Made by a program: the position numbers and the translations under genes. A stretch of DNA of 45,670 nt from positions 1-45,670 of IMG/VR virus record IMGVR_UViG_3300027782_000137; one strand, given 5' to 3'. This document shows positions 1 to 45,670 of this stretch, one piece after another. Within the stretch, counting starts at the first letter, position 1; the number at the start of each line of letters is the position of its first letter. The notes beneath the pieces are model-generated. The model did no database searches and had not been told where the DNA came from. It saw nothing but the letters and a program-made list of their open reading frames with translations. Source of the stretch: a virus.

Positions 1-1
1 T

Positions 2-367
2 GATTATACCAGTTCTCTAGCTCCTATCAAAAGTACAACTGGAAATACTTACAAGTCTTGGTCCGCCAAGAATGTAACTGAAGGTGCTGATACTACTGAC
101 TACGAAACCTATAAGAATTGGCTCACTAAAACATATTGTGGGGAAGCTGATGTAACTGACCCATATCATTACAGTGAGGGCAATTACACTTATGGTGGTA
201 AAGGTAGTCCTCTAAAGCTCTGGGAAATTGAGGACCTGATTACTGATTACATTCAGCAAAATCAGAATGATGTAAATAAGCTTTGTATCTTTGGAGATGC
301 ACTTTCAGGTCATCTTAAAGATATTGAAGACTATGTGGGCTTTGGTATGGATAATTTTTGCTCTTGA
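2..367 (+). CDS. C-terminal part of an unknown protein (5' cut by window edge)
   Basis: An open frame runs from the first bases to TGA at 365-367, giving 121 residues with no start inside the window. The product is rich in Tyr, Thr and Asp, with a helical stretch near the end (LWEIEDLITDYIQQNQNDV). No motif was recognised. A 10-bp hairpin follows at 380-411 and the next gene has its own promoter, so this is probably the last gene of its transcript. Confidence 0.7.
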   Translation, partial: DYTSSLAPIKSTTGNTYKSWSAKNVTEGADTTDYETYKNWLTKTYCGEADVTDPYHYSEGNYTYGGKGSPLKLWEIEDLITDYIQQNQNDVNKLCIFGDALSGHLKDIEDYVGFGMDNFCS

Positions 368-379
368 GTATCATTATAT

Positions 380-443
380 GATGAAGGACGCTTTATCTAG
401 TGTCCTTCATCATACCTCACGCCTCACCTGTTAGTGGTATAAT
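380..443 (+). promoter_or_regulatory. Stem-loop plus extended -10 promoter cassette
   Basis: GATGAAGGAC (380-389) pairs perfectly with GTCCTTCATC (402-411). This is followed by TGGTATAAT (435-443), a strong extended -10. It separates the upstream gene from the ORF at 472. An ATG at 400 in the same frame lies inside the hairpin and upstream of the -10, so it is unlikely to be the start. Confidence 0.6.
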
Positions 444-471
444 CGTTTCACACCCATCTGAACTCAAAACT

Positions 472-1437
472 ATGTCCGTAATCTTTCAAACAACTCCTCC
501 TTCCGTTCGCATTCATAATCTTCCCAAAAACTCTCATTTCATTTCTTATCGTGTAGATGAGTTACTCACTCTCTCTGCGTGGATGCCTGATAGGTTTCAA
601 ACAATTAGACAGGAAACCAGTTATGATAATGATGACTTCTATCACCAACACTGTGAGGATTGTCACCGATGCAGTTCTGGTTATCTAGACCAGTATTATG
701 ATGAAGAACTAGAAGAGATTGATTGGAACCAAGTTCCTGGTGGATATGAAGGACATTGTAGTGTTTATGACGACGGATATCACGGTCAATCTTGCCCTGA
801 AGGTAATGAAGCTGAGCCCGAAGACCTTGAATTTGATATTGCAAATATGGTCTTTGAGATTAAACTCAATCATCTAGGCGACCCACCTCGTTACAATAGG
901 CAACACGATAGCGCATATCTTCGGGCAGGTAAGCTCATTGATGGGCGTATCTTTAATACGCATAACCGAGGCGCATCTAATGTGTTTGGTACTGAAGCAT
1001 ACCCTGAAGGAATTTGCTGGGGTTCAAATCTACGACCAGATAACTTGCGGGAGATTGTAACTAATTACTTTCTTACTCCATTCAACAATGACCTTACATC
1101 TCTAGGCACATTTCAATATAATTGTGGAGATTTGAGAACTGATGCGGTAAATGACCACCGATACACTCGTAATCGCAATGACCTGTTCTTGTGTTATGGA
1201 GATGTAGCCGATGCTCTTCTCGTTGTAGATGCGGAATTGGATGTGAATGCATTCTTTACTCTCTTGAGTGCTGGATATAATTCTCTACCCGAAGCTCCAC
1301 ACGTTATGCTAGTTCCAATCAAGGAAGTTTCCATTACAAAGAATGGAGCTACTTTTGTGGGCTATCAGACAGTTTCAGATGCAGTTTCTAAAAACTGGTT
1401 TGTAACTACAGAAGGACTTTTGGTCGGTCAAATCTAA
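472..1437 (+). CDS. Probable E2-like (PRTRC system protein B / Prok-E2_D type) protein
   Basis: 321 residues from ATG 472, which lies 29 nt after the -10. Residues 179-205 read GICWGSN, then Pro189, then NYFLTPFNNDL. This resembles the signature of the PRTRC-B/Prok-E2_D family: a GxxCxGN turn followed by a Phe-rich 'FxxSxF' segment. The N-terminal third is rich in Cys and His (CEDCHRC at 61-67, further Cys at 96 and 108), so metal binding is possible. The next gene is a PRTRC-type ThiF/E1 homologue, the usual partner. In bacteria these pairs are predicted to act in ubiquitin-like conjugation. The family assignment rests on motif and neighbour only, and the N-terminal part is unassigned. Confidence 0.55.
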   Translation: MSVIFQTTPPSVRIHNLPKNSHFISYRVDELLTLSAWMPDRFQTIRQETSYDNDDFYHQHCEDCHRCSSGYLDQYYDEELEEIDWNQVPGGYEGHCSVYDDGYHGQSCPEGNEAEPEDLEFDIANMVFEIKLNHLGDPPRYNRQHDSAYLRAGKLIDGRIFNTHNRGASNVFGTEAYPEGICWGSNLRPDNLREIVTNYFLTPFNNDLTSLGTFQYNCGDLRTDAVNDHRYTRNRNDLFLCYGDVADALLVVDAELDVNAFFTLLSAGYNSLPEAPHVMLVPIKEVSITKNGATFVGYQTVSDAVSKNWFVTTEGLLVGQI

Positions 1438-1447
1438 AGAGATATGC

Positions 1448-1509
1448 GTAGTGGACGGTAAATGCTCCGTCCACTACTTCGCACATTCATCACATTTCTA
1501 TGCTACTCT
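1448..1509 (+). promoter_or_regulatory. Stem-loop plus extended -10 promoter cassette
   Basis: GTAGTGGACGG (1448-1458) pairs with CCGTCCACTAC (1467-1477), 11 bp perfect. TGCTACTCT (1501-1509) is an extended -10, 26 nt before the ThiF start. Confidence 0.5.
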
Positions 1510-1534
1510 ATTGAGGTTCTCACAAGACAAAACT

Positions 1535-2248
1535 ATGACTTTCGCTCCTGATAAAACTTTTGTAATTGGTTCTGGTGGCTCTGGTGGTCATCTTATTCCT
1601 GCGCTTTCTCGTCTTCTTGCTTATCACCAGCCCACTCAATCTTCTACTTTGATGGTGATTGATGGTGATGAGTATGAAGAAAAGAATATGACGAGGCAAA
1701 TTGTTGCTCCTAGCCAAGTTGGTCTAAACAAAGCTCGTGCAATGCAAGACTTCTGTTCATATCAAGGTCTTAATAACGTGACTAGCAAGGAAGACTTTAT
1801 CTCTACTTCTACTTTCATTCCTCTTCTTCGCAATTCCAACTGCCCGATGATTGTGGCTTGTGTGGATAATGATGCAACTCGTCTTGCTCTCATCAATGCG
1901 ATTGAAAGCACTTGTAAAGAGAAGGATTTCTTCTTCATTACTCCTGGTAATTCTGATGGTATTGAAGAGGTAAAAGGTCAAGCTCTCTGGTGGGGTCGTA
2001 TCAATGGAACTACGATTGGAATGAACCCAACTCTGGCTTACCCTAACATTGAGACACCTCAAGATAGTATTCCTCATAAAGGTTCTTGTGCCCTTCACGC
2101 ACCTTCTCGTCCACAACTTATCGCAGCTAACTTTTTTGCTGCCAGTATGACTCTGATGGTAATTCAAAATCTTCTGGACGGTCAGATTGTAAAGGAACAA
2201 AGCTCAATGTTCTTCAATCTTCGTAATATGAAGACTTCGGTTTCGTAA
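1535..2248 (+). CDS. ThiF/E1-like adenylyltransferase, PRTRC type
   Basis: 237 residues from ATG 1535; an in-frame ATG at 1451 lies inside the upstream hairpin. It has the E1/ThiF Rossmann hallmarks: a nucleotide loop GSGGSGG (12-18), the Mg/ATP strand IDGDEYEEKNMTRQ (42-55) with the invariant Asn51 and Arg54-Gln55, then VGLNKA (62-67), and CVDNDATR (109-116). The C-terminal GSCALH...PQLIAANFFAA and FFNLRNM resemble the 'sCsl..QdL.iN..A' and 'G.f.Nl' segments of PRTRC ThiF proteins. Cys185 is a candidate thioester residue. The family activates the C-terminus of a ubiquitin-like protein or sulfur carrier with ATP. No ubiquitin-like substrate is recognised nearby. Confident for ThiF/E1, moderate for the PRTRC subtype. 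Confidence 0.85.
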   Translation: MTFAPDKTFVIGSGGSGGHLIPALSRLLAYHQPTQSSTLMVIDGDEYEEKNMTRQIVAPSQVGLNKARAMQDFCSYQGLNNVTSKEDFISTSTFIPLLRNSNCPMIVACVDNDATRLALINAIESTCKEKDFFFITPGNSDGIEEVKGQALWWGRINGTTIGMNPTLAYPNIETPQDSIPHKGSCALHAPSRPQLIAANFFAASMTLMVIQNLLDGQIVKEQSSMFFNLRNMKTSVS

Positions 2249-2257
2249 TTCTGCATA

Positions 2258-2321
2258 GTGCTGGGACACTTTTTGTTCTGGCACATTTCTCCCCCTTTTA
2301 CTCGTCCACTCACCCTATACT
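2258..2321 (+). promoter_or_regulatory. Stem-loop/promoter cassette
   Basis: A weak stem (GTGC 2258-2261 with GCAC 2281-2284) around the recurring 'gacactttttg' string is followed by TATACT at 2316-2321. It lies just before an AAGGAG-like ribosome site and the gene at 2352. Confidence 0.4.
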
Positions 2322-2351
2322 ACTCAAACACTCAAGGAGCGAAAGAAAACT

Positions 2352-2693
2352 ATGGCTAACGACACCACCACAATTCAAGAGAATATTCTTAAAATTGATA
2401 ATGTCTATAATGCATTGAATTATCTTCTGGAAGAAATTCAAAGCAAGAAAGACCAGATTGTTCAAGCAGCCGATGTAAACCAGAAGGTTATCAACCATAT
2501 GGAAACTCGGGACTATAGAGATACTCTGATTAATCATATCCGTGAAAATTATGGTCTAGGTCTCTATCAAGAAGTCGCATTTCTTGTGATGGAAAAGATT
2601 GATGATAGTATTGTTGAGTTCATCAATACTCGTGTAGATGAGCGACTTCGTGCTGCTGGTGTGAATGTTCCCGAGGCTGTTGTGGGGGGCTGA
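2352..2693 (+). CDS. Small helical protein of unknown function
   Basis: 113 residues. Two long heptad-like helices are likely (IDNVYNALNYLLEEIQSKK and YQEVAFLVMEKIDDSIVEF), so a coiled-coil or helical-bundle protein is plausible. A purine-rich CAAGGAGCG lies 13-20 nt upstream, and a strong terminator follows at 2685-2708. The gene has its own promoter cassette and terminator, so it is a one-gene unit next to the E2/E1-like pair. No family recognised. Confidence 0.75.
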   Translation: MANDTTTIQENILKIDNVYNALNYLLEEIQSKKDQIVQAADVNQKVINHMETRDYRDTLINHIRENYGLGLYQEVAFLVMEKIDDSIVEFINTRVDERLRAAGVNVPEAVVGG

Positions 2694-2708
2694 AACGCCC
2701 CTCTTTTT
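2685..2708 (+). terminator. Rho-independent terminator
   Basis: GGGGC (2686-2690), loop TGAAAC, GCCCC (2697-2701), then CTCTTTTT. It overlaps the 3' end of the 2352 gene. Confidence 0.75.
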
Positions 2709-2714
2709 CTCATC

Positions 2715-2972
2715 ATGAACTACTTTAAAGAATACGAAAGGATTAAAAAAGCTAAAAATTCAATTCAAGTTGATTCAAGATGGAGAATTATTACAGCCAC
2801 TAGTGGCTCTGGGGGTTCAAATGTAGCAGGAAGAACTGTTACAGTGAGAAGTGTAAGTATGAATGTGGTTGAATATTCATACGAACCCCGAGCTACTGCC
2901 CCAATCTTAGGTGATTTTACCTACGAAAGACCTATTGATGTCTTTAAAAGAACCTTCTCTCCAAGACTATGA
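2715..2972 (+). CDS. NYFxxYE-family small protein (copy 1)
   Basis: 85 residues starting MNYFKEYERIKKAKNS, then DSRWRII. It belongs to a paralogous family repeated in this window. The family has an N-terminal amphipathic 'NYFxxYExxRK' helix, a short linker and a 'PGsIW' turn leading into a small beta-rich domain, perhaps an SH3-like barrel by inference. This copy has VDSRW in place of PGxIW, so it is diverged. It overlaps the next copy by 4 bp, suggesting tandem duplication and coupled translation. Confidence 0.75.
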   Translation: MNYFKEYERIKKAKNSIQVDSRWRIITATSGSGGSNVAGRTVTVRSVSMNVVEYSYEPRATAPILGDFTYERPIDVFKRTFSPRL

Positions 2973-3238
2973 ACTACTTTCAAGAATACGAGGCTCGTAG
3001 AAACCTTTATAAAAACATTAAACCTGGAAGTCTATGGAAATGGAATGACGCTACAGATGACGATTTTCGTCCTTGGTTGTGCGTAATTAAAGTTGAAGAT
3101 AATAAAGTTTATTATCGTTACGAAAATCGTCCAGATTACCCAGTTCCATTTACCCTGCAAGAAGTATGTATGAGAGATTTAAATAGATTTCCATTAATAG
3201 CATCACCGTTTGTGCCAGTTATTGAACTGGCACAGTAG
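2969..3238 (+). CDS. NYFxxYE-family small protein (copy 2)
   Basis: 89 residues: MNYFQEYEARRN, then IKPGSLWKW, then a beta-rich tail. The start overlaps the stop of copy 1 (ATGA). The last codons (VPVIELAQ) contain a perfect GTGCCAGTT/AACTGGCAC hairpin that matches the intergenic stem-loops elsewhere in the window, so the gene end seems to have been made from, or to double as, such an element. Confidence 0.8.
   Translation: MNYFQEYEARRNLYKNIKPGSLWKWNDATDDDFRPWLCVIKVEDNKVYYRYENRPDYPVPFTLQEVCMRDLNRFPLIASPFVPVIELAQ
3212..3233 (+). promoter_or_regulatory. GTGCCA-type stem-loop inside a coding 3' end
   Basis: GTGCCAGTT (3212-3220), loop ATTG, AACTGGCAC (3225-3233): a 9-bp perfect hairpin. It is the same arm sequence as the promoter-linked stem-loops downstream, but no clear -10 follows. 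It may limit 3' decay or readthrough. Confidence 0.5.
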
Positions 3239-3257
3239 CTCACAATTTCAGCCCATT

Positions 3258-3428
3258 ATGTCCTACACTACTCAAGTCAACCAACCTCCCCACATTATGG
3301 AAGTTTCTACTCTCGGTTTTGATTACGGCAATGGTATTACTGCTCTTGGTATGATTGGAGTTGTAAGCACTCTCATCATTCTGATTTCGGTATTCCGTTC
3401 CTATTACAACTCGCCTCTTCGTAAGTAA
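3258..3428 (+). CDS. Small single-pass membrane protein
   Basis: 56 residues from ATG 3258; a second in-frame ATG at 3297 would give 43. One strong membrane helix (ITALGMIGVVSTLIILISVF) is followed by a short basic tail (RSYYNSPLRK), which predicts a cytoplasmic C-terminus. No family recognised. Small inner-membrane proteins are common in phage early regions. Confidence 0.65.
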   Translation: MSYTTQVNQPPHIMEVSTLGFDYGNGITALGMIGVVSTLIILISVFRSYYNSPLRK

Positions 3429-3461
3429 TATCTAATAAATAAGTCAAATTCAAACATCACT

Positions 3462-3695
3462 ATGGAAGTTATTAAAAGCATCAAGGAACTGGAAACTGAA
3501 CTCAAATCTGAAAAGAAAAGATTTGATAAGGTTCAGAAACGCTTGAAGAAATGCACCAGTTCTTATGAGTATGAAAATCTTTATGATGAGGCAGAAACTC
3601 TTCACGAAGATATTCTTCAACTTCAACTTCTAATTCAAGAAGAACGTCGTAAGAAAAAACGAGACCAAGAAATGCAGGAACTTCTGAATCACTAA
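3462..3695 (+). CDS. Small charged coiled-coil protein
   Basis: 77 residues, almost entirely Lys/Glu-rich heptads (ELETELKSEKKRFDKVQKRL and LHEDILQLQLLIQEERRKK). A two-stranded coiled coil is predicted. Its stop is adjacent to the start of the next gene, so the two are co-transcribed. Function unknown. Confidence 0.7.
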   Translation: MEVIKSIKELETELKSEKKRFDKVQKRLKKCTSSYEYENLYDEAETLHEDILQLQLLIQEERRKKKRDQEMQELLNH

Positions 3696-3696
3696 A

Positions 3697-3981
3697 ATGA
3701 CTACTTCATTCTTTCAACAATACGAACAGCGTAGGAAGCGTTATAAACCTGGAGCCATCTGGGTTGATAAAGGTGGTCATATCGTCCAAAAACTTCAAAT
3801 TATTGATAGGTCTAAACTTTCACCTGAAATTAAGGTAGAGGAATTATACCAAACGGGCGATACAATTAGTTTTGAAGTACTAGAAACTGCATATGAGAGT
3901 AAAAGATTAGCAAGAGGTACGATTGCAAACTGGTCTAAAGATTACATGGAATATAATTATGAGGTAGCGATTGATGGTTGA
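3697..3981 (+). CDS. NYFxxYE-family small protein (copy 3)
   Basis: 94 residues: SFFQQYEQRRKRYKPGAIW keeps the full family signature although the first residues differ (MTTS). A beta-rich C-terminus follows. It overlaps the next start. Confidence 0.75.
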   Translation: MTTSFFQQYEQRRKRYKPGAIWVDKGGHIVQKLQIIDRSKLSPEIKVEELYQTGDTISFEVLETAYESKRLARGTIANWSKDYMEYNYEVAIDG

Positions 3982-4183
3982 CCTTTACTCTGAAATTCTT
4001 AAAATGACACCTTCTGACTTACATCAAGAAAAGTATTATTCAATTCCTTTGAATTCTACTCAACTTACAAGTGTATTAGACCTTCTTGCCGAAAACGGAG
4101 AAATTGTAATTCTATCAGATATCCGCACCTTTCTAAAGGAAGAATACGGTGTTAATTATGTTCCTTTTTACGAGAAAGACTAA
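3974..4183 (+). CDS. Small acidic protein of unknown function
   Basis: 69 residues from ATG 3974, which lies inside the end of the previous gene. The string LSDIRTFLKEEYGVNYVPF resembles the end of the product at 29935 (LLKVLKEQYQVDYVLFDPD), so the two may be distant paralogues. The stop TAA overlaps the next ATG. Confidence 0.65.
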   Translation: MVDLYSEILKMTPSDLHQEKYYSIPLNSTQLTSVLDLLAENGEIVILSDIRTFLKEEYGVNYVPFYEKD

Positions 4184-4353
4184 TGACCTTTGACCTTAAC
4201 TATTACACTACGGAAAACTTTGAATTTCTACTCACAGTAAGTAGTGGATGGACACAAACCTACAACTTCATTAAGGGTATGAATAATCTTGAAGAATGGG
4301 AACAAAACACTCTAGACCAACTCATTCTTTCCGAAAAGGTCTTTGATGTTTAA
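4183..4353 (+). CDS. Small protein of unknown function
   Basis: 56 residues starting MTFDLNYYTTENFEFLL. The ATG overlaps the previous TAA (taATG), a typical coupled start. No motif recognised. Confidence 0.6.
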   Translation: MTFDLNYYTTENFEFLLTVSSGWTQTYNFIKGMNNLEEWEQNTLDQLILSEKVFDV

Positions 4354-4359
4354 TTCCAA

Positions 4360-4683
4360 ATGAAAATGCGTAACATGCTATGTAAAATTACAAATTTTTT
4401 GGAAGATTATCGCACAGAAATCATCGTATTTGGTCTTATTGGTATTACATTTGGCGGGTTAATTGGTGTACTAATTCACGCCAGAAATCAACAAGAAGAA
4501 GCCTGGCAACAGTTTGTAGTTGACCATGAATGTGTGATTGTTGGACGTATTGCAAGTTCAACCCAAACAGGTTATGGTTATGGACTTACTAGTTCTGGGC
4601 AATATGGTTATGGCGTGGTTTTTACAACTGAACCAGAAAAAACAGTCTATGATTGTAATGATGGAGTAAGGTACACAAGATGA
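4360..4683 (+). CDS. Membrane-anchored small phage protein
   Basis: 107 residues. A basic N-terminus and one membrane helix (IIVFGLIGITFGGLIGVLIH) are followed by HECVIVGRI, a Gly/Tyr-rich loop and a terminal YDCNDGVRYTR. The pairing of a His-x-Cys strand with a terminal 'CDDGxxYwR' is seen in a small anchored protein found widely in phages and plasmids. The two Cys could form a disulfide if the domain is periplasmic. Function unknown. Confidence 0.7.
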   Translation: MKMRNMLCKITNFLEDYRTEIIVFGLIGITFGGLIGVLIHARNQQEEAWQQFVVDHECVIVGRIASSTQTGYGYGLTSSGQYGYGVVFTTEPEKTVYDCNDGVRYTR

Positions 4684-4757
4684 AAAATAACGGATTAGTG
4701 AGGTTCAAATGACAATACTCTTGGATAAGTTTATTGAATTTTGAACTTTCTACTTTG

Positions 4758-4813
4758 GACGCTTTTTGAAGCGTCACACTACACTTGACTTGCTCCTGCA
4801 AGTGTGCTATTCT
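4758..4813 (+). promoter_or_regulatory. Stem-loop plus consensus sigma-70-like promoter
   Basis: GACGCTT/AAGCGTC hairpin (4758-4775), then TTGACT (4785-4790), a 17-nt spacer and TATTCT (4808-4813) with an upstream TG. The spacer holds an inverted repeat CACTTG (4782-4787)/CAAGTG (4799-4804), a possible operator. This is one of only a few cassettes with a good -35 box. Confidence 0.7.
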
Positions 4814-4850
4814 AAATAGGTTCAACCAAATCAAAGGAGTGAGATTGCTG

Positions 4851-5006
4851 ATGTCTAATTTCTCTTATCTGCTTCACGACGATTATGAAGATTTCGCTCA
4901 GCGTTTTCTTGGTGTTGAATATGAAGACCTCGTAAATCTAGAACTTGGTTATTCTGATTATGAGGATGTAGAACTCGTAGAGTTTGAAATTCCTTCCTTT
5001 GTTTGA
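4851..5006 (+). CDS. Small acidic protein
   Basis: 51 residues from ATG 4851, starting MSNFSYLLHDDYEDF; about a third of the residues are Asp or Glu. AAGGAG lies about 12 nt upstream. Strongly acidic small proteins can mimic DNA or bind basic partners, but nothing here proves that. A hairpin follows and then the tRNA cluster. Confidence 0.65.
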   Translation: MSNFSYLLHDDYEDFAQRFLGVEYEDLVNLELGYSDYEDVELVEFEIPSFV

Positions 5007-5014
5007 ACTTATAA

Positions 5015-5045
5015 GTGTAAGGTAGGATTATTTCTTACCTTACAC
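5015..5045 (+). terminator. Hairpin before tRNA cluster
   Basis: GTGTAAGGTA (5015-5024) pairs with TACCTTACAC (5036-5045), 10 bp perfect. There is no U-tract, so it may be a processing or stability hairpin rather than a true terminator. Confidence 0.5.
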
Positions 5046-5063
5046 CTACTATATAAGTTGTAT

Positions 5064-5134
5064 GCGGAATTGGTATATTGATTGTGCCCCAGCCTTCCAA
5101 GCTGGTGAAGTGAGTTTAATCCTCACATTCCGCT
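5064..5134 (+). tRNA. tRNA-Gly(TCC)
   Basis: Acceptor GCGGAAT/ATTCCGC (5064-5070, 5127-5133). Anticodon arm CCAGC-CTTCCAA-GCTGG gives anticodon TCC (decodes GGA). T-arm GTGAG-TTTAATC-CTCAC. CCA is not encoded. GGA is much used in this AT-rich phage. Confidence 0.9.
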
Positions 5135-5164
5135 TTTTCACATAATACTGTATGTGAACCTTAT

Positions 5165-5237
5165 GGGCATATAGTGAAGTGGATTATCACACGGAGCTTC
5201 TACCTCCTTATCTCTGGTTCAAATCCAGATATGCCTG
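5165..5237 (+). tRNA. tRNA-Arg(TCT)
   Basis: Acceptor GGGCATA/TATGCCT (one G-U). Anticodon loop CTTCTAC closed by GGAG/CTCC gives TCT (decodes AGA). T-arm TCTGG-TTCAAAT-CCAGA is canonical. CCA not encoded. AGA is a frequent Arg codon here. Confidence 0.9.
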
Positions 5238-5239
5238 TT

Positions 5240-5271
5240 GACTATAAAACCTAAAAGCTTTATAGTCTTTT
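5240..5271 (+). terminator. Hairpin with U-tract
   Basis: GACTATAAA (5240-5248) and TTTATAGTC (5259-5267), 9 bp perfect, followed by TTTTAA. It ends or processes the tRNA-Gly/tRNA-Arg transcript. Confidence 0.65.
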
Positions 5272-5301
5272 AACCCCTACAAAAGAATGAGGAACCAAAT
5301 T

Positions 5302-5466
5302 ATGAGTAAAGCAGCAGTTCTTAAGATGGCGTCTGAACTTGTAGATGAAAATCCCGATGCAGCAAATCTTCTAATTCAACTCTCTAAATCAGATACTGGA
5401 GCTGATATTATGAATGCATTGAATTTTTATGATGAAACGCTTGAGGCTTCCACTGTAAGTCTTTGA
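5302..5466 (+). CDS. Small protein inside the tRNA cluster
   Basis: 54 residues (MSKAAVLKMASELVDENPDA...), predicted helical and acidic. GAATGAGGAACC upstream gives a usable ribosome site. It is flanked by terminator-like hairpins on both sides, so it is an isolated cistron between tRNA genes. No family recognised. Confidence 0.6.
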   Translation: MSKAAVLKMASELVDENPDAANLLIQLSKSDTGADIMNALNFYDETLEASTVSL

Positions 5467-5493
5467 GTTAAGTCTTACTAAATATGAATTACT

Positions 5494-5518
5494 CTAAAGC
5501 TCTTTGAGCTTTAGTTTT
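5494..5518 (+). terminator. Rho-independent terminator
   Basis: CTAAAGCTC (5494-5502), loop TTT, GAGCTTTAG (5506-5514), then TTTT. Confidence 0.75.
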
Positions 5519-5521
5519 AAT

Positions 5522-5609
5522 GGCCGTCAGAACAGGTGTTCAGAGGAGCCTTATAAACTCTTTCCGCCAGATTAGCGGCTTTGGCAGGGTTCGATACCCT
5601 GGGCGGCTA
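5522..5609 (+). tRNA. Aberrant tRNA-like gene with long variable arm (identity uncertain)
   Basis: Acceptor GGCCGTC/GGCGGCT pairs at all seven positions (two G-U). T-arm CAGGG-TTCGATA-CCCTG is canonical. A class-II style variable arm CCGC-CAGATTA-GCGG is present, as in Leu, Ser or Tyr tRNAs. The D-arm is only GAAC-AGGT-GTTC with a 4-nt loop. The anticodon stem AGGAG/CTCTT encloses nine bases, CCTTATAAA. If the outer C and A are an open pair, the loop CTTATAA reads TAT (Ile, AUA), which does not fit a long variable arm. It may be a degenerate tRNA or a tRNA mimic. Confidence 0.55.
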
Positions 5610-5650
5610 TTTACTCATCTATTTTCTAATAGATTTTTAGGATGAGTAAA
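5610..5650 (+). promoter_or_regulatory. Long hairpin after tRNA-like gene
   Basis: TTTACTCATC (5610-5619) pairs with GATGAGTAAA (5641-5650); inside is TCTATT/AATAGA. It starts directly at the tRNA-like 3' end, so it may guide 3' processing. Confidence 0.45.
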
Positions 5651-5728
5651 TAGTTAAACTTATTTGAAAAAGTGGAAAGTATGAAGTCCGTGAATTTTAA
5701 ATTCACACTATGCATCTACTTTTCATAT

Positions 5729-5801
5729 GCTCCTTTAGCAATCTGGTGAATGCAGCGAACTCATAATTCGCAGGAGGCGTGTTCAATCCACGCAAGGAGC
5801 A
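5729..5801 (+). tRNA. tRNA-Met-like (CAT)
   Basis: Acceptor GCTCCTT/AAGGAGC, anticodon arm GCGAA-CTCATAA-TTCGC (CAT), T-arm GCGTG-TTCAATC-CACGC, discriminator A. It could be elongator Met or an Ile(CAU) tRNA that is modified to read AUA. The first base pair G-C argues against an initiator tRNA. Confidence 0.9.
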
Positions 5802-5837
5802 TAAAGAACCCAAATAGGACACTTATTCAACTGTCCC

Positions 5838-5873
5838 TATAATCGCCCGTAGCACCTGAAAGGGTGCTATTCT
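5838..5873 (+). promoter_or_regulatory. Promoter cassette with two -10-like boxes
   Basis: TATAAT (5838-5843) and TGCTATTCT with -10 at 5868-5873. AGCACC (5851-5856) is an inverted repeat of GGGTGCT, overlapping the second -10. The preceding 'ggacacttattcaactgtcc' is the usual cassette stem. Drives the 5905 run. Confidence 0.55.
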
Positions 5874-5904
5874 TGTATGAACCGTTGGGAGAGATAAGTC
5901 CTCA

Positions 5905-6105
5905 ATGAATTACTTTCAAGAATATGAAAAGTTAAGAAAAACTAATGCTCTAATCACTTCAGGTAGTATTTGGGAGGATTGCTGTGGAGAGGTTAGAATT
6001 TTATATAAAACCAAATTTACTGTTTTTTATACTAATATTCCTACTGGAGGAAGGAATGGTTATCCCCTCAGTAAGTTTAAAGAGCACTTTCACAAAGTAG
6101 GTTAA
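5905..6105 (+). CDS. NYFxxYE-family small protein (copy 4)
   Basis: 66 residues: MNYFQEYEKLRKTN, then TSGSIWEDC and a short beta-rich tail. It is followed 4 bp later by another copy with nearly the same N-terminus, so this is a tandem duplicate. A G replaces the P of PGxIW. Confidence 0.8.
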   Translation: MNYFQEYEKLRKTNALITSGSIWEDCCGEVRILYKTKFTVFYTNIPTGGRNGYPLSKFKEHFHKVG

Positions 6106-6109
6106 AATT

Positions 6110-6319
6110 ATGAATTACTTTCAAGAATACGAAAAACTAAAAGCAGCTAATCAACTTCTTACTCCAGGTAGTATTTGGATAGATAACATTGGAAAGGTTA
6201 AAGTTAATTATGTTACAGAAACTGAGGTTAATTTTCAATGCTTGCATAACGCTGATATTATTAGTAATTATGTAAAATCTCAGTTTTTTAGACACTTTAG
6301 AAGATGTATCGCGGATTAG
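6110..6319 (+). CDS. NYFxxYE-family small protein (copy 5)
   Basis: 69 residues: MNYFQEYEKLKAANQ, then TPGSIWIDN, then KVKVNYVTETEVNFQ. The N-terminal codons match copy 4 nearly base for base, implying recent duplication or conversion; the C-termini differ. Confidence 0.8.
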   Translation: MNYFQEYEKLKAANQLLTPGSIWIDNIGKVKVNYVTETEVNFQCLHNADIISNYVKSQFFRHFRRCIAD

Positions 6320-6323
6320 AACA

Positions 6324-7103
6324 ATGACAAAGATTAAAATTTTCAGCGATATTCACTTGGAGTGTTTTGCTTCAGGTCAACCTCTTCCTGATTTAGGGCG
6401 AGGAGACACACTTATCCTAGCAGGAGATATTCTTTCCGCTAGGTATTTCAAAACTGATGGATACCTTCATAGTGTTTATGATACCTTTCTGGAAAATTGT
6501 TCCAAGAACTTCAATCAAGTTCTATATGTATTAGGAAATCACGAATTTTTCGGGTTCAATTTTGAAGGAACTTTTAAAACTATTCGTGAAAATCTTCCTG
6601 ATAACTTTCACCTCCTAGATAACGACACCGTTAAGATTGGGGATTGGAATTTTCTTGGATTCACTTTTTGGACTAATTTCCGAAATGCAAATCCAATTGA
6701 AATGTTAGATGCCGAGCAATATATGAATGATTATAAAGTCATTCGTATTGCTTCCAATTATAGAAAGTTGAGAGCACAGGATACTCTTAACTTACACCTT
6801 AAAAGTAGAGATTATCTTCTCAAACAACTTGAAACTCTCAAGGAGAATGTATTCGTAATTAGTCATCACGCTCCAAGTTATCGCTCCATTGCAGATGAAT
6901 TTAAAACTGCTTCTTGTAATGGTGCATACTGTAGTGATTACGATGGTTTGATTATGAGCAATCCACAAATTAAATACTGGGTTCACGGTCATACCCATAC
7001 GCCTTTTGATTATAAAATTGGAGAGTGTCGTGTGATTTGTAATCCTGTTGGCTATCCCTCGCAAGACACTGGTTATAAGCCAGACTTATTCATTCGGGTA
7101 TAA
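6324..7103 (+). CDS. Calcineurin-like metallophosphoesterase
   Basis: 259 residues with the full two-metal motif set: SDIHLE (8-13; Asp9 and His11), AGDI (33-36), LGNHE (70-74), SHHAP (180-184) and HGHTHTP (221-227). The fold hydrolyses phosphomono- or diesters, and substrates range from nucleotides to RNA ends and phosphoproteins. Phage members include RNA 2',3'-cyclic phosphatases and protein phosphatases; nothing visible here fixes the substrate. It lies in the run that begins at 5905. A late-promoter-like box (7099-7106) overlaps its stop codon. Confidence 0.9.
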   Translation: MTKIKIFSDIHLECFASGQPLPDLGRGDTLILAGDILSARYFKTDGYLHSVYDTFLENCSKNFNQVLYVLGNHEFFGFNFEGTFKTIRENLPDNFHLLDNDTVKIGDWNFLGFTFWTNFRNANPIEMLDAEQYMNDYKVIRIASNYRKLRAQDTLNLHLKSRDYLLKQLETLKENVFVISHHAPSYRSIADEFKTASCNGAYCSDYDGLIMSNPQIKYWVHGHTHTPFDYKIGECRVICNPVGYPSQDTGYKPDLFIRV

Positions 7104-7206
7104 ATATAAATGTCTCTAGGAACGGCAATTCTCTACAGACAAGATTTGGTGCTCTTTTGAGCACCTTTTCTACTATAAATAGTAATGCCGTTCATAGAGA
7201 ATAACA
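7099..7206 (+). promoter_or_regulatory. 108-nt late-promoter/RBS-sequestering cassette (copy 1)
   Basis: In order: TATAAATA (7099-7106); 5' arm TCTCTAGGAACGGCA (7113-7127); a terminator hairpin GGTGCTC-TTTT-GAGCACC-TTTTC (7148-7170); a second TATAAATA (7174-7181); 3' arm TGCCGTTCATAGAGA (7186-7200); ATG 6 nt later. The arms pair at 14 of 15 positions and cover the purine-rich ribosome site. Transcripts that read through would fold and hide the site; transcripts from the inner late promoter lack the 5' arm. The layout matches the copy at 11749-11856. The mechanism is inferred from T4 I-TevI and lysozyme. Confidence 0.75.
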
Positions 7207-8112
7207 ATGACTTTACAAAGTCCAAGAATTTACACATATAAAATTACCTTTGAAGAAGTTCCACATTACTATTATGGAGTTCATAAAGAGAAGAAATATA
7301 ATGAAGAGTATTATGGTTCTCCTAAAACACATAAATGGTGTTGGGAGCTTTATACGCCAAAGAAGCAGATATTAGAATTATTTGAATACACAGATGAAGG
7401 TTGGATTGAAGCCCAAGAAATTGAAAAAAGAATAATTAAAGTTTTTTATAATTCAGATATAAATTGTCTAAATCAAAGTTGTGGAGGCAAAATTTCATTA
7501 TCACTGCTTAAGTTGAGTGGTAAAAAAACAGGAAATTGGTGTAAAGAAAATAAAATTGGCATCTTTGCTTTGACTCCAGAAGAACGAAGTGAACATAGTA
7601 GAAAAGTAGGCAATCAAAACTATGAAAATCGTGTAGGTATATTTGGACGAACACCAGAAGAAATGAAAGAGAATGGTAGAAAAAGTGGATTAAAAAATAA
7701 AGAAAATAAAACTGGAGTGTGTGGTCAATCAATAGAAAAAATGAGAGAAAATGGTAGAAAAGCTGGTATAATTGCAAAAGAAAATAAAACTGGCATCTTT
7801 GCTTTGACTCCAGAGCAAATGAAAGAAAATAGTAGAAAATCAGGTATTCAAAACTATAAAAACTGTGTGGGTATATTTGGACGAACACCAGAAGAAATGA
7901 AGGAGAATGGTAGAAAAAGTGGATTACAACATAAAGAAAAAGGGACAGGTATCTTCGCTTTAACTTCAAATGAAAAAAGCGAACTTGGTAGAAAAAGCTG
8001 TAGTCAAAAATGGAAATGTTTAGAGACTGGATTTATTACAAATGCAGGAAATCTTTCCAAATATCAAAAAGCAAGAGGTATAGACCCTTCAAAAAGAATA
8101 AGATTATCCTAA
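7207..8112 (+). CDS. GIY-YIG homing endonuclease with NUMOD3-like repeats
   Basis: 301 residues. Residues 8-110 form a diverged GIY-YIG domain: IYTYKITFEEVPHYYYGVH, EEYYGSP, then a catalytic EAQEIEKRIIK and NCLNQSCGG. Six repeats of about 25 residues follow ('GIFALTPEERSEHSRKVG' type, NUMOD3-like DNA-binding helices); two are almost identical at DNA level. The C-terminal KWKCLETGFIT...GNLSKYQ segment is shared with the HNH protein at 11857. This is a free-standing homing endonuclease, likely expressed late under the hairpin just upstream. It ends directly against a promoter stem-loop cassette. Confidence 0.85.
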   Translation: MTLQSPRIYTYKITFEEVPHYYYGVHKEKKYNEEYYGSPKTHKWCWELYTPKKQILELFEYTDEGWIEAQEIEKRIIKVFYNSDINCLNQSCGGKISLSLLKLSGKKTGNWCKENKIGIFALTPEERSEHSRKVGNQNYENRVGIFGRTPEEMKENGRKSGLKNKENKTGVCGQSIEKMRENGRKAGIIAKENKTGIFALTPEQMKENSRKSGIQNYKNCVGIFGRTPEEMKENGRKSGLQHKEKGTGIFALTSNEKSELGRKSCSQKWKCLETGFITNAGNLSKYQKARGIDPSKRIRLS

Positions 8113-8115
8113 AGG

Positions 8116-8170
8116 ACACTTTTTCAAGCGGCACTCCATTGCTCCTAGGAGGCGGTGAGGGTGCTATACT
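8116..8170 (+). promoter_or_regulatory. Stem-loop plus extended -10 promoter cassette
   Basis: The cassette stem 'ggacactttttcaagcggcac' is followed by TGCTATACT (-10 at 8165-8170). A leader of about 65 nt precedes the gene at 8243. Confidence 0.55.
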
Positions 8171-8242
8171 TCATATATGAAGCGGGGGCAACTCCTTCGC
8201 CTCTACCACCTACACTACACTTTTTGAGAGGTAATTTTTATT

Positions 8243-8689
8243 ATGGCTAAATCTCCGAATATTCGTTTCCCCCGCAGTGAAGCTGGGTTCTACAGCGTCA
8301 CTCAAGATGGTGAATTGGTTGGTTACATTATGCGCGAAGTGACTGACGACAAAGAAACCAACTGGTATATCTTTGATAATGCAACTCCTGACCTGGATGT
8401 TGCGATGCTTCATCCTGAAGATGCGATTGATGCACCTGATGGTCTTTTCCGTGAAGCCAAGGAGAACGCTAAAGCATACTTCCTCAATCGTCCTGTGATG
8501 GTTCAAGTTGAAGCCCCTGTAGCTCCTCTTGAAGAAGCACAATGGAGTGATGGAGATGAAGATGATGCCGAAGATGACGACGTGATTGAGGATAATAACA
8601 TCTTCGTTTCTGATGATGGTGAAGTTGAACTCTTTGAAGATGAGCTGGAGTTTGATACTGTGGACGCCGAAGAATTCGTTCTGGCTTGA
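8243..8689 (+). CDS. FPRxxAGxY-family protein with acidic tail
   Basis: 148 residues. N-terminal domain: RFPRSEAGFYSVTQDGELVGYIMREV...WYIFDNATPDL. From about residue 95 on it is extremely acidic (GDEDDAEDDD). The product at 14682 shares the N-terminal pattern (FPRxxAGxYxVxxxxxxVGYI...W), so the two are paralogues. Each has its own promoter cassette and terminator, hinting at high-level single-gene expression. DNA mimicry or binding to basic proteins is possible but unproven. Confidence 0.8.
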   Translation: MAKSPNIRFPRSEAGFYSVTQDGELVGYIMREVTDDKETNWYIFDNATPDLDVAMLHPEDAIDAPDGLFREAKENAKAYFLNRPVMVQVEAPVAPLEEAQWSDGDEDDAEDDDVIEDNNIFVSDDGEVELFEDELEFDTVDAEEFVLA

Positions 8690-8703
8690 TGTTTCATACG
8701 TCG

Positions 8704-8737
8704 GGGGAGTGTGTTATTCACTCCCCTCCTTTTTTTC
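8704..8737 (+). terminator. Rho-independent terminator
   Basis: GGGGAGTG (8704-8711), loop TGTTATT, CACTCCCC (8719-8726), then a T-rich run to 8737. Confidence 0.85.
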
Positions 8738-8755
8738 TTTTGTGAGCTTTACATA

Positions 8756-8890
8756 ATGAATTTAACAACTCTGGATATGTTTGAAGACCAAGCAGATGAA
8801 GAAGCTGCACTAGAATTTACTTCTTGGGTGAAAGATAAAGCAGAAGAAATTGGAGTGTCTGAAGATTACTACTTGCTGGAGTTCATTTAA
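8756..8890 (+). CDS. Very small acidic protein
   Basis: 44 residues starting MNLTTLDMFEDQADEE; helical and acidic. It ends 1 nt before the next ATG, so translational coupling is likely. No family recognised. Confidence 0.6.
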   Translation: MNLTTLDMFEDQADEEAALEFTSWVKDKAEEIGVSEDYYLLEFI

Positions 8891-8891
8891 A

Positions 8892-9197
8892 ATGAATTAT
8901 TTTCAACAATACGAAACTGAACGCAAGCATCTTAAAGTTGGTAAGATGTGGATTTGTAATGATCCAAGAGCTATATTACAAAGTATAGAAACTTTAGGCG
9001 AAATCATTGAAATTATAGAGATTATTGATATTGGGGATCAAAGAGCTTATGGGGAGCAAAGAGCTTATCGGTATTTCGTTTTATCCGGTAGATATAAAGG
9101 TAGAAAATATCAAACATCAAAGCCTAGTTTTATCAAGTGCTACAAACCTTATACTGGCGCAAAACCTTCTGAGGTTAAGGAACTATCTAATGTTTGA
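8892..9197 (+). CDS. NYFxxYE-family small protein (copy 6)
   Basis: 101 residues from ATG 8892: MNYFQQYETERKHLKVGKMW. It contains short internal repeats (IIEIIEIID and DQRAYGEQRAY) that suggest slippage growth. An in-frame ATG further upstream lies within the 8756 gene and is not needed. It overlaps the next gene by 8 bp. Confidence 0.75.
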   Translation: MNYFQQYETERKHLKVGKMWICNDPRAILQSIETLGEIIEIIEIIDIGDQRAYGEQRAYRYFVLSGRYKGRKYQTSKPSFIKCYKPYTGAKPSEVKELSNV

Positions 9198-9549
9198 TTG
9201 GAAAGTTGATATTATCACAGAGAGTGGTCAAGTTAGAACTATTAAAGTTTATGACTTTACTTTAAAATCAGATGCAGAAGCAGCAGCACTCTCTCAAAGT
9301 GGTGGAGGGCAAGTTTATTATTCCGCTCCTTTTGTGGAGAGTATTCAAAGCACCCCCCAGAATAGTAATTCAGAACCCTTTCGTGGATTTGATGTGAGTG
9401 ATATAGAGTTTGATTACTCTACTAAACAGGGGCTTATTGCTGGATACATAGCTGCTACAATTCTCCCCACATTCATTTTGTGGTGCATCAATCCAATACC
9501 TTCTATACTCTTTAACATTGCATTTGCCCGATGGTGGTTCACTGATTAA
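9190..9549 (+). CDS. Membrane protein with cytoplasmic N-terminal domain
   Basis: 119 residues from ATG 9190. Residues 1-80 are soluble (MFDWKVDIITESGQVRTIKV..., with a Gly/Ser/Gln-rich patch). Two hydrophobic segments follow near the C-terminus (LIAGYIAATILPTFILWCI and SILFNIAFARWWF). It starts inside the end of the previous gene and ends 1 nt before the helicase, so the three are one unit. Confidence 0.65.
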   Translation: MFDWKVDIITESGQVRTIKVYDFTLKSDAEAAALSQSGGGQVYYSAPFVESIQSTPQNSNSEPFRGFDVSDIEFDYSTKQGLIAGYIAATILPTFILWCINPIPSILFNIAFARWWFTD

Positions 9550-9550
9550 A

Positions 9551-10750
9551 ATGAAAAATCTTCGTCCGTATCAAGTTAAGGCTCTAGCATCTTTGAATAC
9601 TCATAACAAAGGAATAATTATAATTCCAACAGGTGGTGGTAAAACTCTTATCTTTATGGAAGACATAAAGAGAAGAATTTCACAGTCAGAAACTCCACTC
9701 ACTATTGTAATTGTTGCTCCGAAAATTCTCCTTTCGTCTCAACTTTCAAATGAGTTTGAAGGCTATCTCAAAGGCTTTTCTAATGTATTTCAATCTCATA
9801 TTCATTCGGGTGAAGATGGTATCACGGACCCTTCTGAAATCATCACCGCTCATAATCTCATTCAAGAGCTAAACTATCATCACCTGATGTTTACTACATA
9901 TAAGTCTCTTCCTCGTATTCACGAAGCGGGTATTGATATTGATGTCGCAATCTTTGATGAGGCGCATCACTCGGTATTTGAGTCTAACTTCGTGGGAGTT
10001 GCTCAAACATCGGAGACTGCAAAGAATTCATTCTTCTTCACTGCAACTCCTAAACATACCGACAGTAAGACTACAATGGCGAACTCGTCGGTTTATGGTG
10101 GAACTATTCTCTCCATTCCTCCAAAGGAACTTGTAAATTCAGCTTACATCTTGCCTCCTCAAGTGGAGACTTATGAGGCGTCTGAAACTGATGATGTTAA
10201 TATCATTAACTTCATTGATACTATTGAATATATAAATCCAAAAATTCTTGTCGCAGTTCCATCTACGCAAAAGATGATGGATATGTTTACAGAAACCGAA
10301 CTCCTAAATCATCTACAAGAGCGCGGATTTAATATCTTTCATATTACAAGTAAGTATGGTTGTGTGGTAAACAATGTTAAAAAGACTAGAGTTGAATTCT
10401 TTGAAGAGTTGAGTAGAGTAGGTAATGATGATAATGAAAAGCTCATCATCTTTCATTTTGCAATTTTGAGTGAAGGAATTAGTATTGAGGGGCTCTCCCA
10501 CGCACTTCTCCTTCGTAATCTTTCCATAGTTGATTACGTTCAGACTATTGGACGTATTCTTCGTATTCATCGTGAGGATAGTAAGAAACTTCAAGAAGGA
10601 ACAATCAAACCTGGAGAATATCATCTCTACAAGAAACCCTGCGGAGTGATTGCTTTTCCTACTAATGATAGTCGTGGTAGTATTATTCAACGCAGACTTC
10701 AATCTATTGTGAATACTCTTTTCGTTGAAGGTAAAACTTTGGTTGCATAG
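9551..10750 (+). CDS. Superfamily 2 DNA/RNA helicase (UvsW-like type)
   Basis: 399 residues from ATG 9551. Motifs: Q-like RPYQ (5-8), Walker A PTGGGKT (26-32), motif Ia VIVAPKILL, DEAH (136-139), motif III TATP (164-167), motif V SEGISIEGL and motif VI QTIGRILR (331-338). It is a compact two-RecA-domain enzyme, shorter than T4 UvsW (about 500 residues), without extra domains. In T4-type phages such enzymes remodel recombination intermediates or origin R-loops. The UvsW role is inferred; SF2 membership is certain. Confidence 0.9.
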   Translation: MKNLRPYQVKALASLNTHNKGIIIIPTGGGKTLIFMEDIKRRISQSETPLTIVIVAPKILLSSQLSNEFEGYLKGFSNVFQSHIHSGEDGITDPSEIITAHNLIQELNYHHLMFTTYKSLPRIHEAGIDIDVAIFDEAHHSVFESNFVGVAQTSETAKNSFFFTATPKHTDSKTTMANSSVYGGTILSIPPKELVNSAYILPPQVETYEASETDDVNIINFIDTIEYINPKILVAVPSTQKMMDMFTETELLNHLQERGFNIFHITSKYGCVVNNVKKTRVEFFEELSRVGNDDNEKLIIFHFAILSEGISIEGLSHALLLRNLSIVDYVQTIGRILRIHREDSKKLQEGTIKPGEYHLYKKPCGVIAFPTNDSRGSIIQRRLQSIVNTLFVEGKTLVA

Positions 10751-10777
10751 ATAGTTTATGGTTTATATTAAATTGAA

Positions 10778-10939
10778 ATGTTTGTAAAGAAGTTTCCAAA
10801 TTCTGGAGATACCATTCACATAAGAATTCCAGCCGCATATAAAGATGTGATTGAGAAACTTATGATTATCTTTGATAAAAGGTTTCCTCCAGAAAAAGGT
10901 GTAAATCTAATTCACAAATTTATCAACAACTTTGAGTGA
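10778..10939 (+). CDS. Small basic protein
   Basis: 53 residues, MFVKKFPNSGDTIHIRIP followed by a helix-rich remainder (AYKDVIEKLMIIFDKRF). The 'IHIRIPxxYKDVIEKLM' pattern recalls short ribbon-helix-helix DNA-binding proteins (a beta strand of alternating residues, then a helix), so a small regulator is possible. Weakly supported. Confidence 0.6.
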   Translation: MFVKKFPNSGDTIHIRIPAAYKDVIEKLMIIFDKRFPPEKGVNLIHKFINNFE

Positions 10940-10949
10940 GAGAAGGGAG

Positions 10950-11006
10950 AGGGCACTTTTTAAAGCGTCCCTAACATCCAGCATCTGTCCCCAGATGTGC
11001 TACAAT
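10950..11006 (+). promoter_or_regulatory. Stem-loop plus extended -10 promoter cassette
   Basis: 'ggcactttttaaagcgtccc', then AGCATCTG/CAGATGTGCT as a second inverted repeat whose 3' arm runs into TGCTACAAT (-10 at 11001-11006). Confidence 0.55.
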
Positions 11007-11029
11007 GAGTACAACTCAAGAGAAGTCCA

Positions 11030-11167
11030 ATGCAAGGTTCTAATCACTATAAAATTCACGAGAAGAGCGATAAATCCTCTCGTAATGAAAAAGGTAGACA
11101 TAAGCCTGTTGCAAAGCGTCAGGCTAAAGCTCGCCTTAAAGCACTGAAAAAGAAACTTGGAGCTTAA
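11030..11167 (+). CDS. Very small, highly basic protein
   Basis: 45 residues with a Lys/Arg-rich C-terminus (PVAKRQAKARLKALKKKLGA). It could bind nucleic acid. The GTG start of the exonuclease lies 1 nt after its stop, so translation is coupled. No family recognised. Confidence 0.6.
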   Translation: MQGSNHYKIHEKSDKSSRNEKGRHKPVAKRQAKARLKALKKKLGA

Positions 11168-11168
11168 A

Positions 11169-11732
11169 GTGAAGTATTTTTCTCTTGACCTTGAACTGAA
11201 TAATAAAAAAGATGGAACAGTTCCTAAAGTAATACAAGTTGGTATAGCACTAGGGGAAACTTCAGAGAATATAAAAACCTATTCTTGGTATCTTGACCCC
11301 GAAGAAAAAATCACTGACTTTATCTCAAACCTAACAGGCATCACAGACGAAATCATTAAAGAGAAATCTGTTCCTCTTTCACAAGTTGCAGAAGAACTGG
11401 GTAATCTTCTGACCGAAGAAAAGCCTTTTTGCAATCCCATAACCTGGGGTGGAGGGGATGCTAATGAACTCAAAAATGAGTTCAGGCAAAATGGAATAAA
11501 CTTTCCATTCTTCGGTCGTCGCATAGTTGATGTAAAGACCATATTTGTTTATACGCAAATGGTAAATGGTAAGTCTCCCGCAGGTTCCTTGAAAAAATCA
11601 ATGCGTTCTTATGGTCTTGAGTTTATTGGAGAAAATCATCGGGCGGATGTAGATGCCTATAATACTCTTCGGTTCTTTTTCTATTTCCTGGAACGCCAAA
11701 GAGTTTTTGAAGAATATATATGCAACTTATGA
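11169..11732 (+). CDS. DEDDh 3'-5' exonuclease (DnaQ/RNase T fold)
   Basis: 187 residues with GTG start 11169, giving a start at the usual place (MKYFSLDLEL); a TTG 12 nt upstream is less likely. Exo I FSLDLE (Asp-x-Glu), Exo II WGGGDANELKNEF, Exo III HRADVDAYNT with the DEDDh His. A degraded relative of its C-terminus lies about 1 kb downstream beyond the HNH gene. Likely roles are DNA proofreading or RNA/DNA trimming during takeover. Substrate unknown. Confidence 0.88.
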   Translation: MKYFSLDLELNNKKDGTVPKVIQVGIALGETSENIKTYSWYLDPEEKITDFISNLTGITDEIIKEKSVPLSQVAEELGNLLTEEKPFCNPITWGGGDANELKNEFRQNGINFPFFGRRIVDVKTIFVYTQMVNGKSPAGSLKKSMRSYGLEFIGENHRADVDAYNTLRFFFYFLERQRVFEEYICNL

Positions 11733-11748
11733 AACAAATGAAATAGTA

Positions 11749-11856
11749 TATAAATAAGAATGTCTGTTGATACTGCAATCTCTACAGTCAAAGATTAGGT
11801 GCTCTTTTGGGTACCTTTTCTATTATAAATAGTAATGCAGTATCAATAGAATAGAA
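11749..11856 (+). promoter_or_regulatory. 108-nt late-promoter/RBS-sequestering cassette (copy 2)
   Basis: Same order and length as copy 1: TATAAATA (11749-11756), 5' arm TCTGTTGATACTGCA (11763-11777), hairpin GGTGCTC-TTTT-GGGTACC (two G-U pairs) with TTTTC, TATAAATA (11824-11831), 3' arm TGCAGTATCAATAGA (11836-11850), ATG 6 nt on. The arms differ in sequence from copy 1 but still pair (14 Watson-Crick plus one G-U), so pairing has been conserved by compensatory change. Confidence 0.8.
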
Positions 11857-12528
11857 ATGAATTATCTAAAGCATTATTGTAATCTTATTAGGAAAGCAGA
11901 GAAAAGGACTCCACCTGAAGGTTATACCGAAAAGCATCACGTATTCCCTAAAAGTATTTTTGGTAAAAATTCTAGGATTGTTAAATTAACAGCAAAGGAG
12001 CATTATGTGGCTCACGCATTATTGGAAAAGATTTGCATTCAAAGATATGGTGAAAATCATTGGAAATCTAAAAAAATGAACCACGCTCACATTCTTATGA
12101 GAGGTGTAGGTAATAGGAAAGAAATATATTATAATTCTTATATCTATGAGGGTGCAAAAATAAGAAATTCAAAAATATTAACTGGATTTTTCGCTTTAAG
12201 TGAAGAAGAGCAAAGAAAAATAAGATCAAAAAATGGGGAAATATCTGGAAATAAGAATATGGAAGAAAGGAGAGGTATATTTTCTCAAACTGATGAAGAA
12301 AGAATAAAATCAGCTTCTCTTGGGGGGAAAGCAGTAAAAGAACTTAAGATTGGAATTTTTGGTATGAGTAAAGAAGAGTGGAGTGAGGTGGGTAAAAAAG
12401 GAGCAGCCGTAACCAATTCACAAAAATGGAAATGTTTAGAAACTGGATTTATAACTACACCAGGAAATTTATCTCAATACCAAAGAGCAAGAGGTATAGA
12501 TACATCTAAAAGAGAAAGGCTATACTAG
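11857..12528 (+). CDS. HNH homing endonuclease with NUMOD3-like repeats
   Basis: 223 residues. N-terminal HNH domain: HYCNLIRKAEKRTPPEGYTEKHHVFPKSIFG, then LTAKEHYVAHALL; this resembles T4-type Mob/F-Tfl HNH enzymes. Three 'GIF.(S/T)EEE' repeats follow. The last 36 residues (KWKCLETGFIT...GNLSQYQRARGID) match the end of the GIY-YIG protein at 7207, so two different nuclease domains have been joined to one DNA-binding tail. The gene lies between an exonuclease and the remnant of another exonuclease. Confidence 0.85.
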   Translation: MNYLKHYCNLIRKAEKRTPPEGYTEKHHVFPKSIFGKNSRIVKLTAKEHYVAHALLEKICIQRYGENHWKSKKMNHAHILMRGVGNRKEIYYNSYIYEGAKIRNSKILTGFFALSEEEQRKIRSKNGEISGNKNMEERRGIFSQTDEERIKSASLGGKAVKELKIGIFGMSKEEWSEVGKKGAAVTNSQKWKCLETGFITTPGNLSQYQRARGIDTSKRERLY

Positions 12529-12535
12529 AGCCACT

Positions 12536-12585
12536 TTATGAACCGGCACAGTTATACTCCAATTTCAAGTTGGCTGTGCTATAAT
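12536..12585 (+). promoter_or_regulatory. Stem-loop plus extended -10 promoter cassette
   Basis: 'gccactttatgaaccggcac' stem; GCACAG...CTGTGC inverted repeat ending at TGCTATAAT (-10 at 12580-12585), a near-perfect extended -10. It is placed directly upstream of the exonuclease remnant. Confidence 0.65.
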
Positions 12586-12710
12586 ACTTACATAAACACA
12601 GAGGATTGATAGATGATGCTTACAATACTCTTCGCTTCTACTTTGCTCTAGTTAATAGACAAAGAAAGCTAGAAGATGCGATGAATCTTCTAAAAACCGT
12701 TGCTTTTTAA
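12585..12710 (+). pseudogene. 3' remnant of a second DEDDh exonuclease
   Basis: The open frame has no start codon at its 5' end and reads HRGLIDDAYNTLRFYFAL..., matching Exo III and the last helix of the exonuclease at 11169 (HRADVDAYNTLRFFFYFL). Everything upstream of Exo III is missing and replaced by a promoter cassette. It is therefore the tail of a deleted gene. Only a short internal ATG fragment could be translated. Confidence 0.7.
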
Positions 12711-12714
12711 AACA

Positions 12715-12954
12715 ATGAGTAAAACACAAAGAGACTTTCCCGATTGGAAGAGGTATTATTACCGCAGGCCAAAGACTACAAACGAGATTAGACAAAACAC
12801 TGGACTTCTTGCCGACATTATAGCAGATGATATTCCCTACGATATTTCTGGTCTCAATCGTATTCATCGTCATATTCCTAACGCTTGGGACGACATTGCT
12901 ATCGCTGCTTTCTATGAAAGACCCGAGGAACTAAAGCCTTACAACTTACTTTAA
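12715..12954 (+). CDS. Small conserved-looking phage protein
   Basis: 79 residues from ATG 12715, starting MSKTQRDFPDWKRYYYRRPK; the basic aromatic N-terminus is followed by an acidic helical half. It follows the exonuclease remnant by 4 nt. No function recognised. Confidence 0.7.
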   Translation: MSKTQRDFPDWKRYYYRRPKTTNEIRQNTGLLADIIADDIPYDISGLNRIHRHIPNAWDDIAIAAFYERPEELKPYNLL

Positions 12955-12977
12955 ACCCTATGTAAATTTAAAAGACA

Positions 12978-13454
12978 ATGGACTATCTTAAATTTAATCC
13001 AAAAAATCAAATACTTGTTCTGAACGCAGACTATGCACCTTTAAACATTGTATCAAAGCGTAAAGCACTTCTTTATGTGATTAAGAAAAAAGTGCAAATT
13101 CTTTCAGATAGAGTTGTTCGTCTACTCTCCTATGTAAGACTTCCTTACAGTCGCATTATGGCGAATAATGTAAGTCGTAAAGCAATCTTCACGAGAGACC
13201 AACATACTTGTGCGTATTGTAGTGCGAAAGAAAATCTTACAGTAGACCACATTCTACCACAATCTCGTGGCGGCCAAGATATTTGGGAAAATTTAATTAC
13301 TTCTTGTCTTCGTTGTAATCTTAAGAAAGGGAATAGAACTCCTAAAGAAGCTGATATGAAACTTCTTTTTGAGCCTTACAAGCCCTACAATAAAATGTCC
13401 CTCACTATTAGGAACTCAAATATAGGAGAATGGAAGGAATATCTATTCGCCTAG
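12978..13454 (+). CDS. HNH endonuclease (bacterial zinc-ribbon type)
   Basis: 158 residues. It begins ILVLNADYAPLNIVSKRKAL, typical of a broad bacterial HNH family. CAYC (about 76-79) and CLRC (about 113-116) form the zinc site around the core LTVDHILPQSRGG and WENLITSC. Host-like HNH proteins of this size occur in many phages, some near packaging genes. Unlike the homing enzymes nearby it has no NUMOD repeats and no hairpin leader. Confidence 0.85.
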   Translation: MDYLKFNPKNQILVLNADYAPLNIVSKRKALLYVIKKKVQILSDRVVRLLSYVRLPYSRIMANNVSRKAIFTRDQHTCAYCSAKENLTVDHILPQSRGGQDIWENLITSCLRCNLKKGNRTPKEADMKLLFEPYKPYNKMSLTIRNSNIGEWKEYLFA

Positions 13455-13478
13455 TGCCGCATTTTAAACCGTCCATAT

Positions 13479-13511
13479 AGCTCTCCGAAAGGGGAGCTTT
13501 TATGTTATGAT
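13479..13511 (+). promoter_or_regulatory. Terminator hairpin merged with an extended -10 promoter
   Basis: AGCTCTCC-GAAA-GGGGAGCT (13479-13498) then TTTATGTTATGAT, in which TGTTATGAT is an extended -10 (13506-13511). It ends the HNH run and starts the 13533 run. Confidence 0.6.
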
Positions 13512-13532
13512 TACTGTTGTTGGGATGGAGTA

Positions 13533-13808
13533 ATGATTAACCTATGTGAATGTAAACCTGGAGACTTTCTAATCTCAAAGTCAGGACGTTTCCACGTCTA
13601 TTCTCATTATAGAGGAGAGTTTAGTGGTATGTATCCACACATTGCAGTATCAAATACTCGTAAATTTACTTTTTCATTCACAGATGATGGTAGATATCAT
13701 ATTCCAATTGGGCCTACTGACAACGACATAGTTAAAATCATTCCACAAGAAACTCCAAACATTTACTTTACTCTTTACGAACATAAAAAGAGGTCTACGC
13801 TACTATGA
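13533..13808 (+). CDS. INLCECKPGD-family small protein (copy 1)
   Basis: 91 residues: MINLCECKPGDFLISKSGRF, ending with an IIPQETPNIYFTLYE segment. The tandem copy directly downstream shares both ends at DNA level, while the middle is different. The N-terminal CxC plus PGD turn suggests a small beta-barrel; function unknown. Confidence 0.75.
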   Translation: MINLCECKPGDFLISKSGRFHVYSHYRGEFSGMYPHIAVSNTRKFTFSFTDDGRYHIPIGPTDNDIVKIIPQETPNIYFTLYEHKKRSTLL

Positions 13809-14068
13809 TTAACCTATGTGAATGTAAACCTGGAGACGGTCTTGTTGCAAAGAATGGGTCTTTTTTCTTTTATGCTCAATTTTATCCTTTTGCCCCCTAC
13901 AAACATCATATTAAACGCAAATTAAACTATCGTGGGGTATGGTCAGTAACTGATGAGGGTAAGCACTCTATCCACGAAGACTGTGATATAGACATCATTG
14001 AAATCATTCCACAAGAAACTCCAAACTTTTACTTTACAACTTATGAAAAGATACGACTTTACAAATGA
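13805..14068 (+). CDS. INLCECKPGD-family small protein (copy 2)
   Basis: 87 residues. The start overlaps copy 1 by 4 bp. About the first 33 nt and a block near the 3' end are identical to copy 1, with a diverged centre, which looks like duplication followed by selection or conversion at the ends. Confidence 0.75.
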   Translation: MINLCECKPGDGLVAKNGSFFFYAQFYPFAPYKHHIKRKLNYRGVWSVTDEGKHSIHEDCDIDIIEIIPQETPNFYFTTYEKIRLYK

Positions 14069-14255
14069 ACAAGTGAGATTGCTTAAGGAAGCAATCAGTG
14101 CATATTCAGAACAATGCGCTGTATTTCCAGATAATGAAGGCAATGAGGATAGAATGTGGAAAATGGGAAGGTTATATCAACTTCTTTCCAGTCCTCCAGA
14201 TACTCTAAATACGGAAGAAAACGACTGCTCCATTTACCCAATCTGCGATTACTAA
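14043..14255 (+). CDS. Small helical protein
   Basis: 70 residues from ATG 14043, inside the end of the previous gene (26-bp overlap). MKRYDFTNEQVRLLKEAI..., helical, with a Cys-containing tail. No family recognised. Confidence 0.55.
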   Translation: MKRYDFTNEQVRLLKEAISAYSEQCAVFPDNEGNEDRMWKMGRLYQLLSSPPDTLNTEENDCSIYPICDY

Positions 14256-14256
14256 A

Positions 14257-14439
14257 ATGGTTTACTCTCACACTGTTAACACTCAACTTTCCTTTCAACA
14301 AATTGAAAATGCTCTTAAGGGTGCAACTCAAGATGATTTAAATACTCTAGTGAGTGAGATTAGAGTTCTCTATGAAAATGCTTTAGCTATTCAAACACTG
14401 TATAATGAGTATAGCTCTGGTGCTTATGATGTGAATTGA
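14257..14439 (+). CDS. Small helical protein
   Basis: 60 residues, MVYSHTVNTQLSFQQIENAL..., 1 nt after the previous stop. No family recognised. The next 240 nt hold no gene, only CTTTAAG direct repeats and a promoter cassette. Confidence 0.6.
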   Translation: MVYSHTVNTQLSFQQIENALKGATQDDLNTLVSEIRVLYENALAIQTLYNEYSSGAYDVN

Positions 14440-14587
14440 TTGCCCTCTTTAAGTCTTCTTTAAGCTCTTTAAGACTTTATAAGAACCTAAAGTTAACCCT
14501 TTCAAACCACAGAAGGATTATACTCATACTATTAGATAGCGTCAATAGGTATTTCTACTCATTCTATAGGTATAAGAAGTAGTGGAT

Positions 14588-14645
14588 GTGCCGCTTTTTG
14601 AACCGTCCACTATGCTCACCGCAGCAACTCCAAAGGTGCTATACT
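14588..14645 (+). promoter_or_regulatory. Stem-loop plus extended -10 promoter cassette
   Basis: 'tgccgctttttgaaccgtcc' stem, then TGCTATACT (-10 at 14640-14645), 37 nt before the 14682 gene. The preceding gap (14442-14587) has three CTTTAAG repeats resembling those near 33.13 kb, but no DnaA-like boxes were seen there. Confidence 0.6.
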
Positions 14646-14681
14646 GTAAGTTCAATCAAGCACTGACCTCAAAGTTTCATT

Positions 14682-15107
14682 ATGGCTCTTACCTTTCCGC
14701 GTATTCAAGCAGGCGAATATCAAATCAATGACGGTCATAAGCCTGTAGGTTACATCATCAAAAAATCAAATTCAAAATGGATTATGTATAAGTGCAGCAA
14801 TCCTTCAATGCTGGGTAATCCAATCTCTGTAAAGAAAACTCTCAAAGACCTTAAACTTGATGCAGAGTGTATGATTGGCTCCAGTCCTACACCTTCTGTT
14901 GAAATCAATGAAGATAGTCTTGAGCTTGATGCTCTTCTGAAAGACGTAAAATCTCAAAATCCCGACAAGTATGAAATGATGAAGGAAATGCTTGAGACGG
15001 ATTACGTCATTGACCTGAATGAATACAGGCAAACGGAGAATGGTCTAGAACCAGTGAAAGCACCTTTCAGTGAGTTCCTCACTCCCGAACAAGCAGCAGC
15101 TCTTTGA
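14682..15107 (+). CDS. FPRxxAGxY-family protein
   Basis: 141 residues: FPRIQAGEYQINDGHKPVGY then IIKKSNSKWIMYKCSNPS. The N-terminal domain is paralogous to the 8243 product; the C-terminus is helical and acidic but much less extreme. It has its own promoter cassette and terminator, like its paralogue. Confidence 0.8.
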   Translation: MALTFPRIQAGEYQINDGHKPVGYIIKKSNSKWIMYKCSNPSMLGNPISVKKTLKDLKLDAECMIGSSPTPSVEINEDSLELDALLKDVKSQNPDKYEMMKEMLETDYVIDLNEYRQTENGLEPVKAPFSEFLTPEQAAAL

Positions 15108-15117
15108 TAGTCTCCTG

Positions 15118-15145
15118 GGAGGTGTTTAATGCACCTCCACCTTTT
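15118..15145 (+). terminator. Rho-independent terminator
   Basis: GGAGGTG (15118-15124), loop TTTAATG, CACCTCC (15132-15138), then ACCTTTT. Confidence 0.75.
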
Positions 15146-15168
15146 CTCCTCTCTCTCCCATCTTTCTA

Positions 15169-15423
15169 ATGTATCTACTCAAATTTAAACATACTGGAGA
15201 TTTCAGTCACAATCTGTCTATTGCACTTGGAGGATGTAGAAAGTTTGTACTTTCGCACATTCAAGTCAGTCATTCTGACTTTTGGAGAGTTCCAGATGTT
15301 GGATTTAGTGTAACGCTCTTTGATAGTTCACTTATTCATCTTTATTTTAATTTTCTGGGTCAAACTCTAACTCTTGACTTTTTCGTGTATAACTCTTACT
15401 ATGTAAAGGGCATCAATGGGTAA
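15169..15423 (+). CDS. Small beta-rich protein
   Basis: 84 residues, MYLLKFKHTGDFSHNLSIAL..., with alternating hydrophobic strands and no clear membrane helix. It is preceded by a pyrimidine-rich leader rather than a Shine-Dalgarno. It overlaps the next start by 8 bp. Unknown function. Confidence 0.65.
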   Translation: MYLLKFKHTGDFSHNLSIALGGCRKFVLSHIQVSHSDFWRVPDVGFSVTLFDSSLIHLYFNFLGQTLTLDFFVYNSYYVKGING

Positions 15424-15652
15424 TTACTTTACTGCTTACAAAACTAAAAGGAGCCTCTATAAAGAGATTACTCCTGGAACTGTTTGGAAACTTAAACATA
15501 GTAACATCACATTTGCAGTTCAACGTATTGACCCAGTTAATAAACTTGCATGGGGAATATGTTCTAGAGTAGCGGATGAAATTAATGCTATATCTTTTGA
15601 GTATCTTTTTTTATACTACAATCTACTAAAACAAACACAAGAGGTAAAATGA
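15416..15652 (+). CDS. NYFxxYE-family small protein (copy 7)
   Basis: 78 residues: GNYFTAYKTKRSLYKEITPG then TVWKLK, keeping the NYFxxY helix and PGxxW turn. Its stop overlaps the next ATG (AATGA). Confidence 0.75.
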   Translation: MGNYFTAYKTKRSLYKEITPGTVWKLKHSNITFAVQRIDPVNKLAWGICSRVADEINAISFEYLFLYYNLLKQTQEVK

Positions 15653-15798
15653 TTAAACAACTCACTCACGAAGCACTGGAAAGTATTGCAGAAGCTGCGG
15701 AAGATTTTCTAAATGATGCAGGAGTCTCTCTCACTTCACATTCATACGAAAACATTATTCAACAGGCAGAAGATTATGGATTTAGGTATGAGTTCTGA
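15649..15798 (+). CDS. Very small helical protein
   Basis: 49 residues (MIKQLTHEALESIAEAAEDF...). It overlaps its neighbours at both ends. No family recognised. Confidence 0.6.
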   Translation: MIKQLTHEALESIAEAAEDFLNDAGVSLTSHSYENIIQQAEDYGFRYEF

Positions 15799-16048
15799 TA
15801 CACACTTACTTCAAAAATCTGCTGGACGAGCAGGAGAGATTCTTGGAGTTCTTGAATGGTATGCTGATGTAAAGTTTCTTCAAATCTTTATGGCACTTCA
15901 CTCAAATTGTGGTGGTGATGAAGTTTTGATGAGGCATTGGATGCAAACTCCAAATACTCATCTTCAAGGAAAAGTTCCCGCAAACTTGATTACTACCGAA
16001 CAGGGTATTCAAGATGTTCTAGACTATGTTCTTTATCTTTCTCACTGA
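15788..16048 (+). CDS. Small protein of unknown function
   Basis: 86 residues from ATG 15788, which overlaps the previous stop; an in-frame ATG at 15776 is possible. Text: MSSDTHLLQKSAGRAGEILG, with helical content throughout. Unknown. Confidence 0.65.
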   Translation: MSSDTHLLQKSAGRAGEILGVLEWYADVKFLQIFMALHSNCGGDEVLMRHWMQTPNTHLQGKVPANLITTEQGIQDVLDYVLYLSH

Positions 16049-16051
16049 ATT

Positions 16052-16285
16052 ATGATTTACCCGAAAGTAGGACAGATTTGGATTAACTCCAAGACATATC
16101 ATGAAGAAACTATTGTTTCAGTTAGTGATAGGATTGTTACCTCTAACTATGATTGTGATTATGAACTATTTCTTGAAACCTATACTATTGATGTTGACGA
16201 AAGTGTGAAAAATCTACAAAAACGGGTAGATACTTTACTATACGACATAGAAGAACTTAAAGTAAAAGGATACCTAACCACTTGA
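16052..16285 (+). CDS. Small PKVGQIW protein (truncated NYFxxYE relative?)
   Basis: 77 residues: MIYPKVGQIWINSKTYHEET, then a beta-rich part and a C-terminal helix. The PKxGQIW turn matches the family turn but the N-terminal NYFxxYE helix is absent, so relatedness is tentative. Confidence 0.65.
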   Translation: MIYPKVGQIWINSKTYHEETIVSVSDRIVTSNYDCDYELFLETYTIDVDESVKNLQKRVDTLLYDIEELKVKGYLTT

Positions 16286-16291
16286 AAAACC

Positions 16292-16333
16292 GGCACACTG
16301 TCCCTTGAGTCTCGGTGTGCCTGATGCTATGAT
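16292..16333 (+). promoter_or_regulatory. Stem-loop plus extended -10 promoter cassette
   Basis: GGCACAC (16292-16298) pairs with GTGTGCC (16315-16321), then TGCTATGAT (-10 at 16328-16333). Confidence 0.6.
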
Positions 16334-16356
16334 GACTTCGTAACCCAAGCAAACTA

Positions 16357-16650
16357 ATGCAACGCTCTGAATACGGAATTACACTTGAAGCAAATGAACT
16401 TCGCAACATCATCAAAGGTGTAACAGAAATTCGTAAGTGTCCTGATTGCGAAACTCACGGAGAAAGCTGGACGCTTCATTATGTTTCAGCAGATGACCCT
16501 AATGAACTGGAACAATTTAAAAATGTTAGTGAAGTATTTGCTACAAACTTTGTAGTAGAAGATTACCCAGAGTATTCTTGGGGTGAATGTCATCTTTATG
16601 ATTGCGAAACCTGTGGTGGTGTTGGTTACATTTTTATTGAGGAGTGTTGA
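16357..16650 (+). CDS. Small zinc-ribbon protein
   Basis: 97 residues with CPDC (about 28-31) and CETCGGVGY (about 83-91). This DnaJ-type 'CxxCxGxG' pair should bind one zinc. The leader codes for nothing else. A role as adaptor or nucleic-acid binder is possible; no family named. Confidence 0.7.
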   Translation: MQRSEYGITLEANELRNIIKGVTEIRKCPDCETHGESWTLHYVSADDPNELEQFKNVSEVFATNFVVEDYPEYSWGECHLYDCETCGGVGYIFIEEC

Positions 16651-16651
16651 A

Positions 16652-16837
16652 ATGACTACTTTTTATGTTATTATGCAAAAACGCCGAGATGGTGAAGTTT
16701 ATGCTGACTTACATAAAACCAATGAGATAATGTATTTGACTTATGAAGATGCTGTGGAGCATTTTAATAACTCGGAGCATTATAAGGAATACTATCATAT
16801 TGTAAAAATGATTGCTACACTTGACGAGGAGATTTGA
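16652..16837 (+). CDS. Small protein of unknown function
   Basis: 61 residues from ATG 16652, 1 nt after the previous stop: MTTFYVIMQKRRDGEVYADL. A short beta-alpha layout (an FYVIMQ strand, then YEDAVEHFN) is repeated in other tiny ORFs here, such as those at 28670 and 28877. Confidence 0.6.
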   Translation: MTTFYVIMQKRRDGEVYADLHKTNEIMYLTYEDAVEHFNNSEHYKEYYHIVKMIATLDEEI

Positions 16838-16838
16838 A

Positions 16839-17093
16839 ATGCTTACTGGTGATGACCTACTTAAAAAAGTTCAAAGTCTAGAAACTCTTACGGGAGTTGT
16901 TCCTGTTAAACTCGCAAAGTTTCTTTCACAAGAAGTTTGCAAAGACCTAGATTACGATGAAATCTATAAACTTGCCGAAGAAGCAATGTCTCGTAGATTT
17001 ATGAGAAAGTATAATGTAAAGTCTCTCTGTGAAGACTACGGAGAGCGTTATGACTATGTTTTTCTTGATAATGGAATTGAACCTGCACTATGA
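16839..17093 (+). CDS. Small helical protein
   Basis: 84 residues from ATG 16839, 1 nt after the previous stop, starting MLTGDDLLKKVQSLETLTGV. All-helical. Overlaps the next start by 4 bp. Confidence 0.6.
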   Translation: MLTGDDLLKKVQSLETLTGVVPVKLAKFLSQEVCKDLDYDEIYKLAEEAMSRRFMRKYNVKSLCEDYGERYDYVFLDNGIEPAL

Positions 17094-17308
17094 TTAACCA
17101 ATCCTTCAAAGTTGAAGATTTTGAATATGAAGCGACTTATGAGTTTCATTTAATCACTAAGAATAATTGGTTGTGTAAGAGATGGGGTAAAGAACTTGAA
17201 ATGTCTCAAAAAGATGTTGAAAGTCATTATAACTACTTCACTTCTCACTGGCAGGATTATGATGTGACGCTTCTTGAACTGACACAGAATACCTCCCCTG
17301 CTTCCTGA
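17090..17308 (+). CDS. Small protein of unknown function
   Basis: 72 residues, MINQSFKVEDFEYEATYEFH, Trp- and Tyr-rich. The end runs into the next promoter cassette. Confidence 0.6.
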   Translation: MINQSFKVEDFEYEATYEFHLITKNNWLCKRWGKELEMSQKDVESHYNYFTSHWQDYDVTLLELTQNTSPAS

Positions 17309-17322
17309 ATTGCTGCTATGAT
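17278..17322 (+). promoter_or_regulatory. Extended -10 promoter
   Basis: TGCTATGAT (-10 at 17317-17322) preceded by 'gaactgacac', a degraded cassette stem that overlaps the end of the previous gene. Confidence 0.5.
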
Positions 17323-17351
17323 GACCTCAGCACACACAACCACAAACTCTT

Positions 17352-17504
17352 ATGAAATTCAATCTTCGCAATCTTTTCATTACTGGTATTTTAGGTTCAC
17401 TTATTGGATTCATTTTCCACAATCCACTAATCTTTGTTCCACTTGCATTTATTACTGGAGTAGTTTGTTCTATTTTTATCCCAGTTCTTAAAAAAGACAC
17501 CTGA
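17352..17504 (+). CDS. Very small membrane protein
   Basis: 50 residues with two hydrophobic segments (LFITGILGSLIGFIF and LIFVPLAFITGVVCSIFI) and basic ends. It is followed by another promoter and another membrane gene, so this part of the window is a membrane-protein cluster. Confidence 0.65.
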   Translation: MKFNLRNLFITGILGSLIGFIFHNPLIFVPLAFITGVVCSIFIPVLKKDT

Positions 17505-17522
17505 CAAACTGGCACAAGACCA

Positions 17523-17551
17523 TTGACTTTGCCGCCAATACCCCGTATACT
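17523..17551 (+). promoter_or_regulatory. Consensus sigma-70-like promoter
   Basis: TTGACT (17523-17528), 17-nt spacer, TATACT (17546-17551). Good -35 and -10 spacing, 25 nt before the 17576 start. Confidence 0.7.
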
Positions 17552-17575
17552 ATACGATTAAACAACGAAACTTCA

Positions 17576-17772
17576 ATGTCTAGAAAATCTTCTTCTACAA
17601 CCGCCTCTTCTGGTATGCAATTTCCTGGATGGTTAACTATTCTGTTTATCGGTCTAAAACTGACTGGTCATATTACCTGGCCCTGGCTATGGTATTGTCT
17701 CCTCTTTGGATTACTATTCTGATTGCACTTTTCATTCTTGCTATTTTCGTAGTTGCTGGTATTTGGAAATGA
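17576..17772 (+). pseudogene. Small membrane protein split by a frameshift (Fragile-X-F-like)
   Basis: The first frame gives 48 residues with LTILFIGLKLTGHITWPWLW, like the phage 'transmembrane Fragile-X-F' proteins, whose next segment is 'VLSPLW' plus a second helix. Exactly that continuation (VLSPLWITILIALFILAI) lies in the -1 frame from ATG 17689 to TGA 17772. A single missing base or a -1 shift near 17689 would restore a two-helix protein of about 66 residues. Either the gene is broken, is translated as two coupled peptides, or the base is a sequence error. Confidence 0.6.
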
Positions 17773-17993
17773 ACAAAGGATTTACTCTCATTGAACTGTT
17801 GATTTGTTGTGCTATTGGAGGTATTGAACTGTTGATTTGTTGTGCTATTGGAGGTATTGTGGTTTCTATTGCCTTCGGTGCAATGAATGGAAACTTCGTT
17901 CTTCCTTCAAAGCAATCTTGCATTTCTCAAGGAGGCAAATGGACTGAAGGATACGAACGAGGACGTATGACTCAACTCTGCACTTACAATTGA
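17769..17993 (+). CDS. Type IV prepilin-like protein with internal duplication
   Basis: 74 residues from ATG 17769, overlapping the upstream stop. MNKG then FTLIELL is a textbook class III signal: prepilin peptidase would cut after Gly4, methylate Phe, and leave Glu5 of the mature chain. The following helix holds an exact 33-bp tandem duplication (17790-17822 and 17823-17855) that repeats IELLICCAIGG. The C-terminal part has two Cys (CISQGG...LCTYN), as in minor pilins with a disulfide. It could enter or poison the host pilus. Confidence 0.75.
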   Translation: MNKGFTLIELLICCAIGGIELLICCAIGGIVVSIAFGAMNGNFVLPSKQSCISQGGKWTEGYERGRMTQLCTYN

Positions 17994-17998
17994 AACTT

Positions 17999-18295
17999 AT
18001 GAAAAACTCTATCGGAAAAGAAAACGCAATTGAACTTTATGAGTCTAAATGGTGGGAAGGTCTTTCTCATCAGGAGATTGCAGGAGTTCAACTTTTCGTT
18101 ACAGAACTCTGTTGCCCTTTTGATGTATTTCACGAGGCAGTTGAGAAATCACTTGGTCGTCCAGTCTTTACTCACGAATTTGGATTGAACTATGATGGTA
18201 TTTGTGCAGAGTTTCTTAGAGAAAAAGAATCTCCCACTCTTGAACAAATTTTAAGTCTGGTTCCCAACGAAAAACTTGTTGTTTTTTCTTGCTGA
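17999..18295 (+). CDS. Conserved small phage protein (DUF7736-like)
   Basis: 98 residues from ATG 17999. The segments YESKWWEGLSHQEIAGVQLF, FDVFHEAVEKSLGRPVFTHE and FGLNYDGICAEFL match my memory of a small protein widespread in phages (DUF7736). Function unknown. It follows the pilin-like gene by 5 nt. Confidence 0.75.
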   Translation: MKNSIGKENAIELYESKWWEGLSHQEIAGVQLFVTELCCPFDVFHEAVEKSLGRPVFTHEFGLNYDGICAEFLREKESPTLEQILSLVPNEKLVVFSC

Positions 18296-18301
18296 TTTGA
18301 T

Positions 18302-18463
18302 ATGGTAATCCGAATTCTAGGTGTTTCTATTGGAGTATCTGCTCTACTCTACATTCTTCTTTTGAGAGGACTTCCAGTGTTGTTCTTTCTTAAGATGATT
18401 CCTCTCGCTTTTCTACTCTTTGTTGCGATTGCGTTTATATACGCAGGCGTAACAAAAGATTAA
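18302..18463 (+). CDS. Very small membrane protein
   Basis: 53 residues with two hydrophobic segments (ILGVSIGVSALLYILLL and MIPLAFLLFVAIAFIYAGV). Part of the membrane-gene cluster. Unknown function. Confidence 0.6.
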   Translation: MVIRILGVSIGVSALLYILLLRGLPVLFFLKMIPLAFLLFVAIAFIYAGVTKD

Positions 18464-18491
18464 TTGTTCCTCATCCTCCCCTTTTTTAATT

Positions 18492-19304
18492 ATGTCTCTC
18501 GCAAAAGTCGGTATTGGTGTTGGTGTTGGTGCTCTTGTTCTTGTGCTTACGGCAGGGCAATTCACCACAATTAGCACTGGTGAAAATGGACTATTCGTAG
18601 GTTTTGATGGTCAAGTGAAAAATGAAATTTTAAGTCCAGGAATTAAATATGAAGGACTTGGTAATATCAAAGTCTTCAATACTCGTAAGATTACGGTGAC
18701 TGCAAATGACCTTCGCCCCAAGACTAAAGATAACACCATCTTAAAGGAGATGGATGTGACTGTAACCTACAGCATCAATCCTACTTCTCTCTATGAGTTC
18801 TATACTGGTTATGACCTTTCTAATCACAGCGTTGGTGATAGTGGTCAACTTCAACTTATGAGTAGTTACATTGCTCGCCTGATTACTTCTGCCGTCAATC
18901 AATCTGTAGACGAGTTCTCTGCACTTGCTGTGAACTCAAGTTTGGAGCAAATTCAGGACACGATTAAAACTAATCTTTCTGATGCTCTGAAGAAAAATGG
19001 TCTTGAAGGTAAGATTACCATTGATTCCATTATCGTTGGTAAGGCAGACCTTCCTGATGAGTTGGTTGCTTCCGTAAATCGTGTGGTTGCCGCACAATCT
19101 GCGAATAAAGAGCAACAAGTTAAGACACAGACTGCACAACTGAAAGCAGATGAAAATAAGGCACTTGCCTCTACTGTGTCTGCTCAATCACTTGAATATC
19201 AAAGGAATGAAATTCTTAAGGCTGCATTTGAGAATGGCTCCATTCAGAAAATTCTGATTGTGAATGGAACTCCTCTTCAGTTCTTCCCAACTGATAAAAA
19301 CTGA
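18492..19304 (+). CDS. SPFH (band 7/prohibitin-like) protein
   Basis: 270 residues. An N-terminal membrane anchor (GIGVGVGALVLVLTAG) is followed by 'TGENGLFVGFDGQV...LSPGIKYE', 'KITVTANDLRPKTKD', 'MDVTVTYSINP' and a long C-terminal helix (SANKEQQVKTQTAQLKADEN), the classic order of an SPFH domain and oligomerising coiled coil. SPFH proteins form membrane-attached rings that hold or regulate proteases and lipids. A phage copy may act on host membrane proteins. Confidence 0.85.
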   Translation: MSLAKVGIGVGVGALVLVLTAGQFTTISTGENGLFVGFDGQVKNEILSPGIKYEGLGNIKVFNTRKITVTANDLRPKTKDNTILKEMDVTVTYSINPTSLYEFYTGYDLSNHSVGDSGQLQLMSSYIARLITSAVNQSVDEFSALAVNSSLEQIQDTIKTNLSDALKKNGLEGKITIDSIIVGKADLPDELVASVNRVVAAQSANKEQQVKTQTAQLKADENKALASTVSAQSLEYQRNEILKAAFENGSIQKILIVNGTPLQFFPTDKN

Positions 19305-19537
19305 TGAAGTATCGTATTGTCTCACGCAACAAATGGGCTGATGGTAGACCTTGCCATTCTCTGATATATTATGCTCAAATGAATGTATTTGGCACTTGGG
19401 TTGATTGTAATCTTAATCCTTTTGTTGATGCATACGATTCCTATGATATGGAATTGAAAGTAGTGGAAAAATGGGTGAACTCTCAACTCATTAAAAAAGA
19501 ACCACTTAAAGAAGAAGTAGTCAAGACTTACGACTGA
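19304..19537 (+). CDS. Small protein of unknown function
   Basis: 77 residues (MKYRIVSRNKWADGRPCHSL...). Its ATG overlaps the previous TGA. Beta-alpha; a strong hairpin and promoter follow. No family recognised. Confidence 0.65.
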   Translation: MKYRIVSRNKWADGRPCHSLIYYAQMNVFGTWVDCNLNPFVDAYDSYDMELKVVEKWVNSQLIKKEPLKEEVVKTYD

Positions 19538-19552
19538 CACTTTCTGAACTGG

Positions 19553-19592
19553 CACACTACTCCTTCGGGAGTAGTGTGTTTCCTGCTATGAT
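19553..19592 (+). promoter_or_regulatory. Strong hairpin (TTCG loop) plus extended -10 promoter
   Basis: CACACTACTCC-TTCG-GGAGTAGTGTG (19553-19578), 11 bp, then TTT and TGCTATGAT (-10 at 19587-19592). Terminator and promoter in one. Confidence 0.7.
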
Positions 19593-19617
19593 GACTTCGC
19601 ACCCGCAAAGGATTATT

Positions 19618-19968
19618 ATGTATCTTGATATTTGGTTAGATATTGAAGTGGATACTGGGGCACCAGAACCACATAAAGTTGAGTTGTTTTCTGCAAATAT
19701 AACTCATAACGTCAATAAAATGGCAGAAGAAGCAGGGATTTATAAATGTCTATGGAGACCAGATGAACTATGGGAAACTCCAACTGCTGGGATGATAGTT
19801 CCAATTCTTGAAGAAGGATTAAAGAAACTCAAATCCAATCCAGAACACTATAAGAAGTTTGATGCTTCTAATGGTTGGGGAACCTATGAGGACTTCGTTC
19901 CCTTTGTTGAAGAAGTCTTGAGTGCCTGTAAAAAGCATCCAAAAGCAAATGTTAAAACTTGGATTTAA
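19618..19968 (+). CDS. Conserved phage protein (NITHN...NGWGxY family)
   Basis: 116 residues from ATG 19618, the first ATG after the -10. ANITHNVNKMAEEAGIYKCL, WRPDEL, LEEGLKKLKSNPEHYKKF and NGWGTYEDFVPFVEEVL match a protein family found in many phages and actinobacteria. No function is known to me. It overlaps the next start. Confidence 0.8.
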   Translation: MYLDIWLDIEVDTGAPEPHKVELFSANITHNVNKMAEEAGIYKCLWRPDELWETPTAGMIVPILEEGLKKLKSNPEHYKKFDASNGWGTYEDFVPFVEEVLSACKKHPKANVKTWI

Positions 19969-20201
19969 TGAAAACTAAAATGAAAAACTACCGAATTAAA
20001 AGAGTAACTAAACATGGCGAGGTTGACTGGTATTTTCCCCAAAAGAGAATTTTTGAATTGTTTTGGGTTGATATGGTTACTGATGGTGGATATGGAGGTT
20101 TCCTTTCTTATGAGAAAGCAAACAAAGCTCTTTGTAGTGCTATCGCAAGCCCTAAAGTCGAATACCTTGATGTAAGTTGTGAGGGTATCCAAAATGACTG
20201 A
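19968..20201 (+). CDS. Small basic protein of unknown function
   Basis: 77 residues, MKTKMKNYRIKRVTKHGEVD; another in-frame ATG at 19980 is possible. Beta-alpha layout with FFLSYEKANKAL-like turn. Overlaps the next start. Confidence 0.6.
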   Translation: MKTKMKNYRIKRVTKHGEVDWYFPQKRIFELFWVDMVTDGGYGGFLSYEKANKALCSAIASPKVEYLDVSCEGIQND

Positions 20202-20352
20202 AAATGAGGAATTGAAAAAACTCTGCAACGAACTTGTAGATGATTTAGATGCTTGGTTAGAGTTTGATGAAAAACCTAGCAGTTCCATTGCAGAGTATGA
20301 GGATTCAATTCACCTCGTTAAACGCGCCCGTAGTATTCTCAAACAACTATGA
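20194..20352 (+). CDS. Small acidic helical protein
   Basis: 52 residues starting MTENEELKKLCNELVDDLDA. Overlaps genes on both sides. No family recognised. Confidence 0.6.
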   Translation: MTENEELKKLCNELVDDLDAWLEFDEKPSSSIAEYEDSIHLVKRARSILKQL

Positions 20353-20666
20353 CTTCCAAAACTCGGATTAAAAAAACTTATAGCAACTTACCGACCCTCT
20401 TTAGTAATGATGGAATTGAGGATATTGATCAATTGATTGATTATCTCATTCACCTAATAAAAGGTGATGTAAAAGAGATTCAACTGACTCTTTTAAAAAA
20501 TGGTGCTCCTGTAAGTCTTCAAAGTCATGAATTACATTTTAGTGGAATCAAGCATATTCAAGTAAGTGATGAAGAGTTTTTGAGTAAGTTTGGAATTAAC
20601 TCTGAAAATCAACAGGAAATCTATGAAGTTCTTAAAAGTAAACTTGAAGCTAGTGAAGTAAAATGA
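20349..20666 (+). CDS. Small protein of unknown function
   Basis: 105 residues (MTSKTRIKKTYSNLPTLFSN...). Its start and stop overlap neighbours by 4 bp, so it sits in a tightly coupled run (19618-21000). No motif recognised. Confidence 0.65.
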   Translation: MTSKTRIKKTYSNLPTLFSNDGIEDIDQLIDYLIHLIKGDVKEIQLTLLKNGAPVSLQSHELHFSGIKHIQVSDEEFLSKFGINSENQQEIYEVLKSKLEASEVK

Positions 20667-20827
20667 CAAAACAAAATGACCTTCTCCTTAAAGCTATTAC
20701 TCAAGTAATGATTGAAGCCTTTTGTGATGAAGAAGGATGGAGTGATTATTTGGAAGAACTCTTGATGGTTTATAAAAAACATAGTCCAGAGCTATATGAA
20801 AAAATTATAAATTCAAGAGATTGCTAA
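20663..20827 (+). CDS. Very small helical protein
   Basis: 54 residues starting MTKQNDLLLKAITQVMIEAF. Unknown. Confidence 0.6.
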   Translation: MTKQNDLLLKAITQVMIEAFCDEEGWSDYLEELLMVYKKHSPELYEKIINSRDC

Positions 20828-20829
20828 TT

Positions 20830-21000
20830 ATGGGACTACAATACAGAATTGATTATTTCCTTCATGGTGATTTATCCCGTCGTTGGAAGTATCGTGATAC
20901 TATGCTAGATGCAATTAACTGTGCTAAAGAAATAATAGAGAGTGGGGAATATAGTGTTATAGGTATTGAAGAAGAATGGTCTTTTAGTGCTAAAGAATAA
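20830..21000 (+). CDS. Very small protein of unknown function
   Basis: 56 residues starting MGLQYRIDYFLHGDLSRRWK. The order strand, turn, 'AINCAKEII' helix, strand is shared with other tiny ORFs here. Last gene of the run. Confidence 0.6.
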   Translation: MGLQYRIDYFLHGDLSRRWKYRDTMLDAINCAKEIIESGEYSVIGIEEEWSFSAKE

Positions 21001-21003
21001 TCC

Positions 21004-21065
21004 TGTGCCACTTTAACAACTGGCACACTACTCCTTCGGGTGTGGTGTGCTTCCTCCTATATAAT
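21004..21065 (+). promoter_or_regulatory. Stem-loop plus -10 promoter cassette
   Basis: 'tgtgccactttaacaactggcacac' is a GTGCCA/TGGCAC stem; a second CACACTAC...GTGGTGTG hairpin follows; then TATAAT (21060-21065). Confidence 0.6.
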
Positions 21066-21085
21066 ACTTACATATATCTATTAAA

Positions 21086-21655
21086 ATGCCTAATTTTACA
21101 TTTAAAGAAAATTTAATTTATTCTGACCCAGAAGTTTATGAGTCATTGGTAACCCACTTTAATCGAATTGCCGACATTCTTAAGAATAAAAAATTTGAAT
21201 GGGAAGATGAAGGACTTCCAGAAAATGAGTTCAACATTGGTTGTGACTTTGAAAAATGGATGCGAGCAGTTGATGAAGACCACCAAGCAACTCTTGAAGT
21301 TGCAAGAAAAAATGGTGAATACACAGGGCGAGAGATTTTCTCTCCAGAGAATACTTTAAAGTGTTTTGAACCAATTAAAGAGTATTTCGATGGATTTGTA
21401 TATGGCGGTCCAACTGGAATTTATAACAACCAAAGTTTCCTTGTAAAAAGTAACGCATTCTATACTTATGAAGAACTTGTGGAGTTTGTGAAAGAATTAA
21501 AACAAAATACCCAAACTCTTTTTCTTTATCGGGTTTACAGTAAAATTGGTAAAAAACTGATTTCTGGGGATATCTATGACCCTGATTCGGAACTTGTTTA
21601 TGGTGAAGAGTGTGATATATACAAACTTCGGTATATTGATTTTCCTGCATCTTGA
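21086..21655 (+). CDS. Unknown protein, 189 residues
   Basis: One of the larger unknowns in the accessory region (MPNFTFKENLIYSDPEVYES...). Mixed alpha-beta, acidic, no membrane segment. It is alone behind its own promoter. GGPTGIYNN (about 113) and a YDPDSELVYGEECD segment are candidate loops. No family recognised. Confidence 0.75.
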   Translation: MPNFTFKENLIYSDPEVYESLVTHFNRIADILKNKKFEWEDEGLPENEFNIGCDFEKWMRAVDEDHQATLEVARKNGEYTGREIFSPENTLKCFEPIKEYFDGFVYGGPTGIYNNQSFLVKSNAFYTYEELVEFVKELKQNTQTLFLYRVYSKIGKKLISGDIYDPDSELVYGEECDIYKLRYIDFPAS

Positions 21656-21676
21656 CCGAATGTGACTCTTTTTAAA

Positions 21677-21718
21677 CTGACACACTAAACGAGCACTGGA
21701 GTATGATTATGCTATTAT
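21677..21718 (+). promoter_or_regulatory. Extended -10 promoter
   Basis: 'aactgacacactaaacgagcac' is the cassette core, followed by TGCTATTAT (-10 at 21713-21718). Confidence 0.55.
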
Positions 21719-21745
21719 GGTTGAAGTGGAGAGAGAGACCTCTGA

Positions 21746-22009
21746 ATGACCTATTCTAATCTATCAAAAATTAAACCAAAACTTCGCACATCAGGCAGGG
21801 TGTCTGGAAATTTTGGAAGGAGCAAATGTAAAGCAGGTTCTCCATTAACAACTCTCGGTGAAACTACAGGCACTGTAGGTAATCTTTCAACACAAGATGA
21901 TTACTTGGAGAGATTGTATAAAGCTTTTGACTTAACTCAAGATAAAGAGCTAAAAAAGTATATTTACGAGCAAATTCGTAAAATCTTAATTCAACAAGGT
22001 AAGTGGTAA
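21746..22009 (+). CDS. Small basic protein
   Basis: 87 residues: a flexible basic N-terminus rich in Gly, Ser and Thr (KPKLRTSGRVSGNFGRSKCK) and a helical C-terminus. Unknown. Confidence 0.6.
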   Translation: MTYSNLSKIKPKLRTSGRVSGNFGRSKCKAGSPLTTLGETTGTVGNLSTQDDYLERLYKAFDLTQDKELKKYIYEQIRKILIQQGKW

Positions 22010-22049
22010 TAATTCTTCGTCCAAACTCACCCCCATCTCTTTTAATTTT

Positions 22050-22340
22050 ATGTCAATGTCCGGTCATCTAATAGGTTTCCGTGTACCTGATGAAAATTTT
22101 GAAAATCAAAAGCAAGTATTTATTGCTTGCGTAAAGGCTAGAGTATCAGTTCCATCTGAAACTTTAAAATACTTTGATAATATTGAGCCATACGAGCATA
22201 ATATTCATCTTATAGATTCTGCTCTAACAGTTAAAATTCCTCATCATGAATATCATGCTGATATGGAAGATGGATTGGAAATTAATGTTTCAGAAATCCC
22301 TTCTGGAGTTCAAAGAATTCGTTTTTGGAATTCTTATTGA
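22050..22340 (+). CDS. Conserved small phage protein (GFRxPDE family)
   Basis: 96 residues: HLIGFRVPDENFENQKQVFI, ACVKARVSVPSE, and a terminal SGVQRIRFWNSY. It matches a family seen in many phages ('GfrpPdexw...aC..a...vP.e' and a final 'i.Fxnsy'). Function unknown. Confidence 0.7.
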   Translation: MSMSGHLIGFRVPDENFENQKQVFIACVKARVSVPSETLKYFDNIEPYEHNIHLIDSALTVKIPHHEYHADMEDGLEINVSEIPSGVQRIRFWNSY

Positions 22341-22370
22341 TTTTTGACCTAAATCCTACTTACAAACAAA

Positions 22371-23042
22371 ATGATTGACCTTTCACGATACTCTGGCACT
22401 GATGAAGAAGTACAAGTAACTTTTAGAGATGGTAATTCGTCTACTGGGAAGTTATTTTTATATGACAAAGAGAAAAATACTTATCTTTTCAAATCCGAAT
22501 TACGAAACTCAGTTAATACTATGAAAGGTATTGGTTGTTTTACTTCTTATGATGATATTGTAAAAGTTGAACCCGTAAACCTCAAACCAATTAAGATTAA
22601 TCTTTCACATTTTGTTGGAAAAAATGTAAGGGTAACCTATACAAACGGTGAAGAAAGAATCGGGGTAGTTACATTAAATGAATTTCTACCTAGTCATACT
22701 AAACAATATAGACTTGTAGATAAAAACCAAAATAGAATTTCAGATCATTACCACTCTGGCACTTGTTACTATTTCACAAAAAATAGTATTATCAAAGTTG
22801 AACTCGTAAACCCTGAAAAACCAAAACAAATGTATCCTAATACACTAGATCCTAAAACACTGAATACGATTGCATCTGCACTCACTCCAGAGACAATCAA
22901 GTATATTGAATCACACGAAAAGTATGCAGAGGTGATGCAGGCTCTTATTATTGAGTTTGTTGAGAAGAATGTGGGCGTTGCAAATAATGAATTGCCGTTT
23001 ATGATTTTTGACAATATGCATCTTGCTAAAGTGAGGGATTGA
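22371..23042 (+). CDS. Protein with two Sm-like domains
   Basis: 223 residues. Two successive modules, IDLSRYSGTDEEVQVTFRDG and INLSHFVGKNVRVTYTNGEE, each begin an Sm1-like strand set ('lS.yiG..V.V...nG....G.v'), about 75 residues apart; a helical domain follows (about 155-223). Sm-like barrels bind RNA or proteins. The 34716 gene has a related single module. Assignment is by pattern only. Confidence 0.65.
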   Translation: MIDLSRYSGTDEEVQVTFRDGNSSTGKLFLYDKEKNTYLFKSELRNSVNTMKGIGCFTSYDDIVKVEPVNLKPIKINLSHFVGKNVRVTYTNGEERIGVVTLNEFLPSHTKQYRLVDKNQNRISDHYHSGTCYYFTKNSIIKVELVNPEKPKQMYPNTLDPKTLNTIASALTPETIKYIESHEKYAEVMQALIIEFVEKNVGVANNELPFMIFDNMHLAKVRD

Positions 23043-23043
23043 A

Positions 23044-23208
23044 ATGTCTATGGACTCTGAAGATGCAGAACTATTCAGATTTTGGGCATCTGAATTATGT
23101 GCCCAAAGAAAACAAGTTCTTAATGCTCTTGAATGGTGTAGAACGCCAACCGAAGTAAGGAGCACTCTTTCCGCTCTTTTAGCCTTAAAAAAGGCTTGTG
23201 GCCAATAA
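23044..23208 (+). CDS. Very small helical protein
   Basis: 54 residues (MSMDSEDAELFRFWASELCA...), 1 nt after the previous stop. Unknown. Confidence 0.6.
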   Translation: MSMDSEDAELFRFWASELCAQRKQVLNALEWCRTPTEVRSTLSALLALKKACGQ

Positions 23209-23220
23209 AGTATAGCTGCT

Positions 23221-23278
23221 GTGCCACTTGTGGAACTGGCACACTAAACGAGCACCAGCCCCTAAAATGTGGTATTCT
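23221..23278 (+). promoter_or_regulatory. Conserved promoter cassette, copy B1
   Basis: GTGCCA (23221-23226)/TGGCAC (23237-23242) stem, conserved core ACACTAAACGAGCACCAGCC, then TGGTATTCT (-10 at 23273-23278) and a GGAGGTGGGAGAG leader. One of eight closely similar copies (B1-B8). Confidence 0.7.
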
Positions 23279-23349
23279 TAGGAGGTGGGAGAGAGTGCGG
23301 GGTCAAAACGCACCCTCTTTATACAAAAAACAAACAAGAAAAGAACCCA

Positions 23350-23526
23350 ATGATTACTCAAGTCGTTCAGTTTAAAAATCTTGAAGAGCAATACAAGGCT
23401 ATGCTGAAAGAAGAACTTGACCCAGAGCGAGCAATTTATATTGTTAAAGACAACAAAAACAATGTGAAGTCCATTACTACTTCTGTAATGGCTGCAATTC
23501 AGAAGACGCAATCAAAAAATAGCTGA
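23350..23526 (+). CDS. Very small protein of unknown function
   Basis: 58 residues from ATG 23350: MITQVVQFKNLEEQYKAMLK. The in-frame ATG further upstream lies inside the promoter cassette. Unknown. Confidence 0.6.
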   Translation: MITQVVQFKNLEEQYKAMLKEELDPERAIYIVKDNKNNVKSITTSVMAAIQKTQSKNS

Positions 23527-23536
23527 AGTAACTCAA

Positions 23537-23749
23537 ATGAACGCATTTAACGTCAATTCAAATTACGGTCACATTCACATTGGTTTTGCTTACATTGGTT
23601 GGAATAACAATCCTTCCCTTCCTGTAAATGATACCGATTGTGGTGATGAAATCTTTGGTTTCGCTATCGGTAGCTTCTACATTGGTTTTTATTCTGATGG
23701 CAAATGGTGTGCAGGTTTTCTAGACGAGAATGGCTGCCTTTCTGATTGA
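23537..23749 (+). CDS. Small Gly/aromatic-rich protein
   Basis: 70 residues (MNAFNVNSNYGHIHIGFAYI...). Beta-rich, with repeating IGF/GFA motifs and two Cys. The stop overlaps a short spacer. Unknown. Confidence 0.6.
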   Translation: MNAFNVNSNYGHIHIGFAYIGWNNNPSLPVNDTDCGDEIFGFAIGSFYIGFYSDGKWCAGFLDENGCLSD

Positions 23750-23799
23750 GATTAAATCCTAGTAAAAACCATTTGTCACACATCCTAAACAAAACTAAA

Positions 23800-24159
23800 A
23801 TGACTAAAAAGACTTACGATTGGTCTCAACCTGTAATGAGCCTTCTTCACAAACTTCAAAAAGCTGGAGTTCAGATTGTCTCCGTGAATGATGGTGAAGG
23901 TTATGAAAAAGTATCGGGTAATACTAAACTTGCAACCCGAAAAGATGCAGCAGATAGGATTACTGCTGTAGATGAAGCCTGGGTGAGAGTTCAACATCAA
24001 GATGATTTTGCAACTCTATTCATTGTTCTAGGAAATAATACTAACGAAATCCTTGCAGATTATAGTTTCCCTCCTCACACTCAACTTGAAGAAATTCTTG
24101 AGGGTGTAAGTGAAGCCTTCTACGAACAATGGGAAGATGTTCCCTGTCCTATGGTTTAA
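23800..24159 (+). CDS. Unknown protein, 119 residues
   Basis: From ATG 23800: MTKKTYDWSQPVMSLLHKLQ. Strand-helix alternation (VQIVSVNDGEGYE, ATLFIVLGNN) suggests a compact alpha-beta domain. Unknown. Confidence 0.7.
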   Translation: MTKKTYDWSQPVMSLLHKLQKAGVQIVSVNDGEGYEKVSGNTKLATRKDAADRITAVDEAWVRVQHQDDFATLFIVLGNNTNEILADYSFPPHTQLEEILEGVSEAFYEQWEDVPCPMV

Positions 24160-24198
24160 ATAATTTTTAATAGTTTACCCTTTTACTCTGAAACTAAA

Positions 24199-24648
24199 AT
24201 GACTAAAATAGTTTATAATGCCTGCTTCGGTGGGTTTGCTCTTTCTAAACTTGCCTGCCAGCGTTATTGGGAAATTAAAGGACAACAAGTATGGATTGAA
24301 GAAGATAAAGAATTTTCTAGCGTCGGATTGTTCACAGTATGGTTGGTGCCTTATGAGGAACGTGTGACTACAAATAGTAAGTCCTTCAACTCTATGAGTA
24401 TGGAAGAAAGAATTACCCATAATAGAAAGTATAATGAGCAAACTTGGAATGAGAGGGAGGTTTCTCGTCACGACCCTATTCTTGTTCAAGTTGTAGAAGA
24501 ACTTGGATAAAAAGCAAATGGTAAATATGCCAATTTGAGAATTGACGAGGTTGATGGTCTTTATCGTATTGATGAATACGATGGTGCTGAGAGTGTAAAA
24601 ACTCCAGGTTGTTATGAATGGCAAAACGCAAATGATTTTGTCTTTTAA
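24199..24648 (+). pseudogene. Conserved phage gene with an in-frame TAA
   Basis: The first frame gives 103 residues: MTKIVYNACFGGFALSKLAC ... RHDPILVQVVEELG. In the family as I know it, the text continues '(E)KANG.ya.L.i.e......Y.IdEYDG.E.V'. Here TAA (24508-24510) replaces the expected Glu codon, and the same frame goes on as KANGKYANLRIDEVDG and YRIDEYDGAESV to TAA 24648, for 149 sense codons. One base (GAA to TAA) explains it. A truncated but working protein, readthrough, decay or a sequence error are all possible. Confidence 0.7.
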
Positions 24649-24662
24649 TTTTTTAATAGCGT

Positions 24663-24719
24663 GTGCCACCTGTGGAACTGGCACACTAAACGAGCACCAG
24701 CCCTAAAATGTGGTATTCT
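24663..24719 (+). promoter_or_regulatory. Conserved promoter cassette, copy B2
   Basis: GTGCCA (24663-24668)/TGGCAC (24679-24684), the conserved core, TGGTATTCT (-10 at 24714-24719), then GGAGGTGGGAGAG. Confidence 0.7.
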
Positions 24720-24781
24720 TAGGAGGTGGGAGAGGGCTGCTTAAGCTCTTTATCACAAAAGTAGTTTACTAAATTATTCAA

Positions 24782-25381
24782 ATGAATTTCACTATTGAAA
24801 AGAAAGGTCAATTCATTGAGTTTGACTCTGCTTTTGATGATACTCAAGAGGCTGTAAAATATATCAAAGAGTTTCTGCAATGCAGTAGCTTTGCAATGAG
24901 TCTGATTAGCCGTCGCAATCTCTCTGCAAAACAAGAGGCTTGGGTTCACTATCTCGCCACTGAAGAAATTAACGAGAAACTTTTCCCTCAAGAGAAGAAA
25001 GATGGTCCTTATGTTTCTCTCGTCAAGAAAATGTATGATGGAGTGAAATCCAAAAATCGTAAGTTCACTCTCCGCCTTCCAGGTAACATCACTATTTGCA
25101 CTGTTACGAAAGGGATTAACCTCAATCACCTTTATGTCTTTGAGAATGGTAATTACTCGGGTAAAATCACTCCAGAAGGTGTTTTTCAAGGTAATACGAG
25201 TGAGGATACTCTCAGTCTTCTTGAAGATGCAAATGAGAACCTCATCAAACTCGCACAACTATTCGGTCACGAAACCGGGCAGTGTTCTATTTGTAATCGT
25301 GAGTTGAGTGATAAGAAGTCCATTCAACTTGGTATTGGACCTATTTGCCTCAAGCGACTTCAATGTGATGGTGAGGTGTAG
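24782..25381 (+). CDS. Zinc-binding protein with C-terminal DUF6011-like motif
   Basis: 199 residues. The C-terminus GQCSICNRELSDKKSIQLGI then GPICLKRL is the DUF6011 pattern: CxxC, then 'S...GiGPxC', a single zinc site. An N-terminal helical domain contains SAKQEAWVHYLA, and the middle is beta-rich (FTLRLPGNITICTVTKG). Proteins with this tail are often fused to other domains in phages and actinobacteria; function unknown. Confidence 0.8.
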   Translation: MNFTIEKKGQFIEFDSAFDDTQEAVKYIKEFLQCSSFAMSLISRRNLSAKQEAWVHYLATEEINEKLFPQEKKDGPYVSLVKKMYDGVKSKNRKFTLRLPGNITICTVTKGINLNHLYVFENGNYSGKITPEGVFQGNTSEDTLSLLEDANENLIKLAQLFGHETGQCSICNRELSDKKSIQLGIGPICLKRLQCDGEV

Positions 25382-25428
25382 TAATATACCTCACCCTTTT
25401 TCTTCCCTCTTTCTCCTTATAAACTACT

Positions 25429-25710
25429 ATGGCGCGAAAACTTCAACAACTTAAAGAATCAATTGAAAATCTGATTGAGCAACAAGGTAAAGACGCACCT
25501 GTTGCAGCATTTATCTTCACTCAGGAAGATGTATTTGAAATGGATGAAGAATGTAACTCAATCCCTTATCCACTAGAGATTGCAGAGGTGGTGTTGAATG
25601 AAGTTAAAGATTTAGATTACATCTACAGTCAAATCTTTGAATGTATTGATGATGAAGTGAAAAGAATTCTTGTAAAAGAAGCATTGAGTAATCAATCTCA
25701 ATCTGAATAA
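25429..25710 (+). CDS. Small acidic protein
   Basis: 93 residues (MARKLQQLKESIENLIEQQG...). Alpha-beta with an acidic middle. Unknown. Confidence 0.65.
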   Translation: MARKLQQLKESIENLIEQQGKDAPVAAFIFTQEDVFEMDEECNSIPYPLEIAEVVLNEVKDLDYIYSQIFECIDDEVKRILVKEALSNQSQSE

Positions 25711-25764
25711 TTAACAACTCTAGTAACACACCTTTTTTTTCTGTAAAACTCTCACAAAACCAAA

Positions 25765-25983
25765 ATGTTGGACCTTCAAACTTACAAATCTATTTGCTCG
25801 TTCCTTGAGCAAAAATCTATGACCGAACTTGTGTCTATGATTAAAGAAACTCCCTATTCGGATGATATTCACATCAATGGTTTTATTCTTTTGGCGCGTC
25901 AAGAAAAGTTGAGAAGGAAAATTGAATTTGCGAGTTTTCCTTGGTGGAGAAAAGTTTTTGCAAAACGGTCAGAGAAATATTAA
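25765..25983 (+). CDS. Small protein of unknown function
   Basis: 72 residues, MLDLQTYKSICSFLEQKSMT, with a basic aromatic C-terminus (FPWWRKVFAKRSEKY) that could touch the membrane. Unknown. Confidence 0.6.
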   Translation: MLDLQTYKSICSFLEQKSMTELVSMIKETPYSDDIHINGFILLARQEKLRRKIEFASFPWWRKVFAKRSEKY

Positions 25984-26018
25984 ATAATTATCAGTAAAAC
26001 CCATTTGTCCCACACACT

Positions 26019-26297
26019 ATGACACTCACTACTGAACAAGTTGATACTCTTCTAACCGACCATTGCTATCGTGTTCTTAACAATATGAACCACGATGATT
26101 TGCTTAATTATGCAATGCAAATGATGAAGGAAAGTTTTGATAAAAATCCAGGAATGGGTGATACTGATGTAGATATGCTAATGAGAGATATTTTTATTGC
26201 AGAGGACGATGATGAAGATTCTGTTTATGAGTTTCTTATTGGTAGTGGCATTGAAGATGAAATTGCTGAAGACTTGGTAAGTCCACATAACGAATAA
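26019..26297 (+). CDS. Small acidic helical protein
   Basis: 92 residues (MTLTTEQVDTLLTDHCYRVL...), with an acidic patch (AEDDDEDSVYEFL). Unknown. It ends just before cassette B3. Confidence 0.65.
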   Translation: MTLTTEQVDTLLTDHCYRVLNNMNHDDLLNYAMQMMKESFDKNPGMGDTDVDMLMRDIFIAEDDDEDSVYEFLIGSGIEDEIAEDLVSPHNE

Positions 26298-26302
26298 CCA
26301 CT

Positions 26303-26359
26303 GTGCCACTTGTAGAGGTGGCACACTAAACGAGCACAGCCCCTAGAGTGTGGTATTCT
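26303..26359 (+). promoter_or_regulatory. Conserved promoter cassette, copy B3
   Basis: GTGCCAC (26303-26309)/GTGGCAC (26318-26324), core, TGGTATTCT (-10 at 26354-26359). The leader lacks the ATAAGGTTAAAG module. Confidence 0.65.
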
Positions 26360-26407
26360 AGATGAGTTGGTGGAGCACTTTTCGCTTCACACTCAAAATA
26401 CCGTCAC

Positions 26408-26426
26408 TGAAGTATTAAATACTTCA
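26408..26426. promoter_or_regulatory. 19-bp palindrome in leader
   Basis: TGAAGTATT-A-AATACTTCA, perfect 9-bp arms, between the B3 promoter and ATG 26457. Either an operator or an mRNA hairpin. Confidence 0.5.
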
Positions 26427-26456
26427 GGCTCACCTGTTCTTTTCATCACTTCAAAA

Positions 26457-26780
26457 ATGGCTAAAACTCAACAAGAAATTGAAGCTCGTTATGCTCGTCT
26501 TGCAGAACTTGCTGCTGAAGGTCGTGTGATGGATTCTAAAATGCGCACTCGTGTTGCTAATCAACAACGAAAGAACGCAAAACTTCAACAACAAGCTGAA
26601 AATGTGATTGCAGGGCTACAAGCCTCTCAAATCGCTTCCAATCGCTATAAGGATATCTCCACTGCTGAAGTGGTGAAAGAAGCCACTCCAGAGGCTAATG
26701 TGAGCCTCCCACGCAATAAGACAGAAGATACACTTGCAGTTCAAGCCTCTAAAGTTATTCAAGAGCTTCTGAATAGCTGA
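26457..26780 (+). CDS. Coiled-coil protein
   Basis: 107 residues from ATG 26457: MAKTQQEIEARYARLAELAA, with Gln/Ala-rich heptads through residue 75. The in-frame ATG at 26367 lies in the promoter leader. Unknown. Confidence 0.65.
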   Translation: MAKTQQEIEARYARLAELAAEGRVMDSKMRTRVANQQRKNAKLQQQAENVIAGLQASQIASNRYKDISTAEVVKEATPEANVSLPRNKTEDTLAVQASKVIQELLNS

Positions 26781-26783
26781 TAA

Positions 26784-26813
26784 CCTCTCTCTCTCTCACA
26801 CACACACACACAC
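26784..26813. repeat. CT/CA dinucleotide tract
   Basis: (CT)n running into (CA)n between two genes. Similar pyrimidine tracts precede starts at about 29.23, 30.21, 31.41, 31.85 and 34.70 kb, and GA tracts occur at 36.75 and 38.14 kb. Confidence 0.7.
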
Positions 26814-26830
26814 TTTCAATCTAAAAAACA

Positions 26831-26956
26831 ATGACTTACTCGCAAGTTTGCCTTCTCATTAGTAGTATGTATGTTGTAGTATTAAATAGAGATAATCCTA
26901 GAGTCCTAGCAGGATTGTCAGTATTTTGGGTCATCCTCTCACTCATCGCTAAGTAA
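26831..26956 (+). CDS. Very small membrane protein
   Basis: 41 residues with two short hydrophobic segments (VCLLISSMYVVVL and AGLSVFWVILSLIAK). Stop TAA is immediately followed by the next ATG. Unknown. Confidence 0.55.
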   Translation: MTYSQVCLLISSMYVVVLNRDNPRVLAGLSVFWVILSLIAK

Positions 26957-27151
26957 ATGAAACTTCAAGTAACTCAAATTGAATATGATTTCACTTGTGA
27001 TGATGGACAAGTTGCAAAGAAACTTCAAGATAATCTTACTAAGTATGCTGTTGGTAGGGTGTATGAAGTAGAGAGTGAAGACTATCTTGCTGATGCAATC
27101 AGTGATGATACTGGTTGGTGTGTAAAATCTGTTTATTCCATTGAGGTTTAA
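26957..27151 (+). CDS. Very small acidic protein
   Basis: 64 residues (MKLQVTQIEYDFTCDDGQVA...), beta-alpha-beta layout. Starts directly at the previous stop. Unknown. Confidence 0.6.
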   Translation: MKLQVTQIEYDFTCDDGQVAKKLQDNLTKYAVGRVYEVESEDYLADAISDDTGWCVKSVYSIEV

Positions 27152-27156
27152 TTACA

Positions 27157-27378
27157 ATGAGATTTCAAACTCCAACCAAACTTGAAGTCTTTCTTGATGG
27201 ATTCCGAAACTGTTTGACTGCTTTAGAATATTACGATGAAATGAGTGATTATAAATCATCTCGTATTGAGTTTTGGGAAGTGTTATCTGATGGATGGATG
27301 AATACATACATTTATCCTTACGATGACCCTTTCAATCGTAATATTTCTAAAGAACGCACAATGAGGATTGGTAAATGA
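27157..27378 (+). CDS. Small protein of unknown function
   Basis: 73 residues (MRFQTPTKLEVFLDGFRNCL...). The ATGA overlap with the next gene indicates coupling. Unknown. Confidence 0.6.
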   Translation: MRFQTPTKLEVFLDGFRNCLTALEYYDEMSDYKSSRIEFWEVLSDGWMNTYIYPYDDPFNRNISKERTMRIGK

Positions 27379-27527
27379 ACCTTACAAGTCAATTTGAGTA
27401 TGAAAAGTTTGCAAGAATGGTGGATGAATGTGATGATGTAGAATGGTTGCGAACACAACTTAAATCATTTATCAAGTTACATTACACCTACAAAGAAACT
27501 ACTGCAACTTTGCTTTATAACAAATGA
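27375..27527 (+). CDS. Small helical protein, vaguely NblA-like
   Basis: 50 residues: MNLTSQFEYEKFARMVDECD then WLRTQLKSFIKLHYTYKETT. The order short N-terminus, 'QFexekF', helix, 'L...l......yKe' recalls NblA, the phycobilisome-degradation adaptor that some freshwater cyanophages carry. It also fits a generic short cyanophage helix-hairpin protein. Similarity is weak and by eye only. Confidence 0.5.
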   Translation: MNLTSQFEYEKFARMVDECDDVEWLRTQLKSFIKLHYTYKETTATLLYNK

Positions 27528-27703
27528 AACCAAATTTCCGCAAGTTGATTGAAAAATGTATTGATATTGGAATTGAGAGAGGATGGAACGCAGCACATAA
27601 ACACGTAGATAATCCTCTACCTGATGAAATTAAGGATTTCATTAGTGATAAGATTATGGGCGAAATCTACGAATACTTTACATTTGATGAGGAGTTTGTA
27701 TAA
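27524..27703 (+). CDS. Small helical protein
   Basis: 59 residues (MKPNFRKLIEKCIDIGIERG...). It overlaps the previous stop by 4 bp. Last gene before a 500-nt non-coding stretch. Unknown. Confidence 0.6.
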   Translation: MKPNFRKLIEKCIDIGIERGWNAAHKHVDNPLPDEIKDFISDKIMGEIYEYFTFDEEFV

Positions 27704-27711
27704 AGAATAGC

Positions 27712-27772
27712 GAGTGTGCCACTTGTTGCACTGTCCACTATTCTCCCCACGCAGGCTCAAATCTGCTATACT
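27712..27772 (+). promoter_or_regulatory. Promoter cassette for the non-coding region
   Basis: A degraded 'gtgtgccacttgttgcactgtcc' stem, then TGCTATACT (-10 at 27767-27772). A transcript would start near 27779 and contain no long ORF for about 430 nt. Confidence 0.6.
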
Positions 27773-27778
27773 GGTTAA

Positions 27779-28180
27779 GTTCTGGAGCTAGTACAATGGA
27801 TTATTAAGATGCTGCTAATGATTCTCGGAGTTTAACACTCTGTTACATAAAATCAAATCTGATTTCTAAACAACCAAAATGGGAATGAGGTGCGCCCTTA
27901 AAGACACTCCACTACTAACATCTAACCAGTGTTCTTTATTTTGTGTTGAGTGGTTCTCAAATAGGAGCAAGCGTCTAAGTGCTTTACGACTTGTATTCCG
28001 AAAGAAAAAACATGCACTCTAGGGGTCTACATCCTAGACGACCAAAGTAGACTAGCGAATAGTGAACTTGTTTCCCGCTATTCCGAATACAAGTCCACAA
28101 CTAGGGGGATTAGGAAGCAGGGAGAGGTTAAACAAAGGTGGCGATTAAAACATTGCCACCTGTCTTTCCTCTCTCAAACA
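27779..28180 (+). ncRNA. Candidate structured non-coding RNA with H-type pseudoknot
   Basis: There is no ORF of useful length. Helices: GACTTGTATTC (27988-27998)/GAATACAAGTC (28085-28095), 11 bp, enclosing a pseudoknot, TCTAGG (28018-28023)/CCTAGA (28033-28038) with GTCTAC (28025-28030)/GTAGAC (28047-28052), and a hairpin GAATAG (28057-28062)/CTATTC (28078-28083). A 5' arm CGGAG-TTTAACA-CTCTG (27826-27842) and a 3' hairpin AGGTGGC/GCCACCT inside GAGAGG/CCTCTC flank the core. I could not match it to tmRNA, 6S, RNase P, group I introns or known riboswitches. Confidence 0.6.
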
Positions 28181-28210
28181 TTCTTTTAATTTCACACTCT
28201 CAACAAAACT

Positions 28211-28474
28211 ATGGCTCAATTTGAAATTCGCTATGGAATTGGCGGCGGTTATAATGATATTCGGACTGAAATTATTGAAGTAGATACTTTAGAGCAAGCT
28301 GAACGTGATGCTTATGATGCTGCTTGTGAAATGTTTGAATCATATGATGTATTTGGTAATCAAAATCCCGACTATGATTATGATTCCGAAGATTATCAAG
28401 ATGAATATAATGAAGAGCGGGAACGTTGGATTGAAGCTTCTGCGCGTCCTGTTGGAGAGGAGTTTAAGAACTAA
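28211..28474 (+). CDS. Small acidic Tyr/Asp-rich protein
   Basis: 87 residues: MAQFEIRYGIGGGYNDIRTE, a helix with EQAERDAYDAACEMFESYD, an acidic DYDYDSEDYQDEYNEER patch. First gene after the putative ncRNA and possibly on its transcript. Unknown. Confidence 0.65.
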   Translation: MAQFEIRYGIGGGYNDIRTEIIEVDTLEQAERDAYDAACEMFESYDVFGNQNPDYDYDSEDYQDEYNEERERWIEASARPVGEEFKN

Positions 28475-28542
28475 TGGACTTTGGACTTATATTTCTTCTT
28501 CTTTTGTTGGCGTGGATATTTGAGTTAAAAGCTAAAGAATAG
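28474..28542 (+). CDS. Tiny membrane peptide
   Basis: 22 residues, MDFGLIFLLLLLAWIFELKA plus KE: one membrane helix with a charged end. Its ATG overlaps the previous TAA (ctaATGG), which supports coupled translation. Confidence 0.45.
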   Translation: MDFGLIFLLLLLAWIFELKAKE

Positions 28543-28547
28543 TTGCT

Positions 28548-28648
28548 GTGCCACTTGAACAACTGGCACACTAAACGAGCACCAGCCCTAAAATGTGGTA
28601 TTCTTAGGAGGTGGAGAGACGAGGTGCGCCATAAGGTTAAAGTATAAC
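28548..28648 (+). promoter_or_regulatory. Conserved promoter cassette, copy B4, with leader module
   Basis: GTGCCA (28548-28553)/TGGCAC (28564-28569), core, TGGTATTCT (-10 at 28599-28604), GGAGGTGGAGAG, then the leader module ATAAGGTTAAAGTATAAC (28631-28648). Confidence 0.7.
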
Positions 28649-28669
28649 AAAACCTTTGGAGATTTCAAG

Positions 28670-28849
28670 ATGTTCCGAGTTGTAAGTTTGAATTTGTTCA
28701 CTGGTTATTCCAATCTTCTGGAAAATGGGTTCTTTACTTATGATGAAGCTGACGAAGCATTTTGTCATTGGCGCGAGCGTTTTCCTAATGTGTGGATTCG
28801 GATTGAAGAGCAAGTTGAAGATGGTCGTTGGATTGAAGCAATCTTTTAA
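28670..28849 (+). CDS. Very small protein of unknown function
   Basis: 59 residues from ATG 28670: MFRVVSLNLFTGYSNLLENG. Beta-alpha-beta ('FxxYDEAxEAFxxW...FPN'), like the next ORF and several others here. Upstream in-frame codons lie in the promoter leader. Confidence 0.6.
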   Translation: MFRVVSLNLFTGYSNLLENGFFTYDEADEAFCHWRERFPNVWIRIEEQVEDGRWIEAIF

Positions 28850-28876
28850 TCTCGCTCCATCATTCAATCAAAAACA

Positions 28877-29005
28877 ATGTTCACCATTCGTTACTTTCTT
28901 CCTTACAAGCAACTGTGGGAAACGCAATCGTTTTCTAGTCGTGAGCAAGCTCAAAGGATGATTAGTTTCTATCATTCTTGTGGTTCACCTGCTTCTTTCG
29001 TTTGA
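28877..29005 (+). CDS. Very small protein of unknown function
   Basis: 42 residues: MFTIRYFLPYKQLWETQSFS with 'SREQAQRMISFYHSCG'. Same beta-alpha plan as the previous product, so possibly an old tandem copy. Confidence 0.55.
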   Translation: MFTIRYFLPYKQLWETQSFSSREQAQRMISFYHSCGSPASFV

Positions 29006-29013
29006 GATATTCA

Positions 29014-29214
29014 ATGAAAAACTTCAATCTTTCCGAGTTTGTTGCACAAGCGACTATTGATTATTACAAAGATAATCTAAGTCAACGCTATGGTCAGTAT
29101 CTTTACAATCAATTCCGCAAGAATTATCCTGATGTGGTAATTCCTGATGAAGTCGATTGCTTTTACGATTGTAAGAAAATTGGCGATTTCATCGCTTTTA
29201 TTGGTAGTCTCTGA
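29014..29214 (+). CDS. Small helical protein
   Basis: 66 residues from ATG 29014: MKNFNLSEFVAQATIDYYKD. Helical, Tyr-rich. Unknown. A CT-rich tract follows before the next start. Confidence 0.6.
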   Translation: MKNFNLSEFVAQATIDYYKDNLSQRYGQYLYNQFRKNYPDVVIPDEVDCFYDCKKIGDFIAFIGSL

Positions 29215-29246
29215 TTCTTCCTCTTACTCATTCTCTCTCTCACACC

Positions 29247-29525
29247 ATGTCTCTCAATCTCACGCTCAGTAGTGGAGAAGACGGATATGTCCATCTTTGG
29301 CAGACCCCTACCTATATCACTTGGATGTGTTTATCCTATAACCCAGCTAATAATGAACCCGATGGGGGACATGAGGGGGTTAGACGCAGGTATGTTCAAT
29401 GGGCACAATCGCATTCCGATGGCATATGGGATAGTATCAAAGATCTTGAGTCTGAGAGGGAGAGGATTAGGGACCATATTAATGAAGTCATGGCCGTTAA
29501 AAACCCCCATTTCTCATTTATCTAA
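29247..29525 (+). CDS. Small protein of unknown function
   Basis: 92 residues (MSLNLTLSSGEDGYVHLWQT...). The DNA here uses more G-runs and CCC/GGG codons than its neighbours, so it may be a recent arrival together with the next gene. It starts behind a CTCTCTCTC leader with no Shine-Dalgarno. Confidence 0.65.
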   Translation: MSLNLTLSSGEDGYVHLWQTPTYITWMCLSYNPANNEPDGGHEGVRRRYVQWAQSHSDGIWDSIKDLESERERIRDHINEVMAVKNPHFSFI

Positions 29526-29767
29526 TGGCTTACTCTCACCCTGAGTGGAAAAAGGAACATAATCGGGACCATTGCAGATACTGTGGGGCTAGGTCATATA
29601 CCCACACGGCAGTGTATGACAGGTTAACAGGGGGGACACTACTCGCTTCTGCACTCTTTTGGGTTTTCTATCTTTTAATCAAAGGAAGTGTTTTTGCAGG
29701 TATTGGTATTGGTATCCTTGGTTTGTTTCTGCTTAGTATGATTGTTGTTTGGATTACTGATTATTAA
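29525..29767 (+). CDS. Small membrane protein with CxxC
   Basis: 80 residues: a soluble HNRDHCRYCGARSYTH head (possible zinc knuckle with one CxxC plus His), then two membrane helices (LLASALFWVFYLLIKG and IGILGLFLLSMIVVWI). Its ATG overlaps the previous stop by one base. Confidence 0.65.
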   Translation: MAYSHPEWKKEHNRDHCRYCGARSYTHTAVYDRLTGGTLLASALFWVFYLLIKGSVFAGIGIGILGLFLLSMIVVWITDY

Positions 29768-29788
29768 TTTCTATAACTCACAAGTCAA

Positions 29789-29938
29789 ATGAAACTCTCT
29801 AAAGAAGAACAAATCAAAGAGTATCTATCATCACTTCAGTATACTGCGAGTGCTTTGTATAAAGCTAATGATAATTCTCGCGCAGATGATATTGTGTATG
29901 CTGTGAGTAAAATCCTTTCAATTCTCAACCAAAAATGA
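29789..29938 (+). CDS. Very small helical protein
   Basis: 49 residues (MKLSKEEQIKEYLSSLQYTA...). Stop and next start overlap (ATGA). Unknown. Confidence 0.6.
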   Translation: MKLSKEEQIKEYLSSLQYTASALYKANDNSRADDIVYAVSKILSILNQK

Positions 29939-30204
29939 CTATCAATTTCAAAAAGATTCTTACTCTTTCCACCGCTCATCTGCATCCACTAGAAGTAAAT
30001 CATCTCAATGACATTTCTATCTGTCATTCTGATTGGTGCAATCTTATCTCTGTAGATAACGATGTAATTGAAGAATGTAAGACTTTACATTTGGTATGCT
30101 TTGTGGAGTTGTTGAAAGTATTGAAAGAGCAATATCAAGTTGATTATGTATTATTTGACCCTGATGAACCTGTGATTGATGAACTTCAGAAATATGATTG
30201 GTAA
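29935..30204 (+). CDS. Small acidic protein
   Basis: 89 residues (MTINFKKILTLSTAHLHPLE...). The end LLKVLKEQYQVDYVLFDPD resembles the end of the 3974 product, a possible paralogue. A (CT)n tract follows at 30205-30226. Confidence 0.65.
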   Translation: MTINFKKILTLSTAHLHPLEVNHLNDISICHSDWCNLISVDNDVIEECKTLHLVCFVELLKVLKEQYQVDYVLFDPDEPVIDELQKYDW

Positions 30205-30244
30205 TCTCTCTCTCTCTCTCTCTCTTAATTATTCATAATGTCAC

Positions 30245-30496
30245 ATGTATGTTAGTGGTTACAAAGTTTATAATATATTGCTTAAAGAAAACGATGATTT
30301 TGTTGCATCCTTTAGTACGCAACAACGGTGTCACGAATTTATGAAAATGTTGAAAGAACAGCATTTCTTTGATACTGGAAGTATGGATGATGCAGAAGAA
30401 GAATATGGAGAGAATTCCTATTATATTGAATATGGATTCTCTCTCACTCAAACTTCTGTTGCATCTTGGGGTGTTAAGTTCTCGGAATGGAAGTAA
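30245..30496 (+). CDS. Small acidic protein
   Basis: 83 residues (MYVSGYKVYNILLKENDDFV...): strand, helix (TQQRCHEFMKMLKEQ), acidic loop, strand. Unknown. A weak promoter-like TGTAGAAT follows at 30552-30559. Confidence 0.65.
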   Translation: MYVSGYKVYNILLKENDDFVASFSTQQRCHEFMKMLKEQHFFDTGSMDDAEEEYGENSYYIEYGFSLTQTSVASWGVKFSEWK

Positions 30497-30582
30497 ACTT
30501 ATGACAGTTGAACAACTGGCACAATAGAACCACCACTGCCGCAACCCATTCTGTAGAATAACAACGTCAACCAAACAAGCAA

Positions 30583-30972
30583 ATGGAACTTCACGAACTA
30601 CATAAACTCATTGAAGATGCAGTTAGCCAGGTTTATCATTACAAACAGGGTTATCGTTATGAGAAACTTGTCAGGACAGGTTATCTTGAGTTTCACGATT
30701 ATGGTGCAGGAATTGTAGAGTTCACGATTGGTTACAACTTTTATGTGCAATCTAACAGGGCTGAATACAATCACTGCGTTCAACTGACAGTTAGCAACAT
30801 TGATGATGGTCTTCTTGTGTGTAGACTCTATTTCCCAACTAAAGAAGAATGTATTCGTTTGATTGACGAATTTGCCAATAGTGAATTCTATAGGAATTTG
30901 ACCACTTTCTCTAGGCTATCAGACCTTCAAGAGGAAGTATCCAAGTTTGGTTTTTATCTTGAACCTGAATGA
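30583..30972 (+). CDS. Unknown protein, 129 residues
   Basis: MELHELHKLIEDAVSQVYHY: helix, then a beta-rich middle with YLEFHDYGAGIVEFTIGYN, and a helical C-terminus. No membrane segment or metal motif. Unknown. Confidence 0.7.
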   Translation: MELHELHKLIEDAVSQVYHYKQGYRYEKLVRTGYLEFHDYGAGIVEFTIGYNFYVQSNRAEYNHCVQLTVSNIDDGLLVCRLYFPTKEECIRLIDEFANSEFYRNLTTFSRLSDLQEEVSKFGFYLEPE

Positions 30973-30978
30973 ATAGTT

Positions 30979-31075
30979 GTGCCAGTTCTTAAGGTGGCAC
31001 ACTCAACGAGCACCAGCCTCAAAATGTGGTATTCTTAAGGAGTGGGAGAAAGGACGCCATAAGGTTAAAGTATAA
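30979..31075 (+). promoter_or_regulatory. Conserved promoter cassette, copy B5, with leader module
   Basis: GTGCCA (30979-30984)/TGGCAC (30995-31000), core, TGGTATTCT (-10 at 31030-31035), then ATAAGGTTAAAGTATAAT (31059-31076). Confidence 0.7.
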
Positions 31076-31097
31076 TGAAAACTCACTAAAGACTTCA

Positions 31098-31376
31098 ATG
31101 ATTGATGCTTTCACTGATTATCCGTTCACAGAACTAGGCGATGTTGCTTTCAAGAAAGCTCCTATTCGTCAGGTAAAAATTCTCACCTATGACTGGGATA
31201 AGTATTGTGATGTTCTTGTTCTTTTCAAAGATGAAGATGGTAACTTGTGTGGACATCTAGATTCGGTGAAAGCTGGTTACATTTACAAACGTAAAGTGAG
31301 GCTTGATGATGCCGATGATACACGAGACTTCTTTACTCACAATGAGCTTAAGCAACAACTTCCACGGAAAAACTGA
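31098..31376 (+). CDS. Small protein of unknown function
   Basis: 92 residues from ATG 31098: MIDAFTDYPFTELGDVAFKK then beta-rich text. Upstream in-frame codons lie in the conserved leader and are unlikely to be translated. Unknown. Confidence 0.65.
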   Translation: MIDAFTDYPFTELGDVAFKKAPIRQVKILTYDWDKYCDVLVLFKDEDGNLCGHLDSVKAGYIYKRKVRLDDADDTRDFFTHNELKQQLPRKN

Positions 31377-31441
31377 TTCAGTTCAAGTTCTCAAATCAAT
31401 ATCTATCTCTCTTTCTCTCTCTCTCTCTCAACCAAACGAAA

Positions 31442-31813
31442 ATGACCAAATTCAAAAACTCTATCCCTTTAATTTGTTCTAATGTAGTGTTTGCAACCTG
31501 CATTTACTTTGGTGCATATAAAGGCATCTCTGGAGTAATGAACATTCTTTCATTTTTCACTTGGTTTTGTTTTATTATTTCAGTTCTTACGTTCTGGAAC
31601 GATGAGGCGCAGATTATTCATTATAAGAAAGTAAAGTCTCGTATCAATTTCGGTATCTTTGAAGTTCTGTTTGATATTGCTTGCATCACTGCTCTGGTGT
31701 ATTACGGACATTTTCTTCTTGGTTCTATTTTTACTGTTGTTGTTCTACTTCAACAGTATAGCATTAATAAAGGAAAGGAACTTGCACAAAGTTCAAAGAT
31801 TGATAATCAGTAA
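31442..31813 (+). CDS. Integral membrane protein
   Basis: 123 residues with about four hydrophobic segments (IPLICSNVVFATCIYFGAY, ILSFFTWFCFIISVLTFW, VLFDIACITALVYYGHF, LLGSIFTVVVLLQQY). It starts behind a long CT tract. Too few loops for a transporter assignment. Confidence 0.7.
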   Translation: MTKFKNSIPLICSNVVFATCIYFGAYKGISGVMNILSFFTWFCFIISVLTFWNDEAQIIHYKKVKSRINFGIFEVLFDIACITALVYYGHFLLGSIFTVVVLLQQYSINKGKELAQSSKIDNQ

Positions 31814-31885
31814 AGAACTTCTCAGTCTATAAGCTAAGCTTCAACACTCTCACTCTCACTCACTCACTCTTAATTCAAAACAAAA

Positions 31886-32125
31886 ATGACTAAAAATCTC
31901 TACATCATTGAAGAAGTTCTGAGCGATTATAATTATGGTATAGTAGTAATGATTGCATCCAATCTTGATGAATGTCGAGATCTTTTTATTGAGGAGATTA
32001 TTTGTAATGATACTTGGATGAATGAGTATGATAAAGCAATTGAAGAAAAGAAATACAAAGTGTTTCCTGTAAGTGATAATGAAGAATCCCCTCGTATTGT
32101 ATCTTGTGTTTATGGTGGTTCTTGA
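31886..32125 (+). CDS. Small acidic protein
   Basis: 79 residues (MTKNLYIIEEVLSDYNYGIV...): strand, helix 'NLDECRDLFIEEI', C-terminal strand. Same plan as several tiny ORFs nearby. CACTCTCACTCTC repeats form its leader. Confidence 0.65.
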   Translation: MTKNLYIIEEVLSDYNYGIVVMIASNLDECRDLFIEEIICNDTWMNEYDKAIEEKKYKVFPVSDNEESPRIVSCVYGGS

Positions 32126-32167
32126 ATCTTTAGGTCTTTAATTTTCATCTGACTCTAAAAAACATAA

Positions 32168-32301
32168 ATGATTGTTTCTGAATTGATTCAAAAGCTTCAA
32201 CAACTTGACCCTAATAAAGAAGTGATTATCTTTCCTATCTGAATGATGAAGGAGGTATGAATTTTAACCAAATCGCACAAGTCATTGAGGAGAACATCTA
32301 A
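32168..32301 (+). pseudogene. Small phage gene split by a frameshift
   Basis: First frame: MIVSELIQKLQQLDPNKEVI then IFPI and TGA at 32240. In the -1 frame the text goes on as YLNDEGGMNFNQIAQVIEEN to TAA 32301. Joined, it looks like the common short phage protein of type 'M.V.ELI..L..ldP..eV......dEGG...I..V'. A lost base or a -1 shift near 32234 would restore about 44 residues. Confidence 0.55.
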
Positions 32302-32302
32302 A

Positions 32303-32464
32303 ATGAGTAATGGCCAAGAAAAGATTAAAGAACTGGAAACTCTTATTGAGAGTATTCTCTTGACTTTAGAATACGCAAATGGCGATACCTATAATCCACA
32401 AATTGTACATCAGATTCAATTCTATAAGAGTGAGGTGAGATATATTATTGATGGAGAAGATTAA
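32303..32464 (+). CDS. Very small helical protein
   Basis: 53 residues (MSNGQEKIKELETLIESILL...), helical, 1 nt after the previous stop. Unknown. Confidence 0.6.
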   Translation: MSNGQEKIKELETLIESILLTLEYANGDTYNPQIVHQIQFYKSEVRYIIDGED

Positions 32465-32491
32465 ATCTAAGTCTTCTTACACAACTACACA

Positions 32492-33028
32492 ATGAGGTAT
32501 AGAAACAACATTAAAGAACATCTTCTAGAGAGGTATCTAAATTTAGAACTTCATTGTCCAATTTTAGATTTAGAATTAAACATTGCAACTTTATATTGTT
32601 ATAATCTATCAGGTCAAATTGTAGGTTATCAACAGTATAATCCTAATGGAGATAAAAAGATATTCAATTCTAAACTAGAAGGAAAGTATTATACCTATCG
32701 TAAACTACCTACAGTTACTCTATTTGGAACTGAAAGTTTATATCAATCTAATGGTGTTATCTATTTAACGGAAGGAGTATTTGATGCTGCACGAATGACT
32801 AATGTAGGTCAATCTGCACTTGCAACTTTAACTAATAATCCACCTAAAGATTATAAGAATTACTTGCAAATGTTAGGTAGACCTATTGTTGTAGTATGTG
32901 ATAATGATAGTGCAGGAAAGCAACTCTCTTGCTTTGGTGATTATGTAGAAGTTGTTCCTGATAGTGTTAAAGATTTAGGTGAGGCGCCTAATGATTATAT
33001 TCAGTATCTTTTAAGTAAGTATAAATAA
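32492..33028 (+). CDS. TOPRIM-domain protein (primase-like)
   Basis: 178 residues. The TOPRIM signature is complete: VIYLTEGVFDAARM with Glu94, and VVVCDNDSAGKQL with Asp137-x-Asp139. A primase-like NPNGDKKIF...YRKLP strand region precedes it. There is no zinc finger or helicase domain, so it is shorter than DnaG or T7-type primases. It may be a primase fragment, nuclease or OLD-like factor. The putative origin begins 27 nt downstream, which suits a role in replication initiation. Confidence 0.85.
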   Translation: MRYRNNIKEHLLERYLNLELHCPILDLELNIATLYCYNLSGQIVGYQQYNPNGDKKIFNSKLEGKYYTYRKLPTVTLFGTESLYQSNGVIYLTEGVFDAARMTNVGQSALATLTNNPPKDYKNYLQMLGRPIVVVCDNDSAGKQLSCFGDYVEVVPDSVKDLGEAPNDYIQYLLSKYK

Positions 33029-33054
33029 ATGTTAAATTAAATGGTATTTAATGT

Positions 33055-33198
33055 TGTGGAAAAGATGTGGAAAACTATAGGTAATTGTGGAAAACTTTAT
33101 ACACTATAGACCTTCTTATAATCTATTATAAACCTTCTTTAATGTTTCTTTAAACCTTCTTTAATGTTTCTTTAAATCTTCTTTAATGTTTCTTTAAA
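33055..33198. other. Candidate replication origin: DnaA boxes plus 22-bp iterons
   Basis: Three copies of TGTGGAAAA at 33055-33063, 33066-33074 and 33086-33094 (reverse complement TTTTCCACA, the DnaA box form described for cyanobacteria), spaced 11 and 20 bp apart, about one and two helical turns. They are followed by a degenerate unit (33111-33132) and three near-identical 22-bp units CCTTCTTTAATGTTTCTTTA plus AA (33133-33154, 33155-33176, 33177-33198), almost pure A+T on one side. Non-coding. A TOPRIM gene is next to it. Origin function is inferred. Confidence 0.6.
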
Positions 33199-33278
33199 CT
33201 TTCTTTTAATCGTCGTCCAGGACTTCGCTATAAGTATACCACACTACTCTCATTAAGTCAAGTATTTCACACCCCACT

Positions 33279-33378
33279 GTGCCAGTTCCACAACTGCCAC
33301 ATTATACCAACCATAACTCCCAAAGTATGCTATTCTAGAGGAGTGGGAGAAAGGGCTGCCATAAGGTTAAAGTATAAT
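33279..33378 (+). promoter_or_regulatory. Conserved promoter cassette, copy B6, with leader module
   Basis: GTGCCAG/CTGCCAC imperfect stem (33279-33300), diverged core, TGCTATTCT (-10 at 33331-33336), leader module ATAAGGTTAAAGTATAAT (33361-33378). Confidence 0.65.
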
Positions 33379-33399
33379 GAAAACTCATTCCTTAATCTC

Positions 33400-33585
33400 A
33401 TGAAACTCAAAGTTCAGACTAAAAAGAAATTCAAACTGACTCTGAATGAGCAGCAGGCAAAATGGCTTGTATCTTTTCTTGAGGTTGAAAGAACTTATCC
33501 TGAAGAGCACATTGAAGAAGATGAATTTGCAAATGAACTTCTGGTGAAACTGCATAAAGAACTGATGCAAGTTCGCGGTATGTAG
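33400..33585 (+). CDS. Small protein of unknown function
   Basis: 61 residues from ATG 33400: MKLKVQTKKKFKLTLNEQQA then WLVSFLEVE. Basic N-terminus, acidic helix. Unknown. One-gene cassette unit. Confidence 0.6.
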   Translation: MKLKVQTKKKFKLTLNEQQAKWLVSFLEVERTYPEEHIEEDEFANELLVKLHKELMQVRGM

Positions 33586-33595
33586 AATACCCGAT

Positions 33596-33690
33596 GTGCC
33601 ACCTGTAGAGCTGGCACACTAAACGAGCACCAGCCCTAAAATGTGGTATTCTAAAGGGGTGGAAGGGATGCGATAAGGTTAAAGTATAAC
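33596..33690 (+). promoter_or_regulatory. Conserved promoter cassette, copy B7, with leader module
   Basis: GTGCCA (33596-33601)/TGGCAC (33612-33617), core, TGGTATTCT (-10 at 33647-33652), ATAAGGTTAAAGTATAAC (33673-33690). Confidence 0.7.
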
Positions 33691-33713
33691 GAAAACTCAC
33701 AAACATTCTGAAA

Positions 33714-33893
33714 ATGACTTTCACTTGGCAAGATGTTCTGAATCATCTTCAGACCCTCACTCCTGAACAACTGAATAATGAAGTACAAGTTGATGTCGCT
33801 GGTGGCGATTATATGACTCTTTCAGGACTTACGACTGAAACTTACTTTAGAAATGGTCATTCTCCTGTAGATGTTCCTGTTTTTGAGTATTGA
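33714..33893 (+). CDS. Very small protein (diverged DDYIALL-type?)
   Basis: 59 residues: MTFTWQDVLNHLQTLTPEQL then NNEVQVDVAGGDY. The plan 'helix, NxVQVxx...' is like the 34409 and 34944-region domains (DDYIALLNAVREKYGNLQVR), so it may be a distant relative. One-gene cassette unit. Confidence 0.6.
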   Translation: MTFTWQDVLNHLQTLTPEQLNNEVQVDVAGGDYMTLSGLTTETYFRNGHSPVDVPVFEY

Positions 33894-33908
33894 GTCTCAA
33901 TAACCACT

Positions 33909-34003
33909 GTGCCACCTCTACAAGTGGCACACTAAACGAGCACCAGCCCTAAAATGTGGTATCCTTAAGGGGTGGAGGAGAGCCAATAAGGTTAAAGTAT
34001 AAT
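33909..34003 (+). promoter_or_regulatory. Conserved promoter cassette, copy B8, with leader module
   Basis: GTGCCAC (33909-33915)/GTGGCAC (33924-33930), core, TGGTATCCT (-10 at 33960-33965), ATAAGGTTAAAGTATAAT (33986-34003). Confidence 0.7.
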
Positions 34004-34026
34004 GAAAACTCACTCTTTTTCTTCCA

Positions 34027-34077
34027 ATGGCTCCTTTCATCTTCGCTGGTTTTCTCTATCTCGCTCTGATGTTCTGA
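34027..34077 (+). CDS. Tiny hydrophobic peptide (doubtful)
   Basis: 16 residues, MAPFIFAGFLYLALMF. It sits where copies B4-B7 place their first gene, so it may be translated, but length alone gives little support. Confidence 0.3.
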   Translation: MAPFIFAGFLYLALMF

Positions 34078-34109
34078 TAAACTGAATACTTATGGCAACA
34101 GCAGCGGCC

Positions 34110-34115
34110 TATAAT
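34110..34115 (+). promoter_or_regulatory. -10 box (TATAAT)
   Basis: A consensus TATAAT 35 nt before the 34151 start, preceded by GCAGCGGCC. No good -35. Confidence 0.4.
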
Positions 34116-34150
34116 AGACTCTTTCAACAACCACTTCATTCATTACTCAA

Positions 34151-34330
34151 ATGGCTGCCACTCTTACTCTTCCCAAAACCGTTGCTGTTGCGATGGGTGT
34201 TCGTATGCTGAAGAATCCTCTGGTGACGATGGAGCAAATTCTTCAATTCACCGATAATGAGCTGATCGTTATCACTCCTGATGAGGCTGTAGAGGCTGAT
34301 GTGAATACCGCTGAAGTCTCTGTCGCCTAA
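34151..34330 (+). CDS. Very small acidic protein
   Basis: 59 residues (MAATLTLPKTVAVAMGVRML...) ending in an acidic tail. It uses more GC-rich codons than its neighbours. Followed by a terminator. Unknown. Confidence 0.6.
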   Translation: MAATLTLPKTVAVAMGVRMLKNPLVTMEQILQFTDNELIVITPDEAVEADVNTAEVSVA

Positions 34331-34337
34331 ATGTTTT

Positions 34338-34369
34338 AGAGGCTCTTACAGCTCATTGTAGGAGCCTCT
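34338..34369 (+). terminator. Strong hairpin terminator
   Basis: AGAGGCTC (34338-34345)/GAGCCTCT (34362-34369), with an inner TACA/TGTA extension. The U-tract is poor. Confidence 0.6.
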
Positions 34370-34408
34370 CATACACTTTCTCAATTCCATTCATCATCTT
34401 TGAACAAA

Positions 34409-34669
34409 ATGAATCCTTCTTCCGCTCGCAGCAATACCGTTACTCGCCCTCATACGATTGATGATTACATCGCTCTACTGAACGCTGTGCGAGAGAAGTA
34501 TGGTAATCTTCAAGTTCGCACTATTAACAGTGGTTCTTATAATGTGAATGATGTTGATGAGTATTCTGAATTTGTTGACCTTCACGTTGTTGTTCCTCCG
34601 CAATCTCTTCTGACAAGTAATAACAATACTCAGAACTCTTACCTTGTGTTTGAGAATAACTGCTGCTGA
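34409..34669 (+). CDS. DDYIALL-family small protein
   Basis: 86 residues from ATG 34409 (a TTG 9 nt earlier is possible). HTIDDYIALLNAVREKYGNL then QVRTINSG, and a terminal 'SYLVFEN'. The second half of the 34716 product has the same plan (TVSDFIALLTAVKEQYGDIV ... PALVFVP), so the two are paralogues. Confidence 0.7.
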   Translation: MNPSSARSNTVTRPHTIDDYIALLNAVREKYGNLQVRTINSGSYNVNDVDEYSEFVDLHVVVPPQSLLTSNNNTQNSYLVFENNCC

Positions 34670-34715
34670 GATTCATAGTTCTCTCTCTCATCATCCCCTT
34701 TCTCTCTCTCAAGTC

Positions 34716-35168
34716 ATGAATCTTTCTGATTACATTGGTCAAACAATCACTGTCCGATTGAGAAATGGTGATGTTTGCACTGCTACTATGAAGAATAATG
34801 TTGATAATGAATATTATCCAGTTAGGTTTAATGATGAAACTTACACTAATGATGGTTTTTTGTATTACCATTCCTCAGGCGATTGGGATATCATAAAAGT
34901 TATCTCATCCAATTCTAATTCCTCTAACAACAACACTAACACGATGAATCAAACTCCTCAAACTGTTTCTGACTTCATTGCACTTCTGACTGCGGTGAAA
35001 GAGCAATACGGTGATATTGTAGTTCGGTATGCAAGTGATAAGTATGAAGCTGCATCTGAAGGCTGTCGTAATGAGTTTAAAGACATTCTTGTGGTTGGTG
35101 GAAGTAAGTCTCTGATTTCTGATAATAATGATGCAGTAGAAGAGCCTGCGTTGGTATTTGTTCCCTGA
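34716..35168 (+). CDS. Sm-like domain fused to a DDYIALL-family domain
   Basis: 150 residues from ATG 34716. Residues 1-65 form an Sm-like module (MNLSDYIGQTITVRLRNGDV, compare 22371). A Ser/Asn/Thr-rich linker follows, then MNQTPQTVSDFIALLTAVKE, paralogous to the 34409 product. ATG 34944 in the linker could also give the second domain alone. It starts behind CT-rich leader tracts and ends before a strong terminator. Confidence 0.75.
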   Translation: MNLSDYIGQTITVRLRNGDVCTATMKNNVDNEYYPVRFNDETYTNDGFLYYHSSGDWDIIKVISSNSNSSNNNTNTMNQTPQTVSDFIALLTAVKEQYGDIVVRYASDKYEAASEGCRNEFKDILVVGGSKSLISDNNDAVEEPALVFVP

Positions 35169-35191
35169 TAACTTTACAATCAATACCTCTC

Positions 35192-35222
35192 AAAAACCCC
35201 CCTCCTAGGAGGGGGGTTTTTT
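35192..35222. terminator. Strong bidirectional terminator
   Basis: AAAAACCCCCCTCC/GGAGGGGGGTTTTT with TA at the centre (35206/35207): perfect symmetry, A-tract and U-tract. It closes the accessory gene region. Confidence 0.9.
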
Positions 35223-35223
35223 A

Positions 35224-35636
35224 GTATCTGTATAAGATTTAATTTTGCTAAATAATAGCAACTTATGAAGATCCGTTCTGATAAGCTTACTTGAACTCTA
35301 GGTCACTGTAAGATAAAACTTATACACCATTCAGAGGTAACAAAAGTAATCAGAACAAAGACGATAAGTTATACAAAACACTCTGAATTCAATATTATAA
35401 CAAACGAAGGTTCCAAAGGTAGCCACTAATTACCTATCTATTCAATAGTAATAGATGAAAAGCTTGACTATGACTTAAGATTTAGAGTATAATCTCCAAA
35501 CATCCTAAACACGAATTAAACTCTTTGTGAAGTGTTGGATGATATAACATAAAGATACGTTTCATATAACATAAGCTCTAATGCTCTTTAGAATGTTTAA
35601 AACATTCTTTATAAAGGGTAAACTTCGTCGTATCTA
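35224..35636. other. Non-coding spacer with a sigma-70-like promoter
   Basis: No ORF was recognised on either strand. TTGACT (35464-35469), an 18-nt spacer and TATAAT (35488-35493) would send a transcript rightwards into the repeat array. GAATGTTT/AAACATTC forms a small palindrome at about 35591. No tRNA was seen. Confidence 0.55.
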
Positions 35637-36350
35637 TAATTGGGATACCTGGGGGAGGTTCGTTATTCTCACTAGATAGCAGTCATTTACTTCGTTATAT
35701 TTGGCGGCAGAGTATAGCTGAGGCACTTCGTCTTTAATCGCTGAATTATACTTACAGCTTCGTCATTAAGTCTTCTTATCAATCACAACTTCGTCATAGA
35801 CAGTGTAGTAAATACAGCTCAACTTCATGCTGAATTGCTATACCTCTTCGCGGCAGTGAGCAACATCGTCTTGAGTTAATCTTCAGTTATTGTTTACAGC
35901 GTCTATTCGCAGTTATTTCGTTATTGGGATACCTGGGGGAGGTTCGTTATTCTTACTAGATAGCAGTTGTTCACTTTATTACATTCAGCGGCTGTGTATA
36001 GCTTATAGGCTCAAACTCTTCGTTTATTGTTTATGCTGGTATTTCACAGTTATTTCGTTATTGGGATACCCTAGGGGTATTCGTTATTCTTACTAGATAG
36101 CAGTCATTTACTTCGTTATATTTGGCGGCAGAGTATAGACAATAGGGGGCAATCCTTCGTTTATTCTTTATACTGAAAGATGCAGTTATTTCGTTATTGG
36201 GATACCTGGGGGAGGTTCGTTATTCTTACTAGGTAGCAGTTGTAGACTTTTATACATTTTGCCTCTGGGTATAAAGAATAGGGGGCAAGTCTTCGTTTAT
36301 TCTAATAGCAGTCTAATCGTATTCCTTCGTTTATTCTAATAGGCAGTGTA
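35637..36350. repeat. Non-coding repeat array (hairpin plus TTCGT motifs)
   Basis: Four copies of a core of about 44 bp start with TTGGGATACC at 35640, 35924, 36061 and 36197 and end with ACTAG(A/G)TAGCAGT. Spacings are 284, 137 and 136 bp, so one unit may have been lost between copies 1 and 2. Copies 2-4 extend upstream with CAGTTATTTCGTTA. Each core has a short hairpin, ACCT-GGGGG-AGGT in three copies and ATACCC-TAG-GGGTAT in copy 3. Close to 20 TTCGT motifs are scattered between. The motifs 'gcggcagagtatag' recur. No coding frame fits. Confidence 0.75.
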
Positions 36351-36444
36351 TTGCGATTTATTGGGGTTGTTTATAGAAACCGTTGCCCGTATATAATTCT
36401 AGGAGTCCCACTATTCCTAAAGGCTGTTGCTAACCATCTTCACA

Positions 36445-36561
36445 TATATAAATTCTCTAAAAATTTTCCCAGAAGTAAAAAGACTTTTCATATACCATCT
36501 CTCTCTCTCACACACTTTTGAGTATATAAAAATTCTCTAAAAATTTTTCCCAGAAGTAAAA
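36445..36561. repeat. AT-rich direct repeat pair
   Basis: TATATAAATTCTCTAAAAAT then TTTCCCAGAAGTAAAA (36445-36480) recurs at 36523-36561 with two extra A/T bases. The gap contains a CTCTCTCTC-CACACAC tract. It could be a pair of promoter- or binding-site repeats before the 36613 gene; TATATAAA is late-promoter-like but not exact. Confidence 0.6.
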
Positions 36562-36612
36562 CTGTTTTTATCTATATAATTCTTGGTAAGACTATTATAA
36601 AATAAAAGAAAA

Positions 36613-36750
36613 ATGAATTTAGAAGAATACGAAAAAGACCTCTTAATTGAAGCACTAGATTATCGCCTAGAGAATGATGAAAGTCTTCTTTATTGCACAG
36701 GACTAAAAGAGAATTTAGAAGATTTGAAATGTAAATTTGAAGAAGAATGA
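36613..36750 (+). CDS. Very small acidic helical protein
   Basis: 45 residues: MNLEEYEKDLLIEALDYRLE then NDESLLYCTGLKENL. AAAAGAAAAATG is its leader. A GAGAGAGAG tract starts at its stop. Unknown. Confidence 0.55.
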   Translation: MNLEEYEKDLLIEALDYRLENDESLLYCTGLKENLEDLKCKFEEE

Positions 36751-36795
36751 GAGAGAGAGAGAGAGAAAAAGAGTAATATATAATGTTGACGAGTA

Positions 36796-36830
36796 TGTTA
36801 TAATATACTTGTAATTAAATACAATTACAA
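36796..36830 (+). promoter_or_regulatory. Extended -10 promoter with start-proximal hairpin
   Basis: TGTTATAAT (-10 at 36799-36804), then TTGTAATT (36809-36816)/AATTACAA (36823-36830), 8 bp perfect, 2 nt before ATG 36833. It could limit translation of the HNH gene, like the larger cassettes at 7.1 and 11.8 kb. Confidence 0.5.
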
Positions 36831-36832
36831 TT

Positions 36833-37310
36833 ATGACTAATATGATAGAACGATTCTATAATTACCTTCCAGATATTAGATGAATCAATATGTTGGGAAT
36901 GGAAGGGATATAAAGATAAAAATGGTTATGGTGTATTCTCTCATAATGGCAAATCAGTAAAATCTCATAGATTATCCTATGAGATTCATTATGCCGAACC
37001 ATTAAATAATTTACATTGCTTACATAAATGTGATAATCCTAAATGTGTAAATCCCCTACATTTATTTTCTGGGACAATACTAGATAATATGAAAGATAAA
37101 ATATCAAAAGGTAGATGTTACACTGGAAATCAAAAAGGAGAAAACAATGGAGCATCAAAATTACTAAATGAGCAGGTAATAAAAATAAGAGAATTATATA
37201 AAACAGGAAATTATACAACTATCAAACTTGGAAACATGTATGGAGTTAATCGCTCTACAATATCATACATAACAAATAACAAAACCTATAAACATTTATT
37301 GGAGGATTGA
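36833..37310 (+). pseudogene. HNH homing endonuclease with frameshift
   Basis: The first frame reads MTNMIERFYNYLPDIR and stops at 36881. One base further on, the +1 frame goes on as LDESICWEWKGYKDKNGYGV, the usual start of HNH_3 enzymes, then SHRLSYEIHY, LHCLHKCDNPKCVNPLHL (His/Cys metal core), GTILDNMKD and a C-terminal helix-turn-helix (LGNMYGVNRSTISYITNN). A single extra base near 36878 breaks it. From the internal ATG 37089 only the DNA-binding tail (73 residues) would be made. Confidence 0.75.
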
Positions 37311-37313
37311 ATT

Positions 37314-38078
37314 ATGTCAAAAAAAGGATTTACGGTGAAAGCTAAGCTCCCAGAAAGAGCAGCACCAAGCGAAGAAGAAGTTAATCTATTAGAAGCAAAA
37401 GAGTCAATTCGTGGTAAAACAATTGTATTCTGTTTACCTGGGCGAGGAGTTTCTTATGTTTTTCTGAAGAACTTTGTTCAATTATGTTTTGATTTAGTTC
37501 AAGCTGGCGCATCAATTCAGATTTCTCAAGATTATTCATCAATGGTGAATTTTGCTCGTTGTAAGTGTCTTGGAGCAAATGTTCTTCGTGGTCCAGACCA
37601 ATTACCTTGGGATGGTAAATTGAATTATGATTATCAACTTTGGATTGACTCTGATATTGTTTTTAACACTGAAAGTTTTTATCGTTTGGTTGCAATGGAT
37701 AAAGATATTGCTTCTGGATGGTATCTTACAGAGGATGGAAGTACTTCTTCATGTGCTCATTGGTTAGAAGAGGATGACTTTAAGAATAATGGTGGAGTGA
37801 TGAATCACGAGACTATCGAAACACTACCAAAGCGTCGTAAACCATTTACAGTAGATTATACTGGATTTGGCTGGACTTTAATTAAGAATGGTGTCTTTGA
37901 GCACCCTGAAATGAAATATCCTTGGTTCGCACCGAAGATGCAAGTATTTGGAAATGGTGAAGTGCAAGATATGTGCGGAGAGGATGTTTCTTTCTGTCTA
38001 GATGCAATTGCTGCAGGCTATCAGATTTGGGTAGACCCTCTTTGCAGAGTAGGTCACGAAAAGACAAGAGTGCTGTGA
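37314..38078 (+). CDS. GT-A-fold glycosyltransferase-like protein
   Basis: 254 residues. KTIVFCLPGRGVSYVFLKNF and ARCKCLGANVLRG lead to a DxD-type motif LWIDSDIVF (Asp112-Ser-Asp114), the metal/nucleotide-sugar site of GT-A enzymes. HxxxW and GEDVSFCLDAIAAGYQIWVD near the C-terminus match the 'ED..f..r....G' acid pair. A Shine-Dalgarno GGAGG lies 10 nt upstream, unlike most genes in the accessory region. Cyanophages often carry such enzymes near structural genes, possibly to decorate virions or act on cell-surface sugars. Donor unknown. Confidence 0.75.
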   Translation: MSKKGFTVKAKLPERAAPSEEEVNLLEAKESIRGKTIVFCLPGRGVSYVFLKNFVQLCFDLVQAGASIQISQDYSSMVNFARCKCLGANVLRGPDQLPWDGKLNYDYQLWIDSDIVFNTESFYRLVAMDKDIASGWYLTEDGSTSSCAHWLEEDDFKNNGGVMNHETIETLPKRRKPFTVDYTGFGWTLIKNGVFEHPEMKYPWFAPKMQVFGNGEVQDMCGEDVSFCLDAIAAGYQIWVDPLCRVGHEKTRVL

Positions 38079-38135
38079 GTCAGAGAACTCTTGACAGGGG
38101 TTCAAGCTCCTTGTAGGATAAGTAGGTAAACAATT

Positions 38136-38150
38136 AGAGAGAGAGAGAGA
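38136..38150. repeat. GA tract used as leader
   Basis: GAGAGAGAGAGAGAG directly before GGTCCT-ATG 38157. A polypurine tract here could act as a ribosome site. Confidence 0.55.
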
Positions 38151-38156
38151 GGTCCT

Positions 38157-38291
38157 ATGGCGCTAAACCGAAAGGATATGAAGATTGAGAGTCAACCAAA
38201 AAATACTCGTCAAGGTCAAGGCAGAAATACAAAATATGCCTGCACGAGTTCTAATAAAGCTCGGAAAAAATACAGAGGACAAGGAAGATAA
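38157..38291 (+). CDS. Small basic cyanomyovirus-type protein
   Basis: 44 residues: MALNRKDMKIESQPKNTRQG then QGRNTKYACTSSNKARKKYR. Its very basic, low-complexity text matches a tiny protein I recall from T4-type cyanophages just upstream of the baseplate genes. Function unknown; RNA or DNA binding is plausible from charge. Confidence 0.75.
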   Translation: MALNRKDMKIESQPKNTRQGQGRNTKYACTSSNKARKKYRGQGR

Positions 38292-38299
38292 TTAATACT

Positions 38300-38890
38300 A
38301 TGGAAGTTGAAGATGAGTTTCTCTCAATAAATCCAAAAGATTTATGGGTATATAATAAACTTCAACTTTCAACTCTTCTTGAATACAATTGTGGTCCCGC
38401 AGGAATGAAAGTACATTCTTCGGGACCTTACATTGTAAGACCTTCTGTGAATTTTATGGGAATGAGTCGAAATGCTCGTAAATTACATCTAGAATCCTCT
38501 ACAGAACATTTACATCCTGGTGAATTTTGGTGTGAAATCTTTAAAGGTGAGCACTTAAGCGTAGATTTTTATCATTATGAGCCTGTTTTAGTCGTGAAGG
38601 GGTTTAGAAATGTAAAAAATTCGTTTTCTAAGTGGAATTCTTGGTGTAAAGTGCAACGTTCTATTGAATTTCCTGAAATTCTAAGAGATTTAGTAGGAAA
38701 GTACGAGTACATAAACTGTGAATTTATTGGAAATATGCTGATTGAGGTGCAATTTAGGCCCAATTCTGATTTTAGATATGGAAATTCTATTGCAATACCT
38801 GTATGGAAAGGTGAAAAACCTCATTTCTATAAAAATTTTAGATATGTAGATGATTTTGACTCCGATAGATTGGGATTTTGGATAAAATAA
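38300..38890 (+). CDS. Conserved cyanophage protein of unknown function
   Basis: 196 residues: LWVYNKLQLSTLLEYNCGPA, GMKVHSSGPYIVRPSVNFMG, HLHPGEFWCEIFKGEHLSVD. These segments match a protein I recall from T4-type cyanophages in this neighbourhood. YIVRP and 'GEFWCEIFxGEH' could be active-site strands, but no enzyme family is recognised. It sits 8 nt after the previous gene. Confidence 0.7.
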   Translation: MEVEDEFLSINPKDLWVYNKLQLSTLLEYNCGPAGMKVHSSGPYIVRPSVNFMGMSRNARKLHLESSTEHLHPGEFWCEIFKGEHLSVDFYHYEPVLVVKGFRNVKNSFSKWNSWCKVQRSIEFPEILRDLVGKYEYINCEFIGNMLIEVQFRPNSDFRYGNSIAIPVWKGEKPHFYKNFRYVDDFDSDRLGFWIK

Positions 38891-38929
38891 ATAATCTTTT
38901 GGAGTTTTATGTAATTGGAACAGTTTTCA

Positions 38930-39256
38930 ATGGGTAAGCATCTCATTTTAGAGGTGTATGATGTAGATTCTAACCTTTTAGATAATATAAACCACCTACA
39001 AGAGGTAATGATCAGAGGTATAGAACGTGCAAAGATGACTATTTTGAACGTTTTTTCGCATCATTTTAAACCTCAAGGTATTACCATTGTAATTGCACTC
39101 GCAGAAAGTCATACAACGTGTCATACTTGGCCTGAAGAAGGTACAATTGCAATTGATGTTTATACTTGTGGTGATAAAAACCCAAAGATTATTGTTATTG
39201 AACTACTTAAATATCTTAATTCTTATAATTATAAATTAAGAGAAATATATAGATAG
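38930..39256 (+). CDS. speD: S-adenosylmethionine decarboxylase (SpeD type)
   Basis: 108 residues from ATG 38930 (MGKHLILEVYDVD), the usual N-terminus; a TTG 15 nt earlier is possible, with GGAG at 38901. LAESHTTCHTWPEEGTIAID includes the autocleavage site Glu59-Ser60, where Ser becomes the pyruvoyl group, His65 and, further on, Cys80 of YTCGD. The enzyme makes decarboxylated SAM for spermidine synthesis. speD is a known auxiliary metabolic gene of cyanophages. Length matches bacterial class 1B enzymes. Confidence 0.92.
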   Translation: MGKHLILEVYDVDSNLLDNINHLQEVMIRGIERAKMTILNVFSHHFKPQGITIVIALAESHTTCHTWPEEGTIAIDVYTCGDKNPKIIVIELLKYLNSYNYKLREIYR

Positions 39257-39319
39257 TTTTAGAGATTTAGAAACCTCTTTAAAAGTTTCTCCTGTAACTT
39301 TAAATAGGAGATTAAACAA

Positions 39320-39559
39320 ATGGCTATTTCACCAGTGGATAGAAACACCCAGTATATGAAAGATACTTGGGGAACTACAAAACTCATCACAGATTATGGC
39401 TCGGAGCCCAGAAAAATTCTTCAAGAAATTATGTATGACCCTGCTCTTACTGAAAAAAGTACAAAGCAAGAGTTATTTGAAACTAGTGATGATGAATTTT
39501 CATATGGAATTGAACCCAGTTATAAAATTCAAACTCATCAGAAATTGATAAATGAATGA
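39320..39559 (+). CDS. Small protein upstream of gp25
   Basis: 79 residues (MAISPVDRNTQYMKDTWGTT...). AGGAG lies 9-13 nt upstream. Its position directly before gp25 suggests a small structural or assembly factor; the sequence itself shows no motif. Confidence 0.7.
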   Translation: MAISPVDRNTQYMKDTWGTTKLITDYGSEPRKILQEIMYDPALTEKSTKQELFETSDDEFSYGIEPSYKIQTHQKLINE

Positions 39560-39588
39560 ATAAATAACATTGGTATCATTTTATTTTA

Positions 39589-39990
39589 ATGGCAATTCAA
39601 ATATCAAGAGGGTTTAAAGATATTAGCTTTTCTTTTACTAAAAATCCAATTACAAATGATATTTTAATTCTTCAAAATGAAGACGCCATTAAAAAATCTG
39701 TCATAAATCTGGTTCGCACACAAATAGGAGAACGATTCTTTAATAATTTAATTGGCTCCTCCACTCAAAAATCATTATTTGAATTAAATATAGAAGAAGT
39801 TGCTACAGTAATAGATGAAGAAATTAGCAACTTATTAAATAATTTTGAACCTAGAATAAGATTAAGAGAGGTTTATGCCGAACCAGATTATGATTCCAAT
39901 GATTTGAATATAAAAATTCAGTATGATATTATAGGATTACCTGTTCCGACTCAAAATATAGAGTTTTTACTTCAACCCACTAGGCTGTAA
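39589..39990 (+). CDS. 25: Baseplate wedge subunit gp25-like
   Basis: 133 residues, the same size as T4 gp25 (132). ISRGFKDISFSFTKNPITND, the conserved NLVRTQIGERFFNNLIGS and an FEPRIRL...EVYAEPD segment are typical of gp25/gpW lysozyme-fold wedge proteins. gp25 links wedge to sheath, initiating sheath assembly. It overlaps gp6 by 1 nt, and the order gp25-gp6 is conserved in T4-type phages. Confidence 0.92.
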   Translation: MAIQISRGFKDISFSFTKNPITNDILILQNEDAIKKSVINLVRTQIGERFFNNLIGSSTQKSLFELNIEEVATVIDEEISNLLNNFEPRIRLREVYAEPDYDSNDLNIKIQYDIIGLPVPTQNIEFLLQPTRL

Positions 39991-41888
39991 TGTCATTTAA
40001 TCAATTTACAAATTTAGACTTTAATAGTTTAAGAACTCAGATTAAAGATTATTTAAGAGCAAACAGTAATTTTACTGATTTTGACTTTGAAGGGTCTAAT
40101 TTTTCAATATTAATTGATACTCTAGCATATAATTCTTATATTACAGCCTTTAATACAAATATGGCTGTAAATGAAAGCTTTATAGATAGCGCCACATTAA
40201 GAGAGAATGTGGTTTCATTAGCAAGAAATATAGGTTATGTTCCTCGTTCAAAACGAGCATCTCGTGCTATTGTAAATTTTTCAGTAGATACTTCAGCATT
40301 TGATTTGAACAAAAATATAAAAACCATCACTTTAAAGGCTGGTATCGTATCACTTGGATTAGTTCAAAATGGAACTTTTATTTTTTCTATTCCTGAAGAT
40401 ATTACAGTTTCAGTTGATAGTAATCAGACTGCACTATTTGAAAATATTGAAATATATGAAGGTACATATTTAACCAAAAATTTTAATGTAAATTATGGCA
40501 CACCAAATCAAAAATTTATAATACCTAACTCTGGTGTAGATAGCACAACTGTAAAAGTTAAAGTAGTTACAAATATAACAGAAGATTATCAGCAATTTTC
40601 AAATATTTTTAAAGTAAAAAAGGAAACTCGTTTATATTTACTTCAAGAGGTTTTAGATGAAAAGTATCAAATTATATTTGGTGATGGAATTTTAGGAAAA
40701 AGACCAGATAATGGTGCATCCATCTTTGTAAGCTACATTGTAACTAACGGCCTTTCTGGTAATGGCGCAAGAAATTTTAGTTTCTCTGGAATTCTTAGGG
40801 ATAATAACAACAATGTAATTACAACTGGTATTTCACTTATAACTACGATTCAAGCTTCTGAAAATGGTGACGATATTGAACCTTTAGATAGTGTAAAATA
40901 CCTTGCACCAAGAGTATATGCATCTCAATACAGAGCAGTTTCTTCTAATGATTATAAGAGCTTAATTCCTTTTATTTTTCCTAATGTAGAATCAGTAAAT
41001 TCTTATGGTGGAGAAGAACTACCAATTCCAGAATATGGAAAAGTTTTTATTTCAGTAAAGCCAAAAAATGGAACGTATCTTTCAAGAGCAACAAAAGAAA
41101 GAATTTTAAAACAACTTAAAACATATTCTATTGCAGGAATTAAACCTGAATTGGTAGATTTAAAATATCTTTTTATTGAATTAAGTTCAAATGTATATTA
41201 TAATAAGAGTAAAGTAAATAATATAGATAATTTAAGATCAAGTGTAATTAATACGATTACGAATTACTCAAAATCTTCTGATTTAAATGTTTTTGGTGGA
41301 AGATTTAAATATAGTAAAATGACTTCATTAATTGATAATACAAGCAATAGTATTACTTCAAATATTACTACAGTTAAAATTAGAAGAAATCTATTTCCAA
41401 TTTTAAATAAAAATGCAACTTATGAAGTATGTTTCGGAAATCGTTTTCATATTACAAAATCAAATATTTTAGATGGAAGAGGTTATAATATTAAATCTAG
41501 TGGATTTACAATACAGAACATCGCCGATACTTTATATCTTGGAGACACTCCAACTTCAAATACTGAAGGTGTACTGTTCTTTTTTAAACTTGTAAATAAC
41601 TTACCTGTAAGTGTAACTCCAAATGTGGGCAAAATTGATTACAAAAAAGGTGAAATTATGTTAAGCTCTGTAATATTTACCTCATTTGAGGGTACAGAAA
41701 TACAAATTGAAGCCACTCCAGAATCAAATGACGTTATTGGGTTAAGAGAGCTATATCTTATACTAAATACAACTAACCTAAACGTTCAAATGGTAGAAGA
41801 TACTTTAGCTTCTGGTTATGATCTTTCAGGTGAAAGCTATAATGTATCTTCTAGCTATAATAAAGATTCCTTTATAAGACCAAAATGA
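39990..41888 (+). CDS. 6: Baseplate wedge subunit gp6-like
   Basis: 632 residues (T4 gp6: 660). LDFNSLRTQIKDYLRANSNF, DFEGSNFSILIDTLAYNSYI, ESFIDSATLRENVVSLARNI and GYVPRSKRAS are hallmark gp6 segments; a central beta domain with IFGDGILGKRPDNG follows. gp6 dimers join neighbouring wedges into the inner baseplate ring. It overlaps the next gene by 4 bp. Confidence 0.93.
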   Translation: MSFNQFTNLDFNSLRTQIKDYLRANSNFTDFDFEGSNFSILIDTLAYNSYITAFNTNMAVNESFIDSATLRENVVSLARNIGYVPRSKRASRAIVNFSVDTSAFDLNKNIKTITLKAGIVSLGLVQNGTFIFSIPEDITVSVDSNQTALFENIEIYEGTYLTKNFNVNYGTPNQKFIIPNSGVDSTTVKVKVVTNITEDYQQFSNIFKVKKETRLYLLQEVLDEKYQIIFGDGILGKRPDNGASIFVSYIVTNGLSGNGARNFSFSGILRDNNNNVITTGISLITTIQASENGDDIEPLDSVKYLAPRVYASQYRAVSSNDYKSLIPFIFPNVESVNSYGGEELPIPEYGKVFISVKPKNGTYLSRATKERILKQLKTYSIAGIKPELVDLKYLFIELSSNVYYNKSKVNNIDNLRSSVINTITNYSKSSDLNVFGGRFKYSKMTSLIDNTSNSITSNITTVKIRRNLFPILNKNATYEVCFGNRFHITKSNILDGRGYNIKSSGFTIQNIADTLYLGDTPTSNTEGVLFFFKLVNNLPVSVTPNVGKIDYKKGEIMLSSVIFTSFEGTEIQIEATPESNDVIGLRELYLILNTTNLNVQMVEDTLASGYDLSGESYNVSSSYNKDSFIRPK

Positions 41889-44800
41889 CTGACACTAGAT
41901 TAGTAAAAATAGAAAGTATTTTAGAATCTCAAATTCCTAGTTTTTTATCATCAGATTCTCCACTCTTTAAGGAATTTTTAACTCAATATTATATTTCACA
42001 AACACATTCAACTGGAACATTAGATCTTGCGAATAATCTAACAGACTATAAGAATATCTCAACTTATGCTTCTGAAAAATTATACACGTTAAATCATACT
42101 TGTTATTTAATTGAGAATGTATTTAGTTTTGATGACGAAATTGAAGTTAACTCTGCTGTAGGATTTCCAGATAAATATGGATTAATTCAAATTGATAATG
42201 AGATTATCACATATACTGGAATTTCAGAAGAAAACTCTAAAGTCAAATTTACAGGATGTATTCGCGGTTTTAGTGGAATATCTAAAATTGATGGCAGTCA
42301 AGATGAAAGTGGATTAACATTTTCAACTACATTTGCAGAAGAGCATTTATCTGGTGCAGTGGTTAAAAATTTAAATTCTATTTTTTATGAAAAATTATTT
42401 CAAAAATTTAAGTCTCATTATTTACCTGACTTTGAAGAAAGAAAATTTAATTCTAAAGTTGATTTAGAATTAATTTTGAGTCGTGCTAAAGATTTTTATC
42501 TTACAAAAGGGACAGACACATCTTTTAAAATATTATTTGATATTTTATATGATGATCCTATTAGTATAATTAAACCACGGGAATATGTAATTCGTTCGTC
42601 AGATGACGTATATTTAACTACTAAGAATATTTTAGTAGAACCATTATTTGGAACTTTTGATCCACCTGAAGTTATTGGATACACTATAACCCAAGATTTA
42701 CCAAGTGGAGTAACCGCAAGTGCTGCAATTTATAATATAGAGTTTAGACCAACAGATGAACTTAATTTATATGAGATTTCATTAGATTCTGAGTCATTAG
42801 TATATAATTTTATTACAACTAAAAAAACAACTATTCTTGAAATATTTTCAGATAGTATTATAGTAGATTCTACTGTTGGATTTAAAGATACTGGAAAATT
42901 GTATGTAAGAATAAAGAATGAAGGTAAAACTTTTACTATTATTAGTCTTTATTATTCTGGTAAGACAATTAATAAATTCTTAAATATAACAGAAATTGAT
43001 GCAACATCGTATAACAGCATAAAAGTAGGAGATGATGTTATAGAAGATAATTTACTTCAAATTACTTTAGATGATGCATCTAAAGTTCAATTTAGACTTT
43101 CAAATGTAATTGAAAATTTTGATTATTCCGATACAAACACAATTAAAGTTGGTGATATAATATATCTTTCTTCTTTTGGCGATAATTATTCAGATAAGCC
43201 AGAGTTTAATAGTTGGATTTATAATTATCCAACATATCATGAAATTGAAAGTGTAGATGCTACTTTTATTAAGCTTAAAGATTCTGTTAAATTTATAAAA
43301 GGAGATATAGTAGAATTAACAGACAAAAATAATAATTCCATCATAACTAAGGTTGAAGATATAATACCTGACCAAAATAAAATACAAGTTGAAAACATTT
43401 CGGGTGAACCCAAAGTAAAATTAAAAAGAAAGATACTTAAAAATAATATTTTTAATACAGAATGTGTAAATATTCAAAATACTTATTTTAATGAAAATAA
43501 TGATAGTGTAGTTGTAGCTTCTTCAGGATTACCTTTAACTTTAGATTTATCGCAAATTAATTCATATTCATTTATTCTTACTGGAATTGGTGCAACTTTT
43601 GTAACAAGAAAACTAGATAATTCGGTTGATATTGCTCATAACTTATTAAGTGGAAACAAAATTTATATAAATTCAAATAATATAGGAATTTCTACAGGAC
43701 AATATTTTGTAAGGAAAGTAGATAACTTTAGGATTTCTTTATATCGAAGTACAGGAGATTTATACTTAAGCTTTGCAAAAAATATAGGTGCATCTCAATA
43801 TTCTAACCCGATTAATATAACTAATTCCTCTCCTAATAATGTTATTGGAATTGCTAGTATATCCGGTTATGAAAATGCAGACAATAACTTATCCAATCAA
43901 TTATTGCTTAAGGAATTTAAAATTCGCACAAAAGGTTCTGTGGTGCCTCTTTTTGATGACCTAGTTATTTACGACATTGGTGATACAGGCCCCCCTACAC
44001 CTCCTACACCTACTCCTACATATATCTTTGGTACTATTCCAACTTCTATCAATGAGGGTTTTTCAGGTACTTTTAATCTCAATACCACTAATGTATCCAA
44101 TAATACCACATTATATTGGACTATTAATAATATAACTACTATTAATAATGATTTTAGTGTTACTTCTGGTTCTTTTACAATTAATAGTGATACTGGTTCT
44201 TTCAATATTACAACAATTGCAGACTCTACAACTGAAGGTGGAGAAACCTTTACGGTCTCTGCCCGAATTAATAGTATCTCTGGAACAGTAGTTGCTACAA
44301 GTAATATTGTATCAATTAATGATACTTCTATTGCACCTGTTGGCCCTTGCGCTCCCGGCGCTGTGACAGTGCCCATGTATAGTTTGCCCGCAAACCCTAA
44401 TGCACTAACGATTGATAATACTATTCGTGTTTTTGGCTTTCATTTTATAACGTTTACCAGTCGGGTGCTCAAGAAGGTTGGGATCTACGCTCAGACAACA
44501 ACTGACCACAGTATCGGCATCTGGGATTTTTCTGTTACTCCGCCCTTATTACTATGGCAGAAACAGATACTCCTGTCGGACCCATACATCCTTAATCAGG
44601 GGTTCCGCTGGTATGACGGACCTAACCTGATATTGCAAGCAAATAGGGACTACGTGGTAGCAGCAACCTGGGGCAATAGCGATCCATTCCCCTTTCAGTT
44701 AAACGCATCGGTTGGCGTTGAAGAATTAAATATATCTAATATCTCGCTAAACAATACCGCGAGGATTGTATCGGGAAACCCTCTTCCGTCGTCGTACCTG

Positions 44801-45670
44801 ACCGACCTGAATGCCTTCGCCCCGACTGGCACCTCCGGCTTTGATAACAAGGGGTATTACACGGCTAATATACAACTGTCTGACTGTATCCCAACCGCCC
44901 CTTGTGATCCAGGTTACCCGACAGTGCCCACCTTTACGTTACCCGCGAACCCCAATACAATAACACCCGGCTCAGCAGTTCGCGTTTTTGGCTTTAATTT
45001 TGATACGGAAATTGTTCGGGTCGTCAAAAAAGTTGGTATTTACGCTCAGACAGCAACCGATCACACTATCGGCATCTGGGATTTTACAGGCCCCCCCCAG
45101 CTACTATGGCAGAAACAGATCCGCTTGTCGGACCCATACATTCTTGATCGGGGATACCGTTGGTACGACGTGTCCGATAGCATCATTCTTGGGGCTGGTA
45201 ACCTCGGATCTGGCCGAAATTACGCAATTGCAGCAACCTGGGGCAGTAGCGAGCCTGTGCCTGCTCAAGTAAGCCCAGGTGACATTGCGGTCAACATAAA
45301 CCGATTCGGCTTGAACGACGATGCAAGAATAGTACCGGGAGATCCTCGGCCGTCGTCATACCTGACCGACCTAAACGCCTTCCCCCCAGGTGGCACTTCT
45401 GTCGTTGACAACAAGGGGTATTACGCCGTCAACATACAACTGTCTGACTGTATCCCGACCAACCCTTGTGATCCAGGTTACCCGACAGTGCCCACCTTTA
45501 CGTTACCCGCAAACCCTAATACCATAACACCTGATAATACCATTCGTACTTTTGGCTTCCAGTTTGTAACAACCATTGATCGGGTGCTCAAGAAGGTTGG
45601 GATCTACGCTCAGACAACAACTGACCACAGTATCGGCATCTGGGATTTTTCTGTTACTCCGCCCTTATTA
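41885..45670 (+). CDS. Large gp7-like baseplate/fibre protein with repeat tail (3' cut by window edge)
   Basis: The frame is open from ATG 41885 to the window end, 1,262 codons without a stop. Residues 1-220 match the cyanophage protein after gp6: 'iesiLesQiPsFL', FLTQYY, and the typical SRAKDFYLTKGTDTSFKILF. The middle (to about 695) is beta-rich. A Pro/Thr linker (GPPTPPTPTPT, about 700) leads to a Calx-beta-like domain (INEGFSGTFNLNTT ... STTEGGETFTVSAR). From about 820 a tandem array of DUF4082-like repeats begins and passes the edge. Codon use changes sharply there. The head belongs to the baseplate; the tail probably binds a receptor. Confidence 0.85.
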   Translation, partial: MTDTRLVKIESILESQIPSFLSSDSPLFKEFLTQYYISQTHSTGTLDLANNLTDYKNISTYASEKLYTLNHTCYLIENVFSFDDEIEVNSAVGFPDKYGLIQIDNEIITYTGISEENSKVKFTGCIRGFSGISKIDGSQDESGLTFSTTFAEEHLSGAVVKNLNSIFYEKLFQKFKSHYLPDFEERKFNSKVDLELILSRAKDFYLTKGTDTSFKILFDILYDDPISIIKPREYVIRSSDDVYLTTKNILVEPLFGTFDPPEVIGYTITQDLPSGVTASAAIYNIEFRPTDELNLYEISLDSESLVYNFITTKKTTILEIFSDSIIVDSTVGFKDTGKLYVRIKNEGKTFTIISLYYSGKTINKFLNITEIDATSYNSIKVGDDVIEDNLLQITLDDASKVQFRLSNVIENFDYSDTNTIKVGDIIYLSSFGDNYSDKPEFNSWIYNYPTYHEIESVDATFIKLKDSVKFIKGDIVELTDKNNNSIITKVEDIIPDQNKIQVENISGEPKVKLKRKILKNNIFNTECVNIQNTYFNENNDSVVVASSGLPLTLDLSQINSYSFILTGIGATFVTRKLDNSVDIAHNLLSGNKIYINSNNIGISTGQYFVRKVDNFRISLYRSTGDLYLSFAKNIGASQYSNPINITNSSPNNVIGIASISGYENADNNLSNQLLLKEFKIRTKGSVVPLFDDLVIYDIGDTGPPTPPTPTPTYIFGTIPTSINEGFSGTFNLNTTNVSNNTTLYWTINNITTINNDFSVTSGSFTINSDTGSFNITTIADSTTEGGETFTVSARINSISGTVVATSNIVSINDTSIAPVGPCAPGAVTVPMYSLPANPNALTIDNTIRVFGFHFITFTSRVLKKVGIYAQTTTDHSIGIWDFSVTPPLLLWQKQILLSDPYILNQGFRWYDGPNLILQANRDYVVAATWGNSDPFPFQLNASVGVEELNISNISLNNTARIVSGNPLPSSYLTDLNAFAPTGTSGFDNKGYYTANIQLSDCIPTAPCDPGYPTVPTFTLPANPNTITPGSAVRVFGFNFDTEIVRVVKKVGIYAQTATDHTIGIWDFTGPPQLLWQKQIRLSDPYILDRGYRWYDVSDSIILGAGNLGSGRNYAIAATWGSSEPVPAQVSPGDIAVNINRFGLNDDARIVPGDPRPSSYLTDLNAFPPGGTSVVDNKGYYAVNIQLSDCIPTNPCDPGYPTVPTFTLPANPNTITPDNTIRTFGFQFVTTIDRVLKKVGIYAQTTTDHSIGIWDFSVTPPLL
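44342..45670 (+). repeat. GC-rich tandem adhesin-type repeats inside the gp7-like gene
   Basis: At least two full units and part of a third, period about 557-562 bp (about 187 residues), with 'RVFGFxF', KKVGIYAQTTTDHSIGIWDF, LLWQKQI, SDPYIL, RWYD, AATWG, SSYLTDLNAF and DNKGYY in each. The layout is that of DUF4082-like domains from bacterial surface proteins. About 90 bp of unit 1 (from 44462) and unit 3 (from 45581) are identical, while unit 2 differs. Confidence 0.85.

Follow-up and report, generated by a model that had tools for sequence, protein, structure and literature searches.

We found that two homing endonuclease (HE) genes in a 45,670-nt stretch of viral DNA (the window) are each preceded by a cassette of about 108 nt, at 7099-7206 and 11749-11856, which probably encodes an antisense small RNA (sRNA) in tandem with its target and on the same strand; mobile together with the HE gene, this RNA would pair with the HE mRNA leader and block translation, with a lock in cis as a second layer. 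Comparison with relatives of the cassette shows RNA-level covariation of the arms, of a 5' stem and of the terminator, conservation of both late-promoter boxes, and apparent mobility of the whole unit. From these sequence patterns we infer that the sRNA is made, represses and acts in trans. In cyanophages, HE genes thus seem to move in company with a very small RNA gene on their 5' side; as its loop complements the first bases of the HE message, every copy would come with an off-switch fitted to it.

The cassette would form the 5' half of a mobile unit in which late promoter 1 drives a short antisense RNA ending at an intrinsic terminator, and late promoter 2 drives the HE gene that comes next. 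Promoter 1 would start an RNA of about 51-66 nt, made up of a 5'-terminal stem, an antisense loop and the terminator hairpin, and promoter 2 would make the first base of the 3' arm the +1 of the HE mRNA, whose leader would span about 20 nt. The sRNA, its specificity set by the loop of its own copy, would pair with nt +1 to about +14 of the HE mRNA and stop some 6 nt short of the AUG, and so would keep the 30S subunit off; as a separate transcript, it could act in trans. RNA reading through the terminator would hold both strands and lock itself in cis, which would also prevent early expression. The corresponding features in the window are as follows.

7099-7106, + strand: copy 1 upstream late-promoter box TATAAATA, the predicted sRNA promoter (from sequence)
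7112-7171, + strand: copy 1 predicted antisense sRNA, about 60 nt, with 5' stem, antisense-arm loop and terminator
7113-7127, + strand: copy 1 5' arm (antisense sequence), complementary to 7186-7200
7148-7165, + strand: copy 1 intrinsic terminator hairpin, followed by TTTTCTACTA
7174-7181, + strand: copy 1 inner late-promoter box TATAAATA, the HE mRNA promoter, predicted +1 at 7187
7186-7200, + strand: copy 1 3' arm, comprising predicted HE mRNA leader nt 1-14 and the base preceding +1
7207-8112, + strand: GIY-YIG-type homing endonuclease gene, 301 aa (PHROG 314, E 3.2e-9)
11749-11756, + strand: copy 2 upstream late-promoter box TATAAATA (from sequence)
11762-11821, + strand: copy 2 predicted antisense sRNA with 5' stem CUGU/ACAG
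11763-11777, + strand: copy 2 5' arm (antisense sequence)
11797-11816, + strand: copy 2 intrinsic terminator hairpin and T tract
11824-11831, + strand: copy 2 inner late-promoter box TATAAATA, predicted +1 at 11837
11836-11850, + strand: copy 2 3' arm, the start of the predicted HE mRNA leader
11857-12528, + strand: HNH homing endonuclease gene, 223 aa (PHROG 655, E 6.7e-25)

The preliminary description of this DNA had the same elements in the same order and spacing in both cassettes, and this is borne out: TATAAATA starts at 7099, 7174, 11749 and 11824, and these four boxes are among only five occurrences on both strands of the 45.7 kb. The arms differ between the copies yet pair with their own partners, as had been claimed, through 14 Watson-Crick pairs in each: TCTCTAGGAACGGCA with TGCCGTTCATAGAGA in copy 1, plus one G-A mismatch, and TCTGTTGATACTGCA with TGCAGTATCAATAGA in copy 2, plus one G-U, which is the fourth pair from the outer end and not, as had been stated, the last. 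The inner hairpin does change from GGTGCTC/GAGCACC to GGTGCTC/GGGTACC in the other copy, with two G-U pairs. A further element, absent from that description, is a small stem in each copy whose loop contains the 5' arm: GUCU/AGAC in copy 1 (7112-7115 with 7137-7140) and CUGU/ACAG in copy 2 (11764-11767 with 11784-11787). With +1 placed at the sixth nucleotide past the upstream box, the predicted sRNAs fold at -22.9 kcal/mol (z -4.4) and -19.7 kcal/mol (z -4.2), and sRNA-leader pairing is -21.6/-22.4 kcal/mol for cognate against -6.6/-7.7 kcal/mol for cross combinations. In copy 1, the upstream box shares bases with the stop codon that ends the preceding phosphoesterase gene; the HNH product downstream of copy 2 is a distant relative of Aeh1 MobE (34% identity).

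More than 120 non-redundant relatives of the cassette were found in IMG/VR and the isolate S-SRM01, and two more in B23. All lie 5' of HE-like genes, which fall into at least nine groups and include both GIY-YIG and HNH types, to which the two window endonucleases themselves belong; the idea of a portable cassette common to the two families therefore stands. A type I toxin-antitoxin system was rejected, as the proteins downstream are endonucleases, mostly of about 145-325 aa, and not small hydrophobic toxin peptides. Up to about eight copies occur on one phage contig; S-SRM01 has six, among them those at 48435, 51249, 55961 and 62408. In related loci, 160 of 598 NATAAATA sites reach an arm score of 20 or more, and only four do so if each upstream half is combined with the downstream half of another site; these 160 were defined as cassette copies by arm score, the upstream box playing no part in their selection. 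Searching phages with the 5.6-kb region by near-identity megablast produced no match, and an exact long core pattern gave none in IMG/VR; shorter core patterns recovered 25, 108 and 63 stretches there. The main-type core pattern had no exact match across the genomes of 84,980 bacterial and archaeal species. Curated Rfam covariance models matched neither window cassette, and a known riboswitch, ribozyme or intron was rejected on this basis.

Covariation of the arms at the RNA level, as first proposed from the two copies, extends to the relatives, with a covariation score of 0.567 compared with 0.192 for shuffles and at most 0.163 for slid controls. Of 122 copies, 121-122 maintain pairing to the sRNA at each of mRNA positions +1 to +7, where as many as six kinds of pair occur at one position; upstream of -1 the pairing ends (13/122 at -2). 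Scored without a preference for wobble pairs, the 11-nt arm core holds 23 G-U and 6 A-C cells, or 23 and 1 once three loop-proximal positions are excluded; this excess of G-U points to RNA of the cassette strand. It also bears on the idea that the arms act as DNA, either as an inverted repeat bound by the endonuclease as an autorepressor operator or as the ends of a transposable element. I-TevI does repress itself at an operator over its late promoter (PMC2988022), and the unit is mobile; however, a DNA operator predicts no such one-strand G-U predominance among the non-Watson-Crick cells, 68 different leader starts occur among the 122 copies, and the arms do not delimit the mobile unit. On the G-U excess and the unit boundaries we rejected this reading as having hardly any chance of being correct.

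Those boundaries come from comparisons with empty sites. Related phages differ in the presence or absence of an HE at the same site; for example, the PhoH/exonuclease site is filled in B23 and empty in S-SRM01. Among relatives of the window cassettes, the upstream box is absent from the empty sites at five loci, and the mobile unit is not bounded by the arms. These comparisons show the upstream box to be part of the apparent mobile unit.

The same box is nearly invariant. A second late-promoter box (TAAATA) stands 5' of the 5' arm in 154 of the 160 relatives, whereas TAAATA is found at the same place in only 5 of 379 other NATAAATA sites; NATAAATA is the reported cyanomyovirus late promoter (PMC2984593). 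A T at +5 and a purine at +6 follow 147 of 153 upstream and all 153 inner boxes, and S-SRM01 structural genes show the same range of boxes (tataaata, actaaata, tctaaata, gataaata). An intrinsic terminator lies between the 5' arm and the inner box in 121 of 122 copies, built on 51 different stem sequences, compared with a rate of about 1% in shuffles. As the interval from the upstream box to this terminator contains only the antisense arm and its stem, the box can yield only a short separate RNA or readthrough. Upstream box, 5' arm, stem and terminator are thus predicted to make up a complete RNA gene of about 51-66 nt, an antisense RNA that has, as far as sequence can tell, its own promoter and its own terminator. 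Alternatively, the TAAATA box might be conserved not as a promoter but as a source of stop codons for the gene whose 3' end receives the unit, and in 48 of 116 cases the upstream gene's stop does lie in or beside it. The box nevertheless persists where the stop falls outside it, and the common +5/+6 start pattern and the downstream terminator are left unexplained; stop-codon supply is insufficient alone for the observed pattern and is very improbable. An upstream ORF starting from ATGTCT past the first box was also rejected: other copies have ATA or CAC in place of its ATG, and single-base indels among copies put it out of frame.

The 5' stem, at the sRNA 5' end, is a second helix with independent covariation, and its pairing competes with that of the outer bases in the 15-nt arms originally described. 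Since the 3' strand of this stem is out of register across subfamilies in our MAFFT alignment (A1), the helix was counted by a separate script and not by the pair-count tool. Its pairs at sRNA +2 and +3 are kept in 121 of 122 copies (permuted controls were lower), and the stem, though short at 4-7 bp, is part of the sRNA minimum free energy fold in 117 of 122. By comparison, pairing of the outer arm bases to the mRNA is seen in only about 70% of copies, the pairs at mRNA +12 to +14, which involve the 5'-stem stretch, being kept in 85-87 of 122. In the candidate RNA, a stem-loop, the loop sequence complements the 5' end of the target message.

The preliminary description had instead proposed a hairpin of the T4 type that hides the ribosome site in cis. 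If this were all, early and middle readthrough RNA would fold its arms together, late RNA from the inner promoter would be translated, and the upstream box would be incidental or merely feed readthrough. Folding makes the sequestration thermodynamically plausible, the readthrough RNAs of the two window cassettes having z = -7.1 and -7.2 relative to shuffles. I-TevI and mobE are established examples of the mechanism, and segB is a proposed one (PMC2988022, PMC3014915). T4 I-TevI, I-TevII, I-TevIII and segB and Aeh1 mobE are likewise HE genes of T4-like phages, with complementary arms, a late promoter between them and a late mRNA that lacks the 5' arm (PMC2988022, PMC3014915); in the cassette, too, the inner late promoter sits between the arms, and the late mRNA would therefore be without the 5' arm. 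In addition, the T at mRNA -1 faces a conserved sRNA A in 116 of 122 copies, which counts against action in trans, because a trans duplex starting at +1 skips that pair and a cis hairpin would use it. However, a cis lock needs no upstream late box and predicts neither a near-invariant terminator nor an independently covarying 5' stem that competes with outer arm pairs; all three are left unexplained. The Aeh1 mobE and T4 segB leaders have one late box and none upstream, and the mobE arm-to-arm loop is too small for a terminator hairpin; the cassette adds a second late box before the 5' arm, the terminator and the 5' stem, so that its 5' arm is not left to distant promoters as in mobE and segB. 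Unlike the T4-type leaders, it is also a unit shared by at least nine HE groups. We consider control in cis only to be unlikely, and retain the cis lock as the second layer of an antisense device.

The cassette is a new variation on a known logic, that of IS10 RNA-OUT and of T4 I-TevI, segB and mobE. RNA-OUT, transcribed from the opposite strand, pairs through its loop with the 5' end of RNA-IN and blocks translation; it resembles the predicted cassette RNA as a small stem-loop RNA with a loop directed against the 5' end of a mobile nuclease mRNA, and the cassette RNA would likewise block translation. The cassette antisense differs from it in being a tandem same-strand copy under a phage late promoter, rather than the opposite strand of its target region; being a separate copy, it requires that the two strands coevolve. 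With this layout, the cassette falls outside the RNA-OUT class, though it may act in a similar way. P22 sar differs in strand layout and in target, which is the antirepressor gene ant and not a mobile endonuclease. This phage antisense RNA of 68/69 nt inhibits production of the protein encoded by the phage mRNA with which it pairs (PMC12197685). In cyanophage S-PM2, CfrI, near psbA and F-CphI, is likewise an RNA linked to an HE gene, but it is about 225 nt long and opposite-strand (PMC2984593). The leader of S-PM2 F-CphI lacks the cassette; it contains a terminator and a single late box.

The antisense RNAs of IS10, IS30 and IS200 inhibit, whereas Asr9 of ISPpu9, an opposite-strand RNA of about 180 nt, stimulates translation (PMC8450116). 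Asr9 and Ssr9 are likewise sRNAs on a mobile element that act through the 5' leader to control the element's nuclease gene, with no covarying tandem pair described for ISPpu9 (PMC8450116). The cassette sRNA might similarly stabilise or activate the HE mRNA, as Asr9 does for the ISPpu9 transposase, and its pairing covers the extreme 5' end of the message, but we regard this as improbable. With a length of only some 20 nt and weak structure, the leader offers little for an activating RNA to unfold. The duplex also ends about 6 nt from the AUG, within the established 30S footprint, and blocked translation remains our preferred outcome.

Specificity is not strict everywhere. In one 136-kb contig, two cassettes have an identical antisense stretch, and two other cassettes cross-pair at -19.5 kcal/mol. 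Non-cognate pairs at or below -12 kcal/mol make up 18% of those within a contig versus 27% between contigs, which weakly suggests selection for orthogonality within a genome; given this weakness and the contig with two identical antisense stretches, we do not claim it.

If the proposal is true, these would be, as far as our searches show, the first family of antisense RNAs mobile with HEs, joining two known controls of mobile nucleases, the T4 late hairpin and the transposase antisense RNA. The copies would provide a natural set of antisense/leader pairs whose specificity can be read straight from sequence. The proposal also predicts clearly what RNA-seq should show late in infection by cyanophages such as S-SRM01. 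More tentatively, self-matched antisense locks might be a mobile class, with pairs that coevolve into many specificities, swap between unrelated endonuclease families and silence endonucleases of the same specificity in trans, including those of a co-infecting phage; multicopy inhibition and competition among homing elements could then follow.

Inspection of the sequence bore out the two cassettes of the preliminary description, at 7099-7206 and 11749-11856. Each comprises, in order, TATAAATA, 5 nt, a G (predicted +1), the 5' arm, a short spacer, a G+C-rich hairpin with a T tract, a second TATAAATA, 5 nt, a G (predicted +1), the remaining 3' arm, 6 nt and ATG; the spacing of box to +1 is known for T4 late promoters. 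Both window terminators were recovered independently by a terminator scan. The proteins encoded downstream match homing-endonuclease (HE) PHROGs 314 and 655, and Aeh1 MobE is a distant relative of the second (PHROG 655). The window is an IMG/VR virus record, and flanking its two units are features of T4-like cyanophages: helicase, RNase T-like exonuclease and metallophosphoesterase.

DNA-pattern scans of IMG/VR yielded 25, 108 and 63 stretches. The patterns were seeded on the region from terminator to inner box, and the variety of inner boxes and terminators is therefore skewed in favour of the seeds. The seed did not include the upstream box or the 5' stem, nor most other cassettes of the same contigs. 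Every NATAAATA in 172 loci was then assessed solely for complementarity of its downstream bases to bases 25-90 nt upstream. The arm-complementarity threshold was reached at 160 of 598 sites, compared with four when halves were taken from different sites. TAAATA lies upstream in 154 of these 160, in nearly all cases at 8-12 nt from the arm, but in only 5 of 379 other sites; the upstream box had played no part in choosing the 160. The sequence of the upstream box is NATAAATA or NCTAAATA, which matches the range seen ahead of structural genes of the isolate Synechococcus phage S-SRM01. Upstream and inner boxes alike are followed by T at +5 and by a purine at +6. The published cyanomyovirus late promoter is NATAAATA (PMC2984593).

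The covariation between arms held in relatives, with a score of 0.567 against 0.192 for shuffled and at most 0.163 for slid sequences (pair counter; MAFFT alignment of 60 sequences); as the sequences are related, shuffle controls are not probabilities, and the mismatched-halves and slid controls are more trustworthy. Among 122 non-redundant copies, predicted mRNA positions +1 to +7 are paired in 121-122 and +8 to +11 in 107-117, with up to six pair types per position; for +2 to +11, pairing is 96% observed and 59% in column shuffles. Under scoring that did not favour wobbles, the 11-nt arm core has 23 G-U and 6 A-C among its non-Watson-Crick cells (23 and 1 without its three loop-proximal positions); this G-U excess points to RNA of this strand. 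Pairing ends upstream at -1 and fades past +14, near the +1 of the predicted short RNA (sRNA), and the predicted arm helix spans one putative start site to the other. Of the 15-nt arm originally proposed, the outer four pairs are not generally kept, their bases being kept for the 5' stem instead.

In 121/122 copies the stretch from 5' arm to inner box contains a hairpin and T tract resembling a terminator, as do about 1% of shuffled regions; this hairpin is highly variable in sequence (51 stem types). The upstream promoter's sole possible product before this predicted terminator would be an RNA of 51-66 nt. In 117/122 copies this RNA is predicted to form a 5'-terminal stem (GUCUG/CAGAC or CGGAC, AUCUG/CAGAU, ACCUG/CAGGU, GCCUU/AAGGU, GCUCU/AGAGU, GCUUA/UAAGC and others) with the antisense sequence in its loop; the mean stem score is 9.1, against 5.8 with 3' windows permuted (largest of 300 permutations, 6.7).

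Judged from sequence, the succession of promoter, stem-loop, terminator, promoter and complementary leader is most simply read as a tandem antisense sRNA, which would block translation of HE mRNA from the neighbouring promoter; we infer that it acts in trans. Predicted pairing energies in the window are -21.6 and -22.4 kcal/mol for cognate and -6.6 and -7.7 for cross combinations (S-SRM01: -18 to -24 and -2 to -14), and the mRNA leader alone is predicted to be weakly structured. The preliminary description had proposed a T4-type hairpin hiding the ribosome site in cis. Such a mechanism probably also operates, because readthrough RNA has both arms and would lock itself; the strongest point against the trans step is a conserved A facing the base before +1, usable by cis pairing only. 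On G006, a 136-kb IMG/VR contig, cassettes at 51855 and 67057 have an identical antisense stretch, and their sRNAs should therefore cross-regulate.

Hairpins that act in cis and hold a late promoter in their loop are described for T4 I-TevI to I-TevIII, segB and Aeh1 mobE (PMC2988022). There is one late box in each of the mobE and segB leaders, against two in the cassette, whose arms, unlike those of mobE, enclose a terminator. We found no description of such a cassette in the non-subscription literature searched, and its novelty is therefore provisional. In function, the cassette would be closest to the antisense RNA control of transposases such as that of IS10. Inhibition in IS10, IS30 and IS200 is mentioned, and ISPpu9 described, in PMC8450116. 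Antisense RNAs of the IS10 type come from the opposite strand, whereas the cassette sRNA would be tandem, on the same strand.

S-SRM01 carries six standard cassettes and one variant, and isolate phage B23 at least two. In the simpler variant, a single hairpin, its loop antisense to the leader from the following late box, precedes that box and a GIY-YIG gene:

S-SRM01 NC_070963 77561-77670 (locus L028): GCAACTT...AAGTTGC inside TGGG...CCCA, then a T tract
Locus L173, near 9731, minus strand: the same variant layout

The F-CphI leader of S-PM2 (NC_006820 136540-136690; L184) has a strong terminator directly followed by one late box, TATAAATA, without an upstream box, and is possibly an ancestral or reduced form. 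At S-SRM01 207378-209040, psbA is annotated in two parts around an HE gene, a split that is likely an intron; this HE gene has a single TATAAATA just upstream and no cassette.

Comparison of unit flanks with related contigs revealed empty sites. At five loci the empty site lacks the upstream box, and the unit extends from that box to the HE stop codon; at one further site type a late box is there even without the unit. In B23 a unit separates the genes for PhoH and exonuclease A, which are adjacent in S-SRM01. Units often land at the extreme 3' end of the preceding gene, which places the stop codon of that gene in or beside the box. Directly after the unit end, many loci (window 8115-8180 and 12530-12590; L133, L106, L098, L030) have a repeated element, ggacacttgaagaactggcac...gtgccctttttgnnttataatac, which in sequence resembles a terminator combined with an early promoter; these repeats may be targets of the endonucleases.

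Complete ORFs downstream of cassettes form nine N-terminal groups, all HE-like, the first assigned through its window member, as its representative had no match of its own. GIY-YIG, HNH and endonuclease VII types occur, many with NUMOD3 repeats. Two cassette-driven HEs of S-SRM01, gp114 (62515-63273) and gp091 (56059-56742), carry the annotations 'translation initiation factor 2' and 'hypothetical protein', respectively. The window GIY-YIG and HNH proteins have in common the C-terminal stretch QKWKCLETGFIT..GNLS.YQ.ARGID.SKR, encoded at 8000-8112 and 12415-12525, respectively. A protein adjoining S-PM2 F-CphI matches this stretch too, which is possibly a DNA-binding module common to unrelated catalytic domains. 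The same subtype of cassette was found ahead of different HE groups; cassette and HE gene are therefore exchangeable.
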